From Telmatospirillum sp. (GTDB lineage Bacteria; Pseudomonadota; Alphaproteobacteria; CACIAM-22H2): 64,000 nucleotides of DNA. Below, piece by piece: positions 1 to 64,000 of the stretch. The stretch's first letter is position 1. Every line of letters begins with the position of its first letter. The stretch lies in assembly GCA_020248985.1 (NCBI GenBank), contig JADCGL010000011.1:62001-126000 (forward strand), read 5' to 3'. A program made the translations under genes and the position numbers. The notes under the pieces were generated by a model. That model did not search any database. It was not told where the DNA came from and worked only from the letters and a program-made list of their open reading frames with translations.

Positions 1-861
1 GAACAGGTGCCGCAGGCGGCTGCCCGGGATCGCCGCGAACTGGCGCGCGGTTTCGTGGTCGGTGGCGCCCTGGAATTTGAGCGTGCACACGATGCGGCGC
101 GCAAGGCCCGCTTCGCGCCAGCGCTGCACGAGTTCGAAGAGCCGCGCCGGATAGCAGATCACATCGCTGAACAGCCAGTCGACCGGGCCGATCTCGGCGG
201 GATCGAGGCCGAAGGCGCTGGCCTGGCGCCATTCGACGCCGGGCAGGGCCGTCACGCTTGCATCGAGCGGGGCCTTGTCGACCGCCAGCACGGACGCGCC
301 GAGTTTGGCGAGCACCCAGCTCCAGCCGCCGGGCGATGCGCCAAGATCCACGCAGCGCTGGCCGGGCTGCGGCATTTCGCCCGCCAGCGTGAGCGCCTCC
401 CAGAGCTTCAGATAGGCCCGGCTCGGCGGGCCGCTGCGATCCTCGACGAAGCGGCATTCGCCGTGCGCGAAAGCGCTGCTGCAATCGGGGCTGGCAAAAA
501 GCCGGTCGGGGGCGAGCAGCATCCAGGAGCCCATCGGCGATGCGGGCGGGAAGGCGCCGAATTCGAGCGGCTTGCCCGAGACTTTCGGCAGCCCCTCTTG
601 GATGAGGGCCGCCCGCCGGTGGGCGAGATGCGGCAGGCACGCCCAATTGCGCTGCAGGGCGCGCAGCGCCTTGACCCCGTCGCCGATCGAGACGATCGCG
701 ATCTCGCGCGGATTGCGCCACACATTTTGTGCCCACGCGGCCGCCCGCGGCGGGCCCTCGGCCACAAGCAGGCGCCCATATTCGGCGACGACGCTGCCGA
801 GCTCTTCGCGCAGCGGTTCCACGAAGCCTTCGGCGGCGAGATATGCTGCGATCTGCGACAT
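1..861 (-). CDS. rlmM: RlmM-type 23S rRNA 2'-O-ribose methyltransferase (3' end cut by window edge)
   Basis: This is an S-adenosylmethionine-dependent RNA ribose 2'-O-methyltransferase of the RlmM/FtsJ group, which modifies 23S rRNA in the cytoplasm. The frame opens at ATG 861-859 (MSQIAAYLAAEG) and stays open for 287 codons to base 1, so the C-terminus is missing. The SAM site DLGASPGGWSWVL lies at about residues 172-184. A lysine before it (YLKLWEA), FSDVICYP and CTLKFQG after it supply the K-D-K part of the family's catalytic tetrad. It diverges from the membrane-protein gene on its right with about 75 bases between starts. The fold is secure; RlmM rather than another FtsJ-like enzyme rests on length and the long N-terminal part. 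Confidence 0.8.
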   Translation of the reverse strand, partial: MSQIAAYLAAEGFVEPLREELGSVVAEYGRLLVAEGPPRAAAWAQNVWRNPREIAIVSIGDGVKALRALQRNWACLPHLAHRRAALIQEGLPKVSGKPLEFGAFPPASPMGSWMLLAPDRLFASPDCSSAFAHGECRFVEDRSGPPSRAYLKLWEALTLAGEMPQPGQRCVDLGASPGGWSWVLAKLGASVLAVDKAPLDASVTALPGVEWRQASAFGLDPAEIGPVDWLFSDVICYPARLFELVQRWREAGLARRIVCTLKFQGATDHETARQFAAIPGSRLRHLF

Positions 862-935
862 TTGCGGGCCGGACTATAGGCGCTTGGGCGCCCCTCTTGC
901 CAGCGCGCGGTTTGCCGCGCGACACTGTCTGCCTC

Positions 936-2351
936 GTGCCGCGTCCTGTTCCTCCACATGGTTTGGCCGACCGCTTGGCCGTCTGGCTGCCGGTGGCGCT
1001 GACATTCGCAACCCTGCTGCAAACGGCGGTCGGTTTTGCGGTTTTGCGGCCGCTCACCTTGCCGCTTTTGGCCCTCTGGCTGGCGGCGACCGCTGCCCGC
1101 ATGCGCGCGACCGAGCGGATATTTGCGGCGGTGGCCTTGGGCAGCTGCGTGCCGGTCGTTTGGCTCGATCCGCACTGGCCGCAGACGCTGGGTACCGCCC
1201 TCGACCGTGCCACCGTATTCGTGGCTTTGCTCACGGCCCTCGGGCTTCTGCGCGATGCCGCACGCACCTCGGCCGCCGTGCGGCGCTGCGGAGCGTGGCT
1301 TATCGCCCAATCGCCGAGCCGGCGCTTTCTGGCGCTGGCACTCGGCGGCCACGGTTTCGGCATCGCGCTGAATATGGGCGCCGTCACGCTGCTCGGCACG
1401 CTTGTGAACCGAGCCAACACGCTGCAGGCGGCGGGCGGGGATGCGGGCATCGTGGCGATCCGCGAGGAGCGCATGAACGTGGCCTTGCTGCAGGGCTTCT
1501 TCAGCATGCTCGTGTGGTCGCCGATGGCGATCTCGGTGGCTTTTTCGCTGGCCATGGTGCCGGGCGTGAGCTGGTTCGACATGGGCCCGCCCGCCGTGGC
1601 GATGGCGGCGCTTTTCATCGCGATCGGCTGGGCGGTCGACCGCGTGCGCTGGCCGCCGTCCAAACGGCGCGCGCCGCCGCGAACCGAGCCCGTGCCGCCC
1701 GCGCGCCAGGCGGCCCCCATGCTGTTCATCATCGCCGGGCTCGTGGCGAGCGTGCTCGCCCTCAAAGCCTTCAGCGGCATGGGCATGGTCGAGGCGATCG
1801 CCTGGGTCGCGGCCCTGTTTGCGCTGTGCTGGCTGTGGTTGCAGTATGCGCGGCTGGGTTTGGCGCGCGCCACATCCGCATGGGGCAGCCGTCTGCGCCG
1901 CCATGTCGCGGCCTATGTGCCGGACATGCGCGGCGAGCAGGTGGTGCTGGGCGCTTCGAGCGTTCTGGGCGTGACGCTGGCCGTTCTGCTCAAGAGCCTC
2001 GGCGTGTCGGCATTGCTCGACGCGCTCGCCCTGCCGGGGCCGGTGCTGGCTCTTGCGATCGTGCTCTTCATCATCGTGGGCTCGCAATTCGGCATCGTGG
2101 CGCTGATCACGAGTGCGGTCGCCGGCGGCGCCGTGCTCGGCATGCAGGCCTCGCCGCTGTCCGCTCTCGGGCTCGTGCTGGCGATCCAGGTCGGCTGGGC
2201 CTTGTCGGCGACCCTGTCGCCCTATTCGGGCGGCTCGATGATTCTGGGCCGCATTCTGGGCCGCAACCCGACCATCTTCGCGCGCTGGAACCTGCCCTGG
2301 GCGGCTGCGTGCCTTGCCGCCTACGGCGCGCTGCTGGCGGCGTTTTCCTGA
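936..2351 (+). CDS. Multi-pass inner-membrane protein, permease-like, family not identified
   Basis: The frame encodes about 471 residues that are almost entirely hydrophobic segments joined by short loops, with one longer charged loop near residues 240-260. It is an integral inner-membrane protein with the look of a secondary transporter. Motifs worth searching are GGHGFGIALNMG, REERMNVALLQGFF in the first half and SPYSGGSMILGR near the C-terminus; glycine-rich re-entrant-type signatures in both halves would suit an ion-transporter fold. I do not recognise the substrate. The start is uncertain: GTG 936 is chosen because longer versions run into the divergent methyltransferase gene, and TTG 963 is an alternative. 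The 3' end overlaps the convergent phosphatase gene by 31 bases. Confidence 0.65.
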   Translation: MPRPVPPHGLADRLAVWLPVALTFATLLQTAVGFAVLRPLTLPLLALWLAATAARMRATERIFAAVALGSCVPVVWLDPHWPQTLGTALDRATVFVALLTALGLLRDAARTSAAVRRCGAWLIAQSPSRRFLALALGGHGFGIALNMGAVTLLGTLVNRANTLQAAGGDAGIVAIREERMNVALLQGFFSMLVWSPMAISVAFSLAMVPGVSWFDMGPPAVAMAALFIAIGWAVDRVRWPPSKRRAPPRTEPVPPARQAAPMLFIIAGLVASVLALKAFSGMGMVEAIAWVAALFALCWLWLQYARLGLARATSAWGSRLRRHVAAYVPDMRGEQVVLGASSVLGVTLAVLLKSLGVSALLDALALPGPVLALAIVLFIIVGSQFGIVALITSAVAGGAVLGMQASPLSALGLVLAIQVGWALSATLSPYSGGSMILGRILGRNPTIFARWNLPWAAACLAAYGALLAAFS

Positions 2352-3124
2352 TCGGCCAGCACGCTTGCGATATCGTCCCATGCGCTTTGCGTGGATGCCT
2401 GCAGCAAGGGGCCGACATGGCGGCGCACGTCGTACGCGCTGCGGTCGTCCATGAAGGCGGACGTGCCGCCCATCTCGGCGACGGCGAGGCTGCCGGCCGC
2501 ATGGTCCCACGGCAGTGCGCGCGTGAACACGCCGAAGCCGATGCGTCCGCGCGCGAGATCGAGATAGACCGAGCCCGCACAGCGCTCGTCCACGAAGCCC
2601 GCGAAGCGGCCGCTTGCCAGCGCGCGCTTGCGCAGCTGCTTGCCGTAGACCGCGCCGACCGCGCCGCCGGCAAGCGCTGCGGGGCGCCCTTGAAAACGCG
2701 CGCCCTGTCCGCGAACTGCAACCAGAAGATCGCCGCTGAGCGGTTCGTAGATCCAGCCCGCCACGGGCTTTCCGGCCACCGCCAACGCAACGATCGTGCA
2801 GAAGGGCCTCTGCCCTTGTGCGAAGTTGCCCGTGCCGTCGAGCGGATCGACGATCCACACGGGTCCGGCCTCGGCGAGCCGGTCGAGCACGTTTGCGTTC
2901 TTGGCGACGGCTTCCTCGCCGACCACGATGCTGCCGGGCAGAATATCGACGAGGGCCGGCTCCAGCAGTGCTTCGGCCTCGAGATCGGCGGCCGTCACGT
3001 AGTCGCTGGGGCCTTTGAGGGCGATTTCGTGCGCCGCCAACGCCTGAAAACGCGGCACGATCGCGGTTGCCGCAATTTCGGCAATCCGCGCCGAAACAAG
3101 GTCGATCGCAGCATCGGCAAGCAT
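2321..3124 (-). CDS. Inositol-monophosphatase family phosphatase (CysQ/SuhB-like)
   Basis: This 267-residue protein belongs to the Mg2+-dependent inositol monophosphatase superfamily, which hydrolyses phosphate monoesters such as inositol phosphate, 3'-phosphoadenosine-5'-phosphate or histidinol phosphate. The metal-binding signatures are present: GEEA at residues 69-72, DPLDGTGNF at 93-101 and WDHAAG at 206-211. Length is normal for the family. No neighbour indicates the substrate, so the specific name is left open. The start ATG 3124 gives a full N-terminal helix. The 3' end runs convergently into the membrane-protein gene. Confidence 0.85.
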   Translation of the reverse strand: MLADAAIDLVSARIAEIAATAIVPRFQALAAHEIALKGPSDYVTAADLEAEALLEPALVDILPGSIVVGEEAVAKNANVLDRLAEAGPVWIVDPLDGTGNFAQGQRPFCTIVALAVAGKPVAGWIYEPLSGDLLVAVRGQGARFQGRPAALAGGAVGAVYGKQLRKRALASGRFAGFVDERCAGSVYLDLARGRIGFGVFTRALPWDHAAGSLAVAEMGGTSAFMDDRSAYDVRRHVGPLLQASTQSAWDDIASVLADQENAASSAP

Positions 3125-3436
3125 GCCCCGGGGTACCCCAGCCCAAGCCCCAGGGCAAGACCCAACCCGCCGAAATAGGTTACCAAACGCGACGAAGCGT
3201 GACCGTCGCCGGTTTAAACCTCTGATATTCCTCAGATGTAACCACGATGAAGAATCGCGTTTACATGTTGCGAGAGACCGTTTTCGGGCGGAATCCCGTT
3301 CGCCTTTCTTTACTTGTCAAACAGCGCATGCCGCCGGAGGCACGTCCGACGGCGATGGCAGATTCCATCATAACTATAAGAAAATTTCAAGAACTCAGCT
3401 AAAAATCTTAAAATAGATAAAATACCTCAAAACCCT
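3125..3436. other. AT-richer intergenic stretch of 312 bases
   Basis: The stretch separates two minus-strand genes and is clearly richer in A and T than its surroundings, most of all at 3355-3430. It holds one possible small plus-strand reading frame, listed separately. The part next to the phosphatase start at 3124 should carry that gene's promoter. I saw no strong hairpin with a T-run that would end transcription, and no tRNA or repeat. Confidence 0.5.
3247..3402 (+). CDS. Possible small ORF, 51 residues, unknown
   Basis: An ATG-to-TAA frame of 52 codons encodes a basic, arginine-rich peptide beginning MKNRVYMLRETVFGRNP and ending FQELS. There is no good Shine-Dalgarno sequence before the ATG (the preceding bases are AACCACG), and no relative is recognised. 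It is listed only because it is the longest sensible frame in an otherwise empty AT-richer gap. It may well be chance. Confidence 0.2.
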   Translation: MKNRVYMLRETVFGRNPVRLSLLVKQRMPPEARPTAMADSIITIRKFQELS

Positions 3437-4444
3437 TTACGCGGCACCGCAGGCGGCGAGGGCGCAGGCACTTGCGTCGGTTTCGATCTGGATCGTCGTG
3501 TGCGCGATGGCAAAGCGTTCGCGCAGCTGCGCGCAGAGCGCACCCAAAAACGCGTCGCCCGGGGCGCCTGCGGGCATCACGAGATGGGCGGACAGCGCCG
3601 TCTGGTCGGTGCCGAGCGCCCAAATATGCAGATCGTGCAGGCCCGCAACGCCGGGCTGGCTGGCGAGAAAGGCGCGCACGTCGTTGGCGTCCACGTTTGC
3701 GGGCACGGCCGCCAGCGACAGCGCCACGCTTTCGCGCAGCAAGCCCATCGTACCCCATACGATGGCGGCACAAACCGCCAGCCCGACCGCCCCGTCGATC
3801 CAGGTCCAGCCGGTCAGCAGCACGCCGAGGCCCGCGAGCACCACGCCCGCCGATATCGCGGCATCTGCCACCATGTGCAAATACGCGCCGCGGATATTGA
3901 GATCGCCCTTGCGGCCGCGCGCGAACAGCCATGCTGTCGCGCCGTTGATCGCAATGCCGACGGCCGCAACCGCCATCACGGTGGGGGCGGCCACTTCCAC
4001 GCCCGCGGGATCGAAGAGGCGCTGGGCCGCTTCCCAGGCGATGGCGCCGACCGCGACCAGCAGAAACGCCGCGTTGAACAAGGCCGCGAGGATCGAGCTT
4101 GCGCGCAAGCCGTAGGTGAAGCGCGCCGAGGGCCGCCGCCTTGCCAGCACGGTCGCAAGCCACGCCACGCACAGGCCCAGCACGTCCGAGAGGTTGTGGC
4201 CGGCGTCGGCCAGCAGCGCCATCGAATTGGCGACGATGCCGTAGCCCGCTTCGACGATCACAAAGCCGAGATTGAGCGCAATGCCGATCGCAAAAGCGCG
4301 GCCGAAACTGGCGGGCAGATGAACGTGCCCGTGCCCGTGCCCGTGATGATGCGCGTGGCCATGATCGTGCCCGTGCGCATGATCGTGCCCATGCCCGTGC
4401 TTCTTGTCGTGCGCGTGGTCATGGCCGTGATCCGGTGCGGCCAT
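3437..4444 (-). CDS. Cation diffusion facilitator with histidine-rich N-terminus (CzcD/ZitB-like)
   Basis: This 335-residue inner-membrane antiporter expels divalent metal ions, most often Zn2+, in exchange for protons. Residues 6-42 form a cytoplasmic tail with 19 histidines in HGHDHAH-type repeats. Six transmembrane segments follow; the second carries LLADAGHNLSD, containing the HxxxD half of the transport site, and the fifth carries HMVADAAISAG, the second half. A cytoplasmic C-terminal ferredoxin-like domain completes the protein. ATG 4444 is chosen because the open frame upstream is arginine-rich and runs into the next gene. Only five bases separate it from the secreted-protein gene upstream, so the two are probably cotranscribed. 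Zn2+ is likely; Co2+, Ni2+ or Cd2+ are possible. Confidence 0.9.
   Translation of the reverse strand: MAAPDHGHDHAHDKKHGHGHDHAHGHDHGHAHHHGHGHGHVHLPASFGRAFAIGIALNLGFVIVEAGYGIVANSMALLADAGHNLSDVLGLCVAWLATVLARRRPSARFTYGLRASSILAALFNAAFLLVAVGAIAWEAAQRLFDPAGVEVAAPTVMAVAAVGIAINGATAWLFARGRKGDLNIRGAYLHMVADAAISAGVVLAGLGVLLTGWTWIDGAVGLAVCAAIVWGTMGLLRESVALSLAAVPANVDANDVRAFLASQPGVAGLHDLHIWALGTDQTALSAHLVMPAGAPGDAFLGALCAQLRERFAIAHTTIQIETDASACALAACGAA
4319..4429 (-). repeat. Low-complexity DNA encoding the His-rich tail
   Basis: This tract of short imperfect repeats (variants of CATGGC and CACGGGCAC on the coding strand) encodes residues 6-42 of the metal transporter. Tracts like this can gain or lose repeat units, so tail length may differ between strains. 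Confidence 0.6.
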
Positions 4445-4449
4445 GTTTG

Positions 4450-5082
4450 CTACTCGACGCGGAAGGGTTTTTGGCGCGCGGTCTGGCCGAATTCGTCGAT
4501 CAGCGCGCGCGCCATCGCACCGTAGGCGCTGGTCTCGTCGCCGGGTGCGCCCAGCAAGGTGGCCGTGCCCTGCCACAGCCTGGTGCCGCGCGCATCGTCG
4601 AGCGAGATCACCATCGTGTACTGCACCGAACCCGAGCTGCCGAGCTCGGCGCGGCGCGGATTGACGAGGCTGTCTTCGGAGTTGGAATAGAGATTGAGGC
4701 GCAGGCGCGCATCGTTGCGGTCGGCCGTGAAGCTGCCGATCCCTTGCGGCGGCCCGGCGCGCCCGACTTGGCGCACTTCGATCTCGAAGCTCAGCGCCAA
4801 ATCCGCATTCTTTTCTTCGATGCGCCTTCCCTTGCGCTCGACAGCGCGTTCGATCTGCGTCTGCAGGCGGCGATTCTCGCGCGTGTCGTCGTAGGGGCGC
4901 ACGCGCACCGAGCCGGTCGCCGGCACGTCGCGATAGGCCTGCGCATTGAGCCGGCCCGGTGCCCGCAGATCGGCCGTCTCGCCCGGTGCGGGCGACGCGG
5001 GGGCCGGGGTGGTTTGGGCCGATGCCGGGTCCGTACCGGCAAGAGCCAGAAGAAGGGCGAGCAGGGTGTATATCGAGCGCAT
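4450..5082 (-). CDS. Secreted/periplasmic protein of unknown function
   Basis: The gene encodes 210 residues. ATG 5082 (MRSIYTLLALLLALAG) starts a clear Sec signal peptide with a likely cleavage after ASA near residue 24. A Pro/Ala linker follows, then a mixed alpha/beta domain that includes RVRPYDDTRENRRLQTQI, a stretch on nucleotide-like LRLNLYSNSEDSL, and VQYTMVISLDDARGTRLWQG. The body resembles periplasmic DUF4136-like domains in style, but I cannot assign it. It lies five bases upstream of the metal transporter and is probably in its transcript, which might hint at a role in metal or envelope stress. There is no lipobox cysteine. Confidence 0.7.
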   Translation of the reverse strand: MRSIYTLLALLLALAGTDPASAQTTPAPASPAPGETADLRAPGRLNAQAYRDVPATGSVRVRPYDDTRENRRLQTQIERAVERKGRRIEEKNADLALSFEIEVRQVGRAGPPQGIGSFTADRNDARLRLNLYSNSEDSLVNPRRAELGSSGSVQYTMVISLDDARGTRLWQGTATLLGAPGDETSAYGAMARALIDEFGQTARQKPFRVE

Positions 5083-5170
5083 TGGCAATTTCCGGACAGG
5101 CTTTCGACTCCGCGAGCGCCCCAATCTAGCCCTTATCGGGGTACGCGCGCGCGGGCTTTTTCGCGGGCCG

Positions 5171-6304
5171 CTATCGCGGCTGCGCCAAACGGGCGGGCGA
5201 AAACTCGGGCCAGGCGAGGCCGGCGGCGACAAGGTCGGCCGGCAGTTCCTCGCCGCGCACGCCGGCCGCGACGATGCGCCCGGTGGCCGGGCTTGTCATA
5301 ATCCCGTAGCCGCCCAGGGCCGCGGCCCAATGGAAGCCGGGAATGGCCGGATCGGGCCCGAGCACGGGGCGGCGGTCGGCCACAAAGCAGCGCAAGCCCG
5401 CCCATTTGCGTTTGACCGCGGCGACGCGCAGGCGCGTGGCCGTTTCGAGCCGATCGATGCAGGTCGCGACGTCGATCTCCTCGGGCTGCGCATCGCACGG
5501 GGCCGAGGGCGTTTCGTCGGCGGGCGAGGCGAGCAGCAGGCCGGCATCGGGCTTGAAATAGAATTCCTCGTCGATTTCGCAGACCATCGGCCATGCCTGC
5601 GTGGCGCCGGCATCGGCGGGCGGGGCGAAAACCAGGGCCGTGCGCCGACGCGGCTCGAGGCCGATGGATGCCGCGCCCGCGAGCCTTCCGACTTCGTCGG
5701 CCCAGGCGCCCGCCGCATTGACGATGTGGGCGGCCTCGAATTCGCCGGCTGCCGTCGCGATGCGCCAGCGCGCGCCTTCGCGCGCAAGGCGGCTTACGGC
5801 AGCGCTGCATACAATCGTGCCACCGGCCGCCGAAAATTTGCGCAAGTAGCCGCGATGGATCGCGGCGACGTCCATGTCCATCGCCCCTTTTTCGTAGAGC
5901 GCGCGGTCGAGCCAGTCGGCATCGAGGGCGGGGCACAGGGCGATCGCTTCGCGGCGCTCGATTTCCACGACCGTGCCGGGCAAAGCATCGACGAGCGCCT
6001 TGTCGATCGAGCGCGTTCCTGCGGCGGCGGCGGCGAACACGACGCCGCGGGGCGCGAGCAAAGGATGTTCGGAAAAGCCCGGCGGCGGATGGCCAAGGAA
6101 GCTGCGGCTGGCGTTCGCAAGCCTGCGGATGGCGGCCGGCCCGTAGGCTTCCTCGAACACGGCGGCCGAGCGGCCCGTGGTGTGGTAGCCGGGCTGGCTT
6201 TCGCCCTCGAGCAGCAGCACGCGATGCGTGGCCGCCAAAGCCATCGCGGCCGAGGCGCCGACAATGCCGGCGCCGACGACCGCGACGTCGAAGCTTTGCG
6301 CCAC
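5171..6304 (-). CDS. FAD-dependent oxidoreductase of the D-amino acid oxidase (DAO) family
   Basis: This 377-residue flavoenzyme has the N-terminal dinucleotide fold VVGAGIVGASAA at residues 9-20, TTGRSAA near 42 and the C-terminal FAD signature GGYGIMTSPATGR. It belongs to the DadA/glycine oxidase/D-arginine dehydrogenase group, which oxidises amines or D-amino acids to imino acids. The FEEAYG segment after the FAD motif resembles D-arginine dehydrogenase-like members; that is an impression, not a test. It lies 12 bases downstream of the RND pump gene on the same strand and may share its transcript, though no functional link is evident. Confidence 0.85.
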   Translation of the reverse strand: MAQSFDVAVVGAGIVGASAAMALAATHRVLLLEGESQPGYHTTGRSAAVFEEAYGPAAIRRLANASRSFLGHPPPGFSEHPLLAPRGVVFAAAAAGTRSIDKALVDALPGTVVEIERREAIALCPALDADWLDRALYEKGAMDMDVAAIHRGYLRKFSAAGGTIVCSAAVSRLAREGARWRIATAAGEFEAAHIVNAAGAWADEVGRLAGAASIGLEPRRRTALVFAPPADAGATQAWPMVCEIDEEFYFKPDAGLLLASPADETPSAPCDAQPEEIDVATCIDRLETATRLRVAAVKRKWAGLRCFVADRRPVLGPDPAIPGFHWAAALGGYGIMTSPATGRIVAAGVRGEELPADLVAAGLAWPEFSPARLAQPR

Positions 6305-6316
6305 GCGCGCGCCGTT

Positions 6317-9300
6317 CTATTCGGCGGCGTGCGGGGCCGGGTGTGCACCCTCGTGCGAGCGTTCCTGCTGCGCCAAGCGCTGGGCGATGGCGCCTGCGGG
6401 CTTGGTGAAGCGGGCGAGCAGCAGGTAGAGGCAGGGGATCACGAAGATCGTCAGCACGGTTGCGAACGACACGCCGCCGATGATGACCCAGCCGATCGCC
6501 TCGCGGCTTTCGGCACCAGCGCCGTGCGCGTCGGCGAGCGGGATGGCACCGCACACCGTCGCGATCGAGGTCATCAGGATGGGCCGCAAGCGCGCCACCG
6601 ACGCTTCGAGCACGGCCGAGCGAACGTCGGCCCCCTGGTCGCGCAGCTGGTTGGCGAACTCGACGATCAGAATCCCGTTCTTGGCCATGAGTCCGATCAG
6701 CAGAATCATGCCGATCTGGCTGAAGACGTTGAGCGAGATGCCGGTGAAGTAGAGCGCGCCCAAGCCGCCCGTCAGCGCCAGCGGTACGGCCAGCATGATG
6801 ATCAGCGGATGGATCCAGCTTTCGAACTGGGCCGCGAGCACCAGGAACACGACGAGCAAGGCGAGGCCGAAGGTGAAGTAGATCGACGACGCCGACTCCC
6901 GGAATTCGCGACTCTGTCCGAGATAGCCGATGCGCACTTCCGCCGGCAGCACTTCGCGCGCGAAGCTTTCCATCAAGCCCAGCGCTTCGCCGAGCGTGAA
7001 GCCCGGGGCGAGCGACGCCGTGATCGTGATCGAGCGCAGACGGTCGAGGCGGTTGAGCTCGGCGGGGCCTGCACCTTCCGCCAGCGTCACGAGCGTGGAG
7101 AGCGGGATCAGCTGCTGCGAGGTCGTCGAACGCACGAAGACGCTCGCAAGATCGCGCGGCGTCGCGCGGTTTTCGAGCCGCGCCTGCAGGATCACGTTGT
7201 ACTCCTCGCCGCGGTCGACGTAGGTCGACACGGTGCGGGCACCAAACATCGTCTCCAGCGTGCGGCCGATCGTTTCGATCGACACGCCGATGTCGGCGGC
7301 GCGCGCACGGTCGATGCGCACGCGCAGTTCGGGCTTCGTCTCGCGGTAGTTGGAGTCGACATTGAGGAAGCGCGGATCCTGGGCGGTGCGCTGCATCAGC
7401 AGGTCGCGCCAGCCGCGCAGGGTTTCGTAGTCCGAGCCGCCGAGCACGAACTGGATGGGCGGCTGGAAGCCGCGCTGGCCCAGCGACGGCGGGTTGATCG
7501 CGAAGGCACGCACGCCCGGCAGGTTGGCGATGCGCGGGAAGATTTCGCGCACGATCTGCTGCTGCGTGATTTCGGGGCCTTCGGGTTTGGGGGCGCCTGT
7601 CTCGGAACCCGCATAGCGCTCGCCCCAAGGTTTCAGGCGCAGGAACAGCAGGCCCGAATTGACCGGGGCCGGGCGCTGGAAGCCGGGCGCGATGTTGCTC
7701 ATGATCACGGCCGCCTGGCCCTTTTCGACGTAGGGCTGCAGGATGCCTTCGATCTGGCGCACCGCTTCGGCCGTGTAGCCGTAGGACGAGCCCTCGGGAG
7801 CGGTCACCGGGATCACGACGTTGCCGCGATCTTCGATCGGCGTGAATTCCTTGGGCAGCACAACCCAGAAACCGTAGGCGGCAGCGCAGAACGCAAGGCC
7901 CATCGCGAGCACCAGCACCGGCGCGCCGAGCGCGCGCCCGAGCAGCCAGCGATAGCCCTCATTCATGCCGACGAAGATCTTTTCGGTCATCAGGTAGAAT
8001 TTGCCTTCGCCCGCATGCGACACCAGCAGCTTCGAGCACATCATCGGCGACAAGGTCAGCGCCACGTGCCCCGAGAACAGCACCGAGGCGGCAAGCGCGA
8101 TGCCGAATTCGGTGAACAGACGGCCCGTATTGCCTTCCATGAACGACAGCGGCAGAAACACCGCGATAAGCGTAAGCGTGGTGGAAATGACCGCAAACGA
8201 AATCTGTCGGGCACCCCGCACGGCGGCAAGCAGCACCGGCTCGCCCTTTTCGATGCGCGAATGGATGTTCTCGAGCACCACGATCGCGTCGTCGACGACG
8301 ATGCCGATCGCGAGCACGAAGGCGAGCAGGGTCAGCACGTTCAGCGAGAAGCCGAGTGCCCCCAGCACGATGAACGAACCGATGATCGACACCGGGATTG
8401 TCACCACCGGAATGATCGTGGCGCGCCACGAGCGCAAAAACGCGAAGATCACCGCCACAACCAGCACAATGCCGATGCCGAACGCGTGGTAGACCTCGAA
8501 GATCGACTGCTCGATGAAGACGGACTCGTCGTAGCCGATCAGCACGTTGATGCCTTCGGGGAAGGTCTCCCGCAGACGGTCCATCTCTTCTTTGACGCCC
8601 TTGGCGACCGACAGCGTGTTGCCGGTCGACTGGCGCAGAATGCCGAGGCCGACGGCCGTGTTGCCGTTGGCGCGCAGGCCCGAACGTTCGTCTTCCGCGC
8701 CCACTTCCACGCGCGCGACCTCGCCCAAGCGGATCTGGTAGCCCTGGCGCGTGGCGATGATGACGTTGTTGAACTGCTCCACGTTCGACAGGCGCGAGTC
8801 GGTCTTCACGGTCAGTTCGCGCTGCGTGGATTCGATGCGGCCCGAGGGCAGCTCCACGTTCTGGCGCTTGATCGCGGTTTCGACGTCGTCGACCGTGAGG
8901 CCGCGCGCGGCCAAGGCCTGGCGGTCGAGCCACACGCGCATCGAGAAGCGCCGCTCGCCCGAGATGTTGACCTGGGCCACGCCCGGCACGATCGACAGGC
9001 GATCGACAAGATTGCGGCGCGCGAAGTCGGTGAGTTCGAGCTGGCTGTAGCGTTCGGAATAGAGCGTGAACCACACGATGGCGCGCTGGTCGCCGTCGAC
9101 CTTCGCGATGATCGGATCGTCCACGCCGTCGGGCAGGCGCGCGCGCACGCGCGCCACGCGGTCGCGCACGTCGGCGGACGCCGCGTCGATGTCGCGGCCG
9201 AGGCGGAATTCGATCGTCACCGACGAGCGCTCTTCGCGGCTCTGCGCGGTGATCGCCTTGACCCCTTCGATGCCGGCCACGGCCGCTTCGATGATTTCGG

Positions 9301-9490
9301 TCACGCGCGTTTCGACGACCTGGTTGGCAGCCCCCTTGTAGACCGTGGTGACCGACACGATCGGCGGATCGATCGCCGGATACTCGCGCACGGGCAGGCG
9401 GAAGAAGGCCGCAACGCCCAGCACCACGATGAGCAGGCTGATGACCGTCGCGAAGACGGGGCGTTTGATCGAAACGTCTGACAGAACCAT
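6317..9490 (-). CDS. RND efflux pump inner-membrane transporter (HAE1/AcrB-type)
   Basis: This 1057-residue protein is a proton-driven trimeric exporter of drugs or other amphiphiles. It has the family's 12-helix layout with two large periplasmic loops. The proton relay aspartate pair is present at D400-D401 in VVDDAIVVLENIH, and RPVFATVISLLIVVLG opens the first helix. The sequence looks closer to MexB/MdtC-like drug pumps than to the heavy-metal (CusA/CzcA) subfamily. The gene lies 49 bases downstream of its membrane fusion protein. No outer-membrane TolC-like gene or dedicated repressor is present in the window, so the pump probably uses a TolC encoded elsewhere. Confidence 0.95.
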   Translation of the reverse strand: MVLSDVSIKRPVFATVISLLIVVLGVAAFFRLPVREYPAIDPPIVSVTTVYKGAANQVVETRVTEIIEAAVAGIEGVKAITAQSREERSSVTIEFRLGRDIDAASADVRDRVARVRARLPDGVDDPIIAKVDGDQRAIVWFTLYSERYSQLELTDFARRNLVDRLSIVPGVAQVNISGERRFSMRVWLDRQALAARGLTVDDVETAIKRQNVELPSGRIESTQRELTVKTDSRLSNVEQFNNVIIATRQGYQIRLGEVARVEVGAEDERSGLRANGNTAVGLGILRQSTGNTLSVAKGVKEEMDRLRETFPEGINVLIGYDESVFIEQSIFEVYHAFGIGIVLVVAVIFAFLRSWRATIIPVVTIPVSIIGSFIVLGALGFSLNVLTLLAFVLAIGIVVDDAIVVLENIHSRIEKGEPVLLAAVRGARQISFAVISTTLTLIAVFLPLSFMEGNTGRLFTEFGIALAASVLFSGHVALTLSPMMCSKLLVSHAGEGKFYLMTEKIFVGMNEGYRWLLGRALGAPVLVLAMGLAFCAAAYGFWVVLPKEFTPIEDRGNVVIPVTAPEGSSYGYTAEAVRQIEGILQPYVEKGQAAVIMSNIAPGFQRPAPVNSGLLFLRLKPWGERYAGSETGAPKPEGPEITQQQIVREIFPRIANLPGVRAFAINPPSLGQRGFQPPIQFVLGGSDYETLRGWRDLLMQRTAQDPRFLNVDSNYRETKPELRVRIDRARAADIGVSIETIGRTLETMFGARTVSTYVDRGEEYNVILQARLENRATPRDLASVFVRSTTSQQLIPLSTLVTLAEGAGPAELNRLDRLRSITITASLAPGFTLGEALGLMESFAREVLPAEVRIGYLGQSREFRESASSIYFTFGLALLVVFLVLAAQFESWIHPLIIMLAVPLALTGGLGALYFTGISLNVFSQIGMILLIGLMAKNGILIVEFANQLRDQGADVRSAVLEASVARLRPILMTSIATVCGAIPLADAHGAGAESREAIGWVIIGGVSFATVLTIFVIPCLYLLLARFTKPAGAIAQRLAQQERSHEGAHPAPHAAE

Positions 9491-9539
9491 GGTTTTTTCC
9501 GCTCGGATGCTGTGGAGGGCGGGAAGACGAGGTGACGGT

Positions 9540-10664
9540 TTAGGAAGCCGGCGGCGAGAACGGCCGCGCGTTGACGGGCAGGTTGGGGCGCACGCGCTGC
9601 AGGCCGCGCACGATGACCGAATCGTCGGCGCCGATGCCGCTCAGCACTTCGACCTCGCCCTGCATGCGCATGCCGAGCTTGATTTCGCGGCGCTGCGCGC
9701 GGCCATCGACGACGACGTACAGGAACTGGCGCACGCCCTCGGCAAGCAGCGCGTCCTCGGGCACCACGATCGCGTTGTCGCGCGTGGCGACCGACAATGC
9801 GATGGTCAAAAACATGCCCGGCTTGAGCGTGCCGTCGGAATTGTCGAACGAGGCGTTGAGGCGTACGGCGCGCGTGGCGGGGTCGATGCGGGTGTCGATC
9901 GCCGTGACTTCGCCCTTGAATTCGCGGCCCGCAAAGGCCGGCGCCAGACCCGTCACCGGCAGGCCGACGCGCACTTGCCCCAGATATTGCTCGGGCACGG
10001 AAAACTCGATCTTGATCACGCGCACGTCGTCGAGCGTGGTGATCGGCGTGCCGGCCTGCAGCAACGCGCCGAGGCTGACCTGGCGCATGCCCACGCGGCC
10101 CTCGAACGGGGCGGTGATGCGGAAATCTTCGAAGCGCGCGTCGGCCGCGCGCAGGCGCGACTCGTTCTGGCGCACGCGGCCTTCGGCGGCGCGCAGCTGG
10201 CTTTCGAGCTGGTCGACGCGCGCTTCGGTCGCGTTGCCGCTTTGGCGGAGTGCGCGCGCACGGTCGAGCTGCTGGCGGATTTCGTCGGCGAGGGCGCGCG
10301 ACTGCGCGATTTCGGCGCGCACGGCCTCGGTGTCGGCCGCGCGCTCGCGGCTTTCGAGCTCGACCAGCACGGCGCCGGCCCGCACCGATTGGCCTTCCTG
10401 GAAATTGATGCGCGCGATGTTGCCGGCCTGCTTGGCGGCGACGACGACGGATTCGTTTGCGCGCGCCGTGCCCACGGCCTCGACCTTCTCGACCACCGCC
10501 TGGCGCTTGGGTTTGACGAACTCGACCCCGATCGCCGGCGCTTGCGGGCGTGCGGCCGGTGCGGCGGCGACCGCTTGGCTGCTCATGTTCTGGTAATAAT
10601 ACCAACCGCCGCCGCCGACAGCGCCGAGAACCGCAATGATTGCAAGTTGGGTAATCACGCGCAT
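9540..10664 (-). CDS. RND efflux pump periplasmic membrane fusion protein (HlyD/AcrA-type)
   Basis: The 374-residue protein bridges the inner-membrane pump to an outer-membrane channel. It begins with an uncleaved anchor or signal helix (residues 3-18), then a lipoyl/barrel-sandwich half motif, an alpha-helical hairpin at about residues 100-165 (EIRQQLDRARALRQ, QLESQLRAAEGRVRQ), the second lipoyl half around FRITAPFEGRVG, and beta-barrel and membrane-proximal domains. It is the promoter-proximal gene of the efflux operon. The 215 bases upstream separate it from the divergent EAL gene and should hold both promoters. Confidence 0.93.
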   Translation of the reverse strand: MRVITQLAIIAVLGAVGGGGWYYYQNMSSQAVAAAPAARPQAPAIGVEFVKPKRQAVVEKVEAVGTARANESVVVAAKQAGNIARINFQEGQSVRAGAVLVELESRERAADTEAVRAEIAQSRALADEIRQQLDRARALRQSGNATEARVDQLESQLRAAEGRVRQNESRLRAADARFEDFRITAPFEGRVGMRQVSLGALLQAGTPITTLDDVRVIKIEFSVPEQYLGQVRVGLPVTGLAPAFAGREFKGEVTAIDTRIDPATRAVRLNASFDNSDGTLKPGMFLTIALSVATRDNAIVVPEDALLAEGVRQFLYVVVDGRAQRREIKLGMRMQGEVEVLSGIGADDSVIVRGLQRVRPNLPVNARPFSPPAS

Positions 10665-10879
10665 GGTCTGTCTGCCTTGTCTGCGAACGGGCTTAATTAC
10701 CGCCGATGTGTGCTAAATCCGGGTCGATGCTAGCAATCCCCGCGCCAAGCAGGGCAGAGTTTGCATACCACCCATGTCATATGGAAATCATGTAATGTGT
10801 CGTGTGTCGAAAGAAAAGGGCTGCTTCGGTTACAGGACGTAATAGATGCACCGGATGAGGTAATAAGGTAAATCGCGCT

Positions 10880-12055
10880 ATGACAGACTCGCTTGCCCAT
10901 CGGCGCTTTGCTGCCGGTCATGTTTTGTTCGAAGCCGGCGATGCGGCCGACGCCGCCTATATTGTCGAAAAGGGCTGGGTCGAAATTTTCGTGCGCGGTG
11001 CCGGCGGCGTCCAGCGCCTGTCGCTGCTGGGGCCCGGCGAGATCTTCGGCGAAATGGCGCTGGTCGACGATTCGCCGCGCTCGGCGGGGGCCCGCGTGCT
11101 GGAAGACGTCGAATGCGTGGTGGTCGAGCGTGCACAAATTTTGCGCGAGATCGACCGCGCCACGCCGCTGATGCAGCTGCTTGTACGCACGCTGATCTTC
11201 CGCCTGCGCGCGGCGACGGCGGGCACGCATGTTTGGGCGAGCGCCGCGATCCCCGACGTGACCGCCCAGGCGGTGGCGCACATCAAGATCGAGCACGACG
11301 TGCGCCAGGCGCTCAAAGGCGGCGAGATTGCGGCCTATCTGCAGCCCATCGTGCGGCTCGACGACGGCGTGCCGATCGGCTTCGAAGCGCTGGCGCGCTG
11401 GCACCATCCGCGCCTGGGCGTGCTGGGGCCGGAGGCGTTGCTGCCGGCCGTGGCGCGCGCCGGCCTCGTGGAGGCGCTCGACCTGCTCGTGGTGCGCGAG
11501 GCCGCAACTATGGTGGGCGCCCTCAACCGGCGCCTCACGCTCGCCGGGCGCCGGCCCGTGTTCGTCGCCGCCAATTTCGGCGCGGCCCATTTCAACGATC
11601 TGCGCTTGGCTCCGCTGCTTGCCGAAATCCTCGAAGAAGCGCAGCTGCCGGCCGAGCGGCTCAAGATCGAGATCACCGAAACCACGCTGATCTCGAACCC
11701 GAAAGCCGGCGAGGCGTTGGCGCAGCTGCGCGCCCGCGGCATGTCGATTAGCCTCGACGATTTCGGCACCGGCTATTCGGGCCTGTCGTATCTGTCGAAA
11801 TTCCCGATCGACTATCTGAAGATCGACGGCAGCTTCGTGGCCGCCGCCCGCGAGGAACGCAAGTCGGCCGACATTCTGCGCGCGATGCTGGCGCTGGGCG
11901 CGCAGCTCGAAATCGACGCGATCGCCGAAGGCATCGAAGACGAAGCGCAAGCAAGCCTGCTGCGCGAGATGGGCTGCCTCTACGGCCAGGGCTATCTCTA
12001 TGGCCGCCCGCTGCCCGCCAACGAAGCGTGCGCCGCACTGTTCGACCGCATCTGA
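10880..12055 (+). CDS. Cyclic-nucleotide-binding domain fused to EAL c-di-GMP phosphodiesterase
   Basis: This 391-residue signalling protein has an N-terminal cyclic-nucleotide-binding (CRP-like) beta-barrel, residues 5-115, with the core GPGEIFGEMALVDDSPRSA at 51-69, and a C-terminal EAL domain from about 135 to 385. EAL domains hydrolyse cyclic di-GMP. The catalytic set looks complete: E169 in FEALARW, N232, E264 in EITET, D293-D294 in LDDFGTGYS, K314 in YLKID and E350 in IAEGIED. There is no GGDEF domain and no membrane segment, so it is probably cytosolic and may be gated by a cyclic nucleotide. In many CNB domains an arginine follows the GE(M/L)ALVDDSPRSA core to bind cNMP phosphate; R67 fits. 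Confidence 0.9.
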   Translation: MTDSLAHRRFAAGHVLFEAGDAADAAYIVEKGWVEIFVRGAGGVQRLSLLGPGEIFGEMALVDDSPRSAGARVLEDVECVVVERAQILREIDRATPLMQLLVRTLIFRLRAATAGTHVWASAAIPDVTAQAVAHIKIEHDVRQALKGGEIAAYLQPIVRLDDGVPIGFEALARWHHPRLGVLGPEALLPAVARAGLVEALDLLVVREAATMVGALNRRLTLAGRRPVFVAANFGAAHFNDLRLAPLLAEILEEAQLPAERLKIEITETTLISNPKAGEALAQLRARGMSISLDDFGTGYSGLSYLSKFPIDYLKIDGSFVAAAREERKSADILRAMLALGAQLEIDAIAEGIEDEAQASLLREMGCLYGQGYLYGRPLPANEACAALFDRI

Positions 12056-12069
12056 ACGAAGGCGCCGTG

Positions 12070-12089
12070 CAATTGTCGCGAAACAATTG
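12070..12089. promoter_or_regulatory. Inverted repeat CAATTGT-N6-ACAATTG between the EAL gene and the PhyH-pdxAJ operon
   Basis: Perfect 7-base arms flank a 6-base spacer, 15 bases after the EAL stop codon and about 50 bases before the PhyH start. No T-run follows, so an intrinsic terminator is less likely than a protein-binding site. The protein is unknown. Confidence 0.35.
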
Positions 12090-12140
12090 AGTCCCAAGGG
12101 GTTCTTTTGTTTGGGGCGCAGTTCGACTATCTCTTTGCCT

Positions 12141-12926
12141 ATGGTCGAAAACGTCGCGCACGAAAAGACATCCGTGTTCACGCCCGCCGAGATGCGGGCG
12201 TTCGCAACCGACGGCTACGCGATCGTGCGCGGGCTTGCCTCGGCCGATCTGTGCGCGCGCATTCGCGACGCCGGTGCCCGCGATCTTGCTGCAGCCAAAG
12301 CGCCGCTCGAATACGAAGCGAGCGTGGGCTATCCGGGGGCGCCCGCCTCGCTCGAGGCCGCCGGCGGGCGCACGGTGCGCCGTCTGCTCGGGGCGGTCGA
12401 TCGCGACGCGTCGATGCGCGACTGGGCGTGCGGCGCGGACGCGGCCGCGCGCATGGCGCAGCTCCTGGGCAGTCCGCCCGTTTTGTCGCGCGCGCACCAC
12501 AATTGCCTGATGACCAAACATCCGGATTTCGGCAGCCAGACCAATTGGCACCGCGACATACGCTACTGGTCGTTCGCGCGCCCCGAGCTTGTGTCTTTGT
12601 GGCTCGCCTTGGGATCCGAGCGGCCCGAGAACGGCGGGCTGTTCGTGCTGCCGGGCACGCATCTGCTCGAGATCGAGCCCGAGCGCTACGACGCGGCCAA
12701 GTTTCTGCGCCCCGATCTTGCCGCCAACCAAGAACTCATTGCGACAAAGCGTGCGGTCGAGCTCGAGCCGGGGGACGCGCTGTTTTTCCACAGCCGCCTG
12801 TTCCATGCGGCCGGGCGCAACGCCTCGAGCGCCGTCAAATTCTCGCTCGTCTTCACCTATCGGGCGGCCGACAATCCGCCGGCCCCCGGCTCGCGTTCGG
12901 CGGCGAGCCCCGAGATTCTCCTGTGA
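12141..12926 (+). CDS. Phytanoyl-CoA dioxygenase (PhyH) family Fe(II)/2-oxoglutarate oxygenase
   Basis: The 261-residue protein is a non-haem iron oxygenase of the PhyH family, whose members hydroxylate small organic substrates with 2-oxoglutarate as co-substrate. The iron triad is recognisable as H137-x-D139 in NWHRDIRYW and H222 in LFHAAGRN. The usual downstream arginine that grips 2-oxoglutarate seems to be a lysine (K233). ATG 12141 begins [18 protein letters not shown] and is preferred over an earlier ATG lying inside the EAL gene. Its stop codon overlaps the GTG of pdxA, so the two are translationally coupled. The substrate is unknown. Confidence 0.85.
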
Positions 12927-13930
12927 CGCTGCCGCTTGCCCTCACGATGGGCGAGCCCGCCGGCATCGGCGGCGAACTGACGCTGCGCGCGTGGCTTGAA
13001 ATGCGCGCGCACGGCCCCGTCTTCGTTGCCCTCGACGATCCGGCGCGGCTTGCGGCACTTGCAAAGACATTGGGCCTCGACGTGCCGGTCGAAATCGTCG
13101 CGTCGGCCGCCGATGCCGCATCGGTGTTCGCGCGCGCTTTGCCTGTGCTGCCCGTGTCCCTTGCCGTGCCCGCGCGCGCGGGCCATCCCGATCCCGCCAA
13201 CGCGGTCGCCACGATCACGTCGATCGACCGCGCGGTTGGGCTGGCGCTCGAAAACAAGGTCGGCGGCATCGTCACGAACCCGATCCAGAAATCCAATCTC
13301 TACGATGCGGGCTTCGCCTATCCGGGCCACACCGAATACCTCGCGGCCAAAGCGGGCGACGTGCCCGTGGCGATGCTGCTCGCCTGCCCGCAATTGCGCG
13401 TCGTGCCCGTGACGATCCACCTCGCGCTGCGCGCCGCCATCGCAACGCTCTCGACGGAGGCCATCGTCGCGACCGCAATCCTGGTCGCCAAAGGGTTGAA
13501 GAGCGATTTCGGCATCGCGCGGCCGCGCCTCGCACTCGCCGGCCTCAACCCGCATGCGGGCGAGGCGGGCAGCATGGGGGCGGAAGACGCCGCCATCGTC
13601 GCCCCGGCGGTCGAACAATTGCGGGCGTACGGCATCGATGCGGTCGGTCCGCTGCCGCCGGATACGATGTTCAGCCCGCGCGCGCGCGCAGGCTACGACG
13701 TGGCGATCTGCATGTACCACGACCAGGCTTTGATCCCGCTGAAGACGCTCGACGTGGATGGCGGCGTGAACGTCACGATGGGTTTGCCCTTCGTGCGCAC
13801 CTCGCCCGACCATGGCACGGCGCTCGACATTGCGGGCAAGGGTGTCGCCCATCCGGGCAGTCTGGTGGCGGCATTGCGGCTGGCAAACGATCTGGCAATA
13901 AAGCGGGCGACAGGAGCACCGAACCGATGA
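12923..13930 (+). CDS. pdxA: 4-hydroxythreonine-4-phosphate dehydrogenase
   Basis: PdxA oxidises 4-phosphohydroxy-L-threonine with NAD+; the product condenses with deoxyxylulose phosphate in the PdxJ reaction of vitamin B6 synthesis. The 335-residue protein starts at GTG 12923 inside the preceding stop codon (GTGA overlap) with [17 protein letters not shown]. The three metal-binding histidines fall at H166 (VTIHLALR), H211 (NPHAGEAG) and H266 ([11 protein letters not shown]), the same numbers as in the E. coli enzyme. Its stop overlaps the pdxJ start. Dxs, which makes the other PdxJ substrate, and PdxH are encoded 12-20 kb downstream. Confidence 0.95.
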
Positions 13931-14658
13931 ACAAGCTGCGCTTGGGCTTCAATTGCGACCATGTGGCGACGCTGCGCAACGCGCGCGGCGGCCTCTATCC
14001 CGATCCGGTTGCCGCCGCCAAACAGGCGATCGCCGCGGGTGCCGACGGCATCACCGCCCACTTGCGCGAAGACCGTCGCCACATCCGCGACGCCGACATG
14101 CGCCGTCTGCGCGCCGAAATTGCGGCTCCGCTCAATTTCGAAATGGCCGCGACCGCCGAGATGCTGGCGCTGGCCTGCGAGCTCAAGCCGCACGCAAGCT
14201 GCCTCGTGCCGGAAAAACGCACCGAAGTCACGACCGAAGGCGGGCTCGACGTGGCGGGCCATCTGGGCGAACTCGGGCCGTACGTCGCCAAGCTCAAAGC
14301 GGCGGGCATTCGCGTGTCGATGTTCATCGATCCGGATGTGGCGCAGCTCGACGCGTCCGTGGCCGTGGGCGCACCGGTCGTGGAACTGCACACGGGCGCC
14401 TATGCGCATGCGCACAGCGAAGCGGCTATCGCACGCGAGTTGGCGCGACTGCAAACGGCCGCCGCCCATGCCGCCAAAATCGGCCTCGAATGCCATGCCG
14501 GCCACGGCCTCACCTTCGAGAATGTCGGTCCCGTCGCCGCGATCCCGGAACTGGTCGAGCTCAATATCGGCCATTTTCTCGTCGGCGCCGCCGTCTTCGA
14601 AGGCCTCGACGCCGCGATCCAAAAAATGCGCGCCCTGATGGATGCCGCGCGCCGCTGA
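13927..14658 (+). CDS. pdxJ: Pyridoxine 5'-phosphate synthase
   Basis: PdxJ is the TIM-barrel enzyme that joins 1-deoxy-D-xylulose 5-phosphate and 3-amino-1-hydroxyacetone 1-phosphate to form pyridoxine phosphate. The 243-residue sequence carries the expected blocks: [19 protein letters not shown] at the N-terminus, [13 protein letters not shown], the [10 protein letters not shown] strand with the catalytic glutamate, [14 protein letters not shown], and [13 protein letters not shown]. It overlaps pdxA by four bases (ATGA), so supply of both steps is coupled. Confidence 0.97.
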
Positions 14659-14708
14659 TTGGCAAGTGCCCGCCGATGCGCCACACTGGGCGCAAATCGG
14701 GGGGGAAT

Positions 14709-15638
14709 ATGGCCACGCAGCTCATCACGCACCCGGCGTGCCTGGACCACGATCCGGGCAACCACCATCCGGAAAATCCGCGCCGGCTTGCGGCCGTTTT
14801 GGCGGCCCTCGACGAGGCGCGCTTTGCCGGGCTCGAGCGGGTTGCCGCCCCGCGCGCCAGCGACGACGCGTTGTGCCTCGTGCATCCGCGCGCCTTCGTC
14901 GAAGCCGTGCTCGGCGCCATTCCGCCGATGGGACGCCACCAGATCGACGGCGACACGATCGTCTCGCCCGGCTCCGAGGATGCGGCCTTGCGCGCGGCAG
15001 GGGCGGTGATCGCGGGCGTGGACGCCGTGTGCGAGGGCCGCGCGCGCAACGCCTTTGCCGCCGTGCGCCCGCCCGGCCACCATGCGGAAGCAGCGCAAGC
15101 GATGGGTTTCTGCATCTTCAACAACGTCGCCGTGGGGGCGCTGCATGCGCGCGTCAAGCACGGGCTGCGGCGCGTGGCCGTGATCGATTTCGACGTGCAT
15201 CACGGCAACGGCACGCAGCACATGTTCGAAAACGATTCCGATCTTTTCTACGCCTCGAGCCACGAATGGCCGCTCTATCCGGGCACGGGCGCCAGCGACG
15301 AAACCGGGCGCTTCGGCAACATCGTGAACGCGCCCTTGCCGGGCGGCTCGGAAGGGCTCGCGTTTCGCCGCGCGTTCGAGGCCAAAATCCTCCCGGCCCT
15401 CGACGCGTTCGCACCCGAGCTTGTGATGATCTCGGCCGGGTTCGACGCGCACGAGGAAGACCCGCTCGCGAGCCTGCGCCTGCACGAGAGCGATTTTGCC
15501 TGGGTCACGCGCGCATTGATGGATGTGGCCAACCGCCACGCAAAGGGTCGCGTCGTCTCGGCCCTCGAAGGCGGCTACGATCTCGACGCGTTGGGCCGCT
15601 CGGCGGCAGCGCATGTCGAAGCCTTGATGGCGGTTTAG
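14709..15638 (+). CDS. Histone-deacetylase-fold amidohydrolase (acetylpolyamine/acetoin-type)
   Basis: The 309-residue enzyme is a class II-like member of the Zn-dependent deacetylase superfamily; bacterial members remove acetyl groups from polyamines or other small amides. Active-site features are intact: RPPGHHAE with the histidine pair H124-H125, VIDFDVHHGNGTQ with the zinc ligands D162 and H164, and a second zinc aspartate in SAGFDAHEEDPL. ATG 14709 follows a G-rich Shine-Dalgarno stretch. It sits 50 bases after pdxJ and may be in the same transcript. The substrate cannot be read from sequence. Confidence 0.88.
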   Translation: MATQLITHPACLDHDPGNHHPENPRRLAAVLAALDEARFAGLERVAAPRASDDALCLVHPRAFVEAVLGAIPPMGRHQIDGDTIVSPGSEDAALRAAGAVIAGVDAVCEGRARNAFAAVRPPGHHAEAAQAMGFCIFNNVAVGALHARVKHGLRRVAVIDFDVHHGNGTQHMFENDSDLFYASSHEWPLYPGTGASDETGRFGNIVNAPLPGGSEGLAFRRAFEAKILPALDAFAPELVMISAGFDAHEEDPLASLRLHESDFAWVTRALMDVANRHAKGRVVSALEGGYDLDALGRSAAAHVEALMAV

Positions 15639-15742
15639 GGTCGTTAGAATAAGTATGGAACCGATTTAGAAGAACTGTCTGGCGGCAGGATCAGCCCCCC
15701 TGTACGCGTTTGGCCCCCCAAATCGGATTTTCGAGGGTTGCC

Positions 15743-16774
15743 ATGACCGTTTCTTCGCGTCGCACGTTTCTGGGCGGTGTTGCCGCTGCCGCACTTGCCG
15801 CACCCGCCGTGCGGGCGCAAAGCGCGCGCACGCTGTTGCGCGCGGGCTTCATCCCCGTCGTCGGCTCGGCGCAATTGTTCGTGATCGACCAGGAAGGCTG
15901 GGCCAATGCGGCCGGCATCGATCTCAAATTGTCGCAGTTCGATTCCGGCCCCAATATGATCCAAGCCCTCGCCTCGGGCACGCTCGACGCCTATTGGGCG
16001 GGCGTGGGCCCGCTCGGCGTGGCGCGCGAACGCGGGCTCGACATCCGCGTGGTCATCGCCACTGCGACAGAAGAACTCGCCTTCGTCGCGGGCGGCAAGC
16101 TGCAGCCGTTTTTTGCGTCCAACGCGACCCCGGCCGATGCATTCAAGCGTTTCTTCGAAGCGAACAAGCGGCCGGCACGTCTGGCAACCCAGCCTGCCGG
16201 CTCGGTTCCCAACAGCATTCTTCAATACTGGCTGTGGGAAGTGGGCAAAGTCGAAAAAGCGCATGTCGAGATCGTCGCCATGGGCATCGACGCCACGCAG
16301 CAGGCCGTCCTCGCCCAAGCGGTGGACGGTGCGACGGTGCGCGAACCCGCACTCACGATCATTCTCGACCGCGCGCGCGATGCACGCCTTGTGGCGTCCG
16401 GCGGCCAGATGTTCCCCGACCAGCCGGGCGGGGTTTTTGCGCTCACGGGCGAGTTCATCAAGCGCGCCCCTGCGGCTGCACAGAAGCTTGTGGACCTCAC
16501 GGTGCGCGCAACCAAGCTGCTGCGCGAAAATCCCGACCGGGCTGCCCCGCATGTGCAGAACGCGCTCGGCAGAGGGATTGTCGATCTCGACACGATGAAG
16601 CGCGCCTTGCGCTCGCCGGGCGCGAAATTCGCCGACAATCCCGAGACGATCGTCGCGGCCACATCCAAGCTGCAGGATTTCCAGGTCAAGATCGGCGCCT
16701 TGCAGCGGGCTGCCTCGCTCGACGGGCTGTTCGACGCGAGCTTCTATCGCCGCGCCATCGCCGCGCAAGGTTGA
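15743..16774 (+). CDS. ABC transporter substrate-binding protein (SsuA/TauA/NMT1-like), Tat-exported
   Basis: The 343-residue periplasmic protein is the receptor of an importer of the nitrate/sulfonate/taurine type. It starts at ATG 15743 (GAGGG Shine-Dalgarno just upstream) with a twin-arginine signal peptide, SRRTFLGG at residues 5-12 and cleavage after AVRA, implying export of a folded protein. The mature part has the bilobed NMT1 pattern (GFIPVVGSAQLFV, WANAAGIDLKL, GTLDAYWAGVGPL). It is followed two bases later by the permease and then the ATPase. Aliphatic sulfonates are the commonest cargo of this family, but pyrimidine precursors and others are possible. Confidence 0.88.
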   Translation: MTVSSRRTFLGGVAAAALAAPAVRAQSARTLLRAGFIPVVGSAQLFVIDQEGWANAAGIDLKLSQFDSGPNMIQALASGTLDAYWAGVGPLGVARERGLDIRVVIATATEELAFVAGGKLQPFFASNATPADAFKRFFEANKRPARLATQPAGSVPNSILQYWLWEVGKVEKAHVEIVAMGIDATQQAVLAQAVDGATVREPALTIILDRARDARLVASGGQMFPDQPGGVFALTGEFIKRAPAAAQKLVDLTVRATKLLRENPDRAAPHVQNALGRGIVDLDTMKRALRSPGAKFADNPETIVAATSKLQDFQVKIGALQRAASLDGLFDASFYRRAIAAQG

Positions 16775-16776
16775 CG

Positions 16777-17598
16777 ATGCCCGACGCTTCCGGCCTCGCG
16801 CCGCGGCCCGCACCGGCCGTGCAAACGCCGCGCGCACGCGACCGCCTGTGGCCTTTCCCGGCCCCGGTGTGGGGCGCGCTTGGCCTTGCTCTGCTGCTCG
16901 GGCTTTGGGAGGCCGTGCCGCGTCTCGGCCTCGTGCCGATCATGCTGCTGCCGCCGCCGAGTTATATCCCGGCGGCATTCTGGCGCGACGTGACGAGCGG
17001 GGAATGGCAGCGCGCGATCTTCGCGAGCCTCGGGCACTACACGATGGGTCTGGCGATCGGCTCGATCGGCGGCATCGTGCTGGGCGTGGCCGCCGGAGCT
17101 TCGGCGCGCACGGATGCAGCCCTCGCCTATGTCGTGCGCATCCTGCGGCCGATCCCGGGGCTCGCCTGGGTCCCGTTTGCGATCATCTGGTTCGGCGTGA
17201 GTACTTCGGCCGCCACCTTCATCGTCGCGGTCGGCGTGTTCTGGATCAATTTCTTTGCGGCCCTCAGTGCCGTGCAGGCCGTCGACCGCGATTTGGTCGA
17301 AGTCGCCGACGCGTTCGGCCATGGCAGCTTTTTCGGGCGCTTGTTCAAGGTGATCCTGCCCGCCGCGTCGCCCGCGATCCTGGGCGGCTTGCGCACCGGT
17401 TTGGGCCAAGCCTGGATGGCCGTGGTAGCGGCCGAATTGTTCGGCGTGCCCGGCTTGGGCCAGCGCATGATGCAGGCCTCGAGCCTGCTCGCGATCGAAC
17501 TTGTCGTCGTCTACATGCTGACGATGGCCGCCCTCTACGGCGGCATCGACTGGGTCTTCGTCAAACTGCGCGACCGTTTGCTGCGGTGGAAACCATGA
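16777..17598 (+). CDS. ABC transporter permease (SsuC/TauC-like)
   Basis: The 273-residue inner-membrane protein has about six transmembrane segments and a BPD_transp_1 fold. The ATPase-contact loop reads VADAFGHGSFFGRLFKVILPAASP, with the family's EAA-like glycine. The start ATG 16777 is two bases beyond the receptor stop, and its stop overlaps the ATPase start (ATGA). A proline/arginine-rich cytoplasmic N-terminus of about 25 residues precedes the first helix. Confidence 0.92.
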   Translation: MPDASGLAPRPAPAVQTPRARDRLWPFPAPVWGALGLALLLGLWEAVPRLGLVPIMLLPPPSYIPAAFWRDVTSGEWQRAIFASLGHYTMGLAIGSIGGIVLGVAAGASARTDAALAYVVRILRPIPGLAWVPFAIIWFGVSTSAATFIVAVGVFWINFFAALSAVQAVDRDLVEVADAFGHGSFFGRLFKVILPAASPAILGGLRTGLGQAWMAVVAAELFGVPGLGQRMMQASSLLAIELVVVYMLTMAALYGGIDWVFVKLRDRLLRWKP

Positions 17599-18371
17599 GC
17601 AACCCTGCGATCGTCGTCGAAAATCTCGGGCTCGCGTTTCCCGCGCGCGGCAACGCGGCCCCGAGCGTGATCTTCGAGAATTTCGATCTCGAGGTGGCAC
17701 GCGGCGAGTTCGTGGCGATCGTCGGCCGCTCGGGCGTGGGCAAGTCCACGTTGCTGCGCATCTTGGCCGGCCTTGCGGCCCCGAGTGCCGGCCGTTTCGA
17801 GATCGATGTCGATGCCAGTGCGGCGCTGCGCCCCACCGGGCTCGTGTTCCAGGACAGCCGCTTGCTGCCCTGGCGGCGCATTGCCGCCAACGTAGCGTTG
17901 GGGCTCGAAGGATTGGGCCTGTCGAAGCAAGAGCGTTCGCGCCGCGCTTTGGCGGCCCTTGAGCGCGTCGGGCTTGCCGCCCACGCCGACAAATGGCCGC
18001 ACCAGCTTTCGGGCGGCCAGCGCCAGCGTGTCGCTTTGGCGCGCGCATTGGCGGTCGAGCCGGCCTTGCTGCTGATGGACGAGCCGTTCGGCGCACTCGA
18101 CGCGCTCACGCGCCGCACGCTGCAGGACGAACTGCGCGACGTGGCGGCCGCCACGGGCAAGACGGTGATCTTCGTGACGCACGATGTCGAGGAGGCGGTC
18201 TATCTCGCCGACCGCGTGGTGGTACTGGCGGGCTCGCCCGCGCGCATTGCGGGCGTGCACCGCATCGATCTGCCGAACCCGCGCAGCCGCGAGGCGGCCT
18301 CCCAATCGGCGCTCGTGGCCGCCATTCATGCGGCCCTGGACGGCGTCCCGGCCCCGGTCTTGGCGACGTAA
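17595..18371 (+). CDS. ABC transporter ATP-binding protein (SsuB/TauB-like)
   Basis: The 258-residue ATPase energises the importer. Walker A is GRSGVGKST (residues 44-52), the signature LSGGQRQRVALARAL starts at 138, Walker B LLLMDEP is at 158-164 and the H-loop is THDVEEAVYLADR. The arrangement DEPFGALDALTR is typical of nitrate/sulfonate/taurine ATPases. It completes a three-gene set of receptor, permease and ATPase. Confidence 0.94.
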   Translation: MSNPAIVVENLGLAFPARGNAAPSVIFENFDLEVARGEFVAIVGRSGVGKSTLLRILAGLAAPSAGRFEIDVDASAALRPTGLVFQDSRLLPWRRIAANVALGLEGLGLSKQERSRRALAALERVGLAAHADKWPHQLSGGQRQRVALARALAVEPALLLMDEPFGALDALTRRTLQDELRDVAAATGKTVIFVTHDVEEAVYLADRVVVLAGSPARIAGVHRIDLPNPRSREAASQSALVAAIHAALDGVPAPVLAT

Positions 18372-18444
18372 TCGTTACATTTCAACTCCTTATCTAGCCC
18401 TTGGCGCGAACTCTGCTAGAGTGCGCCCCGGGAAAGGTGGGGTT

Positions 18445-19470
18445 ATGTCCGACGGGCAGAAAAATCTAACGTTGGCGCTGCAAGGCGGGGGGTCGCACGG
18501 GGCCTTTACCTGGGGCGTGCTCGACCGCCTGCTCGAAGACGACCGGCTGGTGATCGAGGGCATTTCGGGCACGTCGGCGGGGGCGATGAACGCGGCCGTG
18601 GTCGTGGCCGGCATGGCCGAGGGCGGGGCGCCTGCCGCCCAAGCGCTGCTCGAGCGCTTCTGGGAACAGGTCGCCGAAAGCGGACGCTTCTCGATCTTCC
18701 AGCCGTCGTTGTTCGACCGCATGTTCGGCAATCCGGCCAATCTCGATTTTTCGCCCTTCTACCAGGGCTTCGATCTGCTCACGCGCACCATGTCGCCCTA
18801 CCAGCTCAATCCGCAGGGCACCAATCCGCTGCGCGAGGCGCTGACCAAGCTCATCGATTTCGACGCCGTGCGCAGCCACGACGGCGTCAAGCTCTTCATC
18901 TCGACGACCAATGTGCGCACCGGCAAGATCCGCGTGTTCCGCAACCACGAGCTTTCGGCCGACGTGCTGCTCGCTTCCGCGTGCCTGCCGCATCTCTTCC
19001 AGGCGGTCGAGGTCGAAGGCGAGCATTACTGGGACGGCGGCTTCATGGGCAATCCCGCGATGTTTCCGCTGATCTACAATTGTCGGGCGACCGACGTGCT
19101 GCTCGTCGAGATCAACCCGATCCGCATCGAAGAGCTGCCGACGACCGCGCGCGGCATTGCCGACCGCATGAACTCGATCAGCTTCAACGCCACGATGATG
19201 CGCGAGATGCGCACGATCGCGTTCGTGACGCGGCTGCTCGAGCGCCATCGCCTGACGGGGCGCTCGGGCCTGCGGCGCATCTTCTTCCACATGGTCCAGG
19301 CGGAGGAGGAAATGGCCGCGTTCGGCGTGTCGTCCAAATACAATCTCGACTGGGATTTCCTGTGCACTTTGCGCAAGCTCGGCCGCGAACGCGCCGACCA
19401 GTGGCTTGCCGCCAATTTCGACGTGATCGGCACGGATTCGTCCGTCGATCTCGAGAAGCTGTTTTTCTGA
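18445..19470 (+). CDS. Patatin-like phospholipase
   Basis: The 341-residue protein is a serine acyl hydrolase of the patatin family, which cleaves phospholipids or related esters with a Ser-Asp dyad. The oxyanion hole GGGSHG is at residues 14-19, the nucleophile S44 lies in GTSAG and the dyad aspartate is D197 in WDGGF. There is no signal peptide, so it acts in the cytosol or at the inner-membrane face. ATG 18445 follows the Shine-Dalgarno-like AAGGTGGGG. Its stop overlaps the start of the CBS-domain gene. Confidence 0.9.
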   Translation: MSDGQKNLTLALQGGGSHGAFTWGVLDRLLEDDRLVIEGISGTSAGAMNAAVVVAGMAEGGAPAAQALLERFWEQVAESGRFSIFQPSLFDRMFGNPANLDFSPFYQGFDLLTRTMSPYQLNPQGTNPLREALTKLIDFDAVRSHDGVKLFISTTNVRTGKIRVFRNHELSADVLLASACLPHLFQAVEVEGEHYWDGGFMGNPAMFPLIYNCRATDVLLVEINPIRIEELPTTARGIADRMNSISFNATMMREMRTIAFVTRLLERHRLTGRSGLRRIFFHMVQAEEEMAAFGVSSKYNLDWDFLCTLRKLGRERADQWLAANFDVIGTDSSVDLEKLFF

Positions 19471-19910
19471 TGATCCAGACCGAACGCACCGTTGTCCCGC
19501 ATGCCGTCTCCGAACAGAGCCTCGCCACGCTCGAGCCGGGCGCCACGATCGTCGAAGCTGCGCGCATGATGGCGTATTTGCGCATCGGCGCTTTGATGGT
19601 GGTCGAGGGCGAGAAGCTCGTCGGCATCTTCAGCGAGCGCGACGCGCTGACGCGCGTGCTCGCCAAAGAGCTCGATCCCGCGACGACGACGCTGGCCGAC
19701 GTTATGACGCCCGATCCGATCGTTATTTCGCCCGACGCGACCGTGCAGCAAGCGCTCGACATCATGGCCGCCAAAGGCTTCCGGCATCTGCCGGTGATCG
19801 ACGATTCGCGCATCGTGGCGATCGTGTCGATCCGCGATCTCTACCGCTCGGTCAAAGACCAGATGGAATCCGACATTCTGCTGCTGGCCGAAACGCTGCT
19901 GCAGGGCTAA
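19470..19910 (+). CDS. Tandem CBS-domain protein
   Basis: The 146-residue protein consists of two CBS domains (about residues 10-70 and 75-135: GIFSERDALTRVLAKEL, DVMTPDPIVISPDATVQQAL, GFRHLPVIDDSRIVAIVSIRDLY). Paired CBS domains bind adenosine nucleotides such as AMP, ATP or NADH and act as energy or redox sensors. There is no attached enzyme domain, so it probably regulates a partner. It overlaps the patatin gene (TGATG) and lies 16 bases before sthA; control of one of those is a reasonable guess. Confidence 0.88.
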   Translation: MIQTERTVVPHAVSEQSLATLEPGATIVEAARMMAYLRIGALMVVEGEKLVGIFSERDALTRVLAKELDPATTTLADVMTPDPIVISPDATVQQALDIMAAKGFRHLPVIDDSRIVAIVSIRDLYRSVKDQMESDILLLAETLLQG

Positions 19911-19926
19911 CCGACACGAGGCGACG

Positions 19927-21348
19927 ATGGGTGCGACGGAAAACGGCAACTACGACTACGATCTGCTGGTGATGGGCTCGGGGCCGGCGGGCCAGCGCGC
20001 CGCCATCCAGGGGGCCAAGCTCGGCAAGCGCGTGGCCGTGATCGAGCACAAGGCGGTGGTCGGAGGGGCGTGCATCAATACCGGCACGATCCCGTCCAAA
20101 ACCCTGCGCGAGGCGGTCATGCATCTGTCGGGCTACCGCGAGCGCAACGTCTACGGCGCTTCGTACCAGGTCAAACAGAACATCACGATGGAGGATCTGC
20201 TCTACCGCGCTTCCGCCGTGATCCAGGCCGAGCTCGACGTGGTGCGCCACCAGATGCAGCGCAACGGCGTCGAGCTCATCGTCGCGGACGCGAAATTCGC
20301 CGGGCCCGAAACGGTGGTGCTCACCGGTCTCGACGGGCGGGGCAGGCGCGAGGTGCGCGCGCGCTACGTCGTGATCGCGACGGGCACGGCCGCCACGCGC
20401 TCGAATTCGATCCCGTTCGACGGCCAGAACATCATCATCAGCGACGACATTCTGGGCCTCAAGAAACTGCCCAAATCGCTGTGCGTGATCGGGGCGGGCG
20501 TGATCGGCCTCGAATACGCGACGATGTTTTCGACCCTCGGCGTGCGCGTGACGGTGGTGGACAAGCGCGAGCGCCTGCTCGATTTCGTGGACCACGAAAT
20601 CACCGACATTCTCGTCTACCAGATGCGCAAGAACCGCGTGACTTTGCGTTTGGGCGAAGAGGTGGAAGGCATCGACACGGTCGAAGACGAAGAGCACGGC
20701 CTGCGCGTGCGCGTGAAGCTGCGCTCGGGCAAAACCATCCTCACCGAAAAAGCGCTCTATTCGATCGGCCGCACGGGGGCGACGCACGCCCTCGATCTGC
20801 CTGCCGCCGGCCTCCAAGCCGACAGCCGCGGCCGCGTGACGGTCGACGAAAATTACCGCACCTCGGTGCCGAACATCCTCGCGGCCGGCGACGTGATCGG
20901 CTTCCCGGCCTTGGCCTCGACCTCGATGGAGCAGGGCCGGCTTGCCGCCTGCCATGCCTTCGGCGTCGCAACCAAATCGGTGCCCGAACTCTTCCCCTAC
21001 GGCATCTACACGATCCCGGAAATCTCGACCTGCGGCAAAACCGAAGAAGAGCTCACGCAAGACGGCGTGCCCTACGAGATCGGCAAGGCGCGCTACCAGG
21101 AAATCGCGCGCGGGGCGATCATCGGCGACAAGATCGGCATGCTCAAACTCCTGTTCCACGTCGACACGCGCAAGCTTTTGGGCGTGCACATCATCGGCGA
21201 GGGAGCCTCCGAGCTCATCCATATCGGCCAAGCCGTGATGGCCTTCGACGGCACGGTGGATTACTTCGTGCGCACCGTCTTCAACTATCCGACCTTGGCG
21301 GAGTGCTACAAGACGGCGGCCTTCGACGGGATCAACAGGTTGGGGTAG
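19927..21348 (+). CDS. sthA: Soluble pyridine nucleotide transhydrogenase
   Basis: SthA (UdhA) is an FAD enzyme that moves hydride between NADPH and NAD+, usually to drain excess NADPH. The 473-residue protein has the FAD motif GSGPAGQRAA, a second Rossmann motif VIGAGVIGLEYATMF and the C-terminal dimerisation domain of the lipoamide-dehydrogenase family. The redox-active disulfide of that family is lost: CINTGTIPSKT keeps one cysteine with threonine replacing the second, which is diagnostic for SthA. It is the last gene of the patatin-CBS-sthA run. Confidence 0.93.
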   Translation: MGATENGNYDYDLLVMGSGPAGQRAAIQGAKLGKRVAVIEHKAVVGGACINTGTIPSKTLREAVMHLSGYRERNVYGASYQVKQNITMEDLLYRASAVIQAELDVVRHQMQRNGVELIVADAKFAGPETVVLTGLDGRGRREVRARYVVIATGTAATRSNSIPFDGQNIIISDDILGLKKLPKSLCVIGAGVIGLEYATMFSTLGVRVTVVDKRERLLDFVDHEITDILVYQMRKNRVTLRLGEEVEGIDTVEDEEHGLRVRVKLRSGKTILTEKALYSIGRTGATHALDLPAAGLQADSRGRVTVDENYRTSVPNILAAGDVIGFPALASTSMEQGRLAACHAFGVATKSVPELFPYGIYTIPEISTCGKTEEELTQDGVPYEIGKARYQEIARGAIIGDKIGMLKLLFHVDTRKLLGVHIIGEGASELIHIGQAVMAFDGTVDYFVRTVFNYPTLAECYKTAAFDGINRLG

Positions 21349-21362
21349 GTGGGAGGCAAGAC

Positions 21363-22574
21363 TCAGTCTAGATTTGCTTGAATGTCGGCTAAAATTTCAC
21401 CGACAAGCCGAGCCATATCTGGTGACAACAACATTGAAGTGCTGTCGATTGCCGGTGCTCGTGTTCGAGGGGCCGTGTAGCCTGTTCTAAGCCGTTGCTG
21501 CTGGATTGTTATCGGAGAAGTATTTGGAGCTGCGAAAGCAACCGCCCCCGAAACGGCGGAAGGCGGATTGAGGGCAAGAAAAGCATTGTAGCGCTGTGGA
21601 TTGCCAAGATCAGCTATAGACCTGTCTAATCGCTCGAGAACATTGCTTGGCAGCGCACTCAGAGCCCCCAATTGTTCAACTAGAGCGACTGTTTCGATCC
21701 TTTTTGTCCAAGGGTTTCCGTAGATCGTTCGCATGCCAAGCTTATCGCCCTCCGACAGATCGTGAACACCTCTGCGCCAGCAAAGCGCCGTATTTGGATC
21801 GCGGAACCAAGTGTACGGGAAATTGTACATCATGACCGAGCGAGTATCGAATTGACCGATAGCTGCCGGCTGAAGGCGCGTTGAACCCTGAAAATACGGA
21901 CTCGAATCTGGAAGTGCCTGCATCTGGGTGCGGATTTCATCGACGGTCCAAGGGATGTCCCTTTGCACGGCGGCAACATCTAATTCGTCAAAGCAATTGT
22001 TCGATCTCTGATGTTCGTGCAAGAAGCCTAGCGCATGTCCAAATTCATGAAGCACAAGAAACTCAAAATTTTTGTCATCCGAAAGTTGAATGGAGTCAAA
22101 GGGGAGATTCATCGAATAGTCCGACTTGTATTTCAAAGACTCTTTGCCGACATAAGATTCGAAATGTCCCGGCTTTCGAAGGGGATCGAGCGAAACTCGA
22201 ATCGCTGAATTTTGATAGAGGCCGCACGTTCGAATAACTGTTCCATCTTTCGTTTCAAGCTTTAAGGCACCATGGGCAGTCCAACGCTCGGCTACGGCTA
22301 TCACCCTTTGGTAGATTTCTTCGGTAGAGCCCGAGAAACATACCGTCACTTCCCCGCCTGGCTCCCAGTGGAGTGACCTCGCGACATGGGCTCTTGCAAT
22401 CGCTTTGTCTGCTTCAGAGGCGGCGGCGAAATTGATTTTTTCGAGCCCTGTCAATACTGCATTTGCCGCAGGTGTAACTGTCGTTATTGACCTTCCAAAG
22501 TCGTGGGCTGCGGCAGGCAGAAGACCAACCATGAAAGCGGAGGCCGCGACGAGGAAAATTGATCTGTTCAACAT
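21363..22574 (-). CDS. Secreted astacin-like zinc metalloprotease
   Basis: The 403-residue protein starts with a signal peptide (MLNRSIFLVAASAFMVG, cleavage near AAA-HD). It carries the metzincin zinc motif HEFGHALGFLHEH with ligands H176, H180 and H186, general base E177, and a Met-turn SVMMYN at residues 246-251. These fit the astacin/M12A-like group of secreted proteases. Cysteines are sparse. The C-terminal 120 residues look like a separate Pro/Thr-rich region. A GAGGA ribosome site precedes the ATG. Base and codon use are visibly less GC-rich than in the neighbours. It lies 27 bases after the lipoprotein gene, so the two form a pair, probably gained by transfer. Confidence 0.85.
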   Translation of the reverse strand: MLNRSIFLVAASAFMVGLLPAAAHDFGRSITTVTPAANAVLTGLEKINFAAASEADKAIARAHVARSLHWEPGGEVTVCFSGSTEEIYQRVIAVAERWTAHGALKLETKDGTVIRTCGLYQNSAIRVSLDPLRKPGHFESYVGKESLKYKSDYSMNLPFDSIQLSDDKNFEFLVLHEFGHALGFLHEHQRSNNCFDELDVAAVQRDIPWTVDEIRTQMQALPDSSPYFQGSTRLQPAAIGQFDTRSVMMYNFPYTWFRDPNTALCWRRGVHDLSEGDKLGMRTIYGNPWTKRIETVALVEQLGALSALPSNVLERLDRSIADLGNPQRYNAFLALNPPSAVSGAVAFAAPNTSPITIQQQRLRTGYTAPRTRAPAIDSTSMLLSPDMARLVGEILADIQANLD

Positions 22575-22601
22575 TTTATCCTCTTTTTTGGGATCGGAGC
22601 G

Positions 22602-23690
22602 CTAGATGGTTGAGCATGCCTTCAGGTTTTGATTTGCAGTCAATACAAGTAATGAACGATCTGAGGTTTCATGGGTTAGTTTCGCAATCGTGTTTGCGGC
22701 GCTCGCCATGCTCGCAGCATGCTGCTTCGCAACTGCTGCTCTACGTGCAGCAGCAGCTGCTGCACGCTGCGCGTCAGTTAGGTTCTGCTGTATTGTAGGT
22801 GCGGCGGATGGCGCCGGCGCTGATGCGGGTGCCGAGCCAGTTGCAACGCGACCTGCAGATGCAGTTCCAGCCCGAATGGTATCGCGCTGATTCGACAATT
22901 GCGTCGCTGCAACTACACCTGCAAGAAGTTCGGCTCTAGCTGCGTTAAAGTCTTGAGAGCCAGATATGATTGTCTGAACGGCTTTAGTCTGAATGGCTGA
23001 AATCACCTCATCGGCAGTCTCGGGCGCCTTAGACAGAGCCAAGCTCGCATCAGCGCTTACTCGAAGAGCAGTATCTCCGGCAAGTATCGCTTCGCTAAGT
23101 GCATTTCTAGCCAGAGCAAAGTCACCGCCGATTTCTGCCGAAACATCCGCAAAATCTATAGTTTTTGCCGTTTCGAGGAGGTTTTTGCCTTGACTAGATT
23201 CGCTCCTCAACGAGGCTGTCATGTTGTTTAGGTTGGAATCTACGCCATTTTCTATGGAGAGAGTTCGAAGGTGCTGACTGACGCATGCCGTCGAAGTGTA
23301 GCCTTTCAAATAAGCCTGAATTCGATTTTGCGGTGCTGCGTAAACTCGAACAGCGCCCGCAACCCCTGTTGCCAACCCCAATCCAATTGTCAGGTCGCTT
23401 GATCCTTTGTATAAAACTGAGGCGAGCGTTCCGGCAGCCAACCCGATCAGCGGAAAGTCGACCCATCGCTGATCGCTCATTGCGTGATTAATGCCGCCTT
23501 CGTAAAATTTTTGAAGGTCGGCGATGTCCTTGCGAGTATTCTCGATTTTTTTTGCATAGGTATCGTCGAATTTTCTCTCTGCTTTTGTAATTGTCAAACG
23601 CCCATCGCCAAAAATCCCACCGTTGCTGCACCCCGACGCAGCCAACGCCAAAGGCAAAATCATCGCGAACGCGAAGAAACGAGTTGGCAT
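22602..23690 (-). CDS. Lipoprotein of unknown function paired with the metalloprotease
   Basis: The 362-residue protein begins MPTRFFAFAMILPLALAASG followed by C21, a standard lipobox, so it should be a lipid-anchored envelope protein. It then has a charged helical stretch (residues 35-65), one moderately hydrophobic segment around residues 77-105, long helical regions rich in Ala/Ser/Gln, and an Ala/Pro linker before a final helix of alanines and arginines. I do not recognise a family. Its composition is AT-richer than the flanks, like the downstream protease. ATG 23690 is chosen for the lipobox; an upstream extension of the frame is not supported. Confidence 0.7.
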   Translation of the reverse strand: MPTRFFAFAMILPLALAASGCSNGGIFGDGRLTITKAERKFDDTYAKKIENTRKDIADLQKFYEGGINHAMSDQRWVDFPLIGLAAGTLASVLYKGSSDLTIGLGLATGVAGAVRVYAAPQNRIQAYLKGYTSTACVSQHLRTLSIENGVDSNLNNMTASLRSESSQGKNLLETAKTIDFADVSAEIGGDFALARNALSEAILAGDTALRVSADASLALSKAPETADEVISAIQTKAVQTIISGSQDFNAARAELLAGVVAATQLSNQRDTIRAGTASAGRVATGSAPASAPAPSAAPTIQQNLTDAQRAAAAAARRAAVAKQHAASMASAANTIAKLTHETSDRSLLVLTANQNLKACSTI

Positions 23691-23871
23691 GCGGGGCTCC
23701 TGTTTTTGTGGCTTATTGGTTATTTGCACGAGCTTGGTTTGTGCAAAGCGACGGGCGCAATGAAAAATGATCGGCGAAAGAGTTCTTTTGAACAAAACAT
23801 ACGGCTGTAGTCGCGAAGGTTGGCGGTCGGTGTTGCCCCTTGGGCGGTCCCCGACCGGCCGCTCCGGCGTG

Positions 23872-23883
23872 CCCCCCCCCCCC
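23872..23883. repeat. Homopolymer of 12 C
   Basis: An uninterrupted run of 12 cytosines lies 39 bases before the xseB start, between divergent transcription units. Such tracts slip in replication and in sequencing. It is outside any coding region that I call, so a change would alter promoter or leader spacing and not a reading frame. Confidence 0.8.
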
Positions 23884-23922
23884 GCCTTGCCTCCGGGCGC
23901 CCTGCCGCCTATAAACGGCGCC

Positions 23923-24189
23923 ATGAAAACGGCTGCAAACCCCGCCTCCGAACCCGTCCCCGCCGACATCGCCAAAATGTCGTTCGAAGAGGCGCTTAAG
24001 GAGCTCGAAGACATCGTGCGCGCGCTCGAACAGGGCAAGGGCAAGCTCGACGAATCGGTCGCCGCCTATGCGCGCGGGGCCGCCCTCAAGAGCCATTGCG
24101 AAGCCAAGCTCGCCCAGGCGAGTGCGCGCATCGAAAGCATCCAGATCGCGGCGGGCCGGGCGACGGCCGCACCGTTCGACGCGTCCTGA
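23923..24189 (+). CDS. xseB: Exodeoxyribonuclease VII small subunit
   Basis: XseB is the small subunit of the exonuclease that degrades single-stranded DNA to oligonucleotides together with XseA. The 88-residue helical protein carries the family core MSFEEALKELEDIVRALEQG and LDESVAAYARG. ATG 23923 gives the normal length. It heads the xseB-ispA-dxs-tlyA cluster commonly found in alphaproteobacteria; xseA is not in the window. Confidence 0.95.
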   Translation: MKTAANPASEPVPADIAKMSFEEALKELEDIVRALEQGKGKLDESVAAYARGAALKSHCEAKLAQASARIESIQIAAGRATAAPFDAS

Positions 24190-24206
24190 CGGCCGGACAC
24201 AGCCCC

Positions 24207-25097
24207 ATGTCGCTTGCCGTCGAACAGCTTCTGGCCGACACCGCCGCGCGCATCGAACTCGCGCTCGAAGCGCTGCTGCCCAAGGGCGAAGGCTACGAGG
24301 CCGATCTGCACGAGGCCATGCGCTATGCGTGCCTCGGCGGCGGCAAGCGCGTGCGGCCGTTCCTGGTGATGGAAACCGCCAAGCTGTTTGCCGTGGACGA
24401 AGCCTGCGCGCTGCGCGTGGCCTGCGCCATCGAGTTCGTGCATTGCTACAGCCTCGTGCACGACGATCTGCCGGCCATGGACGACGACGATCTGCGTCGC
24501 GGCCGCCCGACCGTGCACAAAGCCTACGACGAAGCGACCGCGATCCTGGCGGGCGACGCACTCCTCACGCGCGCTTTCGAAGTGCTGGCACACCCGCTCA
24601 CGCATGGCGATGCGGGCGTGCGTTCCGATCTCGTTTTGGCCTTGGCGCTCGCGGCCGGGGCCGAGGGCATGTGCGGCGGCCAGCAGATGGATCTGTCGGC
24701 CGAAGGCCAGACGCTCGATATTGGCGCCATCACGCGCCTGCAGCGCCTGAAGACCGGTGCCTTGATCGGCTTCGCGGCCCAGTCGGGCGCCATCCTCGGC
24801 AAAGCGCCCGCCCATATGCGCCACACGCTGGTGGCGTACGCGCACGATCTCGGGCTCGCCTTCCAGATCGCGGACGATCTCATCGACGCCGAAGGCTCGG
24901 CCGATGCGGCCGGCAAAGCCACCGGCAAGGACCAGGCGCTCGGCAAGGCGACGTTCGTGTCGATCCTCGGCATCGAGCGCGCGCGCGCGCAAGCGCTGCT
25001 GCTGGCCGACCAGGCCGCAAGCCATCTCGACATGTTCGACGCGAAGGCCGACGCGCTGCGCGCCCTCGCACGCTGGGTCGTGCGGCGGCAGAACTGA
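24207..25097 (+). CDS. ispA: Farnesyl/geranyl diphosphate synthase (polyprenyl synthetase)
   Basis: This 296-residue trans-prenyltransferase condenses isopentenyl diphosphate with allylic diphosphates to make C15 (or longer) precursors of quinones, undecaprenol and hopanoids or carotenoids. Both aspartate-rich Mg2+ motifs are present: the bacterial form with insertion, [10 protein letters not shown] at residues 86-95, and DDLID at 223-227. GGGKRVRP near residue 44 binds the homoallylic substrate. It lies 17 bases after xseB and 7 bases before dxs, so precursor supply and chain formation are cotranscribed. Confidence 0.93.
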
Positions 25098-25104
25098 GCG
25101 CGTC

Positions 25105-27090
25105 ATGACCTCTCCCGTCGGCCACAATTCGGGGGCGACCCCCTTCCTCGACCGTGCGGGCGATCTGGCCGAGTTGCGCCGCATGTCGGCCGAAGAGCTG
25201 CGCCATGTGGCCGACGAATTGCGCCGCGAGACGATCGCGGCCGTGTCGGGCACGGGCGGGCATTTGGGGGCGGGGCTCGGCGTGGTCGAGCTCACCGTCG
25301 CCTTGCACCATGTGTTCGAAACGCCGCACGACCGGCTGATCTGGGATGTGGGCCATCAGGCCTATCCGCACAAGATCCTCACGGGGCGTCGCGACCGTAT
25401 TCGCACGCTGCGCCAGGGCGGCGGCCTGTCCGGCTTCACCAAGCGCAGCGAAAGCGAATTCGATCCGTTCGGTGCGGCCCATTCTTCGACGTCGATTTCG
25501 GCGGCCCTCGGCATGGCCGTGGCGCGCGACATGCTCGCTCCGGCAGATGCACCCCGACGCCACGCGATCGCCGTGATCGGCGACGGGGCGATGTCGGCGG
25601 GCATGGCCTACGAGGCGATGAACAACGCCGGTGCGATGCGCCAGCGCCTGATCGTGATCCTCAACGACAACGACATGTCGATCGCCCCGCCCACGGGGGC
25701 GATGAGTGCGTATCTCTCGAAGCTGATCTCCTCGAAGCCGTTTCTCAATCTGCGCAGCCTCGCGCGCGAGATGGCAAGCCATCTGCCGCGCCCGCTCTAC
25801 CATGCGGTCGAACGCGCGGACGAGCTGGCGCGCGGGTTCGTATCGGGCGGCTTCGGGGCCGGCGGCGGCACGTTGTTCGAGCAGCTCGGCTTCTATTATG
25901 TGGGCCCGATCGACGGCCACAATCTCGAGCATCTGCTGCCGGTGCTGCGCAATGTGCGCGACGCCGCCGACGCGCGGCCCGTGCTGATCCATGTCGTCAC
26001 GCAGAAGGGCCGCGGCCATCCTTTCCCGGCCGATGCGGCCGACCGCTACCATGCCGTCGGCAGTTTCGATCTGGTCGTCGGCGACACTGGCTTGCTCAAG
26101 GCAAGCCCGAAAGCGTCGAAGCCTGCTGCGCCCAGCTACACCAAAGTGTTCGCCGAAGCTTTGATCGCCGAAGCGGCGGCCGATCCGCGCATCGTCGCCG
26201 TGACGGCCGCGATGCCGACGGGCACCGGGCTCGATCTTTTCGCCAAGCGCTTCCCCAAGCGCTGCTTCGACGTGGGCATTGCCGAGCAGCATGCGGTCAC
26301 GTTTGCGGCCGGCATGGCGGCCGACGGGCTGAAGCCGTTCGTCGCGATCTATTCCACCTTCCTGCAGCGCGCCTACGACCAGCTCGTGCACGACGTGATG
26401 CTGCAGAAACTCCCCGTGCGTTTCGCGATCGACCGCGCGGGTCTCGTCGGGGCCGACGGGGCCACGCATGCGGGGGCCTACGATCTTGCCTATCTCGGCT
26501 GCCTGCCCGACATGGTTGTGATGGCGCCGTCCGACGAAGCCGAGTTGGCCGACATGGTCGCGACGTCGGCCGCCTACGACGCGGGTCCGTCGGCGTTTCG
26601 TTTTCCGCGCGGCGAGGGCACGGGCGTTGCCGTGCCTGAACGCGGCCGCGTGCTCGAAATCGGCAAGGGCCGCATCGTGCGCGAAGGCGGCAAGATCGCC
26701 ATTTTGAACCTGGGTGCGCGCTTGGCCGAGTGCGCCAAGGCCGCCGATATCCTGGCCGCGCGCGGCCTCGGTGCCACGCTTGCCGACATGCGCTTTCTGA
26801 AGCCGCTCGATCTCGACCTCGCCTTGCGCCTTGCGCGCGAACACGAAGTGCTGCTCACGGTCGAAGAAGGTTCGATGGGCGGCTTCGGTGCGGCGATCCT
26901 GCATGCGTTTGCCGCAGCGGGCGTGCTCGACCGCGGCCTCAAGATCCGCACGCTGGTGCTGCCCGATCGTTTGATCGACCACGACACCCAGGATCGTCAA
27001 TATGCCGAAGCCGGACTCGACGCGGCCGCGATCGCCAAAGCGGCACTAGAAGCGCTGGGCGCCGGTGCCAGCAGCGCCGCGCGCGCGTGA
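25105..27090 (+). CDS. dxs: 1-deoxy-D-xylulose-5-phosphate synthase
   Basis: Dxs is the thiamine-diphosphate enzyme that condenses pyruvate and glyceraldehyde 3-phosphate, the first step of the MEP isoprenoid route; its product also feeds PdxJ. The 661-residue protein has H84 in [11 protein letters not shown], the ThDP-binding [16 protein letters not shown] at 159-174 with the pairing N near 187, and the transketolase-type glutamate region [17 protein letters not shown] in the second half. A short leader of about 15 residues precedes the usual start of homology. Its stop overlaps the GTG start of tlyA. Confidence 0.97.
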
Positions 27091-27824
27091 GCAAAAAGCG
27101 CCTCGATCAAATCCTCGTCGATCGCGGCCTTGCCGAGAGCCGGGCGAAGGCGCAAGCGCTGGTGCTGGCGGGCCTCGTCTATGCCGGCGAAAAGCGGCTC
27201 GACAAACCCGGCACGCCGACGGTCGAAGACCTCGCGATCGAGGTGCGCGGCCAGCCGCATCCGTGGGTCAGTCGCGGCGGCGTCAAGCTTGCGCACGCCC
27301 TTTCGCACTTTGCGCTCGATCCGAAAGATGCAATCGCGATCGACGTGGGTGCATCGACCGGCGGCTTCACCGATGTACTGCTGACAAACGGTGCAGCGCG
27401 CGTCTATGCGGTCGATGTCGGGCAGGGGCAGTTGGCGTGGAAACTGCGCACCGACGCGCGCGTCGTGGTGCTCGAGAAGACCAATGCGCGGCGCTTGAGT
27501 GCGGCCGATATCCCCGAGCCCGTCGACATGGTCGTGTGCGACGCAAGTTTCATCGGGCTCGAAACAGTGCTGCCCGCCGCCCTGGCGCTGCTCAAGATCG
27601 GCGGCACGCTGGTGGCATTGATAAAACCGCAATTCGAAGTGGGGCCGGCGCGCGTGGGCAAAGGCGGCGTCGTGCGCGATGCGGCACTGCACGACGAAGT
27701 CTGCGCGCGCATCGCTGCCTGGCTGCCCACGCTCGGCTTCGAGGTGCTGGGCATCGAACCAAGCCCGATTCTCGGCCCCGAAGGCAACCGTGAATTCCTG
27801 GTGGCCGCGCGGAAGATTCAGTAA
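27087..27824 (+). CDS. tlyA: TlyA-family rRNA 2'-O-methyltransferase (hemolysin-A homologue)
   Basis: TlyA proteins methylate ribose positions in 16S and 23S rRNA. The 245-residue protein starts at GTG 27087 within the dxs stop codon (GTGA) with an S4 RNA-binding domain (residues 3-60, [20 protein letters not shown]). An FtsJ-like domain with the SAM site [11 protein letters not shown] (86-96) follows. [15 protein letters not shown] and LIKPQFEVG supply the D and K of the catalytic tetrad. The 3' end overlaps the convergent nucleoside transporter by seven bases. Confidence 0.93.
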
Positions 27825-29068
27825 AGGGCACCCACGAGCGCGCCCATGAAGCAGGTCGCGAGCGTGCCGGCGACCAGCGACTTCATGCCGAGGGACACGA
27901 TCTCGGCGCGGCGTTCGGGGGCGATCGTCGCGAGGCCGCCGATCATGATGCCGAGCGAGCCGAAATTGGCGAAGCCGCACAGCGCATAGACGAGGATCAG
28001 GCGCGCGCGGTCCGACAATGCCTCCGCCGGCGTGTTTGCGAGCTGCACATAGGCGACGAACTCGTTGAGCACGGTTTTGACGCCCATCAGGGCGCCGGCC
28101 GTCGGCGCCTCGGCCCAAGCGATGCCCATGAGCCAGCAGATCGGCGCCATGATCCAGCCCAAGGCGCGTTCGAGCGTGAGCTTGGCGCCGAAAACATCCG
28201 GCAGCAGCCCGAGTGTGGAATTGGCCAGCGCCACGAGTGCGATCAGCACGATCAGCATCGCCACGATATTGAGCAGTAAGTCGAGACCGGCGGCCGTCCC
28301 TTTGGCGATCGCATCCATTGCGCTGGCGGCGACAGGCGCGTCCGTGTCGAGTTTCGCTGCAGTGCCCGCACCGGCGTCGTCGGGCACCATGATGCGGCCG
28401 ATCAGGATCGTGACCGGGGCCGACAGCAGCGAGGCCACCAGAATATGGCCGAACGCGTCGGGTACGACGCGGCCGACGATGGTCGCGTAGAGAACCATCA
28501 CCGTGCCGGCGATGGAGGCCATGCCGCCCACCATCACGACGAACAATTCGCCGCGCGTGAGGCGCGCCAGATACGGGCGGATGAACAAGGGCGCTTCGAC
28601 CATGCCCACGAAGACATTGGCGGCGGTCGACAGACCCACGGCACCGCCCACGCCGAGACTGCGTTCGAGCACGAACGACAAGGCGCGCACGATCTTCGGC
28701 AGGATGCCCCAATGGAACAGCAATGTGGTCAGTGCGGAGACCACAAGGACGAGCGGCAAGGCCTGCAGGGCGAGCACAAACGCCCCGCCCGGCGAGGCCT
28801 CGGCGAACGGCAACGGCCCGCCGCCCAAATAGCCGAACACGAACGACGTGCCGGCGCGCGTGGCGTCGGCCACCGCTTGCACGGGCACATTGAGCAGGCC
28901 CAAGGTCTGTGCCGCGAACGGCACTTTCAAGAAGAGCAAGGCGGCGGCGATGCTGGCGGCGAAGGCGAAGCCTGCCCGGCGCCAATCGACGGCGCGGCGA
29001 TTTTCCGACAAGGCGGCCGCGATCGCCAGCAGCGCCAACAGCCCGAAGGCGGCCTGCAGCCGCTCCAT
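27818..29068 (-). CDS. Concentrative nucleoside transporter (NupC/CNT family)
   Basis: The 416-residue inner-membrane symporter imports nucleosides with H+ or Na+. The CNT signature regions are visible: STAANVFVGMVEAPLFIRPYL near the middle, MASIAGTVMVLYA, and GFANFGSLGIMIGG with TLNEF-like KTVLNEFVAY in the C-terminal half. Hydrophobic segments number about ten to twelve. The start ATG 29068 overlaps the stop of the preceding gene, making this the last gene of the fabI-aroC operon. Confidence 0.92.
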   Translation of the reverse strand: MERLQAAFGLLALLAIAAALSENRRAVDWRRAGFAFAASIAAALLFLKVPFAAQTLGLLNVPVQAVADATRAGTSFVFGYLGGGPLPFAEASPGGAFVLALQALPLVLVVSALTTLLFHWGILPKIVRALSFVLERSLGVGGAVGLSTAANVFVGMVEAPLFIRPYLARLTRGELFVVMVGGMASIAGTVMVLYATIVGRVVPDAFGHILVASLLSAPVTILIGRIMVPDDAGAGTAAKLDTDAPVAASAMDAIAKGTAAGLDLLLNIVAMLIVLIALVALANSTLGLLPDVFGAKLTLERALGWIMAPICWLMGIAWAEAPTAGALMGVKTVLNEFVAYVQLANTPAEALSDRARLILVYALCGFANFGSLGIMIGGLATIAPERRAEIVSLGMKSLVAGTLATCFMGALVGALY

Positions 29069-29646
29069 CACCGCGGCTCCTCGGGCGGCCAGTAATGGCG
29101 CACGGCATCGAGGATCTTGCGCGCGTCCGTGTCGAGGCTGGCGGCCAGCACCGTCACGACCGGCGACAGGCCCGCGCGCTTGATGATTGGATCGCCCATC
29201 CAGCGTTGGCCGAGCGAAAGCCCTGCGAAGATTTCCGCGTCGAGGCCGATGTCGATGCGTCCGCCGCCGATGGCGCGAAAGCCGGTCGCGACGCGGATTT
29301 CGGCGATGCGCGCCCACGGGATCGGATCGGGGGCAACGCCGGGCATGGCGAGGCCCGCGCGCTCGACCACGAGCTTGGGGCTGTCGTCGCGGAAGATCTT
29401 GCCGGTCTGCACGCCGTACCAGGCGGCGACGGCGAGCAGCAGCAGCGGCCCGCCCAGCGCATCGCCGCTTTCGACCGCCGACCACACGACGGCGACCGCG
29501 AAGCCGAAAATCAGCGAGCCCATCAGTAGGCCGAAACCGGCATGGCGGCGCGAGCGGCGCACGACCAGAAGCGGCAATTTCGTTTTGCCCAAAGCGGCAT
29601 TCGTCAAAGCGACGGCGGCAGCGCGCCTGTCGTCGGCCGCCGTCAC
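29068..29646 (-). CDS. Membrane protein with PH-like domain, unknown function
   Basis: The 192-residue protein starts at GTG 29646, overlapping the aroC stop (GTGA). A basic N-terminus leads to two closely spaced transmembrane helices (about residues 38-80: [20 protein letters not shown] and [16 protein letters not shown]). A cytosolic domain follows with the strand pattern [32 protein letters not shown], which resembles bacterial PH-type domains of small membrane proteins. The role is unknown. Tight coupling to aroC and to the nucleoside transporter may reflect packing only. Confidence 0.75.
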
Positions 29647-30716
29647 GGGCCGACTTGGCCGCGATGGCGCAGCTTGTGGTCGGCCAGCACGCACGCGACC
29701 ATCGCTTCGCCCACGGGCACGGCGCGCAAACCGACGCACGGATCGTGGCGGCCTTTGGTCGAGATTTCCGTATCGAGGCCCTTGGTCGTAATCGTGCGGC
29801 GCGCCGACAGGATCGAGCTTGTGGGCTTCACGGCAAAGCGTGCGACGATCGCCTGGCCCGTCGAAATGCCGCCCAGAATGCCGCCGGCATGGTTCGACAG
29901 GAAGATCGGGCCGTCATCGCCCGCGCGCATTTCGTCGGCGTTTTCCTCGCCCGACAATTCGGCCGCGGCAAACCCGTCGCCGATCTCGACACCCTTCACG
30001 GCGTTGATGCCCATGAGGGCGGCGGCAAGGTCGCTGTCGAGCTTGCCGTAGAGCGGCGCACCCCAGCCGGGCGGCACACCCTCGGCCACAATCTCGATCA
30101 CGGCGCCAATCGACGAGCCCGCCTTGCGCGTGGCATCGAGGACACCTTCCCAGGCTTGTGCTGCGACGGCATCCGGACACCAGAACGGGTTCTGCGTCGT
30201 CTGCGCCCAGTCCCAATTGCGACGGTCGATCTTGTGCGTGCCGATCTGCACAACGGCCCCGCGCAGCACGATCTGCTTGCTCAAGATCAGCCGCGCGATG
30301 GCCCCTGCGGCGACACGGCTCGCGGTTTCGCGCGCCGAAGAGCGCCCGCCGCCGCGATAGTCGCGAATGCCGTATTTGGCCCAGTAGGTGTAGTCGGCAT
30401 GGCCGGGTCGGAACGTCTCGGCGATTTCCGAATAGTCTTTGGAGCGCTGGTCCTCGTTGCGGATCAGCAGCGAGATCGGCGTGCCGGTCGTGAGCCCCTC
30501 GAACACGCCCGACAGGATCTCGACCTGGTCGGGTTCGCGGCGCTGGGTCACGAAGCGCGACGTGCCGGGCTTGCGCAGATCGAGATAGCGCTGGATGTCG
30601 GCAGCGGCGAGCGGCAGGCGCGGCGGCACGCCGTCCACGACAGCGCCGATGGCCGGTCCGTGGCTCTCCCCCCACGTGGAAAAGCGGAAGAGCGTCCCGA
30701 ACGCGTTGGCGCTCAT
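29643..30716 (-). CDS. aroC: Chorismate synthase
   Basis: AroC converts 5-enolpyruvylshikimate 3-phosphate to chorismate with reduced FMN, the last common step to aromatic amino acids and folate. The 357-residue protein has all three family signatures: [17 protein letters not shown] at the start, [20 protein letters not shown] in the middle, and [17 protein letters not shown] near the end. It overlaps fabI by four bases (ATGA) and the next gene by four (GTGA). Confidence 0.98.
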
Positions 30717-31555
30717 CCGCCCTTGTTCTTGAAGCTGGACAGGAGCTCGGCGATTTCGCCGGCCGACTCCGTCGCCATCATGCCGACCACATGGTAGCCG
30801 TTGTCGACGTGCAGCGTTTCGCCCGTCACACCGGCCCCGAGGTCGGAGAGCAGATACACGCCCGAATTGCCGACCTCGTCGATCGTGACGGTGCGGCGCA
30901 TCGGCGCGTTGAGCTCGTTCCATTTCAGAATGTAGCGGAAATCCCCGATGCCCGAGGCCGCGAGCGTCTTGATGGGGCCGGCCGAAATCGCGTTGACGCG
31001 CACATTGCGGGGCCCCAAATCGGCCGCGAGATAGCGCACCGAGGCTTCGAGGGCCGCCTTGGCGACACCCATCACGTTGTAGTGCGGCGTCACGCGTTCG
31101 GCACCGATATAGGTGAGGGTCAGCAGCGAGCCCCCGTTCGGCATCAAGGGCAAAGCGCGCCGCGCCACGTCGGTGAAGGAGAAGCACGAGATATCCATCG
31201 AATTGAGGAAATTCTCGCGCGTCGTGTCGACGTAATGGCCTTTGAGCTGTTCCTTGTCGGAATAGGCGATCGCGTGCACGACGAAATCGAGCGTGCCCCA
31301 GTCGGCCGCAAGGCTCGCAAACGCCGCATCGAGCGAGGCGGCGTTTGTCACATCCGCCTCGAGCAGGCGGGCCGCACCGAGCTGTTCGGCAAGAGGGCGC
31401 ACGCGCTTTTCGAGTGCTTCGCCTTGGTAGGTGAACGCGAGTTGGGCGCCGTGTGCGGCAACGGCCTTGGCGATGCCCCAAGCGATCGAACGATCGTTGG
31501 CAACCCCCATGATCAGGCCGCGTTTGCCGGCCATGAGGCCATGCGATTGATTCAT
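30713..31555 (-). CDS. fabI: Enoyl-[acyl-carrier-protein] reductase (NADH)
   Basis: FabI carries out the final reduction of each fatty-acid elongation cycle. The 280-residue SDR-type protein has the FabI form of the cofactor site, [13 protein letters not shown], and the catalytic pair Y159-x6-K166 in YNVMGVAK. FabI is the target of triclosan and isoniazid-type inhibitors in other bacteria. ATG 31555 is preferred to an extended upstream frame that lacks similarity. It heads the fabI-aroC-membrane protein-nupC operon. Confidence 0.97.
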
Positions 31556-31623
31556 TTCACCAAGTCCGTTTTGTGCACGCGCAAAAGAGGCGCGCATCCT
31601 ACACGAACCGGGTGCTTGTTCAA

Positions 31624-31666
31624 CGACGAACCCCCGCCGATCTTGGATCGGTCCGGGGATTCGTCG
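31624..31666. terminator. Long imperfect stem-loop between the glycine-zipper gene and fabI
   Basis: The segment folds as arms CGACGAA, CCCC and CCGATC pairing with GATCGG, GGGG and TTCGTCG around a 3-base loop, with small internal mismatches. It lies just downstream of the minus-strand lipoprotein gene and upstream of fabI. No T-run follows on either strand, so it may be a Rho-linked stop, an RNA-stabilising hairpin or a regulatory leader of fabI. Confidence 0.45.
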
Positions 31667-31678
31667 CAATTGCCTGCT

Positions 31679-32146
31679 TTAGTTGACGAATTTCCAGGTG
31701 CCGTCGGCCTGGCGGCAGGCCGTGCCGTAGGCCTCTTCCTGCTTGCCGCCGACATTGACGGTGGTGTGGTACTCGCGGCACTGGGCCCCGGTCGAATCGC
31801 GGCCTTCGCGTGTGGGCGTAACCGCACCCGAATTACCCGAATCGGGGTTGGACCAAGTGATTTTCTGGCCGATCGGCGCGGTTGCGGCCGACTGGGTGGC
31901 GCGCTGGGCGGCGGCTTGGTCGGCCTTGTCGAGCGACTTGCCGATTTCGCTGCCCAAAAAGGCGCCAACCAGCGTGCCGATGGCCGTGCCGACGAGCTGG
32001 CCGCGCCCGCCGCCGAACTGGGAGCCTGCGACCGCACCGCCGACACCGCCCAAAACCGTGCCGATCGTCTGTTTGTTGCCGCTGTCCTGGCACGCCGTCA
32101 GCGCCAAAGCTAAGGCCGCAACCGTGAAAATCTTGAGAGCGCGCAT
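31679..32146 (-). CDS. Glycine-zipper outer-membrane lipoprotein (17-kDa surface-antigen family)
   Basis: The 155-residue protein begins with a lipoprotein signal ([13 protein letters not shown], lipidated C19). A glycine-zipper region at residues 28-72 follows ([34 protein letters not shown]), as in the rickettsial 17-kDa antigen and SlyB-type proteins that insert in the outer membrane. The C-terminal domain has [22 protein letters not shown], the usual surface-antigen ending. It diverges from pdxH. Confidence 0.88.
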
Positions 32147-32258
32147 GTTTATCCCCTTTGGGTCTTTGCCGGCCACGCCGGTCCTCAAGCTAAACGCACG
32201 GCGCAGGGCGGCTATTCCGCCCATAGACCGGCCGCCGATCTCGGACTATTTAGGAGTC

Positions 32259-32885
32259 ATGCTCGAAAATTCCAGCCCGGACGCGCCCGCCCCCGAACTC
32301 GACGCCAGCGTCGATCCTTATCGCCGCTTCGCCGAATGGTTTGCCGAGGCCGAAAAGAGCGAGCCCAACGACCCCAACGCGATGGCGCTGGCAAGCGTGG
32401 GGCCCGACGGCATGCCGTCGCTGCGCATGGTGCTGATGAAGGGCTACGACCGCAGCGGCTTCGTGTTCTACACCAATCTCGAAAGCCGCAAGGGCACCGA
32501 GCTTGCCGCCCACCCGAAGGCGGCCCTGCTGTTCCACTGGAAGAGCCTGCGCCGCCAGGTGCGCGTGCAGGGCACGGTGGCACCCGTGTCGGACGCCGAA
32601 GCGGACGAATATTTCGCCTCGCGCGCGCGCGGCAGCCAGATCGGGGCATGGGCCTCGACCCAATCGCGCCCGCTGGCGGGCCGCTTCGAGCTTGAGCGGC
32701 GCGTGGCTGAGTACGGCGTCAAATTCGGCCTCGGCAAAGTGCCGCGCCCGCCGCATTGGTCGGGCTTCCGCATCGCGCCCCAGACCATCGAATTCTGGGC
32801 CGACCGTGCCTTCCGTCTGCATGAGCGCATCGTTTATCGCCCGGCTTCCGACGGCAGCTGGGCGACCGAGCGGCTGTTCCCGTGA
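32259..32885 (+). CDS. pdxH: Pyridoxamine/pyridoxine 5'-phosphate oxidase
   Basis: PdxH uses FMN and oxygen to turn pyridoxine or pyridoxamine phosphate into pyridoxal phosphate, the final B6 step. The 208-residue protein has the FMN-binding block [24 protein letters not shown] and the C-terminal signature [17 protein letters not shown], and it ends RLFP as the family does. An AGGAG ribosome site at 32252-32256 fixes the start. Its stop overlaps the GTG of the FieF-like gene. With pdxA and pdxJ it places most of the DXP-dependent B6 route in this window. Confidence 0.97.
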
Positions 32886-33805
32886 GCCTAGCGGCCGCCC
32901 CGCTCTCGCCTGAGGCGCGCGGCCGCTTGATGCGCCACGCGACCTACGCGTCGGTTGCGGTGGCGTGCGTGCTGATCGGCGGCAAGCTTGCGGCTTGGAT
33001 CGTGACCGACTCGGTGTCGATCCTGTCGAGCTTGCTCGACTCGCTGCTCGATGCCGCGGCCTCGCTCGTCAATCTCGTGGCCGTGCGCCAAGCGCTGGTC
33101 CCTGCCGACGACGACCATCGCTTCGGCCACGGCAAAGCCGAGGCCGTCGCCGGCCTCGTGCAATCGGCTTTCATCGCGGGCTCGGCGTTGTTGCTGTTCT
33201 CCGAAGCGCTGCATCGGCTGTGGGCGCCGGTCGCGATCGAGCAGGGCGAGATCGGCCTTGCCGTGACGGCCCTTTCGATGGTGCTGACTTTCGCCCTCGT
33301 GCAGTACCAGCGCCATGTGGTGGCGCGCACGGGCTCGGTCGCCATCGGGGCGGACCGCGTGCACTACATGTCTGATTTTCTGCTGAATGGCGGCGTGGGC
33401 TTGTCGCTGCTTGCCTCGATGTGGTTCGGCATCGATCTCATCGATCCTTTGTGCGGCCTTGCCATCGGCGCCTTCATCCTGCGCGGGGCGTGGACGATCG
33501 GTGCGCAGTCGCTCGACCATCTCATGGACCGCGAACTGCCCGAGGCCACGCGCAACCGCATCCTCGCGATCGCGCGGGCGCACGCGGACGTCAAAGACGT
33601 GCACGAGCTGCGCACGCGCGCCAACGGCTCGAGCATCCATGTGCAGATCCATCTCGAGATGGACGGCAGCTTGAGCCTGCTGCGCGCGCACGCGGCGGCC
33701 GACGCGGTCGAAGCGGCGATCGAAGCGGCCTTTCCGGGGGCCGACGTGATCGCGCATATGGACCCCGACAACATCGTCGAACGGCATCGCCCGACGGCGG
33801 CGTGA
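32882..33805 (+). CDS. Cation diffusion facilitator (FieF-like Zn/Fe exporter)
   Basis: The 307-residue inner-membrane protein exports divalent cations. The two transport-site motifs are [10 protein letters not shown] in helix 2 (DxxxD) and [11 protein letters not shown] in helix 5 (HxxxD), which is the FieF/YiiP pattern and differs from the His-rich paralogue at 3.4 kb. [14 protein letters not shown] follows helix 2. The C-terminal domain contains the metal-sensing histidine segment [26 protein letters not shown] 32882 overlaps the pdxH stop and its own stop overlaps the next start. Confidence 0.92.
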
Positions 33806-35283
33806 TGGACGACCAGGCCGCCACGCTGGCCTTTCTCGCCGATCCCGCCAGCTACGGCGCGCCCTCCGTTGCGGTCAAACGCATCGACACGCATCTGTCG
33901 GCCGTGTTTCTGGCCGGCGATTTGGCCTACAAGCTCAAACGCGCGGTCACGCTGCCGTTCGTCGATTTCGCGACGCTCGAAAAGCGCCATGCCGCCTGTG
34001 CGGCCGAGCTTGCCGTGAACCGGCGCACCGCCTCCGATCTCTATCTCGATATCCGCGCCATCCGAAAGATCGGCGACCGGTTGGCGTTCGACGGCGACGG
34101 CGACATCGTCGACTGGGTCGTCGTGATGCGCCGCTTTCCCGACGATGCGCTGTGGGATGCGCGCGCTGCTGCCGGCAGAATCGCACCCGACGATGTGCGC
34201 GACCTCGCCGACGCGATCGCTTCGTTCCATGCGGCGGCGGAGATCGTGCCGACACATGGCAGCGTCGCCGATCTCGACTGGACGCGGGCCGGCAACGCCG
34301 TCGATCTCGTGCGCTTCTTCGATCCGGCTGCATGTGCAGCACTCGACGCGGCGACGGCCGCCCAGATCGCCGCACATGCCGGTTTGATCGCCGCGCGTGC
34401 CGCCGACGGCCATGTAAGGCGCTGCCACGGCGATCTGCATCTGCGCAACATCACCACGCTGGCCGGCAAGCCCGTGCCCTTCGACGCGATCGAGTTCGAC
34501 GACCGCATCTCCTGCATCGACACGCTCTACGACATCGCCTTCCTGCTGGTCGATTGGCTGCGCGTCGGGCGCGCCGATTTTGCCGCGCAGACATTGTCGC
34601 GCTATCTGCAGCGCCGGCCCGACGAGGCGGGGCTTGTTCTGCTGCCGCTCTTCATGAGCCTGCGCGCCGCCGTCAAAGCCAAGACGCGCGCGATGGCCAG
34701 TGCGCATGAAGAGGCGCAAAGCTGCTTCGACATGGCGGCACGCTTCTTGTCGCCGCCACCCGCCCGCTTGATTGCCGTGGGCGGCCTGTCGGGCACGGGC
34801 AAGAGCGTTCTTGCCGCAGCGCTTGCACCGTCGGTGGGGGCGGCACCGGGCGCACTCGTGCTGCGCAGCGACGTCGAACGCAAGCGCCTTGCCGGGCTTG
34901 CGCCAGAAGTGAAGCTGCCGAAATCGGCCTATGCGACGGAAGCAAGTGCGGCCGTCTATGCGAGCCTGCATTCGCGCGCGCGTACGGCCCTCGATGCCGG
35001 GCATTCGGTGATCGTCGATGCGGTCTATGCCGACGCGGCCGAGCGCGCGGATGTCGCCGCCCTTGCCCCGCCGGGCGGCTTCTGCGGCTTGTGGCTCGAT
35101 TGTCCCGAGCCGGTTCGCTTGGCGCGCGTCGGTGCGCGCGCGGGCGACGCCTCGGATGCCGACGCCGACGTGGTGCGCTTCCAATCGGGCTTGGCGGCCG
35201 ATGGCGGCGACTGGGTGCGCATCGACGCCGGCGGTTCGCCCGAACAAACGCTGGCCGCGGTACTTTTGCGCCAAGTCAAATGA
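33805..35283 (+). CDS. Fusion of an aminoglycoside-phosphotransferase-like kinase domain and a P-loop ATPase/kinase domain
   Basis: The 492-residue protein joins two phosphotransfer modules. The N-terminal part (about residues 20-310) has the APH/choline-kinase catalytic loop HGDLHLRN at 208-215 and a DFG-like metal site IEFDDRISCIDTLYD. The C-terminal part starts with Walker A GGLSGTGKS at 326-334 and resembles the zeta-toxin/gluconate-kinase type of COG0645. Such fusions are widespread in proteobacteria and have no settled function. The start is set by the TGATG overlap with the transporter gene. It does not show the features of an established resistance enzyme. Confidence 0.85.
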   Translation: MDDQAATLAFLADPASYGAPSVAVKRIDTHLSAVFLAGDLAYKLKRAVTLPFVDFATLEKRHAACAAELAVNRRTASDLYLDIRAIRKIGDRLAFDGDGDIVDWVVVMRRFPDDALWDARAAAGRIAPDDVRDLADAIASFHAAAEIVPTHGSVADLDWTRAGNAVDLVRFFDPAACAALDAATAAQIAAHAGLIAARAADGHVRRCHGDLHLRNITTLAGKPVPFDAIEFDDRISCIDTLYDIAFLLVDWLRVGRADFAAQTLSRYLQRRPDEAGLVLLPLFMSLRAAVKAKTRAMASAHEEAQSCFDMAARFLSPPPARLIAVGGLSGTGKSVLAAALAPSVGAAPGALVLRSDVERKRLAGLAPEVKLPKSAYATEASAAVYASLHSRARTALDAGHSVIVDAVYADAAERADVAALAPPGGFCGLWLDCPEPVRLARVGARAGDASDADADVVRFQSGLAADGGDWVRIDAGGSPEQTLAAVLLRQVK

Positions 35284-35341
35284 AAACCCGTCGGAATGGC
35301 GTATCGTAGTACAGTCGTTTTAAAGACGAGGGAGGACACAC

Positions 35342-36169
35342 ATGCCCTACAAACATCTCTTGGTGCCTTTGGCCGGAACCGCGTCGGATCTGCGCGCACT
35401 CGAATGTGCGGCGGCTGTCGCACGCAAATTCGCGGGCCATGTCGATGCGCTGCACGCCGCAGGCGATCCGCGCGACGCGATCCCGTTTGTGGGCGAGGGC
35501 GCTTCGGGGGCACTCGTCGAGCAGATCGTGGTTGCGGCCGAAAAGGATCTCGCCCGCCGCAGTGCCGCCTCGCGCGAGCATTTTGAAAGCTGGGCGAAGG
35601 CGGCGGGCGTGTCGAGCGCTTTGGTCGAGCCTGCCGGCTCCGAGGAAGATTCGATCATGCATAACGGGCGCTTCAGCGATTTGATCGTGCTGCCGCGCCC
35701 GATCGAGGACGAAGCCATCGCGTCCACCGTGGCGTTCGAAACCGCGTTGCTTGAAACCGGCCGCCCGGTGCTGATCGCACCGCCTGCAGGCCCCACGGAC
35801 CTCTCCAAGCCGATCGCGTTCGCCTGGAACGGCAGCCGCGAAGCGGCGCGCGCTTTGGGGGCAGGCCTGCCCTTCATGGCGGGGGCCGCCAAGATCATCG
35901 CGATCGTCGCCGGCAAGAACGTCGCCGAAAACGACGCGAAACCGCTCGAAGCCTATATGGCGCGCCAAGGCCTCAAGATCGAGATCGCGCGCGCCGACGT
36001 GCCGACCATCCAGGCAGGCCCGCATGTGCTGGCCGAAGCGCGCCGCCAGGGCTGCGGCCTGCTCGTGATGGGGGCCTACACGCACAGCCGCCTGCGCCAG
36101 CTCGTGTTCGGCGGCGTCACGCGCCACATTCTGCAGCATGCCGATCTGCCGGTGCTGATGGCGCACTAG
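35342..36169 (+). CDS. Universal stress protein with two UspA domains
   Basis: The 275-residue protein is a tandem UspA. The C-terminal copy has the ATP-binding signature G-A-Y-THSRLRQLVFGG-VTRH, so that half probably binds ATP; the N-terminal copy is degenerate. UspA proteins accumulate under starvation and oxidative or envelope stress. A strong GGGAGG ribosome site lies 10 bases before the ATG. It stands alone between the kinase fusion and two small genes. Confidence 0.9.
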   Translation: MPYKHLLVPLAGTASDLRALECAAAVARKFAGHVDALHAAGDPRDAIPFVGEGASGALVEQIVVAAEKDLARRSAASREHFESWAKAAGVSSALVEPAGSEEDSIMHNGRFSDLIVLPRPIEDEAIASTVAFETALLETGRPVLIAPPAGPTDLSKPIAFAWNGSREAARALGAGLPFMAGAAKIIAIVAGKNVAENDAKPLEAYMARQGLKIEIARADVPTIQAGPHVLAEARRQGCGLLVMGAYTHSRLRQLVFGGVTRHILQHADLPVLMAH

Positions 36170-36221
36170 CGCGCGGCAAAAAGCGACACCGGACAGCCAC
36201 ATCGAACGATGGAGGCGTAAA

Positions 36222-36500
36222 ATGCTCGCTTGGATCGACTGTCTTGCGTTTTCGGACCTGACGGCCGACGAGATCCGCGCGATCGCGGACCACGAACGCC
36301 TGTCGCAGATCGCGGCCCTCGAACTCGGCAATTGGCTGATCCATTTGCCCGACGGCTCGCGGCGTTTGAAGCGCGTCATTCTCGACGAGCTCGAAGCCGC
36401 GATCGCGCGCGGCGATTTTGCGCGCGCGGCCGAATTGCGCGCGACGATCAAGCATTTTTGCGACACCCACCCCGAGAACCAAGCCGCCAAGACAGGATGA
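36222..36500 (+). CDS. Small conserved-looking protein of unknown function, 92 residues
   Basis: The 92-residue acidic protein is predicted helical and soluble: a segment TADEIRAIADHERLSQIAALELGNWL is followed by LKRVILDELEAAIARGDFARAAELRATIKHF. There are no cysteine pairs, signal peptide or membrane segment. A ribosome site GGAGG lies just before the ATG, and the gene is followed seven bases later by another small gene, which supports real expression. I do not recognise a family. Confidence 0.65.
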   Translation: MLAWIDCLAFSDLTADEIRAIADHERLSQIAALELGNWLIHLPDGSRRLKRVILDELEAAIARGDFARAAELRATIKHFCDTHPENQAAKTG

Positions 36501-36507
36501 ACGCGCC

Positions 36508-36864
36508 ATGCCGCTCAAACATATCCAGCTCGAACTCGCGCGCACGAAGGAGTCGCCGGCGGGCGACGCCGCCTGCGGCTACGAATTCGCGGCCCCGCTC
36601 GACGCGCACGGCCATTTCGATGCGGATGGCTGGGCCGAGCTGCGCCAGCTTTGCACCGTGCGCCGTTTCTGGCGCGGTGCCGCCGACGAACATGGCCTTC
36701 TGGTGCACGCCAAGGGGCGCTGGTCGTTTTCCTATGCGCGCGGGGACGACGACGACGAGCCGATCTTCAAGTTCGACAAGCACGCCTTCGTGCCGGGGGA
36801 GTACGTGACGATCACCGAGCATGACGGTGTGGCACGGCCGTTCCGCATCGTGTCCGTGCGCTAG
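36508..36864 (+). CDS. Hypothetical protein, 118 residues
   Basis: The 118-residue protein begins MPLKHIQLELARTKESPAGDA and is rich in beta strands, aromatic residues and charged turns (RRFWRGAADEHGLLVHAKGRWSFSYA, then DDDDEPIFKFDKHAFVPGEYVTI). It looks like a small soluble beta protein. ATG 36508 is seven bases after the stop of the 92-residue gene, so the two form a pair. The function is unknown. Confidence 0.7.
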   Translation: MPLKHIQLELARTKESPAGDAACGYEFAAPLDAHGHFDADGWAELRQLCTVRRFWRGAADEHGLLVHAKGRWSFSYARGDDDDEPIFKFDKHAFVPGEYVTITEHDGVARPFRIVSVR

Positions 36865-36897
36865 CCAGCGGCCGCACCAGCCGCTAACCTGTCTGCC

Positions 36898-37635
36898 ATG
36901 ACAGAGCCGCGCACGATCGTCCTTACCGGCGCCTCCAAGGGCATCGGCCACGCCACCGTAAAACGCTTTGCGGCGGAGGGCTGGCGGCTTATCACCTGTT
37001 CGCGCGAGGACGTGCCGGCCAATTGCCGGTTCGACCCCAATTGGACCGACCATATCCCGTGCGACCTGTCGAAGCCCGAGGAGCGCCGCCGCTTCGTCGG
37101 CGAAGTCGCCGAAATCCTCGGCGACGGGCCGCTGCACGCTCTCGTCAACAATGCCGGCATCAGCCCGAAGACGACCTACAAAGAACGCCTCGGCGTGCTG
37201 CATGGCGAGATCGCGGGCTGGTACGGCGTGTTCGAGCTGAATTTTTTTGCGCCCCTCGAATTGGCGCGCGGCTTTGCGGGCGCTTTGGCGCGCGCCAAGG
37301 GCGCCGTCGTCAACATCACCTCGATCGCGGGCCACCGCGCGCACCCGTTCGCGGGCTCGGCCTATTCGACCTCGAAGGCTGCCCTCTCCGGCCTCACGCG
37401 CGAGATGGCGGTCGAATTCGCGCAATTGGGCGTGCGCGTGAACGCGGTGGCCCCCGGCGAGATCGAAACCGAAATGATCTCGGCCGACTACGAGCCTTTG
37501 ATCACGCGCATTCCGATGCACCGCATGGGCACGTCGGCCGAGGTGGCGGGCGTCATATACCGGCTGTGCGACGCCGATTTCGGCTACGTGACGGGCAGCG
37601 AAATCTTCGTGACCGGCGGCCAGCAGCTGCTTTAG
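36898..37635 (+). CDS. Short-chain dehydrogenase/reductase
   Basis: The 245-residue protein is a classical SDR with the cofactor motif TGASKGIG at residues 10-17, NNAG at about 83, a catalytic serine in ITSIAGH, and the YSTSK motif (Y-x3-K). It oxidises or reduces an alcohol/ketone with NAD(P). The substrate is unknown. It ends TGGQQLL and overlaps the convergent GTPase gene by four bases. Confidence 0.88.
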   Translation: MTEPRTIVLTGASKGIGHATVKRFAAEGWRLITCSREDVPANCRFDPNWTDHIPCDLSKPEERRRFVGEVAEILGDGPLHALVNNAGISPKTTYKERLGVLHGEIAGWYGVFELNFFAPLELARGFAGALARAKGAVVNITSIAGHRAHPFAGSAYSTSKAALSGLTREMAVEFAQLGVRVNAVAPGEIETEMISADYEPLITRIPMHRMGTSAEVAGVIYRLCDADFGYVTGSEIFVTGGQQLL

Positions 37636-38591
37636 GCGGCACAGGCGGCAAAACCGCTCTTGAGCGCCGCCGCGTCGAGATCGCGGCCGATGAAGACCAG
37701 GCGCGAGACGCGGGCCTCGTTGCGTTGCCAGGCCTTGCCCCATGCGCTGTCCGCGAGCATGTGCACGCCTTGGAAGACAAAACGCTGGTCGGCGCCCGCG
37801 ACTGCGAGAATCCCCTTCGAGCGCAAGATTGCCTGCCCCTGCGCCGCAAGCACGCTGCCAATCCATTTCTGGAATCTTTCGACGTCCACGGGACCGTCCA
37901 CGACGGCGCTGACCGAACGGATCGCCGCATCGTGTTCGTGCGCGTGGTCGCTTTCGAGAAAATCCGGTTCGAGCGCCAGAATACGGCCGAGATCGAAGGC
38001 GCCGCGGTCGAGGATTTCGGACAGCGCGATCGCGCTTCGTTGCGTTCGGTGCAGCTTTGCGTAGGGGTTGACCGCGCGGATCCGCGCCTCGACTTGCGCC
38101 AGTTCGGCGGGGGAGACAAGGTCGATCTTGTTCAGCAGCACCACGTCGGCAAACCCGATCTGCTCCTCGGCCTCGTGGCTGTCGGCCAGCCGGTCGACCA
38201 GGAAACGCGCATCGGCAACCGCGACGATCGCGTCGAGCCGGGTCTTGGCGCGTACCTCGTCGTCGACGAAAAACGTCTGCGCGACCGGTGCCGGATCGGC
38301 AAGACCGGTCGTTTCGACGATGATGCCGTCGAGCTTGCCAGCGCGTTTCATGAGACCGCCGATGATGCGCACCAGATCGCCGCGCACCGTGCAGCAGATG
38401 CAACCGTTGTTCATCTCGAATATCTCTTCGTCGGCGCCGACCACGATTTCGTTGTCGATGCCGACTTCGCCGAATTCGTTGACGATGACGGCGTATTTCT
38501 TGCCGTGGTCTTCGCCGAGGATGCGGTTGAGCAGCGTAGTTTTGCCGGCTCCCAGATAGCCGGTCAGGACCGTGACGGGAATTTCTGACAT
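37632..38591 (-). CDS. CobW/COG0523-family GTPase, probable zinc metallochaperone
   Basis: The 319-residue GTPase has Walker A GYLGAGKTTL (residues 11-20), the metal-binding CxCC motif at C64-I-C66-C67, VVETTGLADPAP for switch II, and NKID for guanine recognition. A CobW C-terminal domain follows. Members deliver a metal to target enzymes: zinc for the ZigA/ZNG1/YeiR group, or cobalt in cobalamin synthesis. A short histidine-containing loop (DHAHEHD) lies near residue 220. A Zur-like palindrome in its promoter and the divergent DUF1826 gene argue for a zinc role, although the nearby cobalamin riboswitch leaves cobalt possible. Confidence 0.9.
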   Translation of the reverse strand: MSEIPVTVLTGYLGAGKTTLLNRILGEDHGKKYAVIVNEFGEVGIDNEIVVGADEEIFEMNNGCICCTVRGDLVRIIGGLMKRAGKLDGIIVETTGLADPAPVAQTFFVDDEVRAKTRLDAIVAVADARFLVDRLADSHEAEEQIGFADVVLLNKIDLVSPAELAQVEARIRAVNPYAKLHRTQRSAIALSEILDRGAFDLGRILALEPDFLESDHAHEHDAAIRSVSAVVDGPVDVERFQKWIGSVLAAQGQAILRSKGILAVAGADQRFVFQGVHMLADSAWGKAWQRNEARVSRLVFIGRDLDAAALKSGFAACAA

Positions 38592-38654
38592 TTCAGCGCT
38601 CCTTTTCGCGCGGACTGCGGCGCGCCAGCTTGACCATCGTTCGCGGCCACGATA

Positions 38655-38667
38655 GTTATAATATAAC
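38655..38667. promoter_or_regulatory. Zur-like operator in the divergent cobW/DUF1826 promoter
   Basis: The palindrome GTTATA-A-TATAAC, read on the other strand as GTTATATTATAAC, matches the AT-rich dyad known for Zur boxes in alphaproteobacteria. A further half-site (ATAACAT) follows at about 38667-38673. It sits 64 bases before the GTPase start and 41 before the DUF1826 start, so one site could repress both in zinc-replete cells. The whole stretch 38651-38679 is strikingly AT-rich for this genome. Zur itself is not encoded in the window. Confidence 0.7.
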
Positions 38668-38708
38668 ATAACATATTTCAAGGCGCCCCGGCGCCGAGGA
38701 GCGTTTCG

Positions 38709-39332
38709 ATGGATGGTGCGATGGGCGCGTGCGCGCCGAACATGCGGGCGATCGGCGGGATTTCGCACGGCGACGTTCGGGCCTGCGGTCCGATCGTCGA
38801 TCTGCGCTGTCCGGCGGAGGCTGTGCGTCGCGCCGTTGCGGCCCTTCGCTTCGGTCCCGATCCGTCGTTCGAATTTCCGGCGGATTGCGAAGATGTGCTG
38901 GCCGAACTTGTGCGTCGCGTCGCCGACGCAGCACTTGCGGCGGATATGGCCGACATTGCGCATGCCTATGCGGCGCGCACCGGTGCGGCACGGCAGAAAC
39001 TCCGCTTTGCGCGGATCGTCGGTCCGGGCTGCAAATTTTTTCATGTCGATATGGTCGAATTGCGGGCGATCACGACCTATGCCGGCGAGGGTACGGAATA
39101 TGTCGAGGCCAGCGACGTCGACAGGGCGGCGTTGGGCAGCGGCGACAACCGACGCATCGTGCCGGATCCAACGAAGGTGAAGCGCTTGCCGCTCTACGCG
39201 GTCGGCTATTTCCGCGGCGAAGCCGATCTTGCGCACGCGGGCACGGGCCACGTGCACCGCTCGCCGCCCGCGAGCCCGCACGCACCGCGTCTTTTGTTTG
39301 TCGTTGATCGCGCGCTTGACGCCGATGGCTGA
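38709..39332 (+). CDS. DUF1826 family protein, probably zinc-starvation regulated
   Basis: The 207-residue protein matches the style of DUF1826, a family of unknown function repeatedly found next to COG0523 GTPases under Zur control. Visible features are VGPGCKFFHVDMVELRAITTYAGEGTEYV in the middle and VKRLPLYAVGYFRGE towards the end. HAGTGHVHRSPP near the C-terminus gives a possible metal or active-site histidine group in a cupin-like pattern. A GAGGAG ribosome site ends eight bases before the ATG. No signal peptide is present. Assignment is from motif style and context, not from a search. Confidence 0.72.
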   Translation: MDGAMGACAPNMRAIGGISHGDVRACGPIVDLRCPAEAVRRAVAALRFGPDPSFEFPADCEDVLAELVRRVADAALAADMADIAHAYAARTGAARQKLRFARIVGPGCKFFHVDMVELRAITTYAGEGTEYVEASDVDRAALGSGDNRRIVPDPTKVKRLPLYAVGYFRGEADLAHAGTGHVHRSPPASPHAPRLLFVVDRALDADG

Positions 39333-39344
39333 CGTCTGCGAACG

Positions 39345-39520
39345 TCTGTTCGTCGGTTTCCCTCGGGAATTGATAGGGAATGCAGTGAGGCGCGGTGTGT
39401 GCGCCGATTCTGCGGCTGCCCCCGCAACTGTGAGCGGCGAGCGGCGCGTCATCTCGCCACTGGGCAACCGGGAAGGCGACGCGTCCGCCCAGACCCGCAA
39501 GCCAGGAGACCTGCCGGCGA
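39345..39520 (+). promoter_or_regulatory. Cobalamin (AdoCbl) riboswitch
   Basis: The leader carries the conserved blocks of the cobalamin riboswitch in order: TGATAGGGAATGCAGTG near 39371, GCGGCTGCCCCCGCAACTG from 39412, CCACTGG and GGGAAGGC near 39460-39477, and the B12 box AGCCAGGAGACCTGCC at 39500-39515. It should switch off the downstream DUF1636-transporter operon when cobalamin is plentiful. The remaining leader to 39644 is the expression platform. It holds a hairpin with arms GTTCGG/CCGGAC around AAAA at about 39576-39591 but no T-run, which suggests control of translation and not of termination. The rest of the 312-base gap holds no gene. Confidence 0.93.
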
Positions 39521-39644
39521 GTGTAGTCGCGTCGCGTACACGTCGGGCGGGGTGCCCCGATGGAGCCAAAAGGCCGTTCGGAAAACCGGACGCCAAGCGG
39601 CTTTGGTTCGCGGACGACGTGCTGCGTTGCCGCGAGGCCGACCG

Positions 39645-40112
39645 ATGAGCGACTGTTCCGACGGCATTGTGCCGAGGCGCGTTTTCGATGCGCCGATTCT
39701 CGACGTTTGCGTTCTGTGCCGGGCGCCCGACTGGAGCCAGTCGGAGGGGGCGCGGCCCGGCGCCATTCTGGCCGAGCAAGTCGATCGCGCCTTGGCCGCG
39801 CGCGCAATTCCAAGTGCGGTGCGCCGCAATGTGCGCTGCATCAGCCAATGCAAACGCCCCTGCGCGGTCGCCTTCAGCGCGCCCGGGCGCTTCACCTATC
39901 TGTTCGGCGATCTCGTCGCGTTGCGCGACGCAGAAGCCGTCGTCGATGCCTTCGCGCTTTACCTCGCCCGCCCCGACGGCCTCATGGAACGCTTCGAGCG
40001 TCCTGCGGCCTTGCGTGCGGGCATCCTTGCGCGCGTGCCGCCGCCCGGCTGGTGCGGACCCTTGGTCGATACGTCCGTGCACATCGAAGCCCAATTCGGA
40101 GACGCAAAATGA
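39645..40112 (+). CDS. DUF1636 predicted metal-binding protein
   Basis: The 155-residue protein has a thioredoxin-like ferredoxin style: C22-x2-C25 near the start (VCVLCRAPDW) and C65-x3-C69-x3-C73 (RCISQCKRPCAV) in the middle, consistent with the DUF1636 family of cysteine-rich metal-binding proteins. DUF1636 genes are often linked to cobalt or cobalamin genes. It is the first gene after the riboswitch and overlaps the binding-protein gene by four bases (ATGA), so a role in cobalt handling or in sensing by the transporter operon is likely but unproven. There is no signal peptide. Confidence 0.82.
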   Translation: MSDCSDGIVPRRVFDAPILDVCVLCRAPDWSQSEGARPGAILAEQVDRALAARAIPSAVRRNVRCISQCKRPCAVAFSAPGRFTYLFGDLVALRDAEAVVDAFALYLARPDGLMERFERPAALRAGILARVPPPGWCGPLVDTSVHIEAQFGDAK

Positions 40113-41578
40113 TCCGTCTGCTCTTTCTCGCTTTTCTCTCGTTCGTCGCCGTAGCGCCAGCGCTGGCGCAACGGCCCGTCGTCGTCGGTCAGACGTTCCT
40201 TGCCGAATCGCTCGATCCGGCGCAGGGCAATGCAGGCTGGGCCCTGCAATCGCACGGGTTGGCCGAAACTTTGTTCACCGTCGATCGCGAAGGCCGCATC
40301 GTGCCGAACCTCGCGCGCAACGTGGTGCGCGACGGCGAGGCTTGGCGCATCGAGCTGCGCGACGACGTTCGCTTCGGCGACGGCAGCCCGCTTGATGCGT
40401 CTGCGTTGCGCGACGCGTTTCTGCGCTCGACGGCCGAGAGTGCGCGCGCGCGCGCGCAGACCGGGCGGATCGAAGTCGAAATTCTGGGGCCGCATGCCGT
40501 GCGGCTGCGCACCGAGCAGAAGCTTGCGGCGGTCGAGAGCGTGCTCGCCGAGTTCCCGCTCGTCGTCTACCGCGTCGACGGCGAACGCTTTCACTTCACC
40601 GGACCCTATCGTGCGGTCGAGTATCGGCGCGGCGAGATGTTGCGTCTTGAGCCCAATCCGCACTACCGCGTGCCGGCCGTTCGGCCGCCGGTCGTCGTGC
40701 GGCGTGTGGCCGACACGCAGACCTTGGCGCTGGGCCTCGAAAGCGGCGAGATCGACATCGCGTTCAATCTTGCGGTCGAAACTTTGCCGCGGCTGGCGCG
40801 CCGCGCCGGCCTGACGGTGAAATCGACGCCGGTCGCCTACCAGTACATGGCGTTTCTCAACATGGCGCGCGCGCCCTTCGACGATGTGCGCGTGCGCCGC
40901 GCGGTCGATCTGGCCGTTGATCGCGCACAGCTGGTCGAGGCAGTGCGCGGCGGCGAGGTCGCGACCGGCATGTATCCGCGCTTTTTCCCGTTCGCGTCGC
41001 CCGACCGGCGCCCGACCGATCCTGCCGAGGCCGCACGCCTGCTCGACGCGGCAGGTTGGATCGCGGGTGCCAACGGCCAGCGCTTCAAAGACGGCCGCCC
41101 GCTCGAATTCGTGCTGACCGCCTATCCGCAGCGCCCCGATTTCGTCACGCTTGCCCCGGTCTTGCGCGCCCAGCTCGAGCGGATCGGCTTTCGCGTGCGC
41201 CTCGAAACGAGCGAAGCGATCACGCCGCAGTTGCAGGCCAAGCGCTTCGACATGGCCTTTTGGGCGATGCATGCGGCCCCCGGCGGCGACGGCGCCTACG
41301 TGCTCGAACAGTATCTGCGCAGCCAAGGGCCGACGAATTTCGCGGGCTTGGCCGATCCGCAGATCGACGCCGCCCTCGATCGGCTACGCACGACCGATGC
41401 GCCGGTCGCGCGCATCGCAGCCCTGCGCGCGACAGAAGCGCTTGTCTTCGCGCAAGCGCCCGTCGTCTATCTGATGACGCCGGTCTGGCATGTCGGGCTG
41501 TCGGCGCGTGTTGCCGATTATGTGCCCTATCCGTCGGACTACTACATCGTGCGCGCCGATCTGCGCGCGCGCGACTGA
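40109..41578 (+). CDS. ABC transporter substrate-binding protein, Opp/NikA family (SBP_bac_5)
   Basis: The 489-residue protein starts with a signal peptide (MIRLLFLAFLSFVAVAPALA, cleavage near residue 21). It has the peptide/nickel-binding fold: ESLDPAQGNAGWALQSHGLAETLF, LARNVVRDGEAWRIELRDDVRFGDG, and the hinge segment VRRAVDLAVDRAQLV. Family members bind oligopeptides, nickel complexes or heme. Placement behind a cobalamin riboswitch and a metal-binding protein suggests cobalt, probably as a chelate, or a corrinoid fragment. The next gene starts directly at its stop codon. Confidence 0.88.
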   Translation: MIRLLFLAFLSFVAVAPALAQRPVVVGQTFLAESLDPAQGNAGWALQSHGLAETLFTVDREGRIVPNLARNVVRDGEAWRIELRDDVRFGDGSPLDASALRDAFLRSTAESARARAQTGRIEVEILGPHAVRLRTEQKLAAVESVLAEFPLVVYRVDGERFHFTGPYRAVEYRRGEMLRLEPNPHYRVPAVRPPVVVRRVADTQTLALGLESGEIDIAFNLAVETLPRLARRAGLTVKSTPVAYQYMAFLNMARAPFDDVRVRRAVDLAVDRAQLVEAVRGGEVATGMYPRFFPFASPDRRPTDPAEAARLLDAAGWIAGANGQRFKDGRPLEFVLTAYPQRPDFVTLAPVLRAQLERIGFRVRLETSEAITPQLQAKRFDMAFWAMHAAPGGDGAYVLEQYLRSQGPTNFAGLADPQIDAALDRLRTTDAPVARIAALRATEALVFAQAPVVYLMTPVWHVGLSARVADYVPYPSDYYIVRADLRARD

Positions 41579-42502
41579 ATGGCGTTGGGCCGCGTTCTGG
41601 GCGAGTTTGGGCGCGTGGCCATCCATCTGCTGGCCGCATCGGCGCTCGCGTTCCTCATCGTGCGCGCGATGCCCGGCGACCCGGCCGTGCTGCTGCTGCT
41701 GGCGCAGGGCCAGGCGGCCGATCCTGCGACCGTGGCGGCCTTGCATGCGCAATGGGGCCTCGACCGCAGTCTGCCGGGACAGTACGCGGCGTGGCTCGGC
41801 GATTTTCTGGCGGGCGACTGGCGCACGAGTTTTCGCACCGGCCGCCCGATCTTCGAGGAATTCGCCGCACGGCTGCCGGTCACGCTGACGGTGGGGCTCG
41901 GCGCGTTTGCACTAGCACTTGGCGTCGCAGGACCGCTTGCCGAGGCGGCGGCGGCACGCCCGCATGGCTGGCAGGATCGCGTGCTCGATGCCGCCACGCT
42001 CGGCGCGCAGGCCGTACCCGGCTTCTGGCTCGGCTGCGTGCTGATCTGGGTGTTTGCGGTCGAGCTGCGCGCGATCGCGTTGTTCGAGGCGGGGCCGCAA
42101 CGCTACGCGCTGCCGATCGCCGTGGTGGCGCTTGCGGTGCTGGGGCCGCTGGCCCAGGTCTATCGCGCGGGCCTGCGCGAGGTGGGGCGCAGCGATTATG
42201 TGCGCGCCGCCCTCGCGCGCGGCGCTTCGCGCGGGCGCGTGATGGTGCAGCAAGGGCGCCGGTACGCGGCTCTCGGTCTGTTTTCGACGGCGGCCGCGGA
42301 GGCGGGCACGGTCGTCGGCGGGACGGCCGTGGTCGAAACCGTGTTCGGCCTGCCGGGCATCGGCCAGTTCGTCGTCGACAGCGTCGCAGTGCGCGACTTT
42401 TTCGTGCTCCAAGCTTTTTTCATGGTCGCGGTTGCGTGGATGCTGCTGGCCTCGCTTGCGGCGCGGCTCGCACGGCGCCTCGTGGCACCGGGCGCGTTTT
42501 GA
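41579..42502 (+). CDS. ABC transporter permease, NikB/DppB type
   Basis: The 307-residue inner-membrane protein has an N-terminal helix with the family signature FLIVRAMPGDPA, a periplasmic domain and five further helices. The ATPase-coupling loop is around YVRAALARGASRGRVMVQQGRRY. GLPGIGQFVVDSVAVRDF is the usual C-terminal block. It starts immediately after the binding-protein stop. It forms a heterodimer with the next permease. Confidence 0.92.
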   Translation: MALGRVLGEFGRVAIHLLAASALAFLIVRAMPGDPAVLLLLAQGQAADPATVAALHAQWGLDRSLPGQYAAWLGDFLAGDWRTSFRTGRPIFEEFAARLPVTLTVGLGAFALALGVAGPLAEAAAARPHGWQDRVLDAATLGAQAVPGFWLGCVLIWVFAVELRAIALFEAGPQRYALPIAVVALAVLGPLAQVYRAGLREVGRSDYVRAALARGASRGRVMVQQGRRYAALGLFSTAAAEAGTVVGGTAVVETVFGLPGIGQFVVDSVAVRDFFVLQAFFMVAVAWMLLASLAARLARRLVAPGAF

Positions 42503-42503
42503 G

Positions 42504-43319
42504 ATGTCGCACCATCGGCCATCGGGCGTCCGCCGATCGCCTGGCCTGCTGGCGAGCCTCGCAGCACTCGCCGTCGTTGCCGCGCTCTGGCAGCCTTACG
42601 CGCCGGATGCGGTCGATCTCGCGCTGCGCAATGTCGGCATGTCGTGGGCCCATCCGATGGGCACCGACCATTTGGGCCGCGACGTGCTGTCGCGCATTCT
42701 GGTCGGGTTTGCGCGCACGCTGGCGGCGGTTGCGGTCGTTTCCAGCGTGTGCGTGGGCGTCGGCGTGGCGGTGGGCATTCTGGCGTCGTCGCTGCAGGGA
42801 TTTGCGCGCGCCGCCCTGCTACGGACGGCCGAATTCGCGAGCGTGGTCCCGAGCCTCGTCGCGGCGATCGCGATCGTCGCCATGTTCGGCAACGGCACGC
42901 TCACTGTCGGGCTGGCCCTGGCGGCGGGGGCTTGGGGGCCGCATGCGCTGCTGGCCTTCGGCCTTGCCGAACGGGCGCGCGGCGAAACCTATGTGCGGGC
43001 TGCCGCCGCACTCGGGGCGGGCTCGGCGCATCTGCTGCGCCGCCACGTGCTGCCGGCCATTCTCGACACCCAGCTCGCCTATCTGGGCGCCAAGGTCGGG
43101 CGCATCGTGATCGCCTATTCCGCACTCGCGTTTCTGGGGCTGGGGGCGGATTCGAGCCGGCCGGACTGGGGTGCGATGCTGTTCGAATACCGGCTTATGA
43201 TGTTCGACCAGCCCACTTTGATGCTGTGGCCGGGGCTGGCGATCGTGCTGCTGTGCGTGGCACTGCGCGAAGGCATTGGCTGGGACAAGGATGCGCCGGC
43301 GCGCGTTTCGCCGCCCTAA
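42504..43319 (+). CDS. ABC transporter permease, NikC/DppC type
   Basis: The 271-residue inner-membrane protein carries HPMGTDHLGRDVLSRIL after its first helix, the hallmark of DppC/NikC permeases, and a coupling loop YVRAAAALGAGSAHLLRRHVLP. It ends the riboswitch operon. No gene for the one or two ATPase subunits normally following (NikDE/DppDF) is present; the next gene is a convergent regulator that overlaps its 3' end by four bases. Confidence 0.92.
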   Translation: MSHHRPSGVRRSPGLLASLAALAVVAALWQPYAPDAVDLALRNVGMSWAHPMGTDHLGRDVLSRILVGFARTLAAVAVVSSVCVGVGVAVGILASSLQGFARAALLRTAEFASVVPSLVAAIAIVAMFGNGTLTVGLALAAGAWGPHALLAFGLAERARGETYVRAAAALGAGSAHLLRRHVLPAILDTQLAYLGAKVGRIVIAYSALAFLGLGADSSRPDWGAMLFEYRLMMFDQPTLMLWPGLAIVLLCVALREGIGWDKDAPARVSPP

Positions 43320-43870
43320 AGCTTCGCCAGATGGTCGCGATACCAGTCGCGCCAGCGCATGGCTTCGCCGATGTCGTGCGCGAGCCATTCGCCGAGCAGC
43401 CCGTCGGCATTGCGCCCGGCGAGGTCCTGCAGCCGGGCGATTTCCATCTCGGCCATTTCGACGAGCTGTTCGACCTGGGCGGCGCGCTCGCCCTCGGGCA
43501 GCAGATCGAGGAAGCGCATCTTGAGCGCCACGACCATTTTGGAAAGGTCGGTCATGGGGGCCCGCACGGGGCTGCGCAGCATGTCGCAGAGTTTTTCGCG
43601 GCCCTTGTCGGTCAGCGCCAGCACCGTGTCGGCCGACAGGCTCTGGCCGGGGCCCGCCCGCTTGCCGCGCGGCTCGACGAGATCTTCGTAGCGCAGCTGC
43701 TCGATCGACAGGCCCAACACGTCGAGCGACGGGCCCATCAGCCGCGAGACGAAGCCGCGCACGGCCGCCGACAGCGCACCCAAGCTCATTTCCGCGCGCG
43801 CCAATTCGCCGAGTGCCGTGAGGCGCACGGCTTCCGTCGGAATCAGCGATTGGTCGCGAAAGCGCGGCAT
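43316..43870 (-). CDS. PadR-like transcriptional regulator
   Basis: The 184-residue protein combines an N-terminal winged helix (LTALGELARAEMSLGALSAAV, then LRYEDLVEPRG and ALTDKGREKLCDML) with a C-terminal helical dimerisation part (LPEGERAAQVEQLVEMAEMEIARLQ). This is the layout of PadR-type repressors, which answer to small aromatic or other ligands. It is separated by 11 bases from the creatininase gene upstream and is probably cotranscribed with it. The N-terminal match is not strong, so another winged-helix family is possible. Confidence 0.65.
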   Translation of the reverse strand: MPRFRDQSLIPTEAVRLTALGELARAEMSLGALSAAVRGFVSRLMGPSLDVLGLSIEQLRYEDLVEPRGKRAGPGQSLSADTVLALTDKGREKLCDMLRSPVRAPMTDLSKMVVALKMRFLDLLPEGERAAQVEQLVEMAEMEIARLQDLAGRNADGLLGEWLAHDIGEAMRWRDWYRDHLAKL

Positions 43871-43881
43871 GGGAAGACCCG

Positions 43882-44685
43882 TTACGCGTAGTCCTTGATG
43901 CGGTCAAGCGGGAAGCGTGCCACCTCGGCCAGCAGTGCCGCAAGCTTGCGCGCGGCATGCTCGACGACTTGGGCCCCGCGCGCGGCGTCCGCGTCGGTCG
44001 CGTCGCCCACGGCACCCGACGGATGCAGATCCTGGCTCTGCCAGGCAAGCGCACTCGAGCCGGTGTAGGTCAGCAGCTTGAAATGTTCGGCAAGATCGAT
44101 CTGGCCCGGCTTGAAGTTCGCGATCTTGTCGCCGCGCACCGTGTGTGGGGCGAGATGCATCATCATTGAGGTTTCGACCCCGCCCGCATGGATGCCGAAT
44201 TTCATTTCCGGCGTCGGCCACAGGCCTTCGGGCATGCCGTAGGCCCACCACGAGGCCGCGACGGCCGCCATTTTGAGCCGCACGCGCAGATCGCGCGCGA
44301 CGATGTCCATGATCTGCGGCTGGCCGCCATGGCTGTTGAACATCACGAATTTGCGGATGCCCGCCCGGTGCACGCATTCGCCGATCTCGGTCCAGATGCG
44401 GATCAGCGTTTCGGCGGAGAAAGACAGCGTGCCCGGGAAGGCCAGATGCTCGTTCGATTTGCCGATGTCGGTCTGCGGCAGGATCAGCACTTTGAGATCG
44501 GGCTCGAAATGCGCGGTCGCAGCTTCGACGATGCCGCGATTGAGCGTGGCGTCGACCGACACGGGCAGATGCGGCCCGTGCTGCTCGACGGCCGCGACCG
44601 GCAGCAGGGCCACCGTTTTCGCGGGATCGAGCCCGCGGAAATCCTCGGTCGTCATGTCGAGCCACCACCGCCATGCCTGCGCCAT
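43882..44685 (-). CDS. Creatininase-family amidohydrolase
   Basis: The 267-residue protein belongs to the creatininase/formamide-amidohydrolase superfamily, metal-dependent enzymes that open cyclic amides. Metal ligands are recognisable as E34 and H36 in VEQHGPHLP, D45 in SVDAT, H in FNSHGGQ and E in GGVETSMM. True creatininase is only one of several activities in the family. The gene diverges from a Rid protein, which suggests degradation of a nitrogen compound that releases reactive imines. The PadR-like gene follows. Confidence 0.88.
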   Translation of the reverse strand: MAQAWRWWLDMTTEDFRGLDPAKTVALLPVAAVEQHGPHLPVSVDATLNRGIVEAATAHFEPDLKVLILPQTDIGKSNEHLAFPGTLSFSAETLIRIWTEIGECVHRAGIRKFVMFNSHGGQPQIMDIVARDLRVRLKMAAVAASWWAYGMPEGLWPTPEMKFGIHAGGVETSMMMHLAPHTVRGDKIANFKPGQIDLAEHFKLLTYTGSSALAWQSQDLHPSGAVGDATDADAARGAQVVEHAARKLAALLAEVARFPLDRIKDYA

Positions 44686-44763
44686 CTGCCGTCGCTCCCT
44701 GTTTTTTGACGTCGGCCGTTGTATAGTCGCTTCCCCGCATCGACGCCAGGGAGAGCCCGCGAC

Positions 44764-45156
44764 ATGGACCGATTGACGCCGCCCGAACTTGCCGCCCCGC
44801 TGGCGCGCTACGTGCACGGCATTGCCGTCGACATGCCGGGCCGCCTGCTGTTCAGCTCGGGCCAGCTCGCGATCGCCAAGGACGGCTCGGTGCCGGACGG
44901 CATCGACGCGCAATGCGACCTCATCTTCGCCAATCTCGACGCGATCCTCAAAAATGCGGGCATGAATCGGGCCAACGTCGTGCGCGTGAACGCTTTCGTG
45001 CTCGACCGTGCCGATTTCAAACCCTACATGGCCGCACGGGACCGCTGGTTCGAAGGGTTTCCGCCGCCGGCTTCGACGCTGATGATGGTGGGCGCCTTCA
45101 CGCGGCCCGAGTTCAGGGTCGAGATCGAGATCGTCGCGGCCCGCGAAGGGGCCTAA
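44764..45156 (+). CDS. Rid (YjgF/YER057c/UK114) family protein
   Basis: The 130-residue protein is a trimeric Rid-family member. RidA hydrolyses reactive enamine/imine intermediates of amino-acid breakdown. The body fits (LLFSSGQLAIAKDGSVPDG, NAGMNRANVVRVNAFV). At the C-terminus, the catalytic arginine of RidA seems to be replaced: PEFRVEIEIVA aligns a glutamate there. It is therefore probably one of the Rid subfamilies without deaminase activity. ATG 44764 follows GGGAGAG and is preferred to an upstream ATG at 44719. Confidence 0.85.
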   Translation: MDRLTPPELAAPLARYVHGIAVDMPGRLLFSSGQLAIAKDGSVPDGIDAQCDLIFANLDAILKNAGMNRANVVRVNAFVLDRADFKPYMAARDRWFEGFPPPASTLMMVGAFTRPEFRVEIEIVAAREGA

Positions 45157-46361
45157 ATCGAGGCGTTGGCCTGGCTCGAGAGCGAGGCGTCCATGCGCTT
45201 CAGCATGTCTTCGATCTGCTCGAAGCGCAGGCGGTTCTGGATCGCCTCGCGCATGAAGCGTTCGTGTATGTTGCAGGTGTGCAGCACGGCCATCGAGCAG
45301 TAGCCGAGCACCCAGTAGCGCCGGTAGACGCCCGCGAGGAAATTGCGGAAGGGTTTGGCGTCGCCGCCGTGCAGGAACTGGCCGTGGCATTCGGTGTATT
45401 CGGCGAAGATGCCGTTCACGTTCGAAATCAGATTGCGCAGCTTCTTCACGACCGACTGGCGGAACATGTCCTGCTGGTCTTTGTAGTGCTTGAATTCGCG
45501 GATATCGAGCGGCGTGGCGTCGTTCGAGGTAAGCCAGCGCAGCACGCCCGCAACCTGGTGCAGGTTGCGCGTGAAGGTGTGTTCGTAGAACGTGACGCCT
45601 TTCCAGCCTTCGAAGATCAGCGACGCCTGGTCGCCCGAAATGCCGAAGGCGGACACGAACAGCTTGGCCTCCGGCATAGACGGGTCCCACAACGCCTGCA
45701 AAAAGCGCTGCGAGCGCTCGTTGACGTCGGCGACGTCCTTGAGGCCGAGGGCGCGCGCCACGATCGGATTGACTTTGCTCGCGATGAGTCCCTTGATGCT
45801 CTCTTCCTCCGCCTCCGAGATCGCGAAATAGGCGGGATGGATGTCCGCGCTGTATTTGAGCAAAGCGCTTTTGAGCAGGAACGGATCGAGGGAAGGGACG
45901 GAGTCGATCAGGCGCAGAATCGCGACGTCGCGCTCGAAGGCTTCGCTTTTCGCTTCGAAATCGATGCCGACATGGTCTTTGAGCAGCCGCTCGAACTCGC
46001 GCTGGCGCAGATAGATGCCGTAGCCGCCGGCGCCGATCTGCTCGGAATCGTAGGGCACGTAGATCGCGGTTTCGATGGGCCGTTCGGGCACCGGCGACGG
46101 AGGCGGCTCGGCGGCTTTCGGCGGCGGCGCTTTGGCCGCACCGGGCTTGGGCGGCGGGGCCGGCGACGGCTGGTCGGCGATCTGCTGTTCGAAATTCGGG
46201 TATTTGAAGATGACGGTGCGGTTGAGGCTCTCCTGGCGGAACATGTGCCGGTCGCGCGCCAAAGCCGTCAGCCGAATGAGATTGAGTGCCACCGACGACC
46301 CGCCATAGGCGATCTGGTCGAGAATCGGCGATAGAGATTTTTTCTTGCGCGGCTCGTTCAC
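45153..46361 (-). CDS. Hypothetical protein, 402 residues, unknown function
   Basis: The protein starts at GTG 46361 (VNEPRKKKSLSPILDQIAYGG); upstream frame is low-complexity and unsupported. A short basic N-terminus and helix are followed by a Pro/Ala/Lys-rich linker at about residues 68-95. A large soluble, mainly helical domain of about 300 residues follows, with TFYEHTFTRNLHQVAGVLRW, a CH-containing stretch YTECHGQFLHGG and YCSMAVLHTCNIHERF. There is no membrane segment or signal peptide. I do not recognise the family. It follows the SDR gene on the same strand after 79 bases and overlaps the Rid gene convergently by four bases. Confidence 0.65.
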   Translation of the reverse strand: MNEPRKKKSLSPILDQIAYGGSSVALNLIRLTALARDRHMFRQESLNRTVIFKYPNFEQQIADQPSPAPPPKPGAAKAPPPKAAEPPPSPVPERPIETAIYVPYDSEQIGAGGYGIYLRQREFERLLKDHVGIDFEAKSEAFERDVAILRLIDSVPSLDPFLLKSALLKYSADIHPAYFAISEAEEESIKGLIASKVNPIVARALGLKDVADVNERSQRFLQALWDPSMPEAKLFVSAFGISGDQASLIFEGWKGVTFYEHTFTRNLHQVAGVLRWLTSNDATPLDIREFKHYKDQQDMFRQSVVKKLRNLISNVNGIFAEYTECHGQFLHGGDAKPFRNFLAGVYRRYWVLGYCSMAVLHTCNIHERFMREAIQNRLRFEQIEDMLKRMDASLSSQANASI

Positions 46362-46440
46362 GTGACAGGCGGCCTTGTGGCGAGGATCAAGAATCGACCC
46401 TATTGGACTCGCCGGATTCGCGCAACCGCACGCGCAGCGC

Positions 46441-47208
46441 TCACACGAGCCCGCCATCGACGATGAAGTTCTGGCCCGTGCAGCCGTCGGAATCGTCGGC
46501 GGCCAGCCACAAGGCCAGGCGCGCGCAATGCTGCGGACCGAGGCGGAATTTGAGCGACTGCAGTTCGAGAAACCGCGCATCTTCCTCGGGATTGCGCCAC
46601 AAGGTCGTTTGGCGTTCGGTTACGATGGCGCCGGGCACGAGGCAATTGACGCGGATACTGCCCGGTCCCAATTCGCGCGCGAGGCTGCGCGTCATGCCGT
46701 TGATCGCCGATTTGGACGTGGCGTAGCCGATGAAGATGTCGCGCGAGCGCATCCACGACACCGATCCCATATTCACGATCGAGCCGCCGCCGGCTTCGCG
46801 CATCGCCGGGGCTGCCGCCTGGATCGCGAAAAACTGGTGCTTCAGATTGACCGCGAGGCACTTTTCCCAGTAGTCCGGCGTCACGTCGTCGATCTTGTGG
46901 CGGTCGTCGCGCGCGGCGTTGTTGATCAGCACGCGCAGCGGCCCAACCGCTTTGCCGGCCGCCGCGATGGCGCCTTGGTAGGCTTGCGTATCGGTTACGT
47001 CGCAGCGCTGGAAAAAGGGTTTGGGATGGCCCGCGGCCGCGACTTTCTCGACGAGGGCCGCCGAGGCTTCTTCTGCCAAATCGACGAACGCGACATGGGC
47101 CCCCTGGGCGGCGAAATGCTCGACGAAACTTGCCCCGATGCCCGAGCCGCCGCCCGACACGAAAACACCGCGGCCTTTGAGGCTAGGATAGATCGCGTAT
47201 CCGGACAT
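46441..47208 (-). CDS. SDR-family sugar dehydrogenase candidate
   Basis: The 255-residue classical SDR has SGGGSGIG at residues 18-25, NNAAR near 92, a serine in GSVSWM and the YATSK catalytic pair, and it ends GQNFIVDGGLV. SDRs of this type oxidise aldoses such as xylose, arabinose, galactose or fucose to lactones with NAD(P)+. It diverges from the aldose epimerase gene with 77 bases between starts. Together with the lactonase candidate, dehydratase and aldolase nearby it fits the first step of a non-phosphorylative sugar route. The sugar is inferred, not shown. Confidence 0.82.
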   Translation of the reverse strand: MSGYAIYPSLKGRGVFVSGGGSGIGASFVEHFAAQGAHVAFVDLAEEASAALVEKVAAAGHPKPFFQRCDVTDTQAYQGAIAAAGKAVGPLRVLINNAARDDRHKIDDVTPDYWEKCLAVNLKHQFFAIQAAAPAMREAGGGSIVNMGSVSWMRSRDIFIGYATSKSAINGMTRSLARELGPGSIRVNCLVPGAIVTERQTTLWRNPEEDARFLELQSLKFRLGPQHCARLALWLAADDSDGCTGQNFIVDGGLV

Positions 47209-47285
47209 GCCGTTCCCCCCGTTTTTGCGCTAGACTTGCGCGTCGCTTCAATCGACTTTGGACAAATCTTCTCTGGAATCGGATC

Positions 47286-48239
47286 GTGCCGCAAACTTCG
47301 TCCGCCGTCACCTCGGGCCTGCTGACCTTGCGCGCCGGCGCCACCTCTCTCGATATCGTTCCCGAAATCGGTGGCGCCCTTGCGGGCGTCCATCTCGACT
47401 GGCCAAGCCCGTCCTTGCCCGGCGGGATCGAGCCGTTGCGCCGCATGCCGGACTCAGCCCTGGCCGCGCGCGACGTTCGCCAGGCAGGTTCGTTTGCGCT
47501 GCTGCCGTATTCCAACCGCATGCGCGAGTGCACGCTGCATTTTGCCGGCAAGCGCTATCGCCTTGCGCCCAATTTCGGCAGCCACCCGCATTCGATCCAC
47601 GGCATCGGCTGGCAGCACGCATGGGACGTCGAATCGTCCGACGGCGCGAACGCCACATTGCGGCTCGTGCACGCGGCGACCGGCAACCAGACCGTCGAAT
47701 GGCCCTTCGCGTTCGAGGCGCGCCAGATCTTCGCGGCGTTCGACGGCGGCTTTTCCCAAACGCTCGAGATCGCCAATACAGGGACCGGCCCGATGCCGGC
47801 GGGGATCGGCTTGCATCCATATTTCCCGCGCGCAGCCGGCACACGCGTGGTGGCCGCAACCACGGGCGTGTGGCGCAACGACGATGCCATGATGCCGATC
47901 TCGCTCGACCCCGTGCCCCCTGCCTGGAACATGGCTGAGGGCAAGCTCGTTGCGGCACTGTCGCTCGACAATTGTTTCGCCGGCTGGACAGGCCAGGCGC
48001 GCATCGAATGGCCCGAATGGGATTTGGCGCTCGACATCGCGGCCGATCCGGTTTTCGGCCATCTCGTGGTCTATGTGCCGCCGGGCAAACCGTTTTTCTG
48101 CATCGAGCCCGTTTCCAACCGCAACGATGGGTTCAACATGCTGGCCAAGGGCCATGCCGATACGGGCACCGTCGTGCTCGCCCCCGGCGAGACGCTGACG
48201 GGCACCGTGCTGTTTTCCTTTTCGAGGCTATCGACGTGA
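47286..48239 (+). CDS. Aldose 1-epimerase (mutarotase)
   Basis: The 317-residue beta-sandwich enzyme interconverts alpha and beta anomers of an aldose, supplying the dehydrogenase with the right form. Catalytic residues are recognisable: the histidine in SIHGIGWQ, the histidine in GIGLHPYFPR and the glutamate in FCIEPVSNRNDG. GTG 47286 is the only sensible start. Its stop overlaps the GTG of the amidohydrolase gene (GTGA). Confidence 0.9.
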   Translation: MPQTSSAVTSGLLTLRAGATSLDIVPEIGGALAGVHLDWPSPSLPGGIEPLRRMPDSALAARDVRQAGSFALLPYSNRMRECTLHFAGKRYRLAPNFGSHPHSIHGIGWQHAWDVESSDGANATLRLVHAATGNQTVEWPFAFEARQIFAAFDGGFSQTLEIANTGTGPMPAGIGLHPYFPRAAGTRVVAATTGVWRNDDAMMPISLDPVPPAWNMAEGKLVAALSLDNCFAGWTGQARIEWPEWDLALDIAADPVFGHLVVYVPPGKPFFCIEPVSNRNDGFNMLAKGHADTGTVVLAPGETLTGTVLFSFSRLST

Positions 48240-49036
48240 CGCTTGCGTTCGGTCCCGTGTTCGACGCGCATCTGCACATCGTCGATCCGCATTTTCCGCT
48301 CGTCGCCAACGACGGCTATCTGCCGCCCGCTTTCGGGGCGGCCGAATACTGCGCGGCCGCGGCCCCGCTCGGCATCGTGGGCGGGGCGATCGTGTCGGGC
48401 TCGTTCCAGGCGTTCGACCAGGATTATCTGGTCGCGGCCTTGGGCAAGCTCGGGCCGTCGTTCGTGGGCGTCACACAGCTGCCGGCCTCGACGCTGGACC
48501 ACGAGATCCTCGCCCTCGACCAGGCGGGCGTGCGTGCCGTTCGCTTCAACCAGCATCGCGGCGGCTCGGAGAGTTTTGCGGCGATCTCCGCATTTGCGCA
48601 CCGCGTGCATAAACTGTGCGGCTGGCATGTCGAGCTCTACGCCGATCTTGCGGCTCTGCGCCCCGCCGAAATCGACGCGCTCGGCGCGCTGCCGCAGCTC
48701 GTGATCGACCATCTGGGCTTGAGCGAGGGCGGGTTGGCGCGCCTCGTGGCCCTCGCCAAGGGCGGGGCCAAGGTCAAGGCGACCGGCTTCGGACGCGTGT
48801 TCGTCGATCCCGAAATCGCGATGGAAAAAGTCGCCGCTGCAAATCCGGACGCGCTGATGTTCGGCACCGACATGCCGTCTACGCGCGCGCGCCGTCCGTT
48901 CGAGCCGGCCGACATGGCGCTGGTCGCGGGCGTGCTGGGGCCGGACCTCGCGCGCAAAGCCTTCTACGAAAATGCGGTCGCGCTCTATCGGCCGAAGGCG
49001 ATCGCGGCCGATTCGCGTGTGGCCGTGCAGTCGTAG
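48236..49036 (+). CDS. Amidohydrolase-2 family hydrolase, sugar lactonase candidate
   Basis: The 266-residue TIM-barrel protein has FDAHLHIVDP (metal-binding HxH), VIDHLGLS and LMFGTDMPS (barrel aspartate), as in COG3618 hydrolases. That group includes fuconolactonase- and LigI-type lactonases. Translational coupling to a mutarotase and proximity to an aldose dehydrogenase make hydrolysis of a sugar lactone likely. The start GTG 48236 lies in the epimerase stop. Its last 52 bases overlap the convergent GH31 gene. Confidence 0.82.
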   Translation: MTLAFGPVFDAHLHIVDPHFPLVANDGYLPPAFGAAEYCAAAAPLGIVGGAIVSGSFQAFDQDYLVAALGKLGPSFVGVTQLPASTLDHEILALDQAGVRAVRFNQHRGGSESFAAISAFAHRVHKLCGWHVELYADLAALRPAEIDALGALPQLVIDHLGLSEGGLARLVALAKGGAKVKATGFGRVFVDPEIAMEKVAAANPDALMFGTDMPSTRARRPFEPADMALVAGVLGPDLARKAFYENAVALYRPKAIAADSRVAVQS

Positions 49037-51222
49037 ACGCGCAAGCTGGCGTCGCCTGCGCCCGAAAGATAGATGCGCGTTCCCTCGAAGCGCAGCGACA
49101 GCACGCCGTCGCCGGCGACCGGCTCGTTCGCGGGCATGCCGTAGACGCGCACCTCGTCGATCGGGCTTTTGCGGTCGATTTGGCCCGTATGCGACACCGC
49201 GCGCGCCAAGGCGACGACGTGCCCCTCGCGCACAAAGACGGGCAGCCGGTCGAGCGGCACGTTTTGGGCGCGCAACATCCGTCCGCCTTCCACGCGCTGG
49301 CCGGTCCAGAAATCGTACCAGCCGCCTTCCGGCAGCCAGAGTTCGACCGCGTTGCCGGGCTTCAGGATCGGCGCCACGAGCAGCGAGGGGCCGAACATGA
49401 ACTGCTCTTCGAAGGCGCGTGCCGCCCGGTCGCGCGGGAAGGCGAGCGCCATCGCACGCATGACCGGCAGGCCCGTGCGCGTCGCAATCTCGACGCAGCC
49501 CCACAGATAGGGCAGCAGCCGGTAGCGCAGATCGAGCCATGCGCGCGCATGGCGCGCGACTTCGTCGCCGAGGCTCCACGGCTCGCGGATGCCGATGCCG
49601 TGGAAGCGGAAATGCGAGCAGAACACGGCAGCGGCGATCCAGCGCAGATAGAGTTCGGGTTCGGGCTGTTTGGAGCCGTAGAAGCCGCCGACGTCGCTCG
49701 AATAATAGGGCACGCCCGAGAGGCCGTAGGACAGGCCGCCGCGGATGGACGCGGCCATGCCTTCCCAATCGGTCTGCGGGTCCCCGCCCCATTGCACGGG
49801 GAAACGCTGCGCGCCGATCCAGCCGTCGCGGCCCCACACGCAGGCATTCTCGCGGCCCTTGGCTTTGGCGGTCGCTTCGAAGACGGCTTGGTTGTAGAGG
49901 CGCGGATAGACATTGTGCAGGCGCCGCCCGCTGTCGCCGTTGTGCGCGACCACGCGGTCCACGACCTGTTCGCCGAAATCGGTCTTCATCGTGTCGACGC
50001 CCAAGGCCCAGAGCCGGTCGTGCCGCGCCTTCCACCATGCGACGGCTTCAGGATTGGTGAAATCGAGTATGCCCGAGGGCGGCAGCGGGGTGAGCACCGC
50101 GCCGAACGGCGAGGTGCCGGGCTTCACGTCCCAATCGTAGACATGCGGGCTGCCGTCGGCTTCGCGCAGGAACAGCCCGCGTTTTTCGAGATCGGCATAT
50201 TCGGCATTGTGGATCGAGACGAGCGGATACTCCCAGCAGCAGACCTTGAAATCCTGCGCTTTGAGTTTGTCGATCGTCTTTTTGGGATCGGGATAGCGCG
50301 CCGTGTCGAAATCGAGCGTGGCGCGCGTTTCGACGACCATCCAGGCGCGGCCGTCGAAGGTGATGACGTCGGCAGGAAAGCCGGCAGCGCGGCATTCGTC
50401 GGCGGCGGCGAGGATTTCGGCTTCCGTCCGGTAATAAGCGCGCGAGAGCCACACGCCGAGCGACCAGAAAGGCGGCAATGCCGGTTTGCCGGTCAACTCG
50501 GCGCAGCGCCCCAGCACGTGCGCAGGGTCCGGTCCGCACAGCAAAAACAGATCGAGCTGCGCGTCTTCGCACAGGACCGCATAGCTGCGGTGCGACCATT
50601 GCGGATAGCCGACCGCATGGTGCACATGGGCGGGCGTGTTCACGAGCGCGCCCCAGCAGCCGCCCGTTGCCTTGAGGCCCCACAGAAACGGAATAGATTT
50701 GTAGGAGAGCTCGGTATTGACGCCGAGCGCGTCCTCGATGCGGTTGGTCACGAACTGGCCGCGCCGATTGAGCGGCCCGAATTTTTCGCCAAGACCGTAG
50801 ACCGGTTCGCCGCTGTCGAGCGCAAACGCCGCAAGCCAGCCTTCGGGCCCGCGCGCGAAGGCGGGCAGGCGCGTCCAGCCGCGGAAATGCTCGTCGGTCA
50901 GCGACGTCAGCGGATCGTCGAGCCAGCCCTTGCGGCCGACGCGTACGCGCACCGGGGCACTGTCGAGTTCCAGCCACTCGCAGTCGTCGCCGAGTCGGTA
51001 GCGCCCCGGGGCGGTCTCGACGCAAGCGGGACGCACAAACGCCGCTGCATCGACGAGCGCATAGTCGGGCAGGGCCGATGTGCCGAAGGTCAAGCGCCAG
51101 TCGCCGCCATGTTTGGCGATCGCAAGCGGCCCGATCTCTGTCTCGAAGACGATGGCCGCAGGCGCATCGGCGGCACGGGTCAAGGTTTCGGCGCGGGTGT
51201 ATTGCGTGAAATCGATTTGCAC
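48985..51222 (-). CDS. GH31 alpha-xylosidase (YicI-like)
   Basis: The 745-residue glycoside hydrolase releases alpha-linked xylose, for example from xyloglucan oligosaccharides. The nucleophile is D415 in MKTDFGEQV and the acid/base D481 in WGGDPQTDW, next to D416/D482 in E. coli YicI. The domain order also agrees: N-terminal beta-sandwich, (beta/alpha)8 barrel from about residue 230 and C-terminal beta domains. No signal peptide is seen, so it acts on imported oligosaccharides. GTG 51222 follows a GAGAAG ribosome site. It diverges from the dehydratase gene across a 151-base region with a palindrome. Confidence 0.92.
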   Translation of the reverse strand: MQIDFTQYTRAETLTRAADAPAAIVFETEIGPLAIAKHGGDWRLTFGTSALPDYALVDAAAFVRPACVETAPGRYRLGDDCEWLELDSAPVRVRVGRKGWLDDPLTSLTDEHFRGWTRLPAFARGPEGWLAAFALDSGEPVYGLGEKFGPLNRRGQFVTNRIEDALGVNTELSYKSIPFLWGLKATGGCWGALVNTPAHVHHAVGYPQWSHRSYAVLCEDAQLDLFLLCGPDPAHVLGRCAELTGKPALPPFWSLGVWLSRAYYRTEAEILAAADECRAAGFPADVITFDGRAWMVVETRATLDFDTARYPDPKKTIDKLKAQDFKVCCWEYPLVSIHNAEYADLEKRGLFLREADGSPHVYDWDVKPGTSPFGAVLTPLPPSGILDFTNPEAVAWWKARHDRLWALGVDTMKTDFGEQVVDRVVAHNGDSGRRLHNVYPRLYNQAVFEATAKAKGRENACVWGRDGWIGAQRFPVQWGGDPQTDWEGMAASIRGGLSYGLSGVPYYSSDVGGFYGSKQPEPELYLRWIAAAVFCSHFRFHGIGIREPWSLGDEVARHARAWLDLRYRLLPYLWGCVEIATRTGLPVMRAMALAFPRDRAARAFEEQFMFGPSLLVAPILKPGNAVELWLPEGGWYDFWTGQRVEGGRMLRAQNVPLDRLPVFVREGHVVALARAVSHTGQIDRKSPIDEVRVYGMPANEPVAGDGVLSLRFEGTRIYLSGAGDASLRVYDCTATRESAAIAFGR

Positions 51223-51293
51223 GTTTGCTTCTCGGACGGCTCGAACGTTTTTGGGTGCAACGGCGCCACAATAGTCGGCGTGCCCGCAAAAAT

Positions 51294-51303
51294 CGACCGG
51301 TCG
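51294..51303. promoter_or_regulatory. Palindrome CGACCGGTCG in the divergent GH31/dehydratase promoter region
   Basis: A perfect 10-base palindrome, extended imperfectly to AAATCGACCGGTCGTTTT, lies near the middle of the 151-base region between two divergent sugar genes. Position and CG centre suit an operator of a LacI- or TetR-type sugar regulator. No such regulator is encoded next to it. Confidence 0.4.
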
Positions 51304-51360
51304 TTTTCCTTGGAGCCGGGCCGACACCTCGTTACGATGACGCGAACGAACGATGCCGGG

Positions 51361-51366
51361 GGAGGA
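51361..51366 (+). promoter_or_regulatory. Shine-Dalgarno GGAGGA that decides the dehydratase start
   Basis: GGAGGA lies seven bases before GTG 51374, ideal spacing. The alternative ATG at 51353 would place this strong site inside the coding region and has no ribosome site of its own. The GTG start is therefore preferred. Confidence 0.7.
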
Positions 51367-51373
51367 ACGACAG

Positions 51374-53089
51374 GTGGCGGCGAAGCTTTTGCGCAGCGCG
51401 CGTTGGTACATGGCAAGCGACATGCGCGCCTTTGCCCATCGCCAGCGCACCCAGCAGATGGGTTTCCGGCGCCAGGATTTCATGGGCAAACCCGTCGTTG
51501 CGGTCGTCAATACCTGGAGCGAGATGAGCCCGTGCCACATCCATCTGCGCGAGCGCGCGCAGAAGGTCAAAGACGGCATCTGGCAGGCGGGCGGATTTCC
51601 GGTCGAACTGCCCGCTTTGTCGCTGGGCGAGGTCATCGTCAAGCCGACGACGATGATGTACCGAAACTTGCTGGCGATGGAGGTCGAGGAGCTTTTGCGC
51701 TCGCACCCGATCGACGGGGCCGTCCTGCTCGGCGGCTGCGACAAGACCACGCCGGGCCTGCTGATGGGCGCGATCTCGATGGGCCTGCCCGCCATCTACG
51801 TGCCGGCAGGGCCGATGTCGAACGCGCGCTGGCGCGGCCAGAAGGTGGGGGCGGGGACCCACACGCGCAAATTCTGGGACGAATTGCGCGCCGGCAAAAT
51901 CAGCCAAGAAGACTGGGTCGAACTCGAAAGCCGCATGACGCGCACGATCGGCACCTGCAACACGATGGGCACCGCTTCGACGATGACGGCGATCGCCGAA
52001 GCGCTTGGCTTCACGCTGCCGGGCGCGTCGTCGATCCCGGCCTCCGATTCGGGCCATGCGCGCATGGCGCACGAAGCGGGCGAACGCATCGTCGCGATGA
52101 TCGCCGAAGACCTCAAACCCGCCGATATCTTTACGCAAAACGCGTTGCGGAACGCGCTCGTCACGTTGATGGCGCTCGGCGGATCGACCAATGCCGTCGT
52201 GCATGTCGTGGCGATGGCGCGCCGTGCGGGGCTCAAACTCGAACTCGAAGCGTTCGACGCGGCGGGCCGGGCCACGCCTGTGCTCGCCAACGTGTTCCCG
52301 GCCGGCGACAATCTGATGGAAGATTTTTTCTTTGCAGGCGGTCTGCCTGCGATGCTCGTACAATTGCACGACCGGCTCGCGCTCGAATGCCGCACGGTCA
52401 ACGGCAAGACGCTGGGCGAGAACATCGCCACCGCCAAAGTGTGGGACGCCGACGTGATCCGCCCGCTTGCCAATCCCGTGACCAAGGGGGCACCCATCGC
52501 GGTGCTGCGCGGCAATCTCGCCCCCGACGGGGCCGTGATCAAAGCATCCGCGGCCGACCCGAGGCTCGCAAAACATCGCGGCCGTGCGGTCGTGTTCAAG
52601 AATCACGCCGATCTGTCGGCGCGCATCGACGATCCTTCCCTGCCGGTCGACGCCGACAGCGTGCTTGTGCTGCAGAGTGCCGGCCCTAAAGGCGGGCCCG
52701 GCATGCCCGAATGGGGCGCCTTGCCGATCCCCAAAAAACTTCTGGCGCAAGGTGTGCGCGACATGGTGCGCGTGTCGGACGCGCGCATGAGCGGGACCCA
52801 TTACGGCACTTGCGTGCTGCATGTGGCCCCTGAGTCGCATGTCGGCGGGCCGCTTGCGTTCGTCGAGGATGGCGACTTCATCGAACTCGACGTGGAAGCG
52901 CGCCGCCTGCATCTCGACGTATCCGAGGCCGAGCTTGCGCGCCGCAAGGCCGCGTGGATACCCCCGCCTTTGCGCTATGCGCGCAGCTACGGCGTGCTGC
53001 TCGAGCGCCATATTGGCCAGGCCAATGACGGCGCGGATTTCGATTTTCTCGAACAGGGCGCACCTGTGCCCGAACCGGAGATTTTCTGA
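51374..53089 (+). CDS. IlvD/Edd-family dehydratase, pentonate (arabonate/xylonate) dehydratase type
   Basis: The 571-residue iron-sulfur enzyme removes water from a sugar acid to give a 2-keto-3-deoxy acid. The three cluster cysteines are C54 (SPCHIH), C122 (GGCDKTTPG) and C195 (GTCNTMGTAST). The active-site tail MSGTHYGTCVLHVAPES is present. Pattern and length fit sugar-acid dehydratases better than the IlvD of branched-chain synthesis. The next gene, an aldolase, overlaps its stop (TGATG). In context it would convert xylonate or arabonate. Confidence 0.85.
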   Translation: MAAKLLRSARWYMASDMRAFAHRQRTQQMGFRRQDFMGKPVVAVVNTWSEMSPCHIHLRERAQKVKDGIWQAGGFPVELPALSLGEVIVKPTTMMYRNLLAMEVEELLRSHPIDGAVLLGGCDKTTPGLLMGAISMGLPAIYVPAGPMSNARWRGQKVGAGTHTRKFWDELRAGKISQEDWVELESRMTRTIGTCNTMGTASTMTAIAEALGFTLPGASSIPASDSGHARMAHEAGERIVAMIAEDLKPADIFTQNALRNALVTLMALGGSTNAVVHVVAMARRAGLKLELEAFDAAGRATPVLANVFPAGDNLMEDFFFAGGLPAMLVQLHDRLALECRTVNGKTLGENIATAKVWDADVIRPLANPVTKGAPIAVLRGNLAPDGAVIKASAADPRLAKHRGRAVVFKNHADLSARIDDPSLPVDADSVLVLQSAGPKGGPGMPEWGALPIPKKLLAQGVRDMVRVSDARMSGTHYGTCVLHVAPESHVGGPLAFVEDGDFIELDVEARRLHLDVSEAELARRKAAWIPPPLRYARSYGVLLERHIGQANDGADFDFLEQGAPVPEPEIF

Positions 53090-53889
53090 TGGATATGCCC
53101 AAGAACCTCTTCAAACAGAATCTATTGCGCGTGCCGCCGATGGTCGGCACGTGGATCATGTCGGGCGGGACGACCACGGCCGAGGCTTTGGGCTGCGTGG
53201 GCTTCGATTTTCTCGTGATCGACATGGAGCATGTGCCGCTCGATTGGGAGCGCACTTACGCCTCGCTGCAGGCCGTGGCAGGCACGGGGGCTTCGGCCGT
53301 CACGCGTATCCCTTGGAACGATACGGTCGCGGTCAAGCGCGCCCTCGATATTGGCGCGCAGACACTGATGTTCCCGATGATCCAGAACGCCGACGAAGCG
53401 AGGCGCGCCGTCGCCGCCACGCGCTATCCGCCCGACGGTATTCGCGGCATCGCCGCCGTACATCGCGGTTCGCGCTACGGCACAGTACCCGGCTATCTCA
53501 AGAATGCTTCGGCGGAAATCTGCGTGATTTGCCAGATCGAAACGCCGGCGGCCGCCGCGCGCATCGAGGAGATCGCTGCAGTGCCGGGTGTAGATGCGCT
53601 GTTCGTCGGCCCCGGCGATCTTTCGGGGGCGATGGGGCATCTGGGCGACATCGCGCACCCGAACGTGCAGGCCGCTTTGGCCGAGTGTGCCGCCAAGGCC
53701 AAGAAATTGGGAAAAGCCTGCGGCATCGTCGGCCCCAATCCCGACATGGTCGGCAAGTTCATCGCGATGGGCTACAGCTACGTCGCGGTCGCGTCGGACA
53801 TGGGCATGATGGTGAGCCGTGCGACCGAGTTCCTTGGCGCCTTGCGCGGGCAAAACGCCGCCCCCGCGAAACCGACGGGCCCGTATTGA
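53089..53889 (+). CDS. HpcH/HpaI-family class II aldolase (2-keto-3-deoxy sugar acid aldolase)
   Basis: The 266-residue TIM-barrel enzyme cleaves 2-keto-3-deoxy acids to pyruvate and an aldehyde with a divalent metal. Characteristic parts are FLVIDMEHVPLDWE, RIPWND, the QIETPAAAARIEEIAAVPGVD metal glutamate and ALFVGPGDLSGAMG. Relatives act on ketodeoxy-rhamnonate, -glucarate (GarL) or homologous compounds. With a pentonate as input the products would be pyruvate and glycolaldehyde. ATG 53089 overlaps the dehydratase stop; ATG 53095 is a possible alternative. Confidence 0.88.
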   Translation: MDMPKNLFKQNLLRVPPMVGTWIMSGGTTTAEALGCVGFDFLVIDMEHVPLDWERTYASLQAVAGTGASAVTRIPWNDTVAVKRALDIGAQTLMFPMIQNADEARRAVAATRYPPDGIRGIAAVHRGSRYGTVPGYLKNASAEICVICQIETPAAAARIEEIAAVPGVDALFVGPGDLSGAMGHLGDIAHPNVQAALAECAAKAKKLGKACGIVGPNPDMVGKFIAMGYSYVAVASDMGMMVSRATEFLGALRGQNAAPAKPTGPY

Positions 53890-53894
53890 CGCGC

Positions 53895-54632
53895 ATGGTC
53901 GCCGACGACACGCTGCCCGAACTTGGGCCGCGCGGCGCATTGCTGGCGGGCGCGCGCGCCGCAGCCCTGGCGCCGGCCCTCGTGCTCGGGGCTTCCTATG
54001 TCGGCTTCGGGTCGCTCGTCGGGGCGCACGAGCTCAGCCTCGGCTTTGCGCTGTTCAATACGCTGACGGCCTGGGCGCTGCCGGGGCAGGTGGTGCTGGT
54101 CGAGCTTTATCTCGCGGGATCGGGCGTGCTCGCGATCATGCTCGCCGTGGGGCTTGCCAATATGCGCTTGGCGCCGATGACGGTCGCGATGATGCCGCTG
54201 GTGGCTTCCCCCGGCCGGCCGGCGTGGCGGCTTTACGCGTCGGCGTTTTTCGTGGCCGTCACGTGCTGGGCCATGACAATGGCGCAAGCGCCGAACCTGG
54301 CGCGCCGCGACCGTCTGAGCTGGTTCATCGGCTGCTCCCTGGTGCTGTGGGCCGCGTCGCTCGTCGGCACGATCGTGGGTTTCTACGCGGCGGCCGAGCT
54401 GCCCGTGTCGCTCACGCTCGCTTTGGTGTTTTTGAATCCCGTCTATTTCCTGCTGCTGTTCTTGCAGAGCACGCAGGGTGCGCGCGACGCCACGCGGCTC
54501 GTGGCCTTGCTGTCGGGCGGCGCGTTGTGCGTGCCTGCCCATCTCTACAGCCCCGAATGGAGCCTGTTGATCGCGGGGCTTGGCGGCGGCACGCTTGCGG
54601 CCCTTTATCGCTTCGCGTTGGTGCGGCGATGA
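53895..54632 (+). CDS. azlC: AzlC-family branched-chain amino acid exporter, large subunit
   Basis: The 245-residue protein has about six to eight transmembrane helices and the AzlC motifs ASYVGFGSLVGAHELSLGFALFNTL and GLANMRLAPMTVAMMP. AzlCD pairs export branched-chain amino acids or analogues. It is followed with a four-base overlap by azlD. No link to the sugar genes upstream is evident, although a start five bases after the aldolase stop suggests a shared transcript. Confidence 0.85.
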   Translation: MVADDTLPELGPRGALLAGARAAALAPALVLGASYVGFGSLVGAHELSLGFALFNTLTAWALPGQVVLVELYLAGSGVLAIMLAVGLANMRLAPMTVAMMPLVASPGRPAWRLYASAFFVAVTCWAMTMAQAPNLARRDRLSWFIGCSLVLWAASLVGTIVGFYAAAELPVSLTLALVFLNPVYFLLLFLQSTQGARDATRLVALLSGGALCVPAHLYSPEWSLLIAGLGGGTLAALYRFALVRR

Positions 54633-54964
54633 GTGCGGAGGTCGGGCTCTACGGTGCCGCGGTCGCGGCCGCGGCGGCGACGTATTTCTGGCGCGGCTTC
54701 GGCGTGGCGGTCGGCGGTCGGCTCGATCCCAATGGGCTGCTGTTCGAATGGTTCGCCGCCGTCGCCTACGCGATCCTTGCGGCCTTGGTCGTGCGCCTTG
54801 TCGTGTTTCCGTCGGGCGAATTGCGCGAGATTGCATTGGCCGTGCGCCTGGGTGCTTGTGCGGCCGCCCTCGGCACCTATCTGCTGTTCGGGCGCAGCCT
54901 GTTTGCGGGCTGTTTTGCCGCCGCCGCCGTCATCGCAGCGGCGGCCAGCGGCGTGCTAAGCTAG
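54629..54964 (+). CDS. azlD: AzlD-family small subunit
   Basis: The 111-residue protein has four predicted transmembrane helices and the AzlD pattern TYFWRGFGVAVGGRL and WFAAVAYAILAALVVRLVVFP. It forms the small subunit of the exporter with AzlC. The start ATG overlaps the azlC stop (ATGA). Confidence 0.82.
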   Translation: MSAEVGLYGAAVAAAAATYFWRGFGVAVGGRLDPNGLLFEWFAAVAYAILAALVVRLVVFPSGELREIALAVRLGACAAALGTYLLFGRSLFAGCFAAAAVIAAAASGVLS

Positions 54965-54969
54965 GCGCT

Positions 54970-55329
54970 ATGCCTCGTTTCATTCTGCCCCTCCTCATGT
55001 GCGTGATCGCTGCGACGGCGGCGGCACAAACGCCGTCCCCGACCCCGCAATCGACCCCTCTATCGGAAGGCCCGTCGTGCAAAGCGGCGGGCTTCGAGCG
55101 CGCGACCGTCAATAAAGTCACGGATCGGCTGCTCGACATGGGCTTTGTCGGCTTCGAGAAAATGACCTTGGTCGAAGGCTGCTACCGCGTCGAGGCGCGC
55201 AATCCGGCAGGCGACGTGGTGCTGCTCACCTTCGACGAGGCGGGCGAGCTGATTGCGCTTGGCTTGGGCACGGGCGGTGCGCGCCCGCGCTTTGCGCCGC
55301 CGCGCGACGGCATTCGCGAAGCGGATTGA
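54970..55329 (+). CDS. Small periplasmic protein, PepSY-like
   Basis: The 119-residue protein has a signal peptide (MPRFILPLLMCVIAATAAA), a Pro/Thr-rich linker, then a compact domain NKVTDRLLDMGFVGFEKMTLVEGCYRVEARNPAGDVVLLTFDEAGELI. The helix followed by a three-strand pattern resembles PepSY-type domains, which inhibit or modulate envelope proteases and sensors. Two cysteines (residues 36 and 70) could form a disulfide. The domain call is from pattern only. Confidence 0.65.
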   Translation: MPRFILPLLMCVIAATAAAQTPSPTPQSTPLSEGPSCKAAGFERATVNKVTDRLLDMGFVGFEKMTLVEGCYRVEARNPAGDVVLLTFDEAGELIALGLGTGGARPRFAPPRDGIREAD

Positions 55330-55331
55330 CG

Positions 55332-56324
55332 ATGGCGGACCCGCCCAAAAAGGAGTCGGGCAAGGTCCTGAGGCCTGAATTGCGCAAGCGGCTCCACGCC
55401 TGGTGGGAAGGCTACGAATACGACAAGCCGCCGGCGGCGGCACCGCAATCCGCCGCCGCGCCTGCGGCGGCACCCGAGCCAATGGCGGCATCTTCATCCG
55501 ACGTCGCGCATCCGGATCCGATCAAGCCGCCGATGACCGGCAAGGTCGTGGTCAAAGACCAGTGGCCACGCGAGCGCATCAAGGTTGCCCAACTCGTTTG
55601 GGGCGACGGCTTCACATTTCCGGGGGCCGTCGATTTCGTGCTGAAGCTGGCAGGGCCCCTGGCGCTCCAGCGCGAATCGATCGGTCTCGATCTCGGCTGC
55701 GGGCTCGGGGCCGGCACACGCGCCCTTGCGCAAACCACCGGGGCGTGGATGGAGGGCTACGATCTGTCGCTCGAGCTGGCGCAGACGGGCGCCGGCTTGT
55801 CGCGCGCGGCCGGCCTGGAGAGCAAGGCCCCGATCGGCTTTTTGGACGCGGCCGAAGGCAGCTTCAAGCCCAAACGCTATGACGGCGTTTTGGTGCGCAA
55901 CGTGTTCTCACTGATTTCGGACAAGCCGAAGCTGCTGACGCGTTTGGCGCACGGCATGAAGCCGGGGGCGAAGCTCGTCGTGTTCGACTGGGCGATTTCG
56001 CGCGAAGATGCGCATGGGCCAGCGCTCGACGCCTATCGTCTCGGCGAGGCGACGGCCCCGCGCTTGTCGACGCAAGCGCAGTTTGCGGCCCAGATCGAGA
56101 CGGCCGGGCTCGGCATCGCCGACAACGAAGATTTCACGGCCGCGTTCCGCGCGGAAATTCTCGTCGGCTGGGCGCAGATCGACCGGCTCGTCGCGCGCGG
56201 CCAGCTCGATCCGCGCGAGGGCGAGGCGCTGATGGGCGAGGCCAAATTGTGGGCGCGGCGTCTGGCGGCGATGGACAGCGGCGATCTGCGCGTCGTGCGC
56301 ATCGTGGCCGCCAAAAAGGCCTAG
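55332..56324 (+). CDS. SAM-dependent methyltransferase, class I
   Basis: The 330-residue protein has the SAM motif GLDLGCGLGAGTRAL near residue 117, the acidic second loop EGYDLSLELAQ and a post-motif aspartate region FDWAISREDAHG. The first 80 residues form a Pro/Ala-rich extension with KRLHAWWEGYEYDKPPA. The catalytic core looks like that of small-molecule (UbiE/type 11) methyltransferases. ATG 55332 is chosen; a TTG at 55326 overlapping the previous stop is possible. The substrate is unknown. Confidence 0.82.
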   Translation: MADPPKKESGKVLRPELRKRLHAWWEGYEYDKPPAAAPQSAAAPAAAPEPMAASSSDVAHPDPIKPPMTGKVVVKDQWPRERIKVAQLVWGDGFTFPGAVDFVLKLAGPLALQRESIGLDLGCGLGAGTRALAQTTGAWMEGYDLSLELAQTGAGLSRAAGLESKAPIGFLDAAEGSFKPKRYDGVLVRNVFSLISDKPKLLTRLAHGMKPGAKLVVFDWAISREDAHGPALDAYRLGEATAPRLSTQAQFAAQIETAGLGIADNEDFTAAFRAEILVGWAQIDRLVARGQLDPREGEALMGEAKLWARRLAAMDSGDLRVVRIVAAKKA

Positions 56325-56329
56325 CGCCT

Positions 56330-56923
56330 TCAGGAGGCCGGCGGGTTCGCGGCTTGGGCCGCTTTCAGCGCTTCGGTCGTCTTCTTGTTTTTGCGGTGCA
56401 TGTAGATCGCGTAGCCGATCAGGCTGCCGAACACGCACAGCACGCCGATCTTGATCGGCAAGGCGGCCTCGGTGAACACCACGCCGAACAAATAGCCTGC
56501 GCCCGCAAACGTCGTCGCCCATACGCCCGCCGCGATGAAATTCAGCAGCATGAAGCGCGGCCAGAAAATGCCGCTCATGCCGCACGCAAACGAGCTGAAA
56601 TTGCGCACGAGATAGATGAAGCGAAAACTCAGGATGAAGCCCGTATTGTATTTCTTGAGCCACAGGATCGCGAGATCAGTCCCCGGCTTGATGCGCGGAA
56701 AGCGCGCAACCAGCCGGTCGCCGTAGCGCCGCCCGAGCCAGAAATAGAGATTGTCGCCGAGAAAGCTGCCGAACCACGCGCAGGCGATCAGATAGTCGAG
56801 CCGCAGAATGCCGAGTTGAGCGGCGACGCCGGCGAAGATAACGAAGGTCTCGCCTTCGAAAAACGTCCAAACGAACGTGATCAGGTAGAACCACTCGCCG
56901 TGACTTTCGATCCACTCGATCAT
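56330..56923 (-). CDS. DedA-family membrane protein
   Basis: The 197-residue inner-membrane protein has the SNARE-associated/DedA pattern: FFEGETFVIFAGVAA, GSFLGDNLYFWLGRRYG with the conserved acidic residue, and RFIYLVRNFSSFACGM-SGI with the conserved arginines. DedA proteins flip undecaprenyl phosphate or phospholipids and support membrane homeostasis. It ends convergently five bases from the methyltransferase gene. Confidence 0.88.
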   Translation of the reverse strand: MIEWIESHGEWFYLITFVWTFFEGETFVIFAGVAAQLGILRLDYLIACAWFGSFLGDNLYFWLGRRYGDRLVARFPRIKPGTDLAILWLKKYNTGFILSFRFIYLVRNFSSFACGMSGIFWPRFMLLNFIAAGVWATTFAGAGYLFGVVFTEAALPIKIGVLCVFGSLIGYAIYMHRKNKKTTEALKAAQAANPPAS

Positions 56924-57057
56924 CGACTTCTTCTGGTCGCCGGGTTGGGGGAACGCCGTTTGGCTGCAAGTCAGCGGCGCATCCTAGGGGCGGGGCTTGC
57001 GCGTGTCTATCGGTCCCGTTCCGGTATTCACTTTTTTATCAAGGGGTTTCGGGCGGG

Positions 57058-57086
57058 TTGACAGGCGGCGCATACCCCCCTATGTT
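57058..57086 (+). promoter_or_regulatory. Sigma-70 promoter of rpmJ
   Basis: TTGACA (57058-57063) and TATGTT (57081-57086) are separated by 17 bases, a near-consensus housekeeping promoter. Transcription would start near 57093 and give a leader of about 60 bases before rpmJ. A strong promoter is expected for a ribosomal protein gene. Confidence 0.75.
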
Positions 57087-57151
57087 CCGCGCTCTTTCGG
57101 GCCGGGCAATCCGCCCCGGACGCGCAACTTTATCGCTGGAACAGACGTGCC

Positions 57152-57277
57152 ATGAAGGTCGTAAACTCCCTGAAGTCGGCCAAGAAGCGCGACAAGGACT
57201 GCAAGATCGTCCGTCGCAAGGGCCGCGTCTATGTGATCAACAAGAAGAACCCGCGCTTCAAAGCCCGCCAGGGCTGA
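57152..57277 (+). CDS. rpmJ: 50S ribosomal protein L36
   Basis: The 41-residue basic protein ([20 protein letters not shown], then [20 protein letters not shown] and a final G) is ribosomal protein L36 of the longer type without the four zinc ligands; only one cysteine, C17, remains. This zinc-free form is the usual one in alphaproteobacteria. The gene is monocistronic, with a near-consensus promoter before it and a clear terminator after it. Confidence 0.97.
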
Positions 57278-57313
57278 ACCGCGCGCGCGTCTTTTTCTGT
57301 ATCGCGGAAAAAC

Positions 57314-57347
57314 CCCGCGCCGGTCCGCCCGGCGCGGGTTTTCTTTT
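57314..57347 (+). terminator. Rho-independent terminator of rpmJ
   Basis: A perfect 10-base stem, CCCGCGCCGG with CCGGCGCGGG, closes a 5-base loop and is followed by TTTTCTTTT. It starts 37 bases after the rpmJ stop codon. Confidence 0.92.
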
Positions 57348-57376
57348 GACTGCCCGGCGGCTGCCTCTTCTATAGT
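57346..57376 (+). promoter_or_regulatory. Candidate promoter of glcDEF
   Basis: TTGACT (57346-57351) and TATAGT (57371-57376) have a long 19-base spacer and lie 31 bases before the glcD start. The -35 element abuts the rpmJ terminator T-run. A regulator may compensate for the spacing. Confidence 0.45.
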
Positions 57377-57406
57377 CGGACAAACGACGACCTTGGGAGA
57401 CCGCCA

Positions 57407-58897
57407 ATGCCGACGATGCCGGTACCCGATGCCGCGATCCTCGCGCGCCGCAGCCAGATCGTGGCCGATCTGCGCGCGATCGTCCCCGGCGAGGGCGTGA
57501 TCGACGCCGAGGAAGAGCGCCGCGCTTACGAGTGCGACGGCCTCAACATCTACCGCGCTTTGCCGATGGTCGTGGTCTTGCCGTCCACCGTGGCGCAGGT
57601 CGCCGCCGTGATGAAATACTGCCAGGCCAACGGCATCAAGATCGTGCCGCGCGGGGCCGGTACCGGCCTTTCGGGCGGTGCCTTGCCGCTCGAAGACGGC
57701 ATCCTGCTCGGGATGGCGAAATTCAACAAAGTGCTCGAGATCGACTTCGCCAATCGCTGTGCGCGCGTGCAGCCGGGGGTCACCAATCTCGGCATCACAC
57801 AGGCCGTGCAGCATGCGGGCTTCTACTACGCGCCCGATCCTTCGTCGCAGATCGCCTGCACGATCGGCGGCAACGTCGCCGAAAATTCGGGTGGCGTGCA
57901 TTGCCTCAAATACGGCCTCACGACGAACAACGTGCTGGGCGTCGAAATGGTGACGATGGCGGGCGAGGTGATCCGGCTCGGCGGCAAGCATCTCGATGCC
58001 GGCGGCTACGATCTGCTCGGCATCGTGGTGGGCTCCGAAGGGCTTTTGGGCGTCGTCACGGAAGTGACCGTGCGCCTGCTGCGCAAGCCCGAGACCGCGC
58101 GCGCCGTGCTGGTCGGTTTCCCCTCGCTCGAAGACGGCGGCAATTGCGTGGCGCAGATCATCGCCGAGGGCATTGTGCCCGGCGGCATCGAGATGATGGA
58201 CAAGCCCGCGATCCATGCGGCCGAGGCCTTCGTGAACGCGGGCTATCCGCTCGACGTCGAAAGCCTGCTCATCGTCGAGCTCGACGGGCCGCAGGCGGAA
58301 GTCGACGAGCTCATCGCGAACGTGGAGCGTATCGCGCGCGAGAACAACGCCGTCACGAGCCGCATTTCGGAATCGGAAGAAGAGCGCATGCGCTTCTGGG
58401 CCGGGCGCAAGGCCGCGTTCCCGGCCGTCGGGCGCATCAGCCCGGACTATATCTGCATGGACGGCACCATCCCGCGCAAGCGCCTGGCCGACGTGCTGCG
58501 CGGCATTTCCGACATAGCGGCCAAGCACGGCGTGGGCGTCGCCAACGTGTTCCATGCCGGCGACGGCAATCTGCATCCGCTCATTCTGTTCGACGCCAAC
58601 AAGGACGGCGAATTGCTGGCGGCCGAGGCGTGCGGGGCGGACATTTTGCGCCTGTGCGTGGCGGCGGGCGGGGTTTTGACCGGCGAACACGGGGTCGGCA
58701 TAGAGAAGCGCGATTTGATGCCGAGCATGTTCGACGAAGACGATCTCGCCACGCAGATGCGCCTCAAATGCGCGTTCGACGCCGACGGGCTGCTCAATCC
58801 GGGCAAAGTGTTTCCGCAGCTGCATCGTTGCGCCGAGATGGGCCGCATGCGCGTGCACAAAGGCCAAGTGCCGTTCCCCAACCTGCCGCGATTCTAA
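57407..58897 (+). CDS. glcD: Glycolate oxidase subunit GlcD (FAD-linked oxidase)
   Basis: GlcD is the FAD subunit of the membrane-associated glycolate dehydrogenase, which oxidises glycolate (and D-lactate) to glyoxylate. The 496-residue protein has an FAD-binding type-4 domain (VVVLPSTVAQVAAVMKYCQ, PRGAGTGLSGGALP, IGGNVAENSGGVHCLKYG, VGSEGLLGVVTEVTV) and the oxidase C-terminal domain with NVFHAGDGNLHPLI and GEHGVGIEKR. The operon order glcD-glcE-glcF is standard. Confidence 0.95.
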   Translation: MPTMPVPDAAILARRSQIVADLRAIVPGEGVIDAEEERRAYECDGLNIYRALPMVVVLPSTVAQVAAVMKYCQANGIKIVPRGAGTGLSGGALPLEDGILLGMAKFNKVLEIDFANRCARVQPGVTNLGITQAVQHAGFYYAPDPSSQIACTIGGNVAENSGGVHCLKYGLTTNNVLGVEMVTMAGEVIRLGGKHLDAGGYDLLGIVVGSEGLLGVVTEVTVRLLRKPETARAVLVGFPSLEDGGNCVAQIIAEGIVPGGIEMMDKPAIHAAEAFVNAGYPLDVESLLIVELDGPQAEVDELIANVERIARENNAVTSRISESEEERMRFWAGRKAAFPAVGRISPDYICMDGTIPRKRLADVLRGISDIAAKHGVGVANVFHAGDGNLHPLILFDANKDGELLAAEACGADILRLCVAAGGVLTGEHGVGIEKRDLMPSMFDEDDLATQMRLKCAFDADGLLNPGKVFPQLHRCAEMGRMRVHKGQVPFPNLPRF

Positions 58898-58912
58898 CGG
58901 CCGCACCCGAGC

Positions 58913-60115
58913 ATGGATTTCAAACCGACCAACGCCAAACAGCTGCAGGAATGCGTCGCCTACGCCGCCGCCGAGGGCGAGACGCTGCGCGTGCAGGGGC
59001 TTGGCACCAAGGCGGCACTCGGTCGGCCGACGCAGGCGGCGCGCACGCTCGACCTGTCCGCACTCGCGGGCGATGTCGAATACGAGCCCGAAGAGCTCGT
59101 GCTGACCTGCAATGCCGCCACCAAGATGCGCGACATTCTGCTGCTGCTCGAACAGCGCGCGCAGATGCTCGCCTTCGAGCCGCCGGATTTGGGCGCGCTC
59201 TACGGGGCGAGCGAAGCCGACAGCGGCAGCATCGGCGGTGCTCTGGCCGCCAATCTCGGCGGCCCGCGCCGCATCAAGATGGGCTCGGCGCGCGACCATT
59301 TCCTCGGCTTTTCAGGCGTGTCGGGGCGCGGCGAGGAATTCAAGGCCGGGTCCAAAGTCGTCAAGAACGTGACCGGCTACGATCTGCCGAAAATCGTGGC
59401 GGGTTCGATGGGCACGCTCGCCGTGCTCGACCGCGTCACCGTCAAAGTGATGCCGGCCGGTGCCAAGACGCGCAGCGTGCTCGTGTTCGGTCTCGATCCG
59501 ATGAAGGCCGTCGCCGCGATGGTTGATGCGCTTAACAGCCCGTGGGAAGTGTCGGGTGCGGCCTATCTGCCCAAGCGCGCTGCCGCACGCTCGAGCGTGG
59601 ACCATGTGGCGCAGGCAAGTGCGAGCGTGACCGCAATCCGTGTCGAGGGGACGGCCGTTTCGGTCGCTGCACGCTGCGAAGCCTTGTGCCGCAGTCTGGG
59701 CGCGTTCGGGCCGGTCGAAGAACTGCACACGATGCGCAGCCTCAAACTGTGGCGCGAGATCCGCGACGTTGCTGCCCTGCTGCCCGACCGCAACGCCGCG
59801 ATCTGGCGCGTGTCGGTCGCCCCTACGCAAGGCCCGGCCGTTGCGGCAGCCTCCGACGCCGATTGGTTCTGCGACTGGGGTGGGGGCCTCGTGTGGCTGG
59901 CCGTGCCCGCTGCGGGAGATGCACATGCGGCCGCCATCCGTGCGAGCTTTGCTGAGGGCCACGCGACCTTGATGCGCGCCCCCGACGCGCTGCGCTTGGC
60001 CGTGCCCGTGTTCGAGCCGCCGTCGGCGGGTGTCGCCGCCCTCAATCGCGGCGTCAAAGCCCAGTTCGATCCCAAGGGCATCCTCAATCCCGGCCGCCTG
60101 TCGGAAGCCTACTGA
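58913..60115 (+). CDS. glcE: Glycolate oxidase subunit GlcE (FAD-binding)
   Basis: The 400-residue protein is the second FAD-binding-type-4 subunit. It has GLGTKAALGRP, GSIGGALAANLGGPRRIKMGSARDHFLG and VVKNVTGYDLPKIVAGSMGTLAVLDRVTVK, all typical of GlcE. The C-terminal half is Ala-rich and less conserved, as expected. It ends GILNPGRLSEAY. It lies 15 bases after glcD and 11 before glcF. Confidence 0.94.
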   Translation: MDFKPTNAKQLQECVAYAAAEGETLRVQGLGTKAALGRPTQAARTLDLSALAGDVEYEPEELVLTCNAATKMRDILLLLEQRAQMLAFEPPDLGALYGASEADSGSIGGALAANLGGPRRIKMGSARDHFLGFSGVSGRGEEFKAGSKVVKNVTGYDLPKIVAGSMGTLAVLDRVTVKVMPAGAKTRSVLVFGLDPMKAVAAMVDALNSPWEVSGAAYLPKRAAARSSVDHVAQASASVTAIRVEGTAVSVAARCEALCRSLGAFGPVEELHTMRSLKLWREIRDVAALLPDRNAAIWRVSVAPTQGPAVAAASDADWFCDWGGGLVWLAVPAAGDAHAAAIRASFAEGHATLMRAPDALRLAVPVFEPPSAGVAALNRGVKAQFDPKGILNPGRLSEAY

Positions 60116-60126
60116 GAGCGCCCCAG

Positions 60127-61428
60127 ATGCAAACCAATTTCACCCTCGCGCAGTTGGCCGACCCCGACATGAAGGCGTCGGAAGCGATCTTGCGCAAATG
60201 TGTGCATTGCGGCTTCTGCACGGCGACATGCCCGACCTACGCGCTGCTCGGCGACGAACTCGACTCTCCGCGCGGGCGCATCTATTTGATCAAGGACATG
60301 CTCGAGAAGAACCGGCCGGCCGATGCGCGCACGGTCAAGCATGTCGATCGGTGCCTGTCGTGCCTCTCCTGCATGACCACGTGCCCGTCGGGCGTGAACT
60401 ACATGCATCTCGTCGACCATGCGCGCGCGCATATCGAGGCGACCTATGTGCGGCCGTGGCACGAGCGGCTCTTGCGCCGCGTGCTTGCGGCAATCCTGCC
60501 GCATCCGACGCGCTTTCGCGTGGCGCTCGTCGGCGCTTTGCTGGCACGGCCCCTGAAGGGGCTGTTGCCGCAGACCGGACCGTTTGCGCGTCTGCGTGCA
60601 ATGTTGGAAATGGCGCCGACCTCGATCCCGTCGCCGTCGCAGGTCGGCGACGCGCGGCACTTCCCGGCGCAAGGCGAAACCAAAATGCGCGTGGCCTTGC
60701 TGCAAGGCTGCGCGCAGCAAGTGCTCGCCCCGCAGATCAACGAAGCCACGGTGCGCGTGCTCACGCGCCTTGGCTGCGAGGTCGCGATTGCCCCCGGCTC
60801 GGGCTGTTGCGGGGCGCTCACGCACCATATGGGCAATGTCGATGCGAGCCATGCATCGGCGGCCGCCAATATCCGCGCTTGGATGGCGATGTGGGACGGG
60901 CGCGGGCCCGACGCCATCGTCGTCAACGCGTCGGGCTGCGGCACCACGGTCAAGGATTACGGCTTTATGTTCCGCGAAGATGCGCAGCTGAAAGCAATGG
61001 CCGAGGCCGTCTCGAGCCGGGCGCGCGACATTTCCGAAATCCTGCGCGATCTCAAACCGGCGGCAAAAGCGCCCGAACCGCTTGTCGTCGCGTACCATTC
61101 GGCCTGCTCGCTGCAGCATGGCCAGAAGCTGGGTGCTGTTCCCCGCAAGCTGCTCGCCGATGCCGGCTTTGCGATGCGCGATCCGGCCGAGGGGCATCTG
61201 TGCTGCGGCTCGGCCGGCACCTACAATCTGATGCAGCCCGAAATCGCCAAGCAATTGCAGGCGCGCAAAGTCGCCAATCTTGCGGCGACAGGGGCGAGCC
61301 TTGTTGCCGCCGGCAATATCGGCTGCATGGCGCAGATCGCGGCGGCCGCCGACATGCCGGTCGTGCACACGGTCGAACTCTTGGATTGGGCGACCGGCGG
61401 GCCGAAGCCGGCGGCTTTAGACGCATAG
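60127..61428 (+). CDS. glcF: Glycolate oxidase iron-sulfur subunit GlcF
   Basis: The 433-residue subunit passes electrons from the FAD subunits to the quinone pool. It has two [4Fe-4S] motifs, C25-x2-C28-x2-C31-x3-C35 (CVHCGFCTATCP) and C76-x2-C79-x2-C82-x3-C86 (CLSCLSCMTTCP). Two CCG domains of the heterodisulfide-reductase type follow (GSGCCGALTHHMG and HLCCGSAGTYN). It completes glcDEF. The last 12 bases overlap the convergent TetR gene. Confidence 0.96.
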   Translation: MQTNFTLAQLADPDMKASEAILRKCVHCGFCTATCPTYALLGDELDSPRGRIYLIKDMLEKNRPADARTVKHVDRCLSCLSCMTTCPSGVNYMHLVDHARAHIEATYVRPWHERLLRRVLAAILPHPTRFRVALVGALLARPLKGLLPQTGPFARLRAMLEMAPTSIPSPSQVGDARHFPAQGETKMRVALLQGCAQQVLAPQINEATVRVLTRLGCEVAIAPGSGCCGALTHHMGNVDASHASAAANIRAWMAMWDGRGPDAIVVNASGCGTTVKDYGFMFREDAQLKAMAEAVSSRARDISEILRDLKPAAKAPEPLVVAYHSACSLQHGQKLGAVPRKLLADAGFAMRDPAEGHLCCGSAGTYNLMQPEIAKQLQARKVANLAATGASLVAAGNIGCMAQIAAAADMPVVHTVELLDWATGGPKPAALDA

Positions 61429-61974
61429 CCGCGCTTCGAGCCGCGCCACGGCGCCTGCGAACACGCGCCCGTCTTCGGCCGCACGTGCCAAAATGATCGC
61501 CCCTTGAATGCACGCGACCGCATCGAACGCCTCGGTGCGTGCGGCTGCCGCGCCGCGGCCGGCGAGGACCAGCACGCGCGCCAAGGCTTCGATCCATTGT
61601 TGGAAATGCGTGCGCAAGGGGGCCGCAAACAGCGTCTGCGTTTCGTCGGCCGCAAACAGGGCGAAGGCGCAGATCTGCGTGCCGCCGTTGTGATGCGCTT
61701 CGAGCGCGCGGCACATTTCGCGAATGGCCACACGCGGCGGGCCTGGATGGCGGAGCGGTCCGAGGACTGCGCGCGCGAACCACGCGGCGGTTTCGTCGAG
61801 CACGGCTTGCGCCATCTCGGGCTTACCGCGCGGAAAGAAATGGTAAAGGCTGCCCTTGCCCAAGCCCGTTGCCGCTGCGATCGCGGCAAGCGACGTGCCT
61901 TCGTAGCCGTGACTGCGGAACAGTTGGGCCAGCTTCGGCAGCAAATCGGCGCGTTCGGCAACTTGTTTTACCAT
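61417..61974 (-). CDS. TetR/AcrR-family transcriptional regulator
   Basis: The 185-residue repressor has an N-terminal helix-turn-helix (LPKLAQLFRSHGYEGTSLAAIAAATGLGKGSLYHFFPRGKPEM) and a ligand-binding helical domain of the YxaF/LmrA type (TQICAFALFAADET). A perfect palindrome overlaps its own start codon, which suggests autoregulation. Target genes are not obvious; neither glcDEF (convergent) nor carA (divergent, about 200 bases away) is a standard target. Confidence 0.9.
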   Translation of the reverse strand: MVKQVAERADLLPKLAQLFRSHGYEGTSLAAIAAATGLGKGSLYHFFPRGKPEMAQAVLDETAAWFARAVLGPLRHPGPPRVAIREMCRALEAHHNGGTQICAFALFAADETQTLFAAPLRTHFQQWIEALARVLVLAGRGAAAARTEAFDAVACIQGAIILARAAEDGRVFAGAVARLEARLCV

Positions 61975-61980
61975 TTGGTA
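61969..61980. promoter_or_regulatory. Palindrome TACCATTTGGTA at the TetR start codon
   Basis: The 12-base site has perfect 5-base arms TACCA/TGGTA around TT and covers the start codon of the regulator gene. TetR repressors commonly bind such sites in their own control region, so this is a candidate autoregulatory operator. Confidence 0.5.
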
Positions 61981-62173
61981 CAGACTTATCCGAACGGTTC
62001 ACAAAATGCCAGCGATTCGGATGCACGAAGCTGCGGGCACGTTTGCCTCCGTTCCAAAAAATGCCGCTGAATCAGCTATTTGGTCCGTGGAAAAGCCGCG
62101 ATTGACCGGCCGGCGGCTCTTTGCGTAGACGCACGCGTACTCCCTGTCTGCCGCTGCCCCGAGGAGATTGTCG

Positions 62174-63343
62174 ATGCCCAACCGCAAATCGAGCCCGCCG
62201 CCCGGTGCAACTGCCGCTTTGGCGCTGTCGGACGGCACGGTCTTCTGGGGCAAGGGGCTCGGGGCCGCCGCCAAGAAGACGGGCGAGGTGTGCTTCAACA
62301 CCTCGATCACCGGCTACCAAGAGATCCTGACCGATCCGTCCTATGCGGGCCAGATCGTGACCTTCACGTTTCCGCATGTCGGCAATGTCGGCACCAATCC
62401 GGAAGACATCGAAACCTTGGTGCCGGCCGCACGCGGCCTGGTGCTGCGCGAAGACATCACGGCACCGTCGAATTTCCGTTCGACGCAAACGCTCGATGCG
62501 TGGCTGAAGGCGAACGGTATCCCAGGCATTTGCGGCATCGATACGCGCGCACTCACGCGCCACATCCGCGATACGGGTGCACCCAACGGCACGCTCATCC
62601 ATCGCCCCGATGGCAAGATCGACGCGGCCGCGTTGGTCGAAGAGGCTGCGGCATGGCCCGGCCTCGAAGGCATGGATCTCGCCAAAGAAGTGACGGCGCG
62701 CCAAAGCTATACGTGGGACGAAACGACCTGGGCGCTGGGCAAGGGCTACGGCAAGTTGGGAAAACCCAAATTCCACGTGGTCGCGATCGACTATGGTGCG
62801 AAGCGCAACATCCTGCGCTGCCTCGCGCAGGCCGGCTGCAAAGTGACAGTGCTGCCAGCGCAAGCCACGGCAGAAGACGTGCTGCGCCACAAGCCGGACG
62901 GCGTATTTCTGTCGAACGGCCCCGGCGATCCGGCGGCGACGGGCGTGTATGCCGTGCCGACGATCAGAGCTTTGCTCGACAAGCGCGTGCCGATCTTCGG
63001 CATCTGCTTGGGCCATCAATTGTTGGCCCTTGCGTTGGGTGCCACGACGACAAAACTCGCGCGCGGCCATCGCGGGGCCAACCATCCGGTCAAGGACCTC
63101 GAAACCGGCAAGGTCGAGATCACGAGCCAGAATCACGGCTTCGCCGTATTGCCCGAAACGCTGCCGGCGTCGGCGCAGGTCACGCATATCTCGCTGTTCG
63201 ACCAGACCAACGAAGGCTTGCGCTGCCTCGACCGCCCGGCCTTCTCGGTGCAGTACCACCCCGAAGCCAGCCCCGGCCCGCAAGACGCGCATTATCTGTT
63301 CGCACGGTTTACGGCATTGATGACCAACTCGAAGGCGGCCTGA
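62174..63343 (+). CDS. carA: Carbamoyl-phosphate synthase small (glutaminase) subunit
   Basis: CarA hydrolyses glutamine and channels ammonia to CarB, which makes carbamoyl phosphate for arginine and pyrimidines. The 389-residue protein has the CPSase small-chain domain (GEVCFNTSITGYQEILTDPSY) and a class I glutamine amidotransferase domain with the nucleophile in FGICLGHQL and the H/E pair in QYHPEASPG. GAGGAG (62161-62166) fixes ATG 62174; a TTG six bases earlier is too close to it. A weak promoter candidate TTGACC-17-GTAGAC lies at 62102-62130. Confidence 0.97.
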   Translation: MPNRKSSPPPGATAALALSDGTVFWGKGLGAAAKKTGEVCFNTSITGYQEILTDPSYAGQIVTFTFPHVGNVGTNPEDIETLVPAARGLVLREDITAPSNFRSTQTLDAWLKANGIPGICGIDTRALTRHIRDTGAPNGTLIHRPDGKIDAAALVEEAAAWPGLEGMDLAKEVTARQSYTWDETTWALGKGYGKLGKPKFHVVAIDYGAKRNILRCLAQAGCKVTVLPAQATAEDVLRHKPDGVFLSNGPGDPAATGVYAVPTIRALLDKRVPIFGICLGHQLLALALGATTTKLARGHRGANHPVKDLETGKVEITSQNHGFAVLPETLPASAQVTHISLFDQTNEGLRCLDRPAFSVQYHPEASPGPQDAHYLFARFTALMTNSKAA

Positions 63344-63346
63344 GAC

Positions 63347-64000
63347 ATGCCCAAGCGCACCGACATCAAATCCATTCTCATCATCGGGGCCGGGCCCATC
63401 GTGATCGGGCAGGCGTGCGAGTTCGACTATTCGGGAACGCAAGCCTGCCGCGCGCTCAAGGAAGAGGGCTACCGCATCGTGCTGGTCAATTCCAACCCGG
63501 CCACGATCATGACCGATCCGTCGCTGGCGGACGCCACCTATGTCGAACCGATCGTGCCCGACATCGTCGAGAAGATCATCGCCAAGGAACGGCCCGATGC
63601 ATTGCTGCCGACGATGGGCGGGCAGACCGCCCTCAACGTCGCGATGGCGCTGGCGGACTCGGGCGTGCTCGAAAAATACGGCGTGGAGCTCATCGGTGCG
63701 AACCGCGACGCGATCGACAAGGCCGAGGATCGGCTGCGCTTTCGCGACGCGATGTCGAAGATCGGGCTCGAGAGCCCCAAATCCGTGCTCGTCAAAAGCA
63801 TGGACGACGCCAAGGCCGCCCTCGAAGCGGTGGGCCTGCCTGCGATCATTCGCCCGTCTTTCACGATGGGCGGGACCGGCGGCGGCATTGCCTACAACGT
63901 GGACGAATACGAGCAGATCGTGTTCGGCGCGTTGCGCGCAAGCCCCGTGGGCTCGACGCTTGTCGAAGAAAGCGTGCTGGGCTGGAAAGAATTCGAGATG
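63347..64000 (+). CDS. carB: Carbamoyl-phosphate synthase large subunit (3' part beyond the window)
   Basis: CarB uses two ATP to make carbamoyl phosphate from bicarbonate and ammonia supplied by CarA. Only the first 218 residues are present, out of roughly 1,080 in the family. They hold the N-terminal pre-ATP-grasp fold ([51 protein letters not shown]) and the start of the first ATP-grasp domain ([16 protein letters not shown]). It starts four bases after the carA stop codon. Confidence 0.98.

Follow-up and report, generated by a model that had tools for sequence, protein, structure and literature searches.

A Nik/Opp-type importer operon of Telmatospirillum with a cobalamin riboswitch and a predicted Zur operator nearby

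In our comparison, the staphylopine metal importer Opp1/CntABCDF of S. aureus came out as the closest precedent for the importer described here. It is a Zur-controlled member of the Opp/NikA family that has been linked to Zn, Co, and Ni (PMC5666155). B12 riboswitches located before NikABCDE in C. tetani and D. hafniense have already been predicted for cobalt (PMC2667541). In addition, COG0523 subfamily 5 has been described together with WD40 proteins, znuABC, and Zur sites (PMC2770081).

The stretch of DNA analyzed here (64,000 nucleotides from Telmatospirillum sp., contig JADCGL010000011.1, positions 62,001 to 126,000; referred to as the window) belongs to a genome of 4.3 Mb in 44 contigs (G000). 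Its importer locus comprises the following features.

37632 to 38591, minus strand: gene for a COG0523 (CobW-fold) GTPase with a GCICC motif, divergent neighbor (cobW, 196 bits; CobW_C, 89.5 bits)
38654 to 38668, no strand assigned: predicted Zur-type operator AGTTATAATATAACA, a palindrome between the divergent COG0523 GTPase and DUF1826 genes
38709 to 39332, plus strand: DUF1826 gene (PF08856, 109.3 bits), ending 4 nt before the aptamer
39316 to 39321, plus strand: TTGACG within the final codons of DUF1826, putative -35 element of a promoter belonging to the riboswitch itself
39337 to 39532, plus strand: cobalamin riboswitch aptamer (RF00174, 116.1 bits, E 2e-28)
39645 to 40112, plus strand: DUF1636 gene (PF07845, 99.5 bits; cut-off, 31.6)
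40109 to 41578, plus strand: gene for an SBP_bac_5 periplasmic solute-binding protein, NikA/Opp5A-like (PF00496, 202.9 bits)
41579 to 42502, plus strand: permease gene, NikB/Opp2B-like (PF00528, 77.5 bits; Opp2B, 214.5 bits; cut-off, 350)
42504 to 43319, plus strand: permease gene, NikC/Opp1C-like, last in the operon (PF00528, 73.1 bits; Opp1C nickel/cobalt, 174.7 bits; cut-off, 350)

An earlier note on this DNA had proposed a cobalamin riboswitch ahead of an operon of DUF1636, an SBP_bac_5 receptor, and two permeases, joined by ATGA and TGA-ATG junctions. This layout was fully borne out. The Rfam covariance model RF00174 matched over its entire length (1-189/189) and, at 116.1 bits, exceeded its gathering score of 31.5, and Pfam matches and coordinates revealed the four genes closely packed behind it. 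The DUF1636 and receptor genes are joined by ATGA (40109-40112), the receptor and first permease genes by TGA-ATG (41576-41581), and the two permease genes by TGA-g-ATG. At its downstream end, the last permease gene shares 4 nt with the end of a convergent gene for an AphA-like regulator, which is followed by a creatininase gene (43316-44676); creatinase genes were noted near COG0523 subfamily 5 in PMC2770081.

The full-length RF00174 match before DUF1636 supports B12 control, as far as can be predicted from sequence. G000 contains two RF00174 matches, the second of which, on contig 9, leads a cobW-cobN B12 operon. Between the aptamer and DUF1636, the leader folded no better than shuffled sequences (z -0.99). 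A generic promoter scan of 38500-40200 gave no match. Of 10 transporter riboswitches, however, 9 have TTGAC at -20 to -25 from the start of the aptamer model, as do most of the other riboswitches examined, and the riboswitch is likely to have its own promoter. This would give two likely expression routes in the window, a B12-controlled one from this promoter and read-through from the Zur-box promoter. Only 4 nt separate DUF1826 from the aptamer, so transcription from the Zur-box promoter would continue into the riboswitch. At two other loci (L117 in G013 and L121 in G015), another B12 riboswitch is located ahead of an apparent ribonucleotide reductase gene.

The Zur-type palindrome differs from the pattern TGTTATANTATAACA by one mismatch, with 0 such sites expected in 100 shuffles. 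At this tolerance, G000 contains two sites, one at the window locus and one between znuA and zur-znuCB; ZnuA was confirmed there, and a FUR-family protein was confirmed at the matching locus of a congener. A Zur matrix trained on sites outside the transporter locus (the Tagaea matrix) scored positions 38654-38668 at 30.4, compared to 25.7-36.4 for the training sites and always <12 for shuffled sequence, and a reversed control pattern was present in only 1 of 23 genomes. All seven congeners carrying the transporter have a Zur-type box near it, and the riboswitch is close by in the same seven. In the window, the box lies 0.7 kb upstream of the transporter operon. In four congeners (G011, G015, G016, and G017), a mismatch-free box occupies the gap between DUF1636 and the receptor gene; species of the G011 type thus have the riboswitch ahead of DUF1636 and the Zur box ahead of the receptor and permeases. 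G018 has kept the Zur box, DUF1826, and the riboswitch, with another gene set replacing the GTPase. The transporter locus hence carries a predicted operator to which Zur would bind. Zur boxes were also seen elsewhere. A second Opp-type operon with receptor, permeases, and its own ATPases lies behind one in G015 (L151, contig C8, near 4820) and G019 (L143, contig C6, near 4360), and a relative of its receptor adjoins ZigA and DUF1636 at L183. In G022 (L120, contig C12, 9207-10417), a B12 riboswitch and CbtA are followed on the same strand by a Zur box before a porin-like gene. At four loci (L140, L142, L145, and L148), a Zur box is found ahead of a gene for an outer membrane porin-like protein rich in early histidines.

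In the PDB, the divergent COG0523 GTPase has E. coli YjiA as a relative, and its best NCBIfam model is of the YjiA type, below cut-off. Orthologues lie downstream of the permeases in G011, G015, G017, and G007, as the fifth gene of the operon; in the first three genomes, the order is receptor, two permeases, COG0523 GTPase with a His-rich insert, and WD40 protein. This context (WD40, Zur box) fits subfamily 5, of which the GTPase may be a member. DUF1826 is likewise drawn in Zur-regulated COG0523 clusters in PMC2770081.

For the receptor and both permeases, all top NCBIfam models were nickel or nickel/cobalt models, and even the best of these curated Nik/Opp models did not reach their cut-offs (Opp5A_nikA, 223.5/600 bits for the receptor; 214.5/350 and 174.7/350 bits for the permeases). 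Nickel receptors ranked first among the sequence relatives of the receptor in the PDB. Its AlphaFold2 model (pLDDT 88.8) best matched S. aureus NikA (Z 44, rmsd 2.3 over 453-454 residues), E. coli NikA was among the best matches, and peptide receptors have the same fold, at a Z of 38 or less. As judged from the model, the receptor has a NikA/Opp-class fold. Its reading as Nik-like and not dipeptide-like is supported by both fold and sequence, and clustering with dipeptide receptors, which would have spoken against the earlier note, was not observed. Neither a BtuF-type receptor nor a BtuC-type permease is present in the operon, whose receptor is SBP_bac_5 and whose permeases are BPD_transp_1. 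Import of a corrinoid, a heme-like chelate, or a peptide under B12 control, with the zinc signals being incidental, would agree with the riboswitch, with the congener G014, in which a riboswitch is located ahead of a BtuF-like receptor, and with the broad ligand range of Opp-family receptors and the fold that they share with peptide receptors. Nevertheless, we consider it highly improbable, since it leaves the Zur boxes, the ZnuA/Zur neighbors, and the COG0523 partner unexplained, and the receptor is closest to nickel receptors in both sequence and fold.

ABC importers require ATPases. A scan for Walker A and ABC signature motifs detected none in the operon or beside the transporters of its relatives (some contigs end nearby), and a NikD/NikE pair was not found in the operon or adjoining it, so the ATPases would have to come from elsewhere. 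G000 holds about 50 Opp/Nik-type ATPase domains. A dedicated orphan ATPase pair was considered, but no clear one was found: among 35 oligo_HPY ATPase neighborhoods examined from G346 and G000, most include Nik/Opp permeases as well, and a few less clear-cut cases occur in G000 (L202, L219, and L220). Another receptor with two permeases and no ATPase in view occurs on contig C17 of G000 (L212, 13089-14860), and sharing of ATPases may thus be common in this genome.

The DUF1636 protein had been noted for five conserved-looking cysteines. Among 38 homologues, C22, C25, C65, and C69 were invariant and C73 nearly so, and the protein shows the CxxC...CxxxC pattern in addition to exceeding the PF07845 cut-off. 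Its model (pLDDT 85.3) matched Aquifex [2Fe-2S] ferredoxins and PDB 9jn8, the thioredoxin-like ferredoxin ORF378 of R. capsulatus, to which both fold and profile correspond. The structural match agrees with the thioredoxin-like ferredoxin predicted in PMC4520260, and the model places DUF1636 among the thioredoxin-like [2Fe-2S] ferredoxins. A tree of 40 members had one branch (98/95) that united all 12 transporter-linked members, both zinc-linked members (one beside ZnuA, the other beside Zur and the GTPase), a member that adjoins ZigA and a second Opp receptor, and a few others. A cobalt branch contained all 13 members beside CbtA or CobW-CobN, plus the btu-type members. The window DUF1636 fell into the transporter/zinc branch, not the CobW/CobN branch. 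In G005, a riboswitch-led pair of DUF1636 and COG0523 was tried as an instance of the same module and turned out to be CbtA-DUF1636-CobW-CobN.

Close receptors were present in 8 of 385 genomes of an alphaproteobacterial survey, and a few more came from a scan of GTDB contigs. More distant copies are preceded by a riboswitch at L103, G346, and G144, in the last case directly before the receptor gene and without DUF1636; no Zur box was recognized in these three. Other copies have zinc surroundings without a riboswitch: in G385, a Zur box is shared with znuA and zur is nearby; at L100, Zur, three COG0523 genes, and DUF1826 are near the transporter; and in G386, FolE, HisI, and a COG0523 gene are. 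On distant Zur sites, the Tagaea matrix gave weak or absent signals in L100, G386, and G308. Although titled as a Bacteroidetes MAG, the L100 record has transporter, COG0523, and DUF1826 genes similar to those of Alphaproteobacteria, so the contig is possibly misplaced. Riboswitch-type and zinc-type copies were intermixed in the receptor tree, which gives branching within the group only and no direction of change. With few exceptions, both kinds conserve the candidate ligand residues H49, Y244-Q245-Y246, H388, and W460-H461, which points to a common cargo. In G022, a genome of the same family as G000, a NikA equivalog (593.6 bits; cut-off, 393) and two permeases lie behind a B12 riboswitch of 131.8 bits (L119, contig C47, 9685-13294), and no ATPase motif was found near the equivalog.

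Two further cobalt routes, HupE and CbtA, are present in G000, both without a riboswitch, and the Nik-type system is the only riboswitch-led importer of this genome. No MetE scored above cut-off in any of 23 genomes from the order, whereas control genomes matched, and MetH is present in G000, which indicates that B12 matters for methionine there. Together with this need, the position of the system as sole B12-controlled importer keeps cobalt as a likely cargo. Accordingly, an importer of cobalt alone for B12 synthesis could be envisaged, with the Zur box serving only the GTPase and DUF1826; the box before the receptor in sister species would then reflect cobalt use in zinc-starved cells. Recurrence of B12 riboswitches ahead of the transporter in four lineages, the lack of riboswitches at CbtA and HupE, the requirement for B12 and cobalt in cells with MetH and no MetE, and the riboswitch-led Nik systems, both those predicted for cobalt (PMC2667541) and the G022 equivalog, speak for such an importer. 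The position of Zur boxes immediately ahead of the receptor gene, the zinc-gene surroundings of relatives without a riboswitch, and the placement of the window DUF1636 outside the CobW/CobN branch speak against it, and on balance we regard it as unlikely, if the strongest of the competitors.

Conversely, the importer might carry zinc alone, with the riboswitch tuning it, or mainly DUF1636, for some other reason of B12 status. The Zur box, the zinc-type context of the COG0523 gene, DUF1826, and the ZnuA, Zur, FolE, and HisI neighbors would all suit this explanation, and in species of the G011 type the riboswitch before DUF1636 and the Zur box after it may be separate units. However, in G144 the riboswitch directly precedes the receptor with no DUF1636 in between. 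Moreover, the simplest link between B12 and zinc, by which low B12 would call for zinc-dependent MetE and hence more zinc, is ruled out for the order by the absence of MetE from the 23 genomes. Zinc as the only cargo thus appears quite improbable.

Metal import by the window system is well supported by family and context. Of the interpretation in the earlier note, B12 control and the Nik-like receptor are supported; cobalt (or a corrinoid) as the sole cargo has lost ground, in view of the Zur-type operators in seven of seven congeners that carry the transporter, the relatives with zinc genes and no riboswitch, and the DUF1636 branch. We prefer a Nik/Opp-type importer for divalent metal, most probably Co(II) and Zn(II), possibly in chelated form, that would respond to both B12 and zinc status and use borrowed ATPases. 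This is the reading that would account for every context, and we consider the chances for and against it to be about even. Several points speak against it: the Zur box of the window is 0.7 kb away and could serve the GTPase and DUF1826 only, the riboswitch-led copies at L103, G346, and G144 have no recognized Zur box, some distant Zur sites are weak or absent by the Tagaea matrix, the search for an ATPase partner gave no clear candidate, and the scores fall short of the curated nickel-family cut-offs. In this importer of cobalt and zinc, low B12 would cause synthesis via the riboswitch behind its own promoter, and zinc starvation would be tied in through Zur. In the window, the Zur-box promoter would drive the divergent GTPase and DUF1826 and could read through into the riboswitch and transporter, such a transcript still being subject to the riboswitch; in sister species, the box immediately precedes the receptor gene. 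In the periplasm, the receptor would capture the metal, possibly bound in a small chelate, and the two permeases would pass it inward, powered by ATPases of another Opp/Nik system. Inside the cell, the COG0523 GTPase and the DUF1636 ferredoxin may act on the metal or its targets.

More broadly, we tentatively propose, at slightly less than even confidence, an importer family linking B12 homeostasis to that of zinc, in which a single transporter is under both riboswitch and Zur, the order of controls varies between sister species, the ATPases are foreign, and DUF1636 comes from the zinc/transporter branch parallel to the CobW-linked cobalt branch. B12 riboswitches are routinely used to label adjoining transporters as cobalt or B12 importers. 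For a transporter that is also wired to a zinc repressor, such a label, if derived from the riboswitch alone, is unsafe. It can now be tested whether Co and Zn share an entry route, or whether the supplies of B12 and zinc are truly in cross-talk. The two branches of the DUF1636 tree suggest that these ferredoxins partner COG0523 metal-chaperone GTPases of the corresponding metal, which would offer a starting point for work on a family that is still poorly characterized.

Compared to Opp1/CntABCDF, the window importer is likewise of the Opp/NikA family with a Zur-type operator near, but its receptor scored only 58.4 bits for CntA (cut-off, 800), the operon lacks its own ATPases, and no opine synthesis genes were recognized in its flanks; the second control is a B12 riboswitch in the window and Fur in the staphylococcal system. 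With riboswitch-led NikABCDE, it shares a Nik-type receptor and permeases with B12 control, but the receptor is far below the NikA cut-off, NikD and NikE were not found, and Zur wiring and the DUF1636 and COG0523 partners are added. S. aureus NikA (Opp5A; PDB 3rqt and 4xkr) is the nearest solved fold to the window receptor, at 19 percent identity and with the latter below the Opp5A_nikA cut-off. R. capsulatus ORF378 (PDB 9jn8) and the window DUF1636 have family, fold, and conserved cysteines in common, but the latter groups with the transporter/zinc members and not with those linked to CobW/CobN. The GTPase resembles COG0523 subfamily 5, a different subfamily from true CobW, in adjoining a WD40 protein, Zur sites, and znu genes, while the accessible part of PMC2770081 reports no Nik-type transporter or B12 riboswitch for that subfamily. 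The combination of Zur and a B12 riboswitch on one transporter is not described in the accessible portion of the literature on Zur with B12 riboswitches. Its precedents exist separately, as riboswitch-led NikABCDE, Zur-controlled Opp/NikA importers, and COG0523 subfamily 5 with Zur sites.
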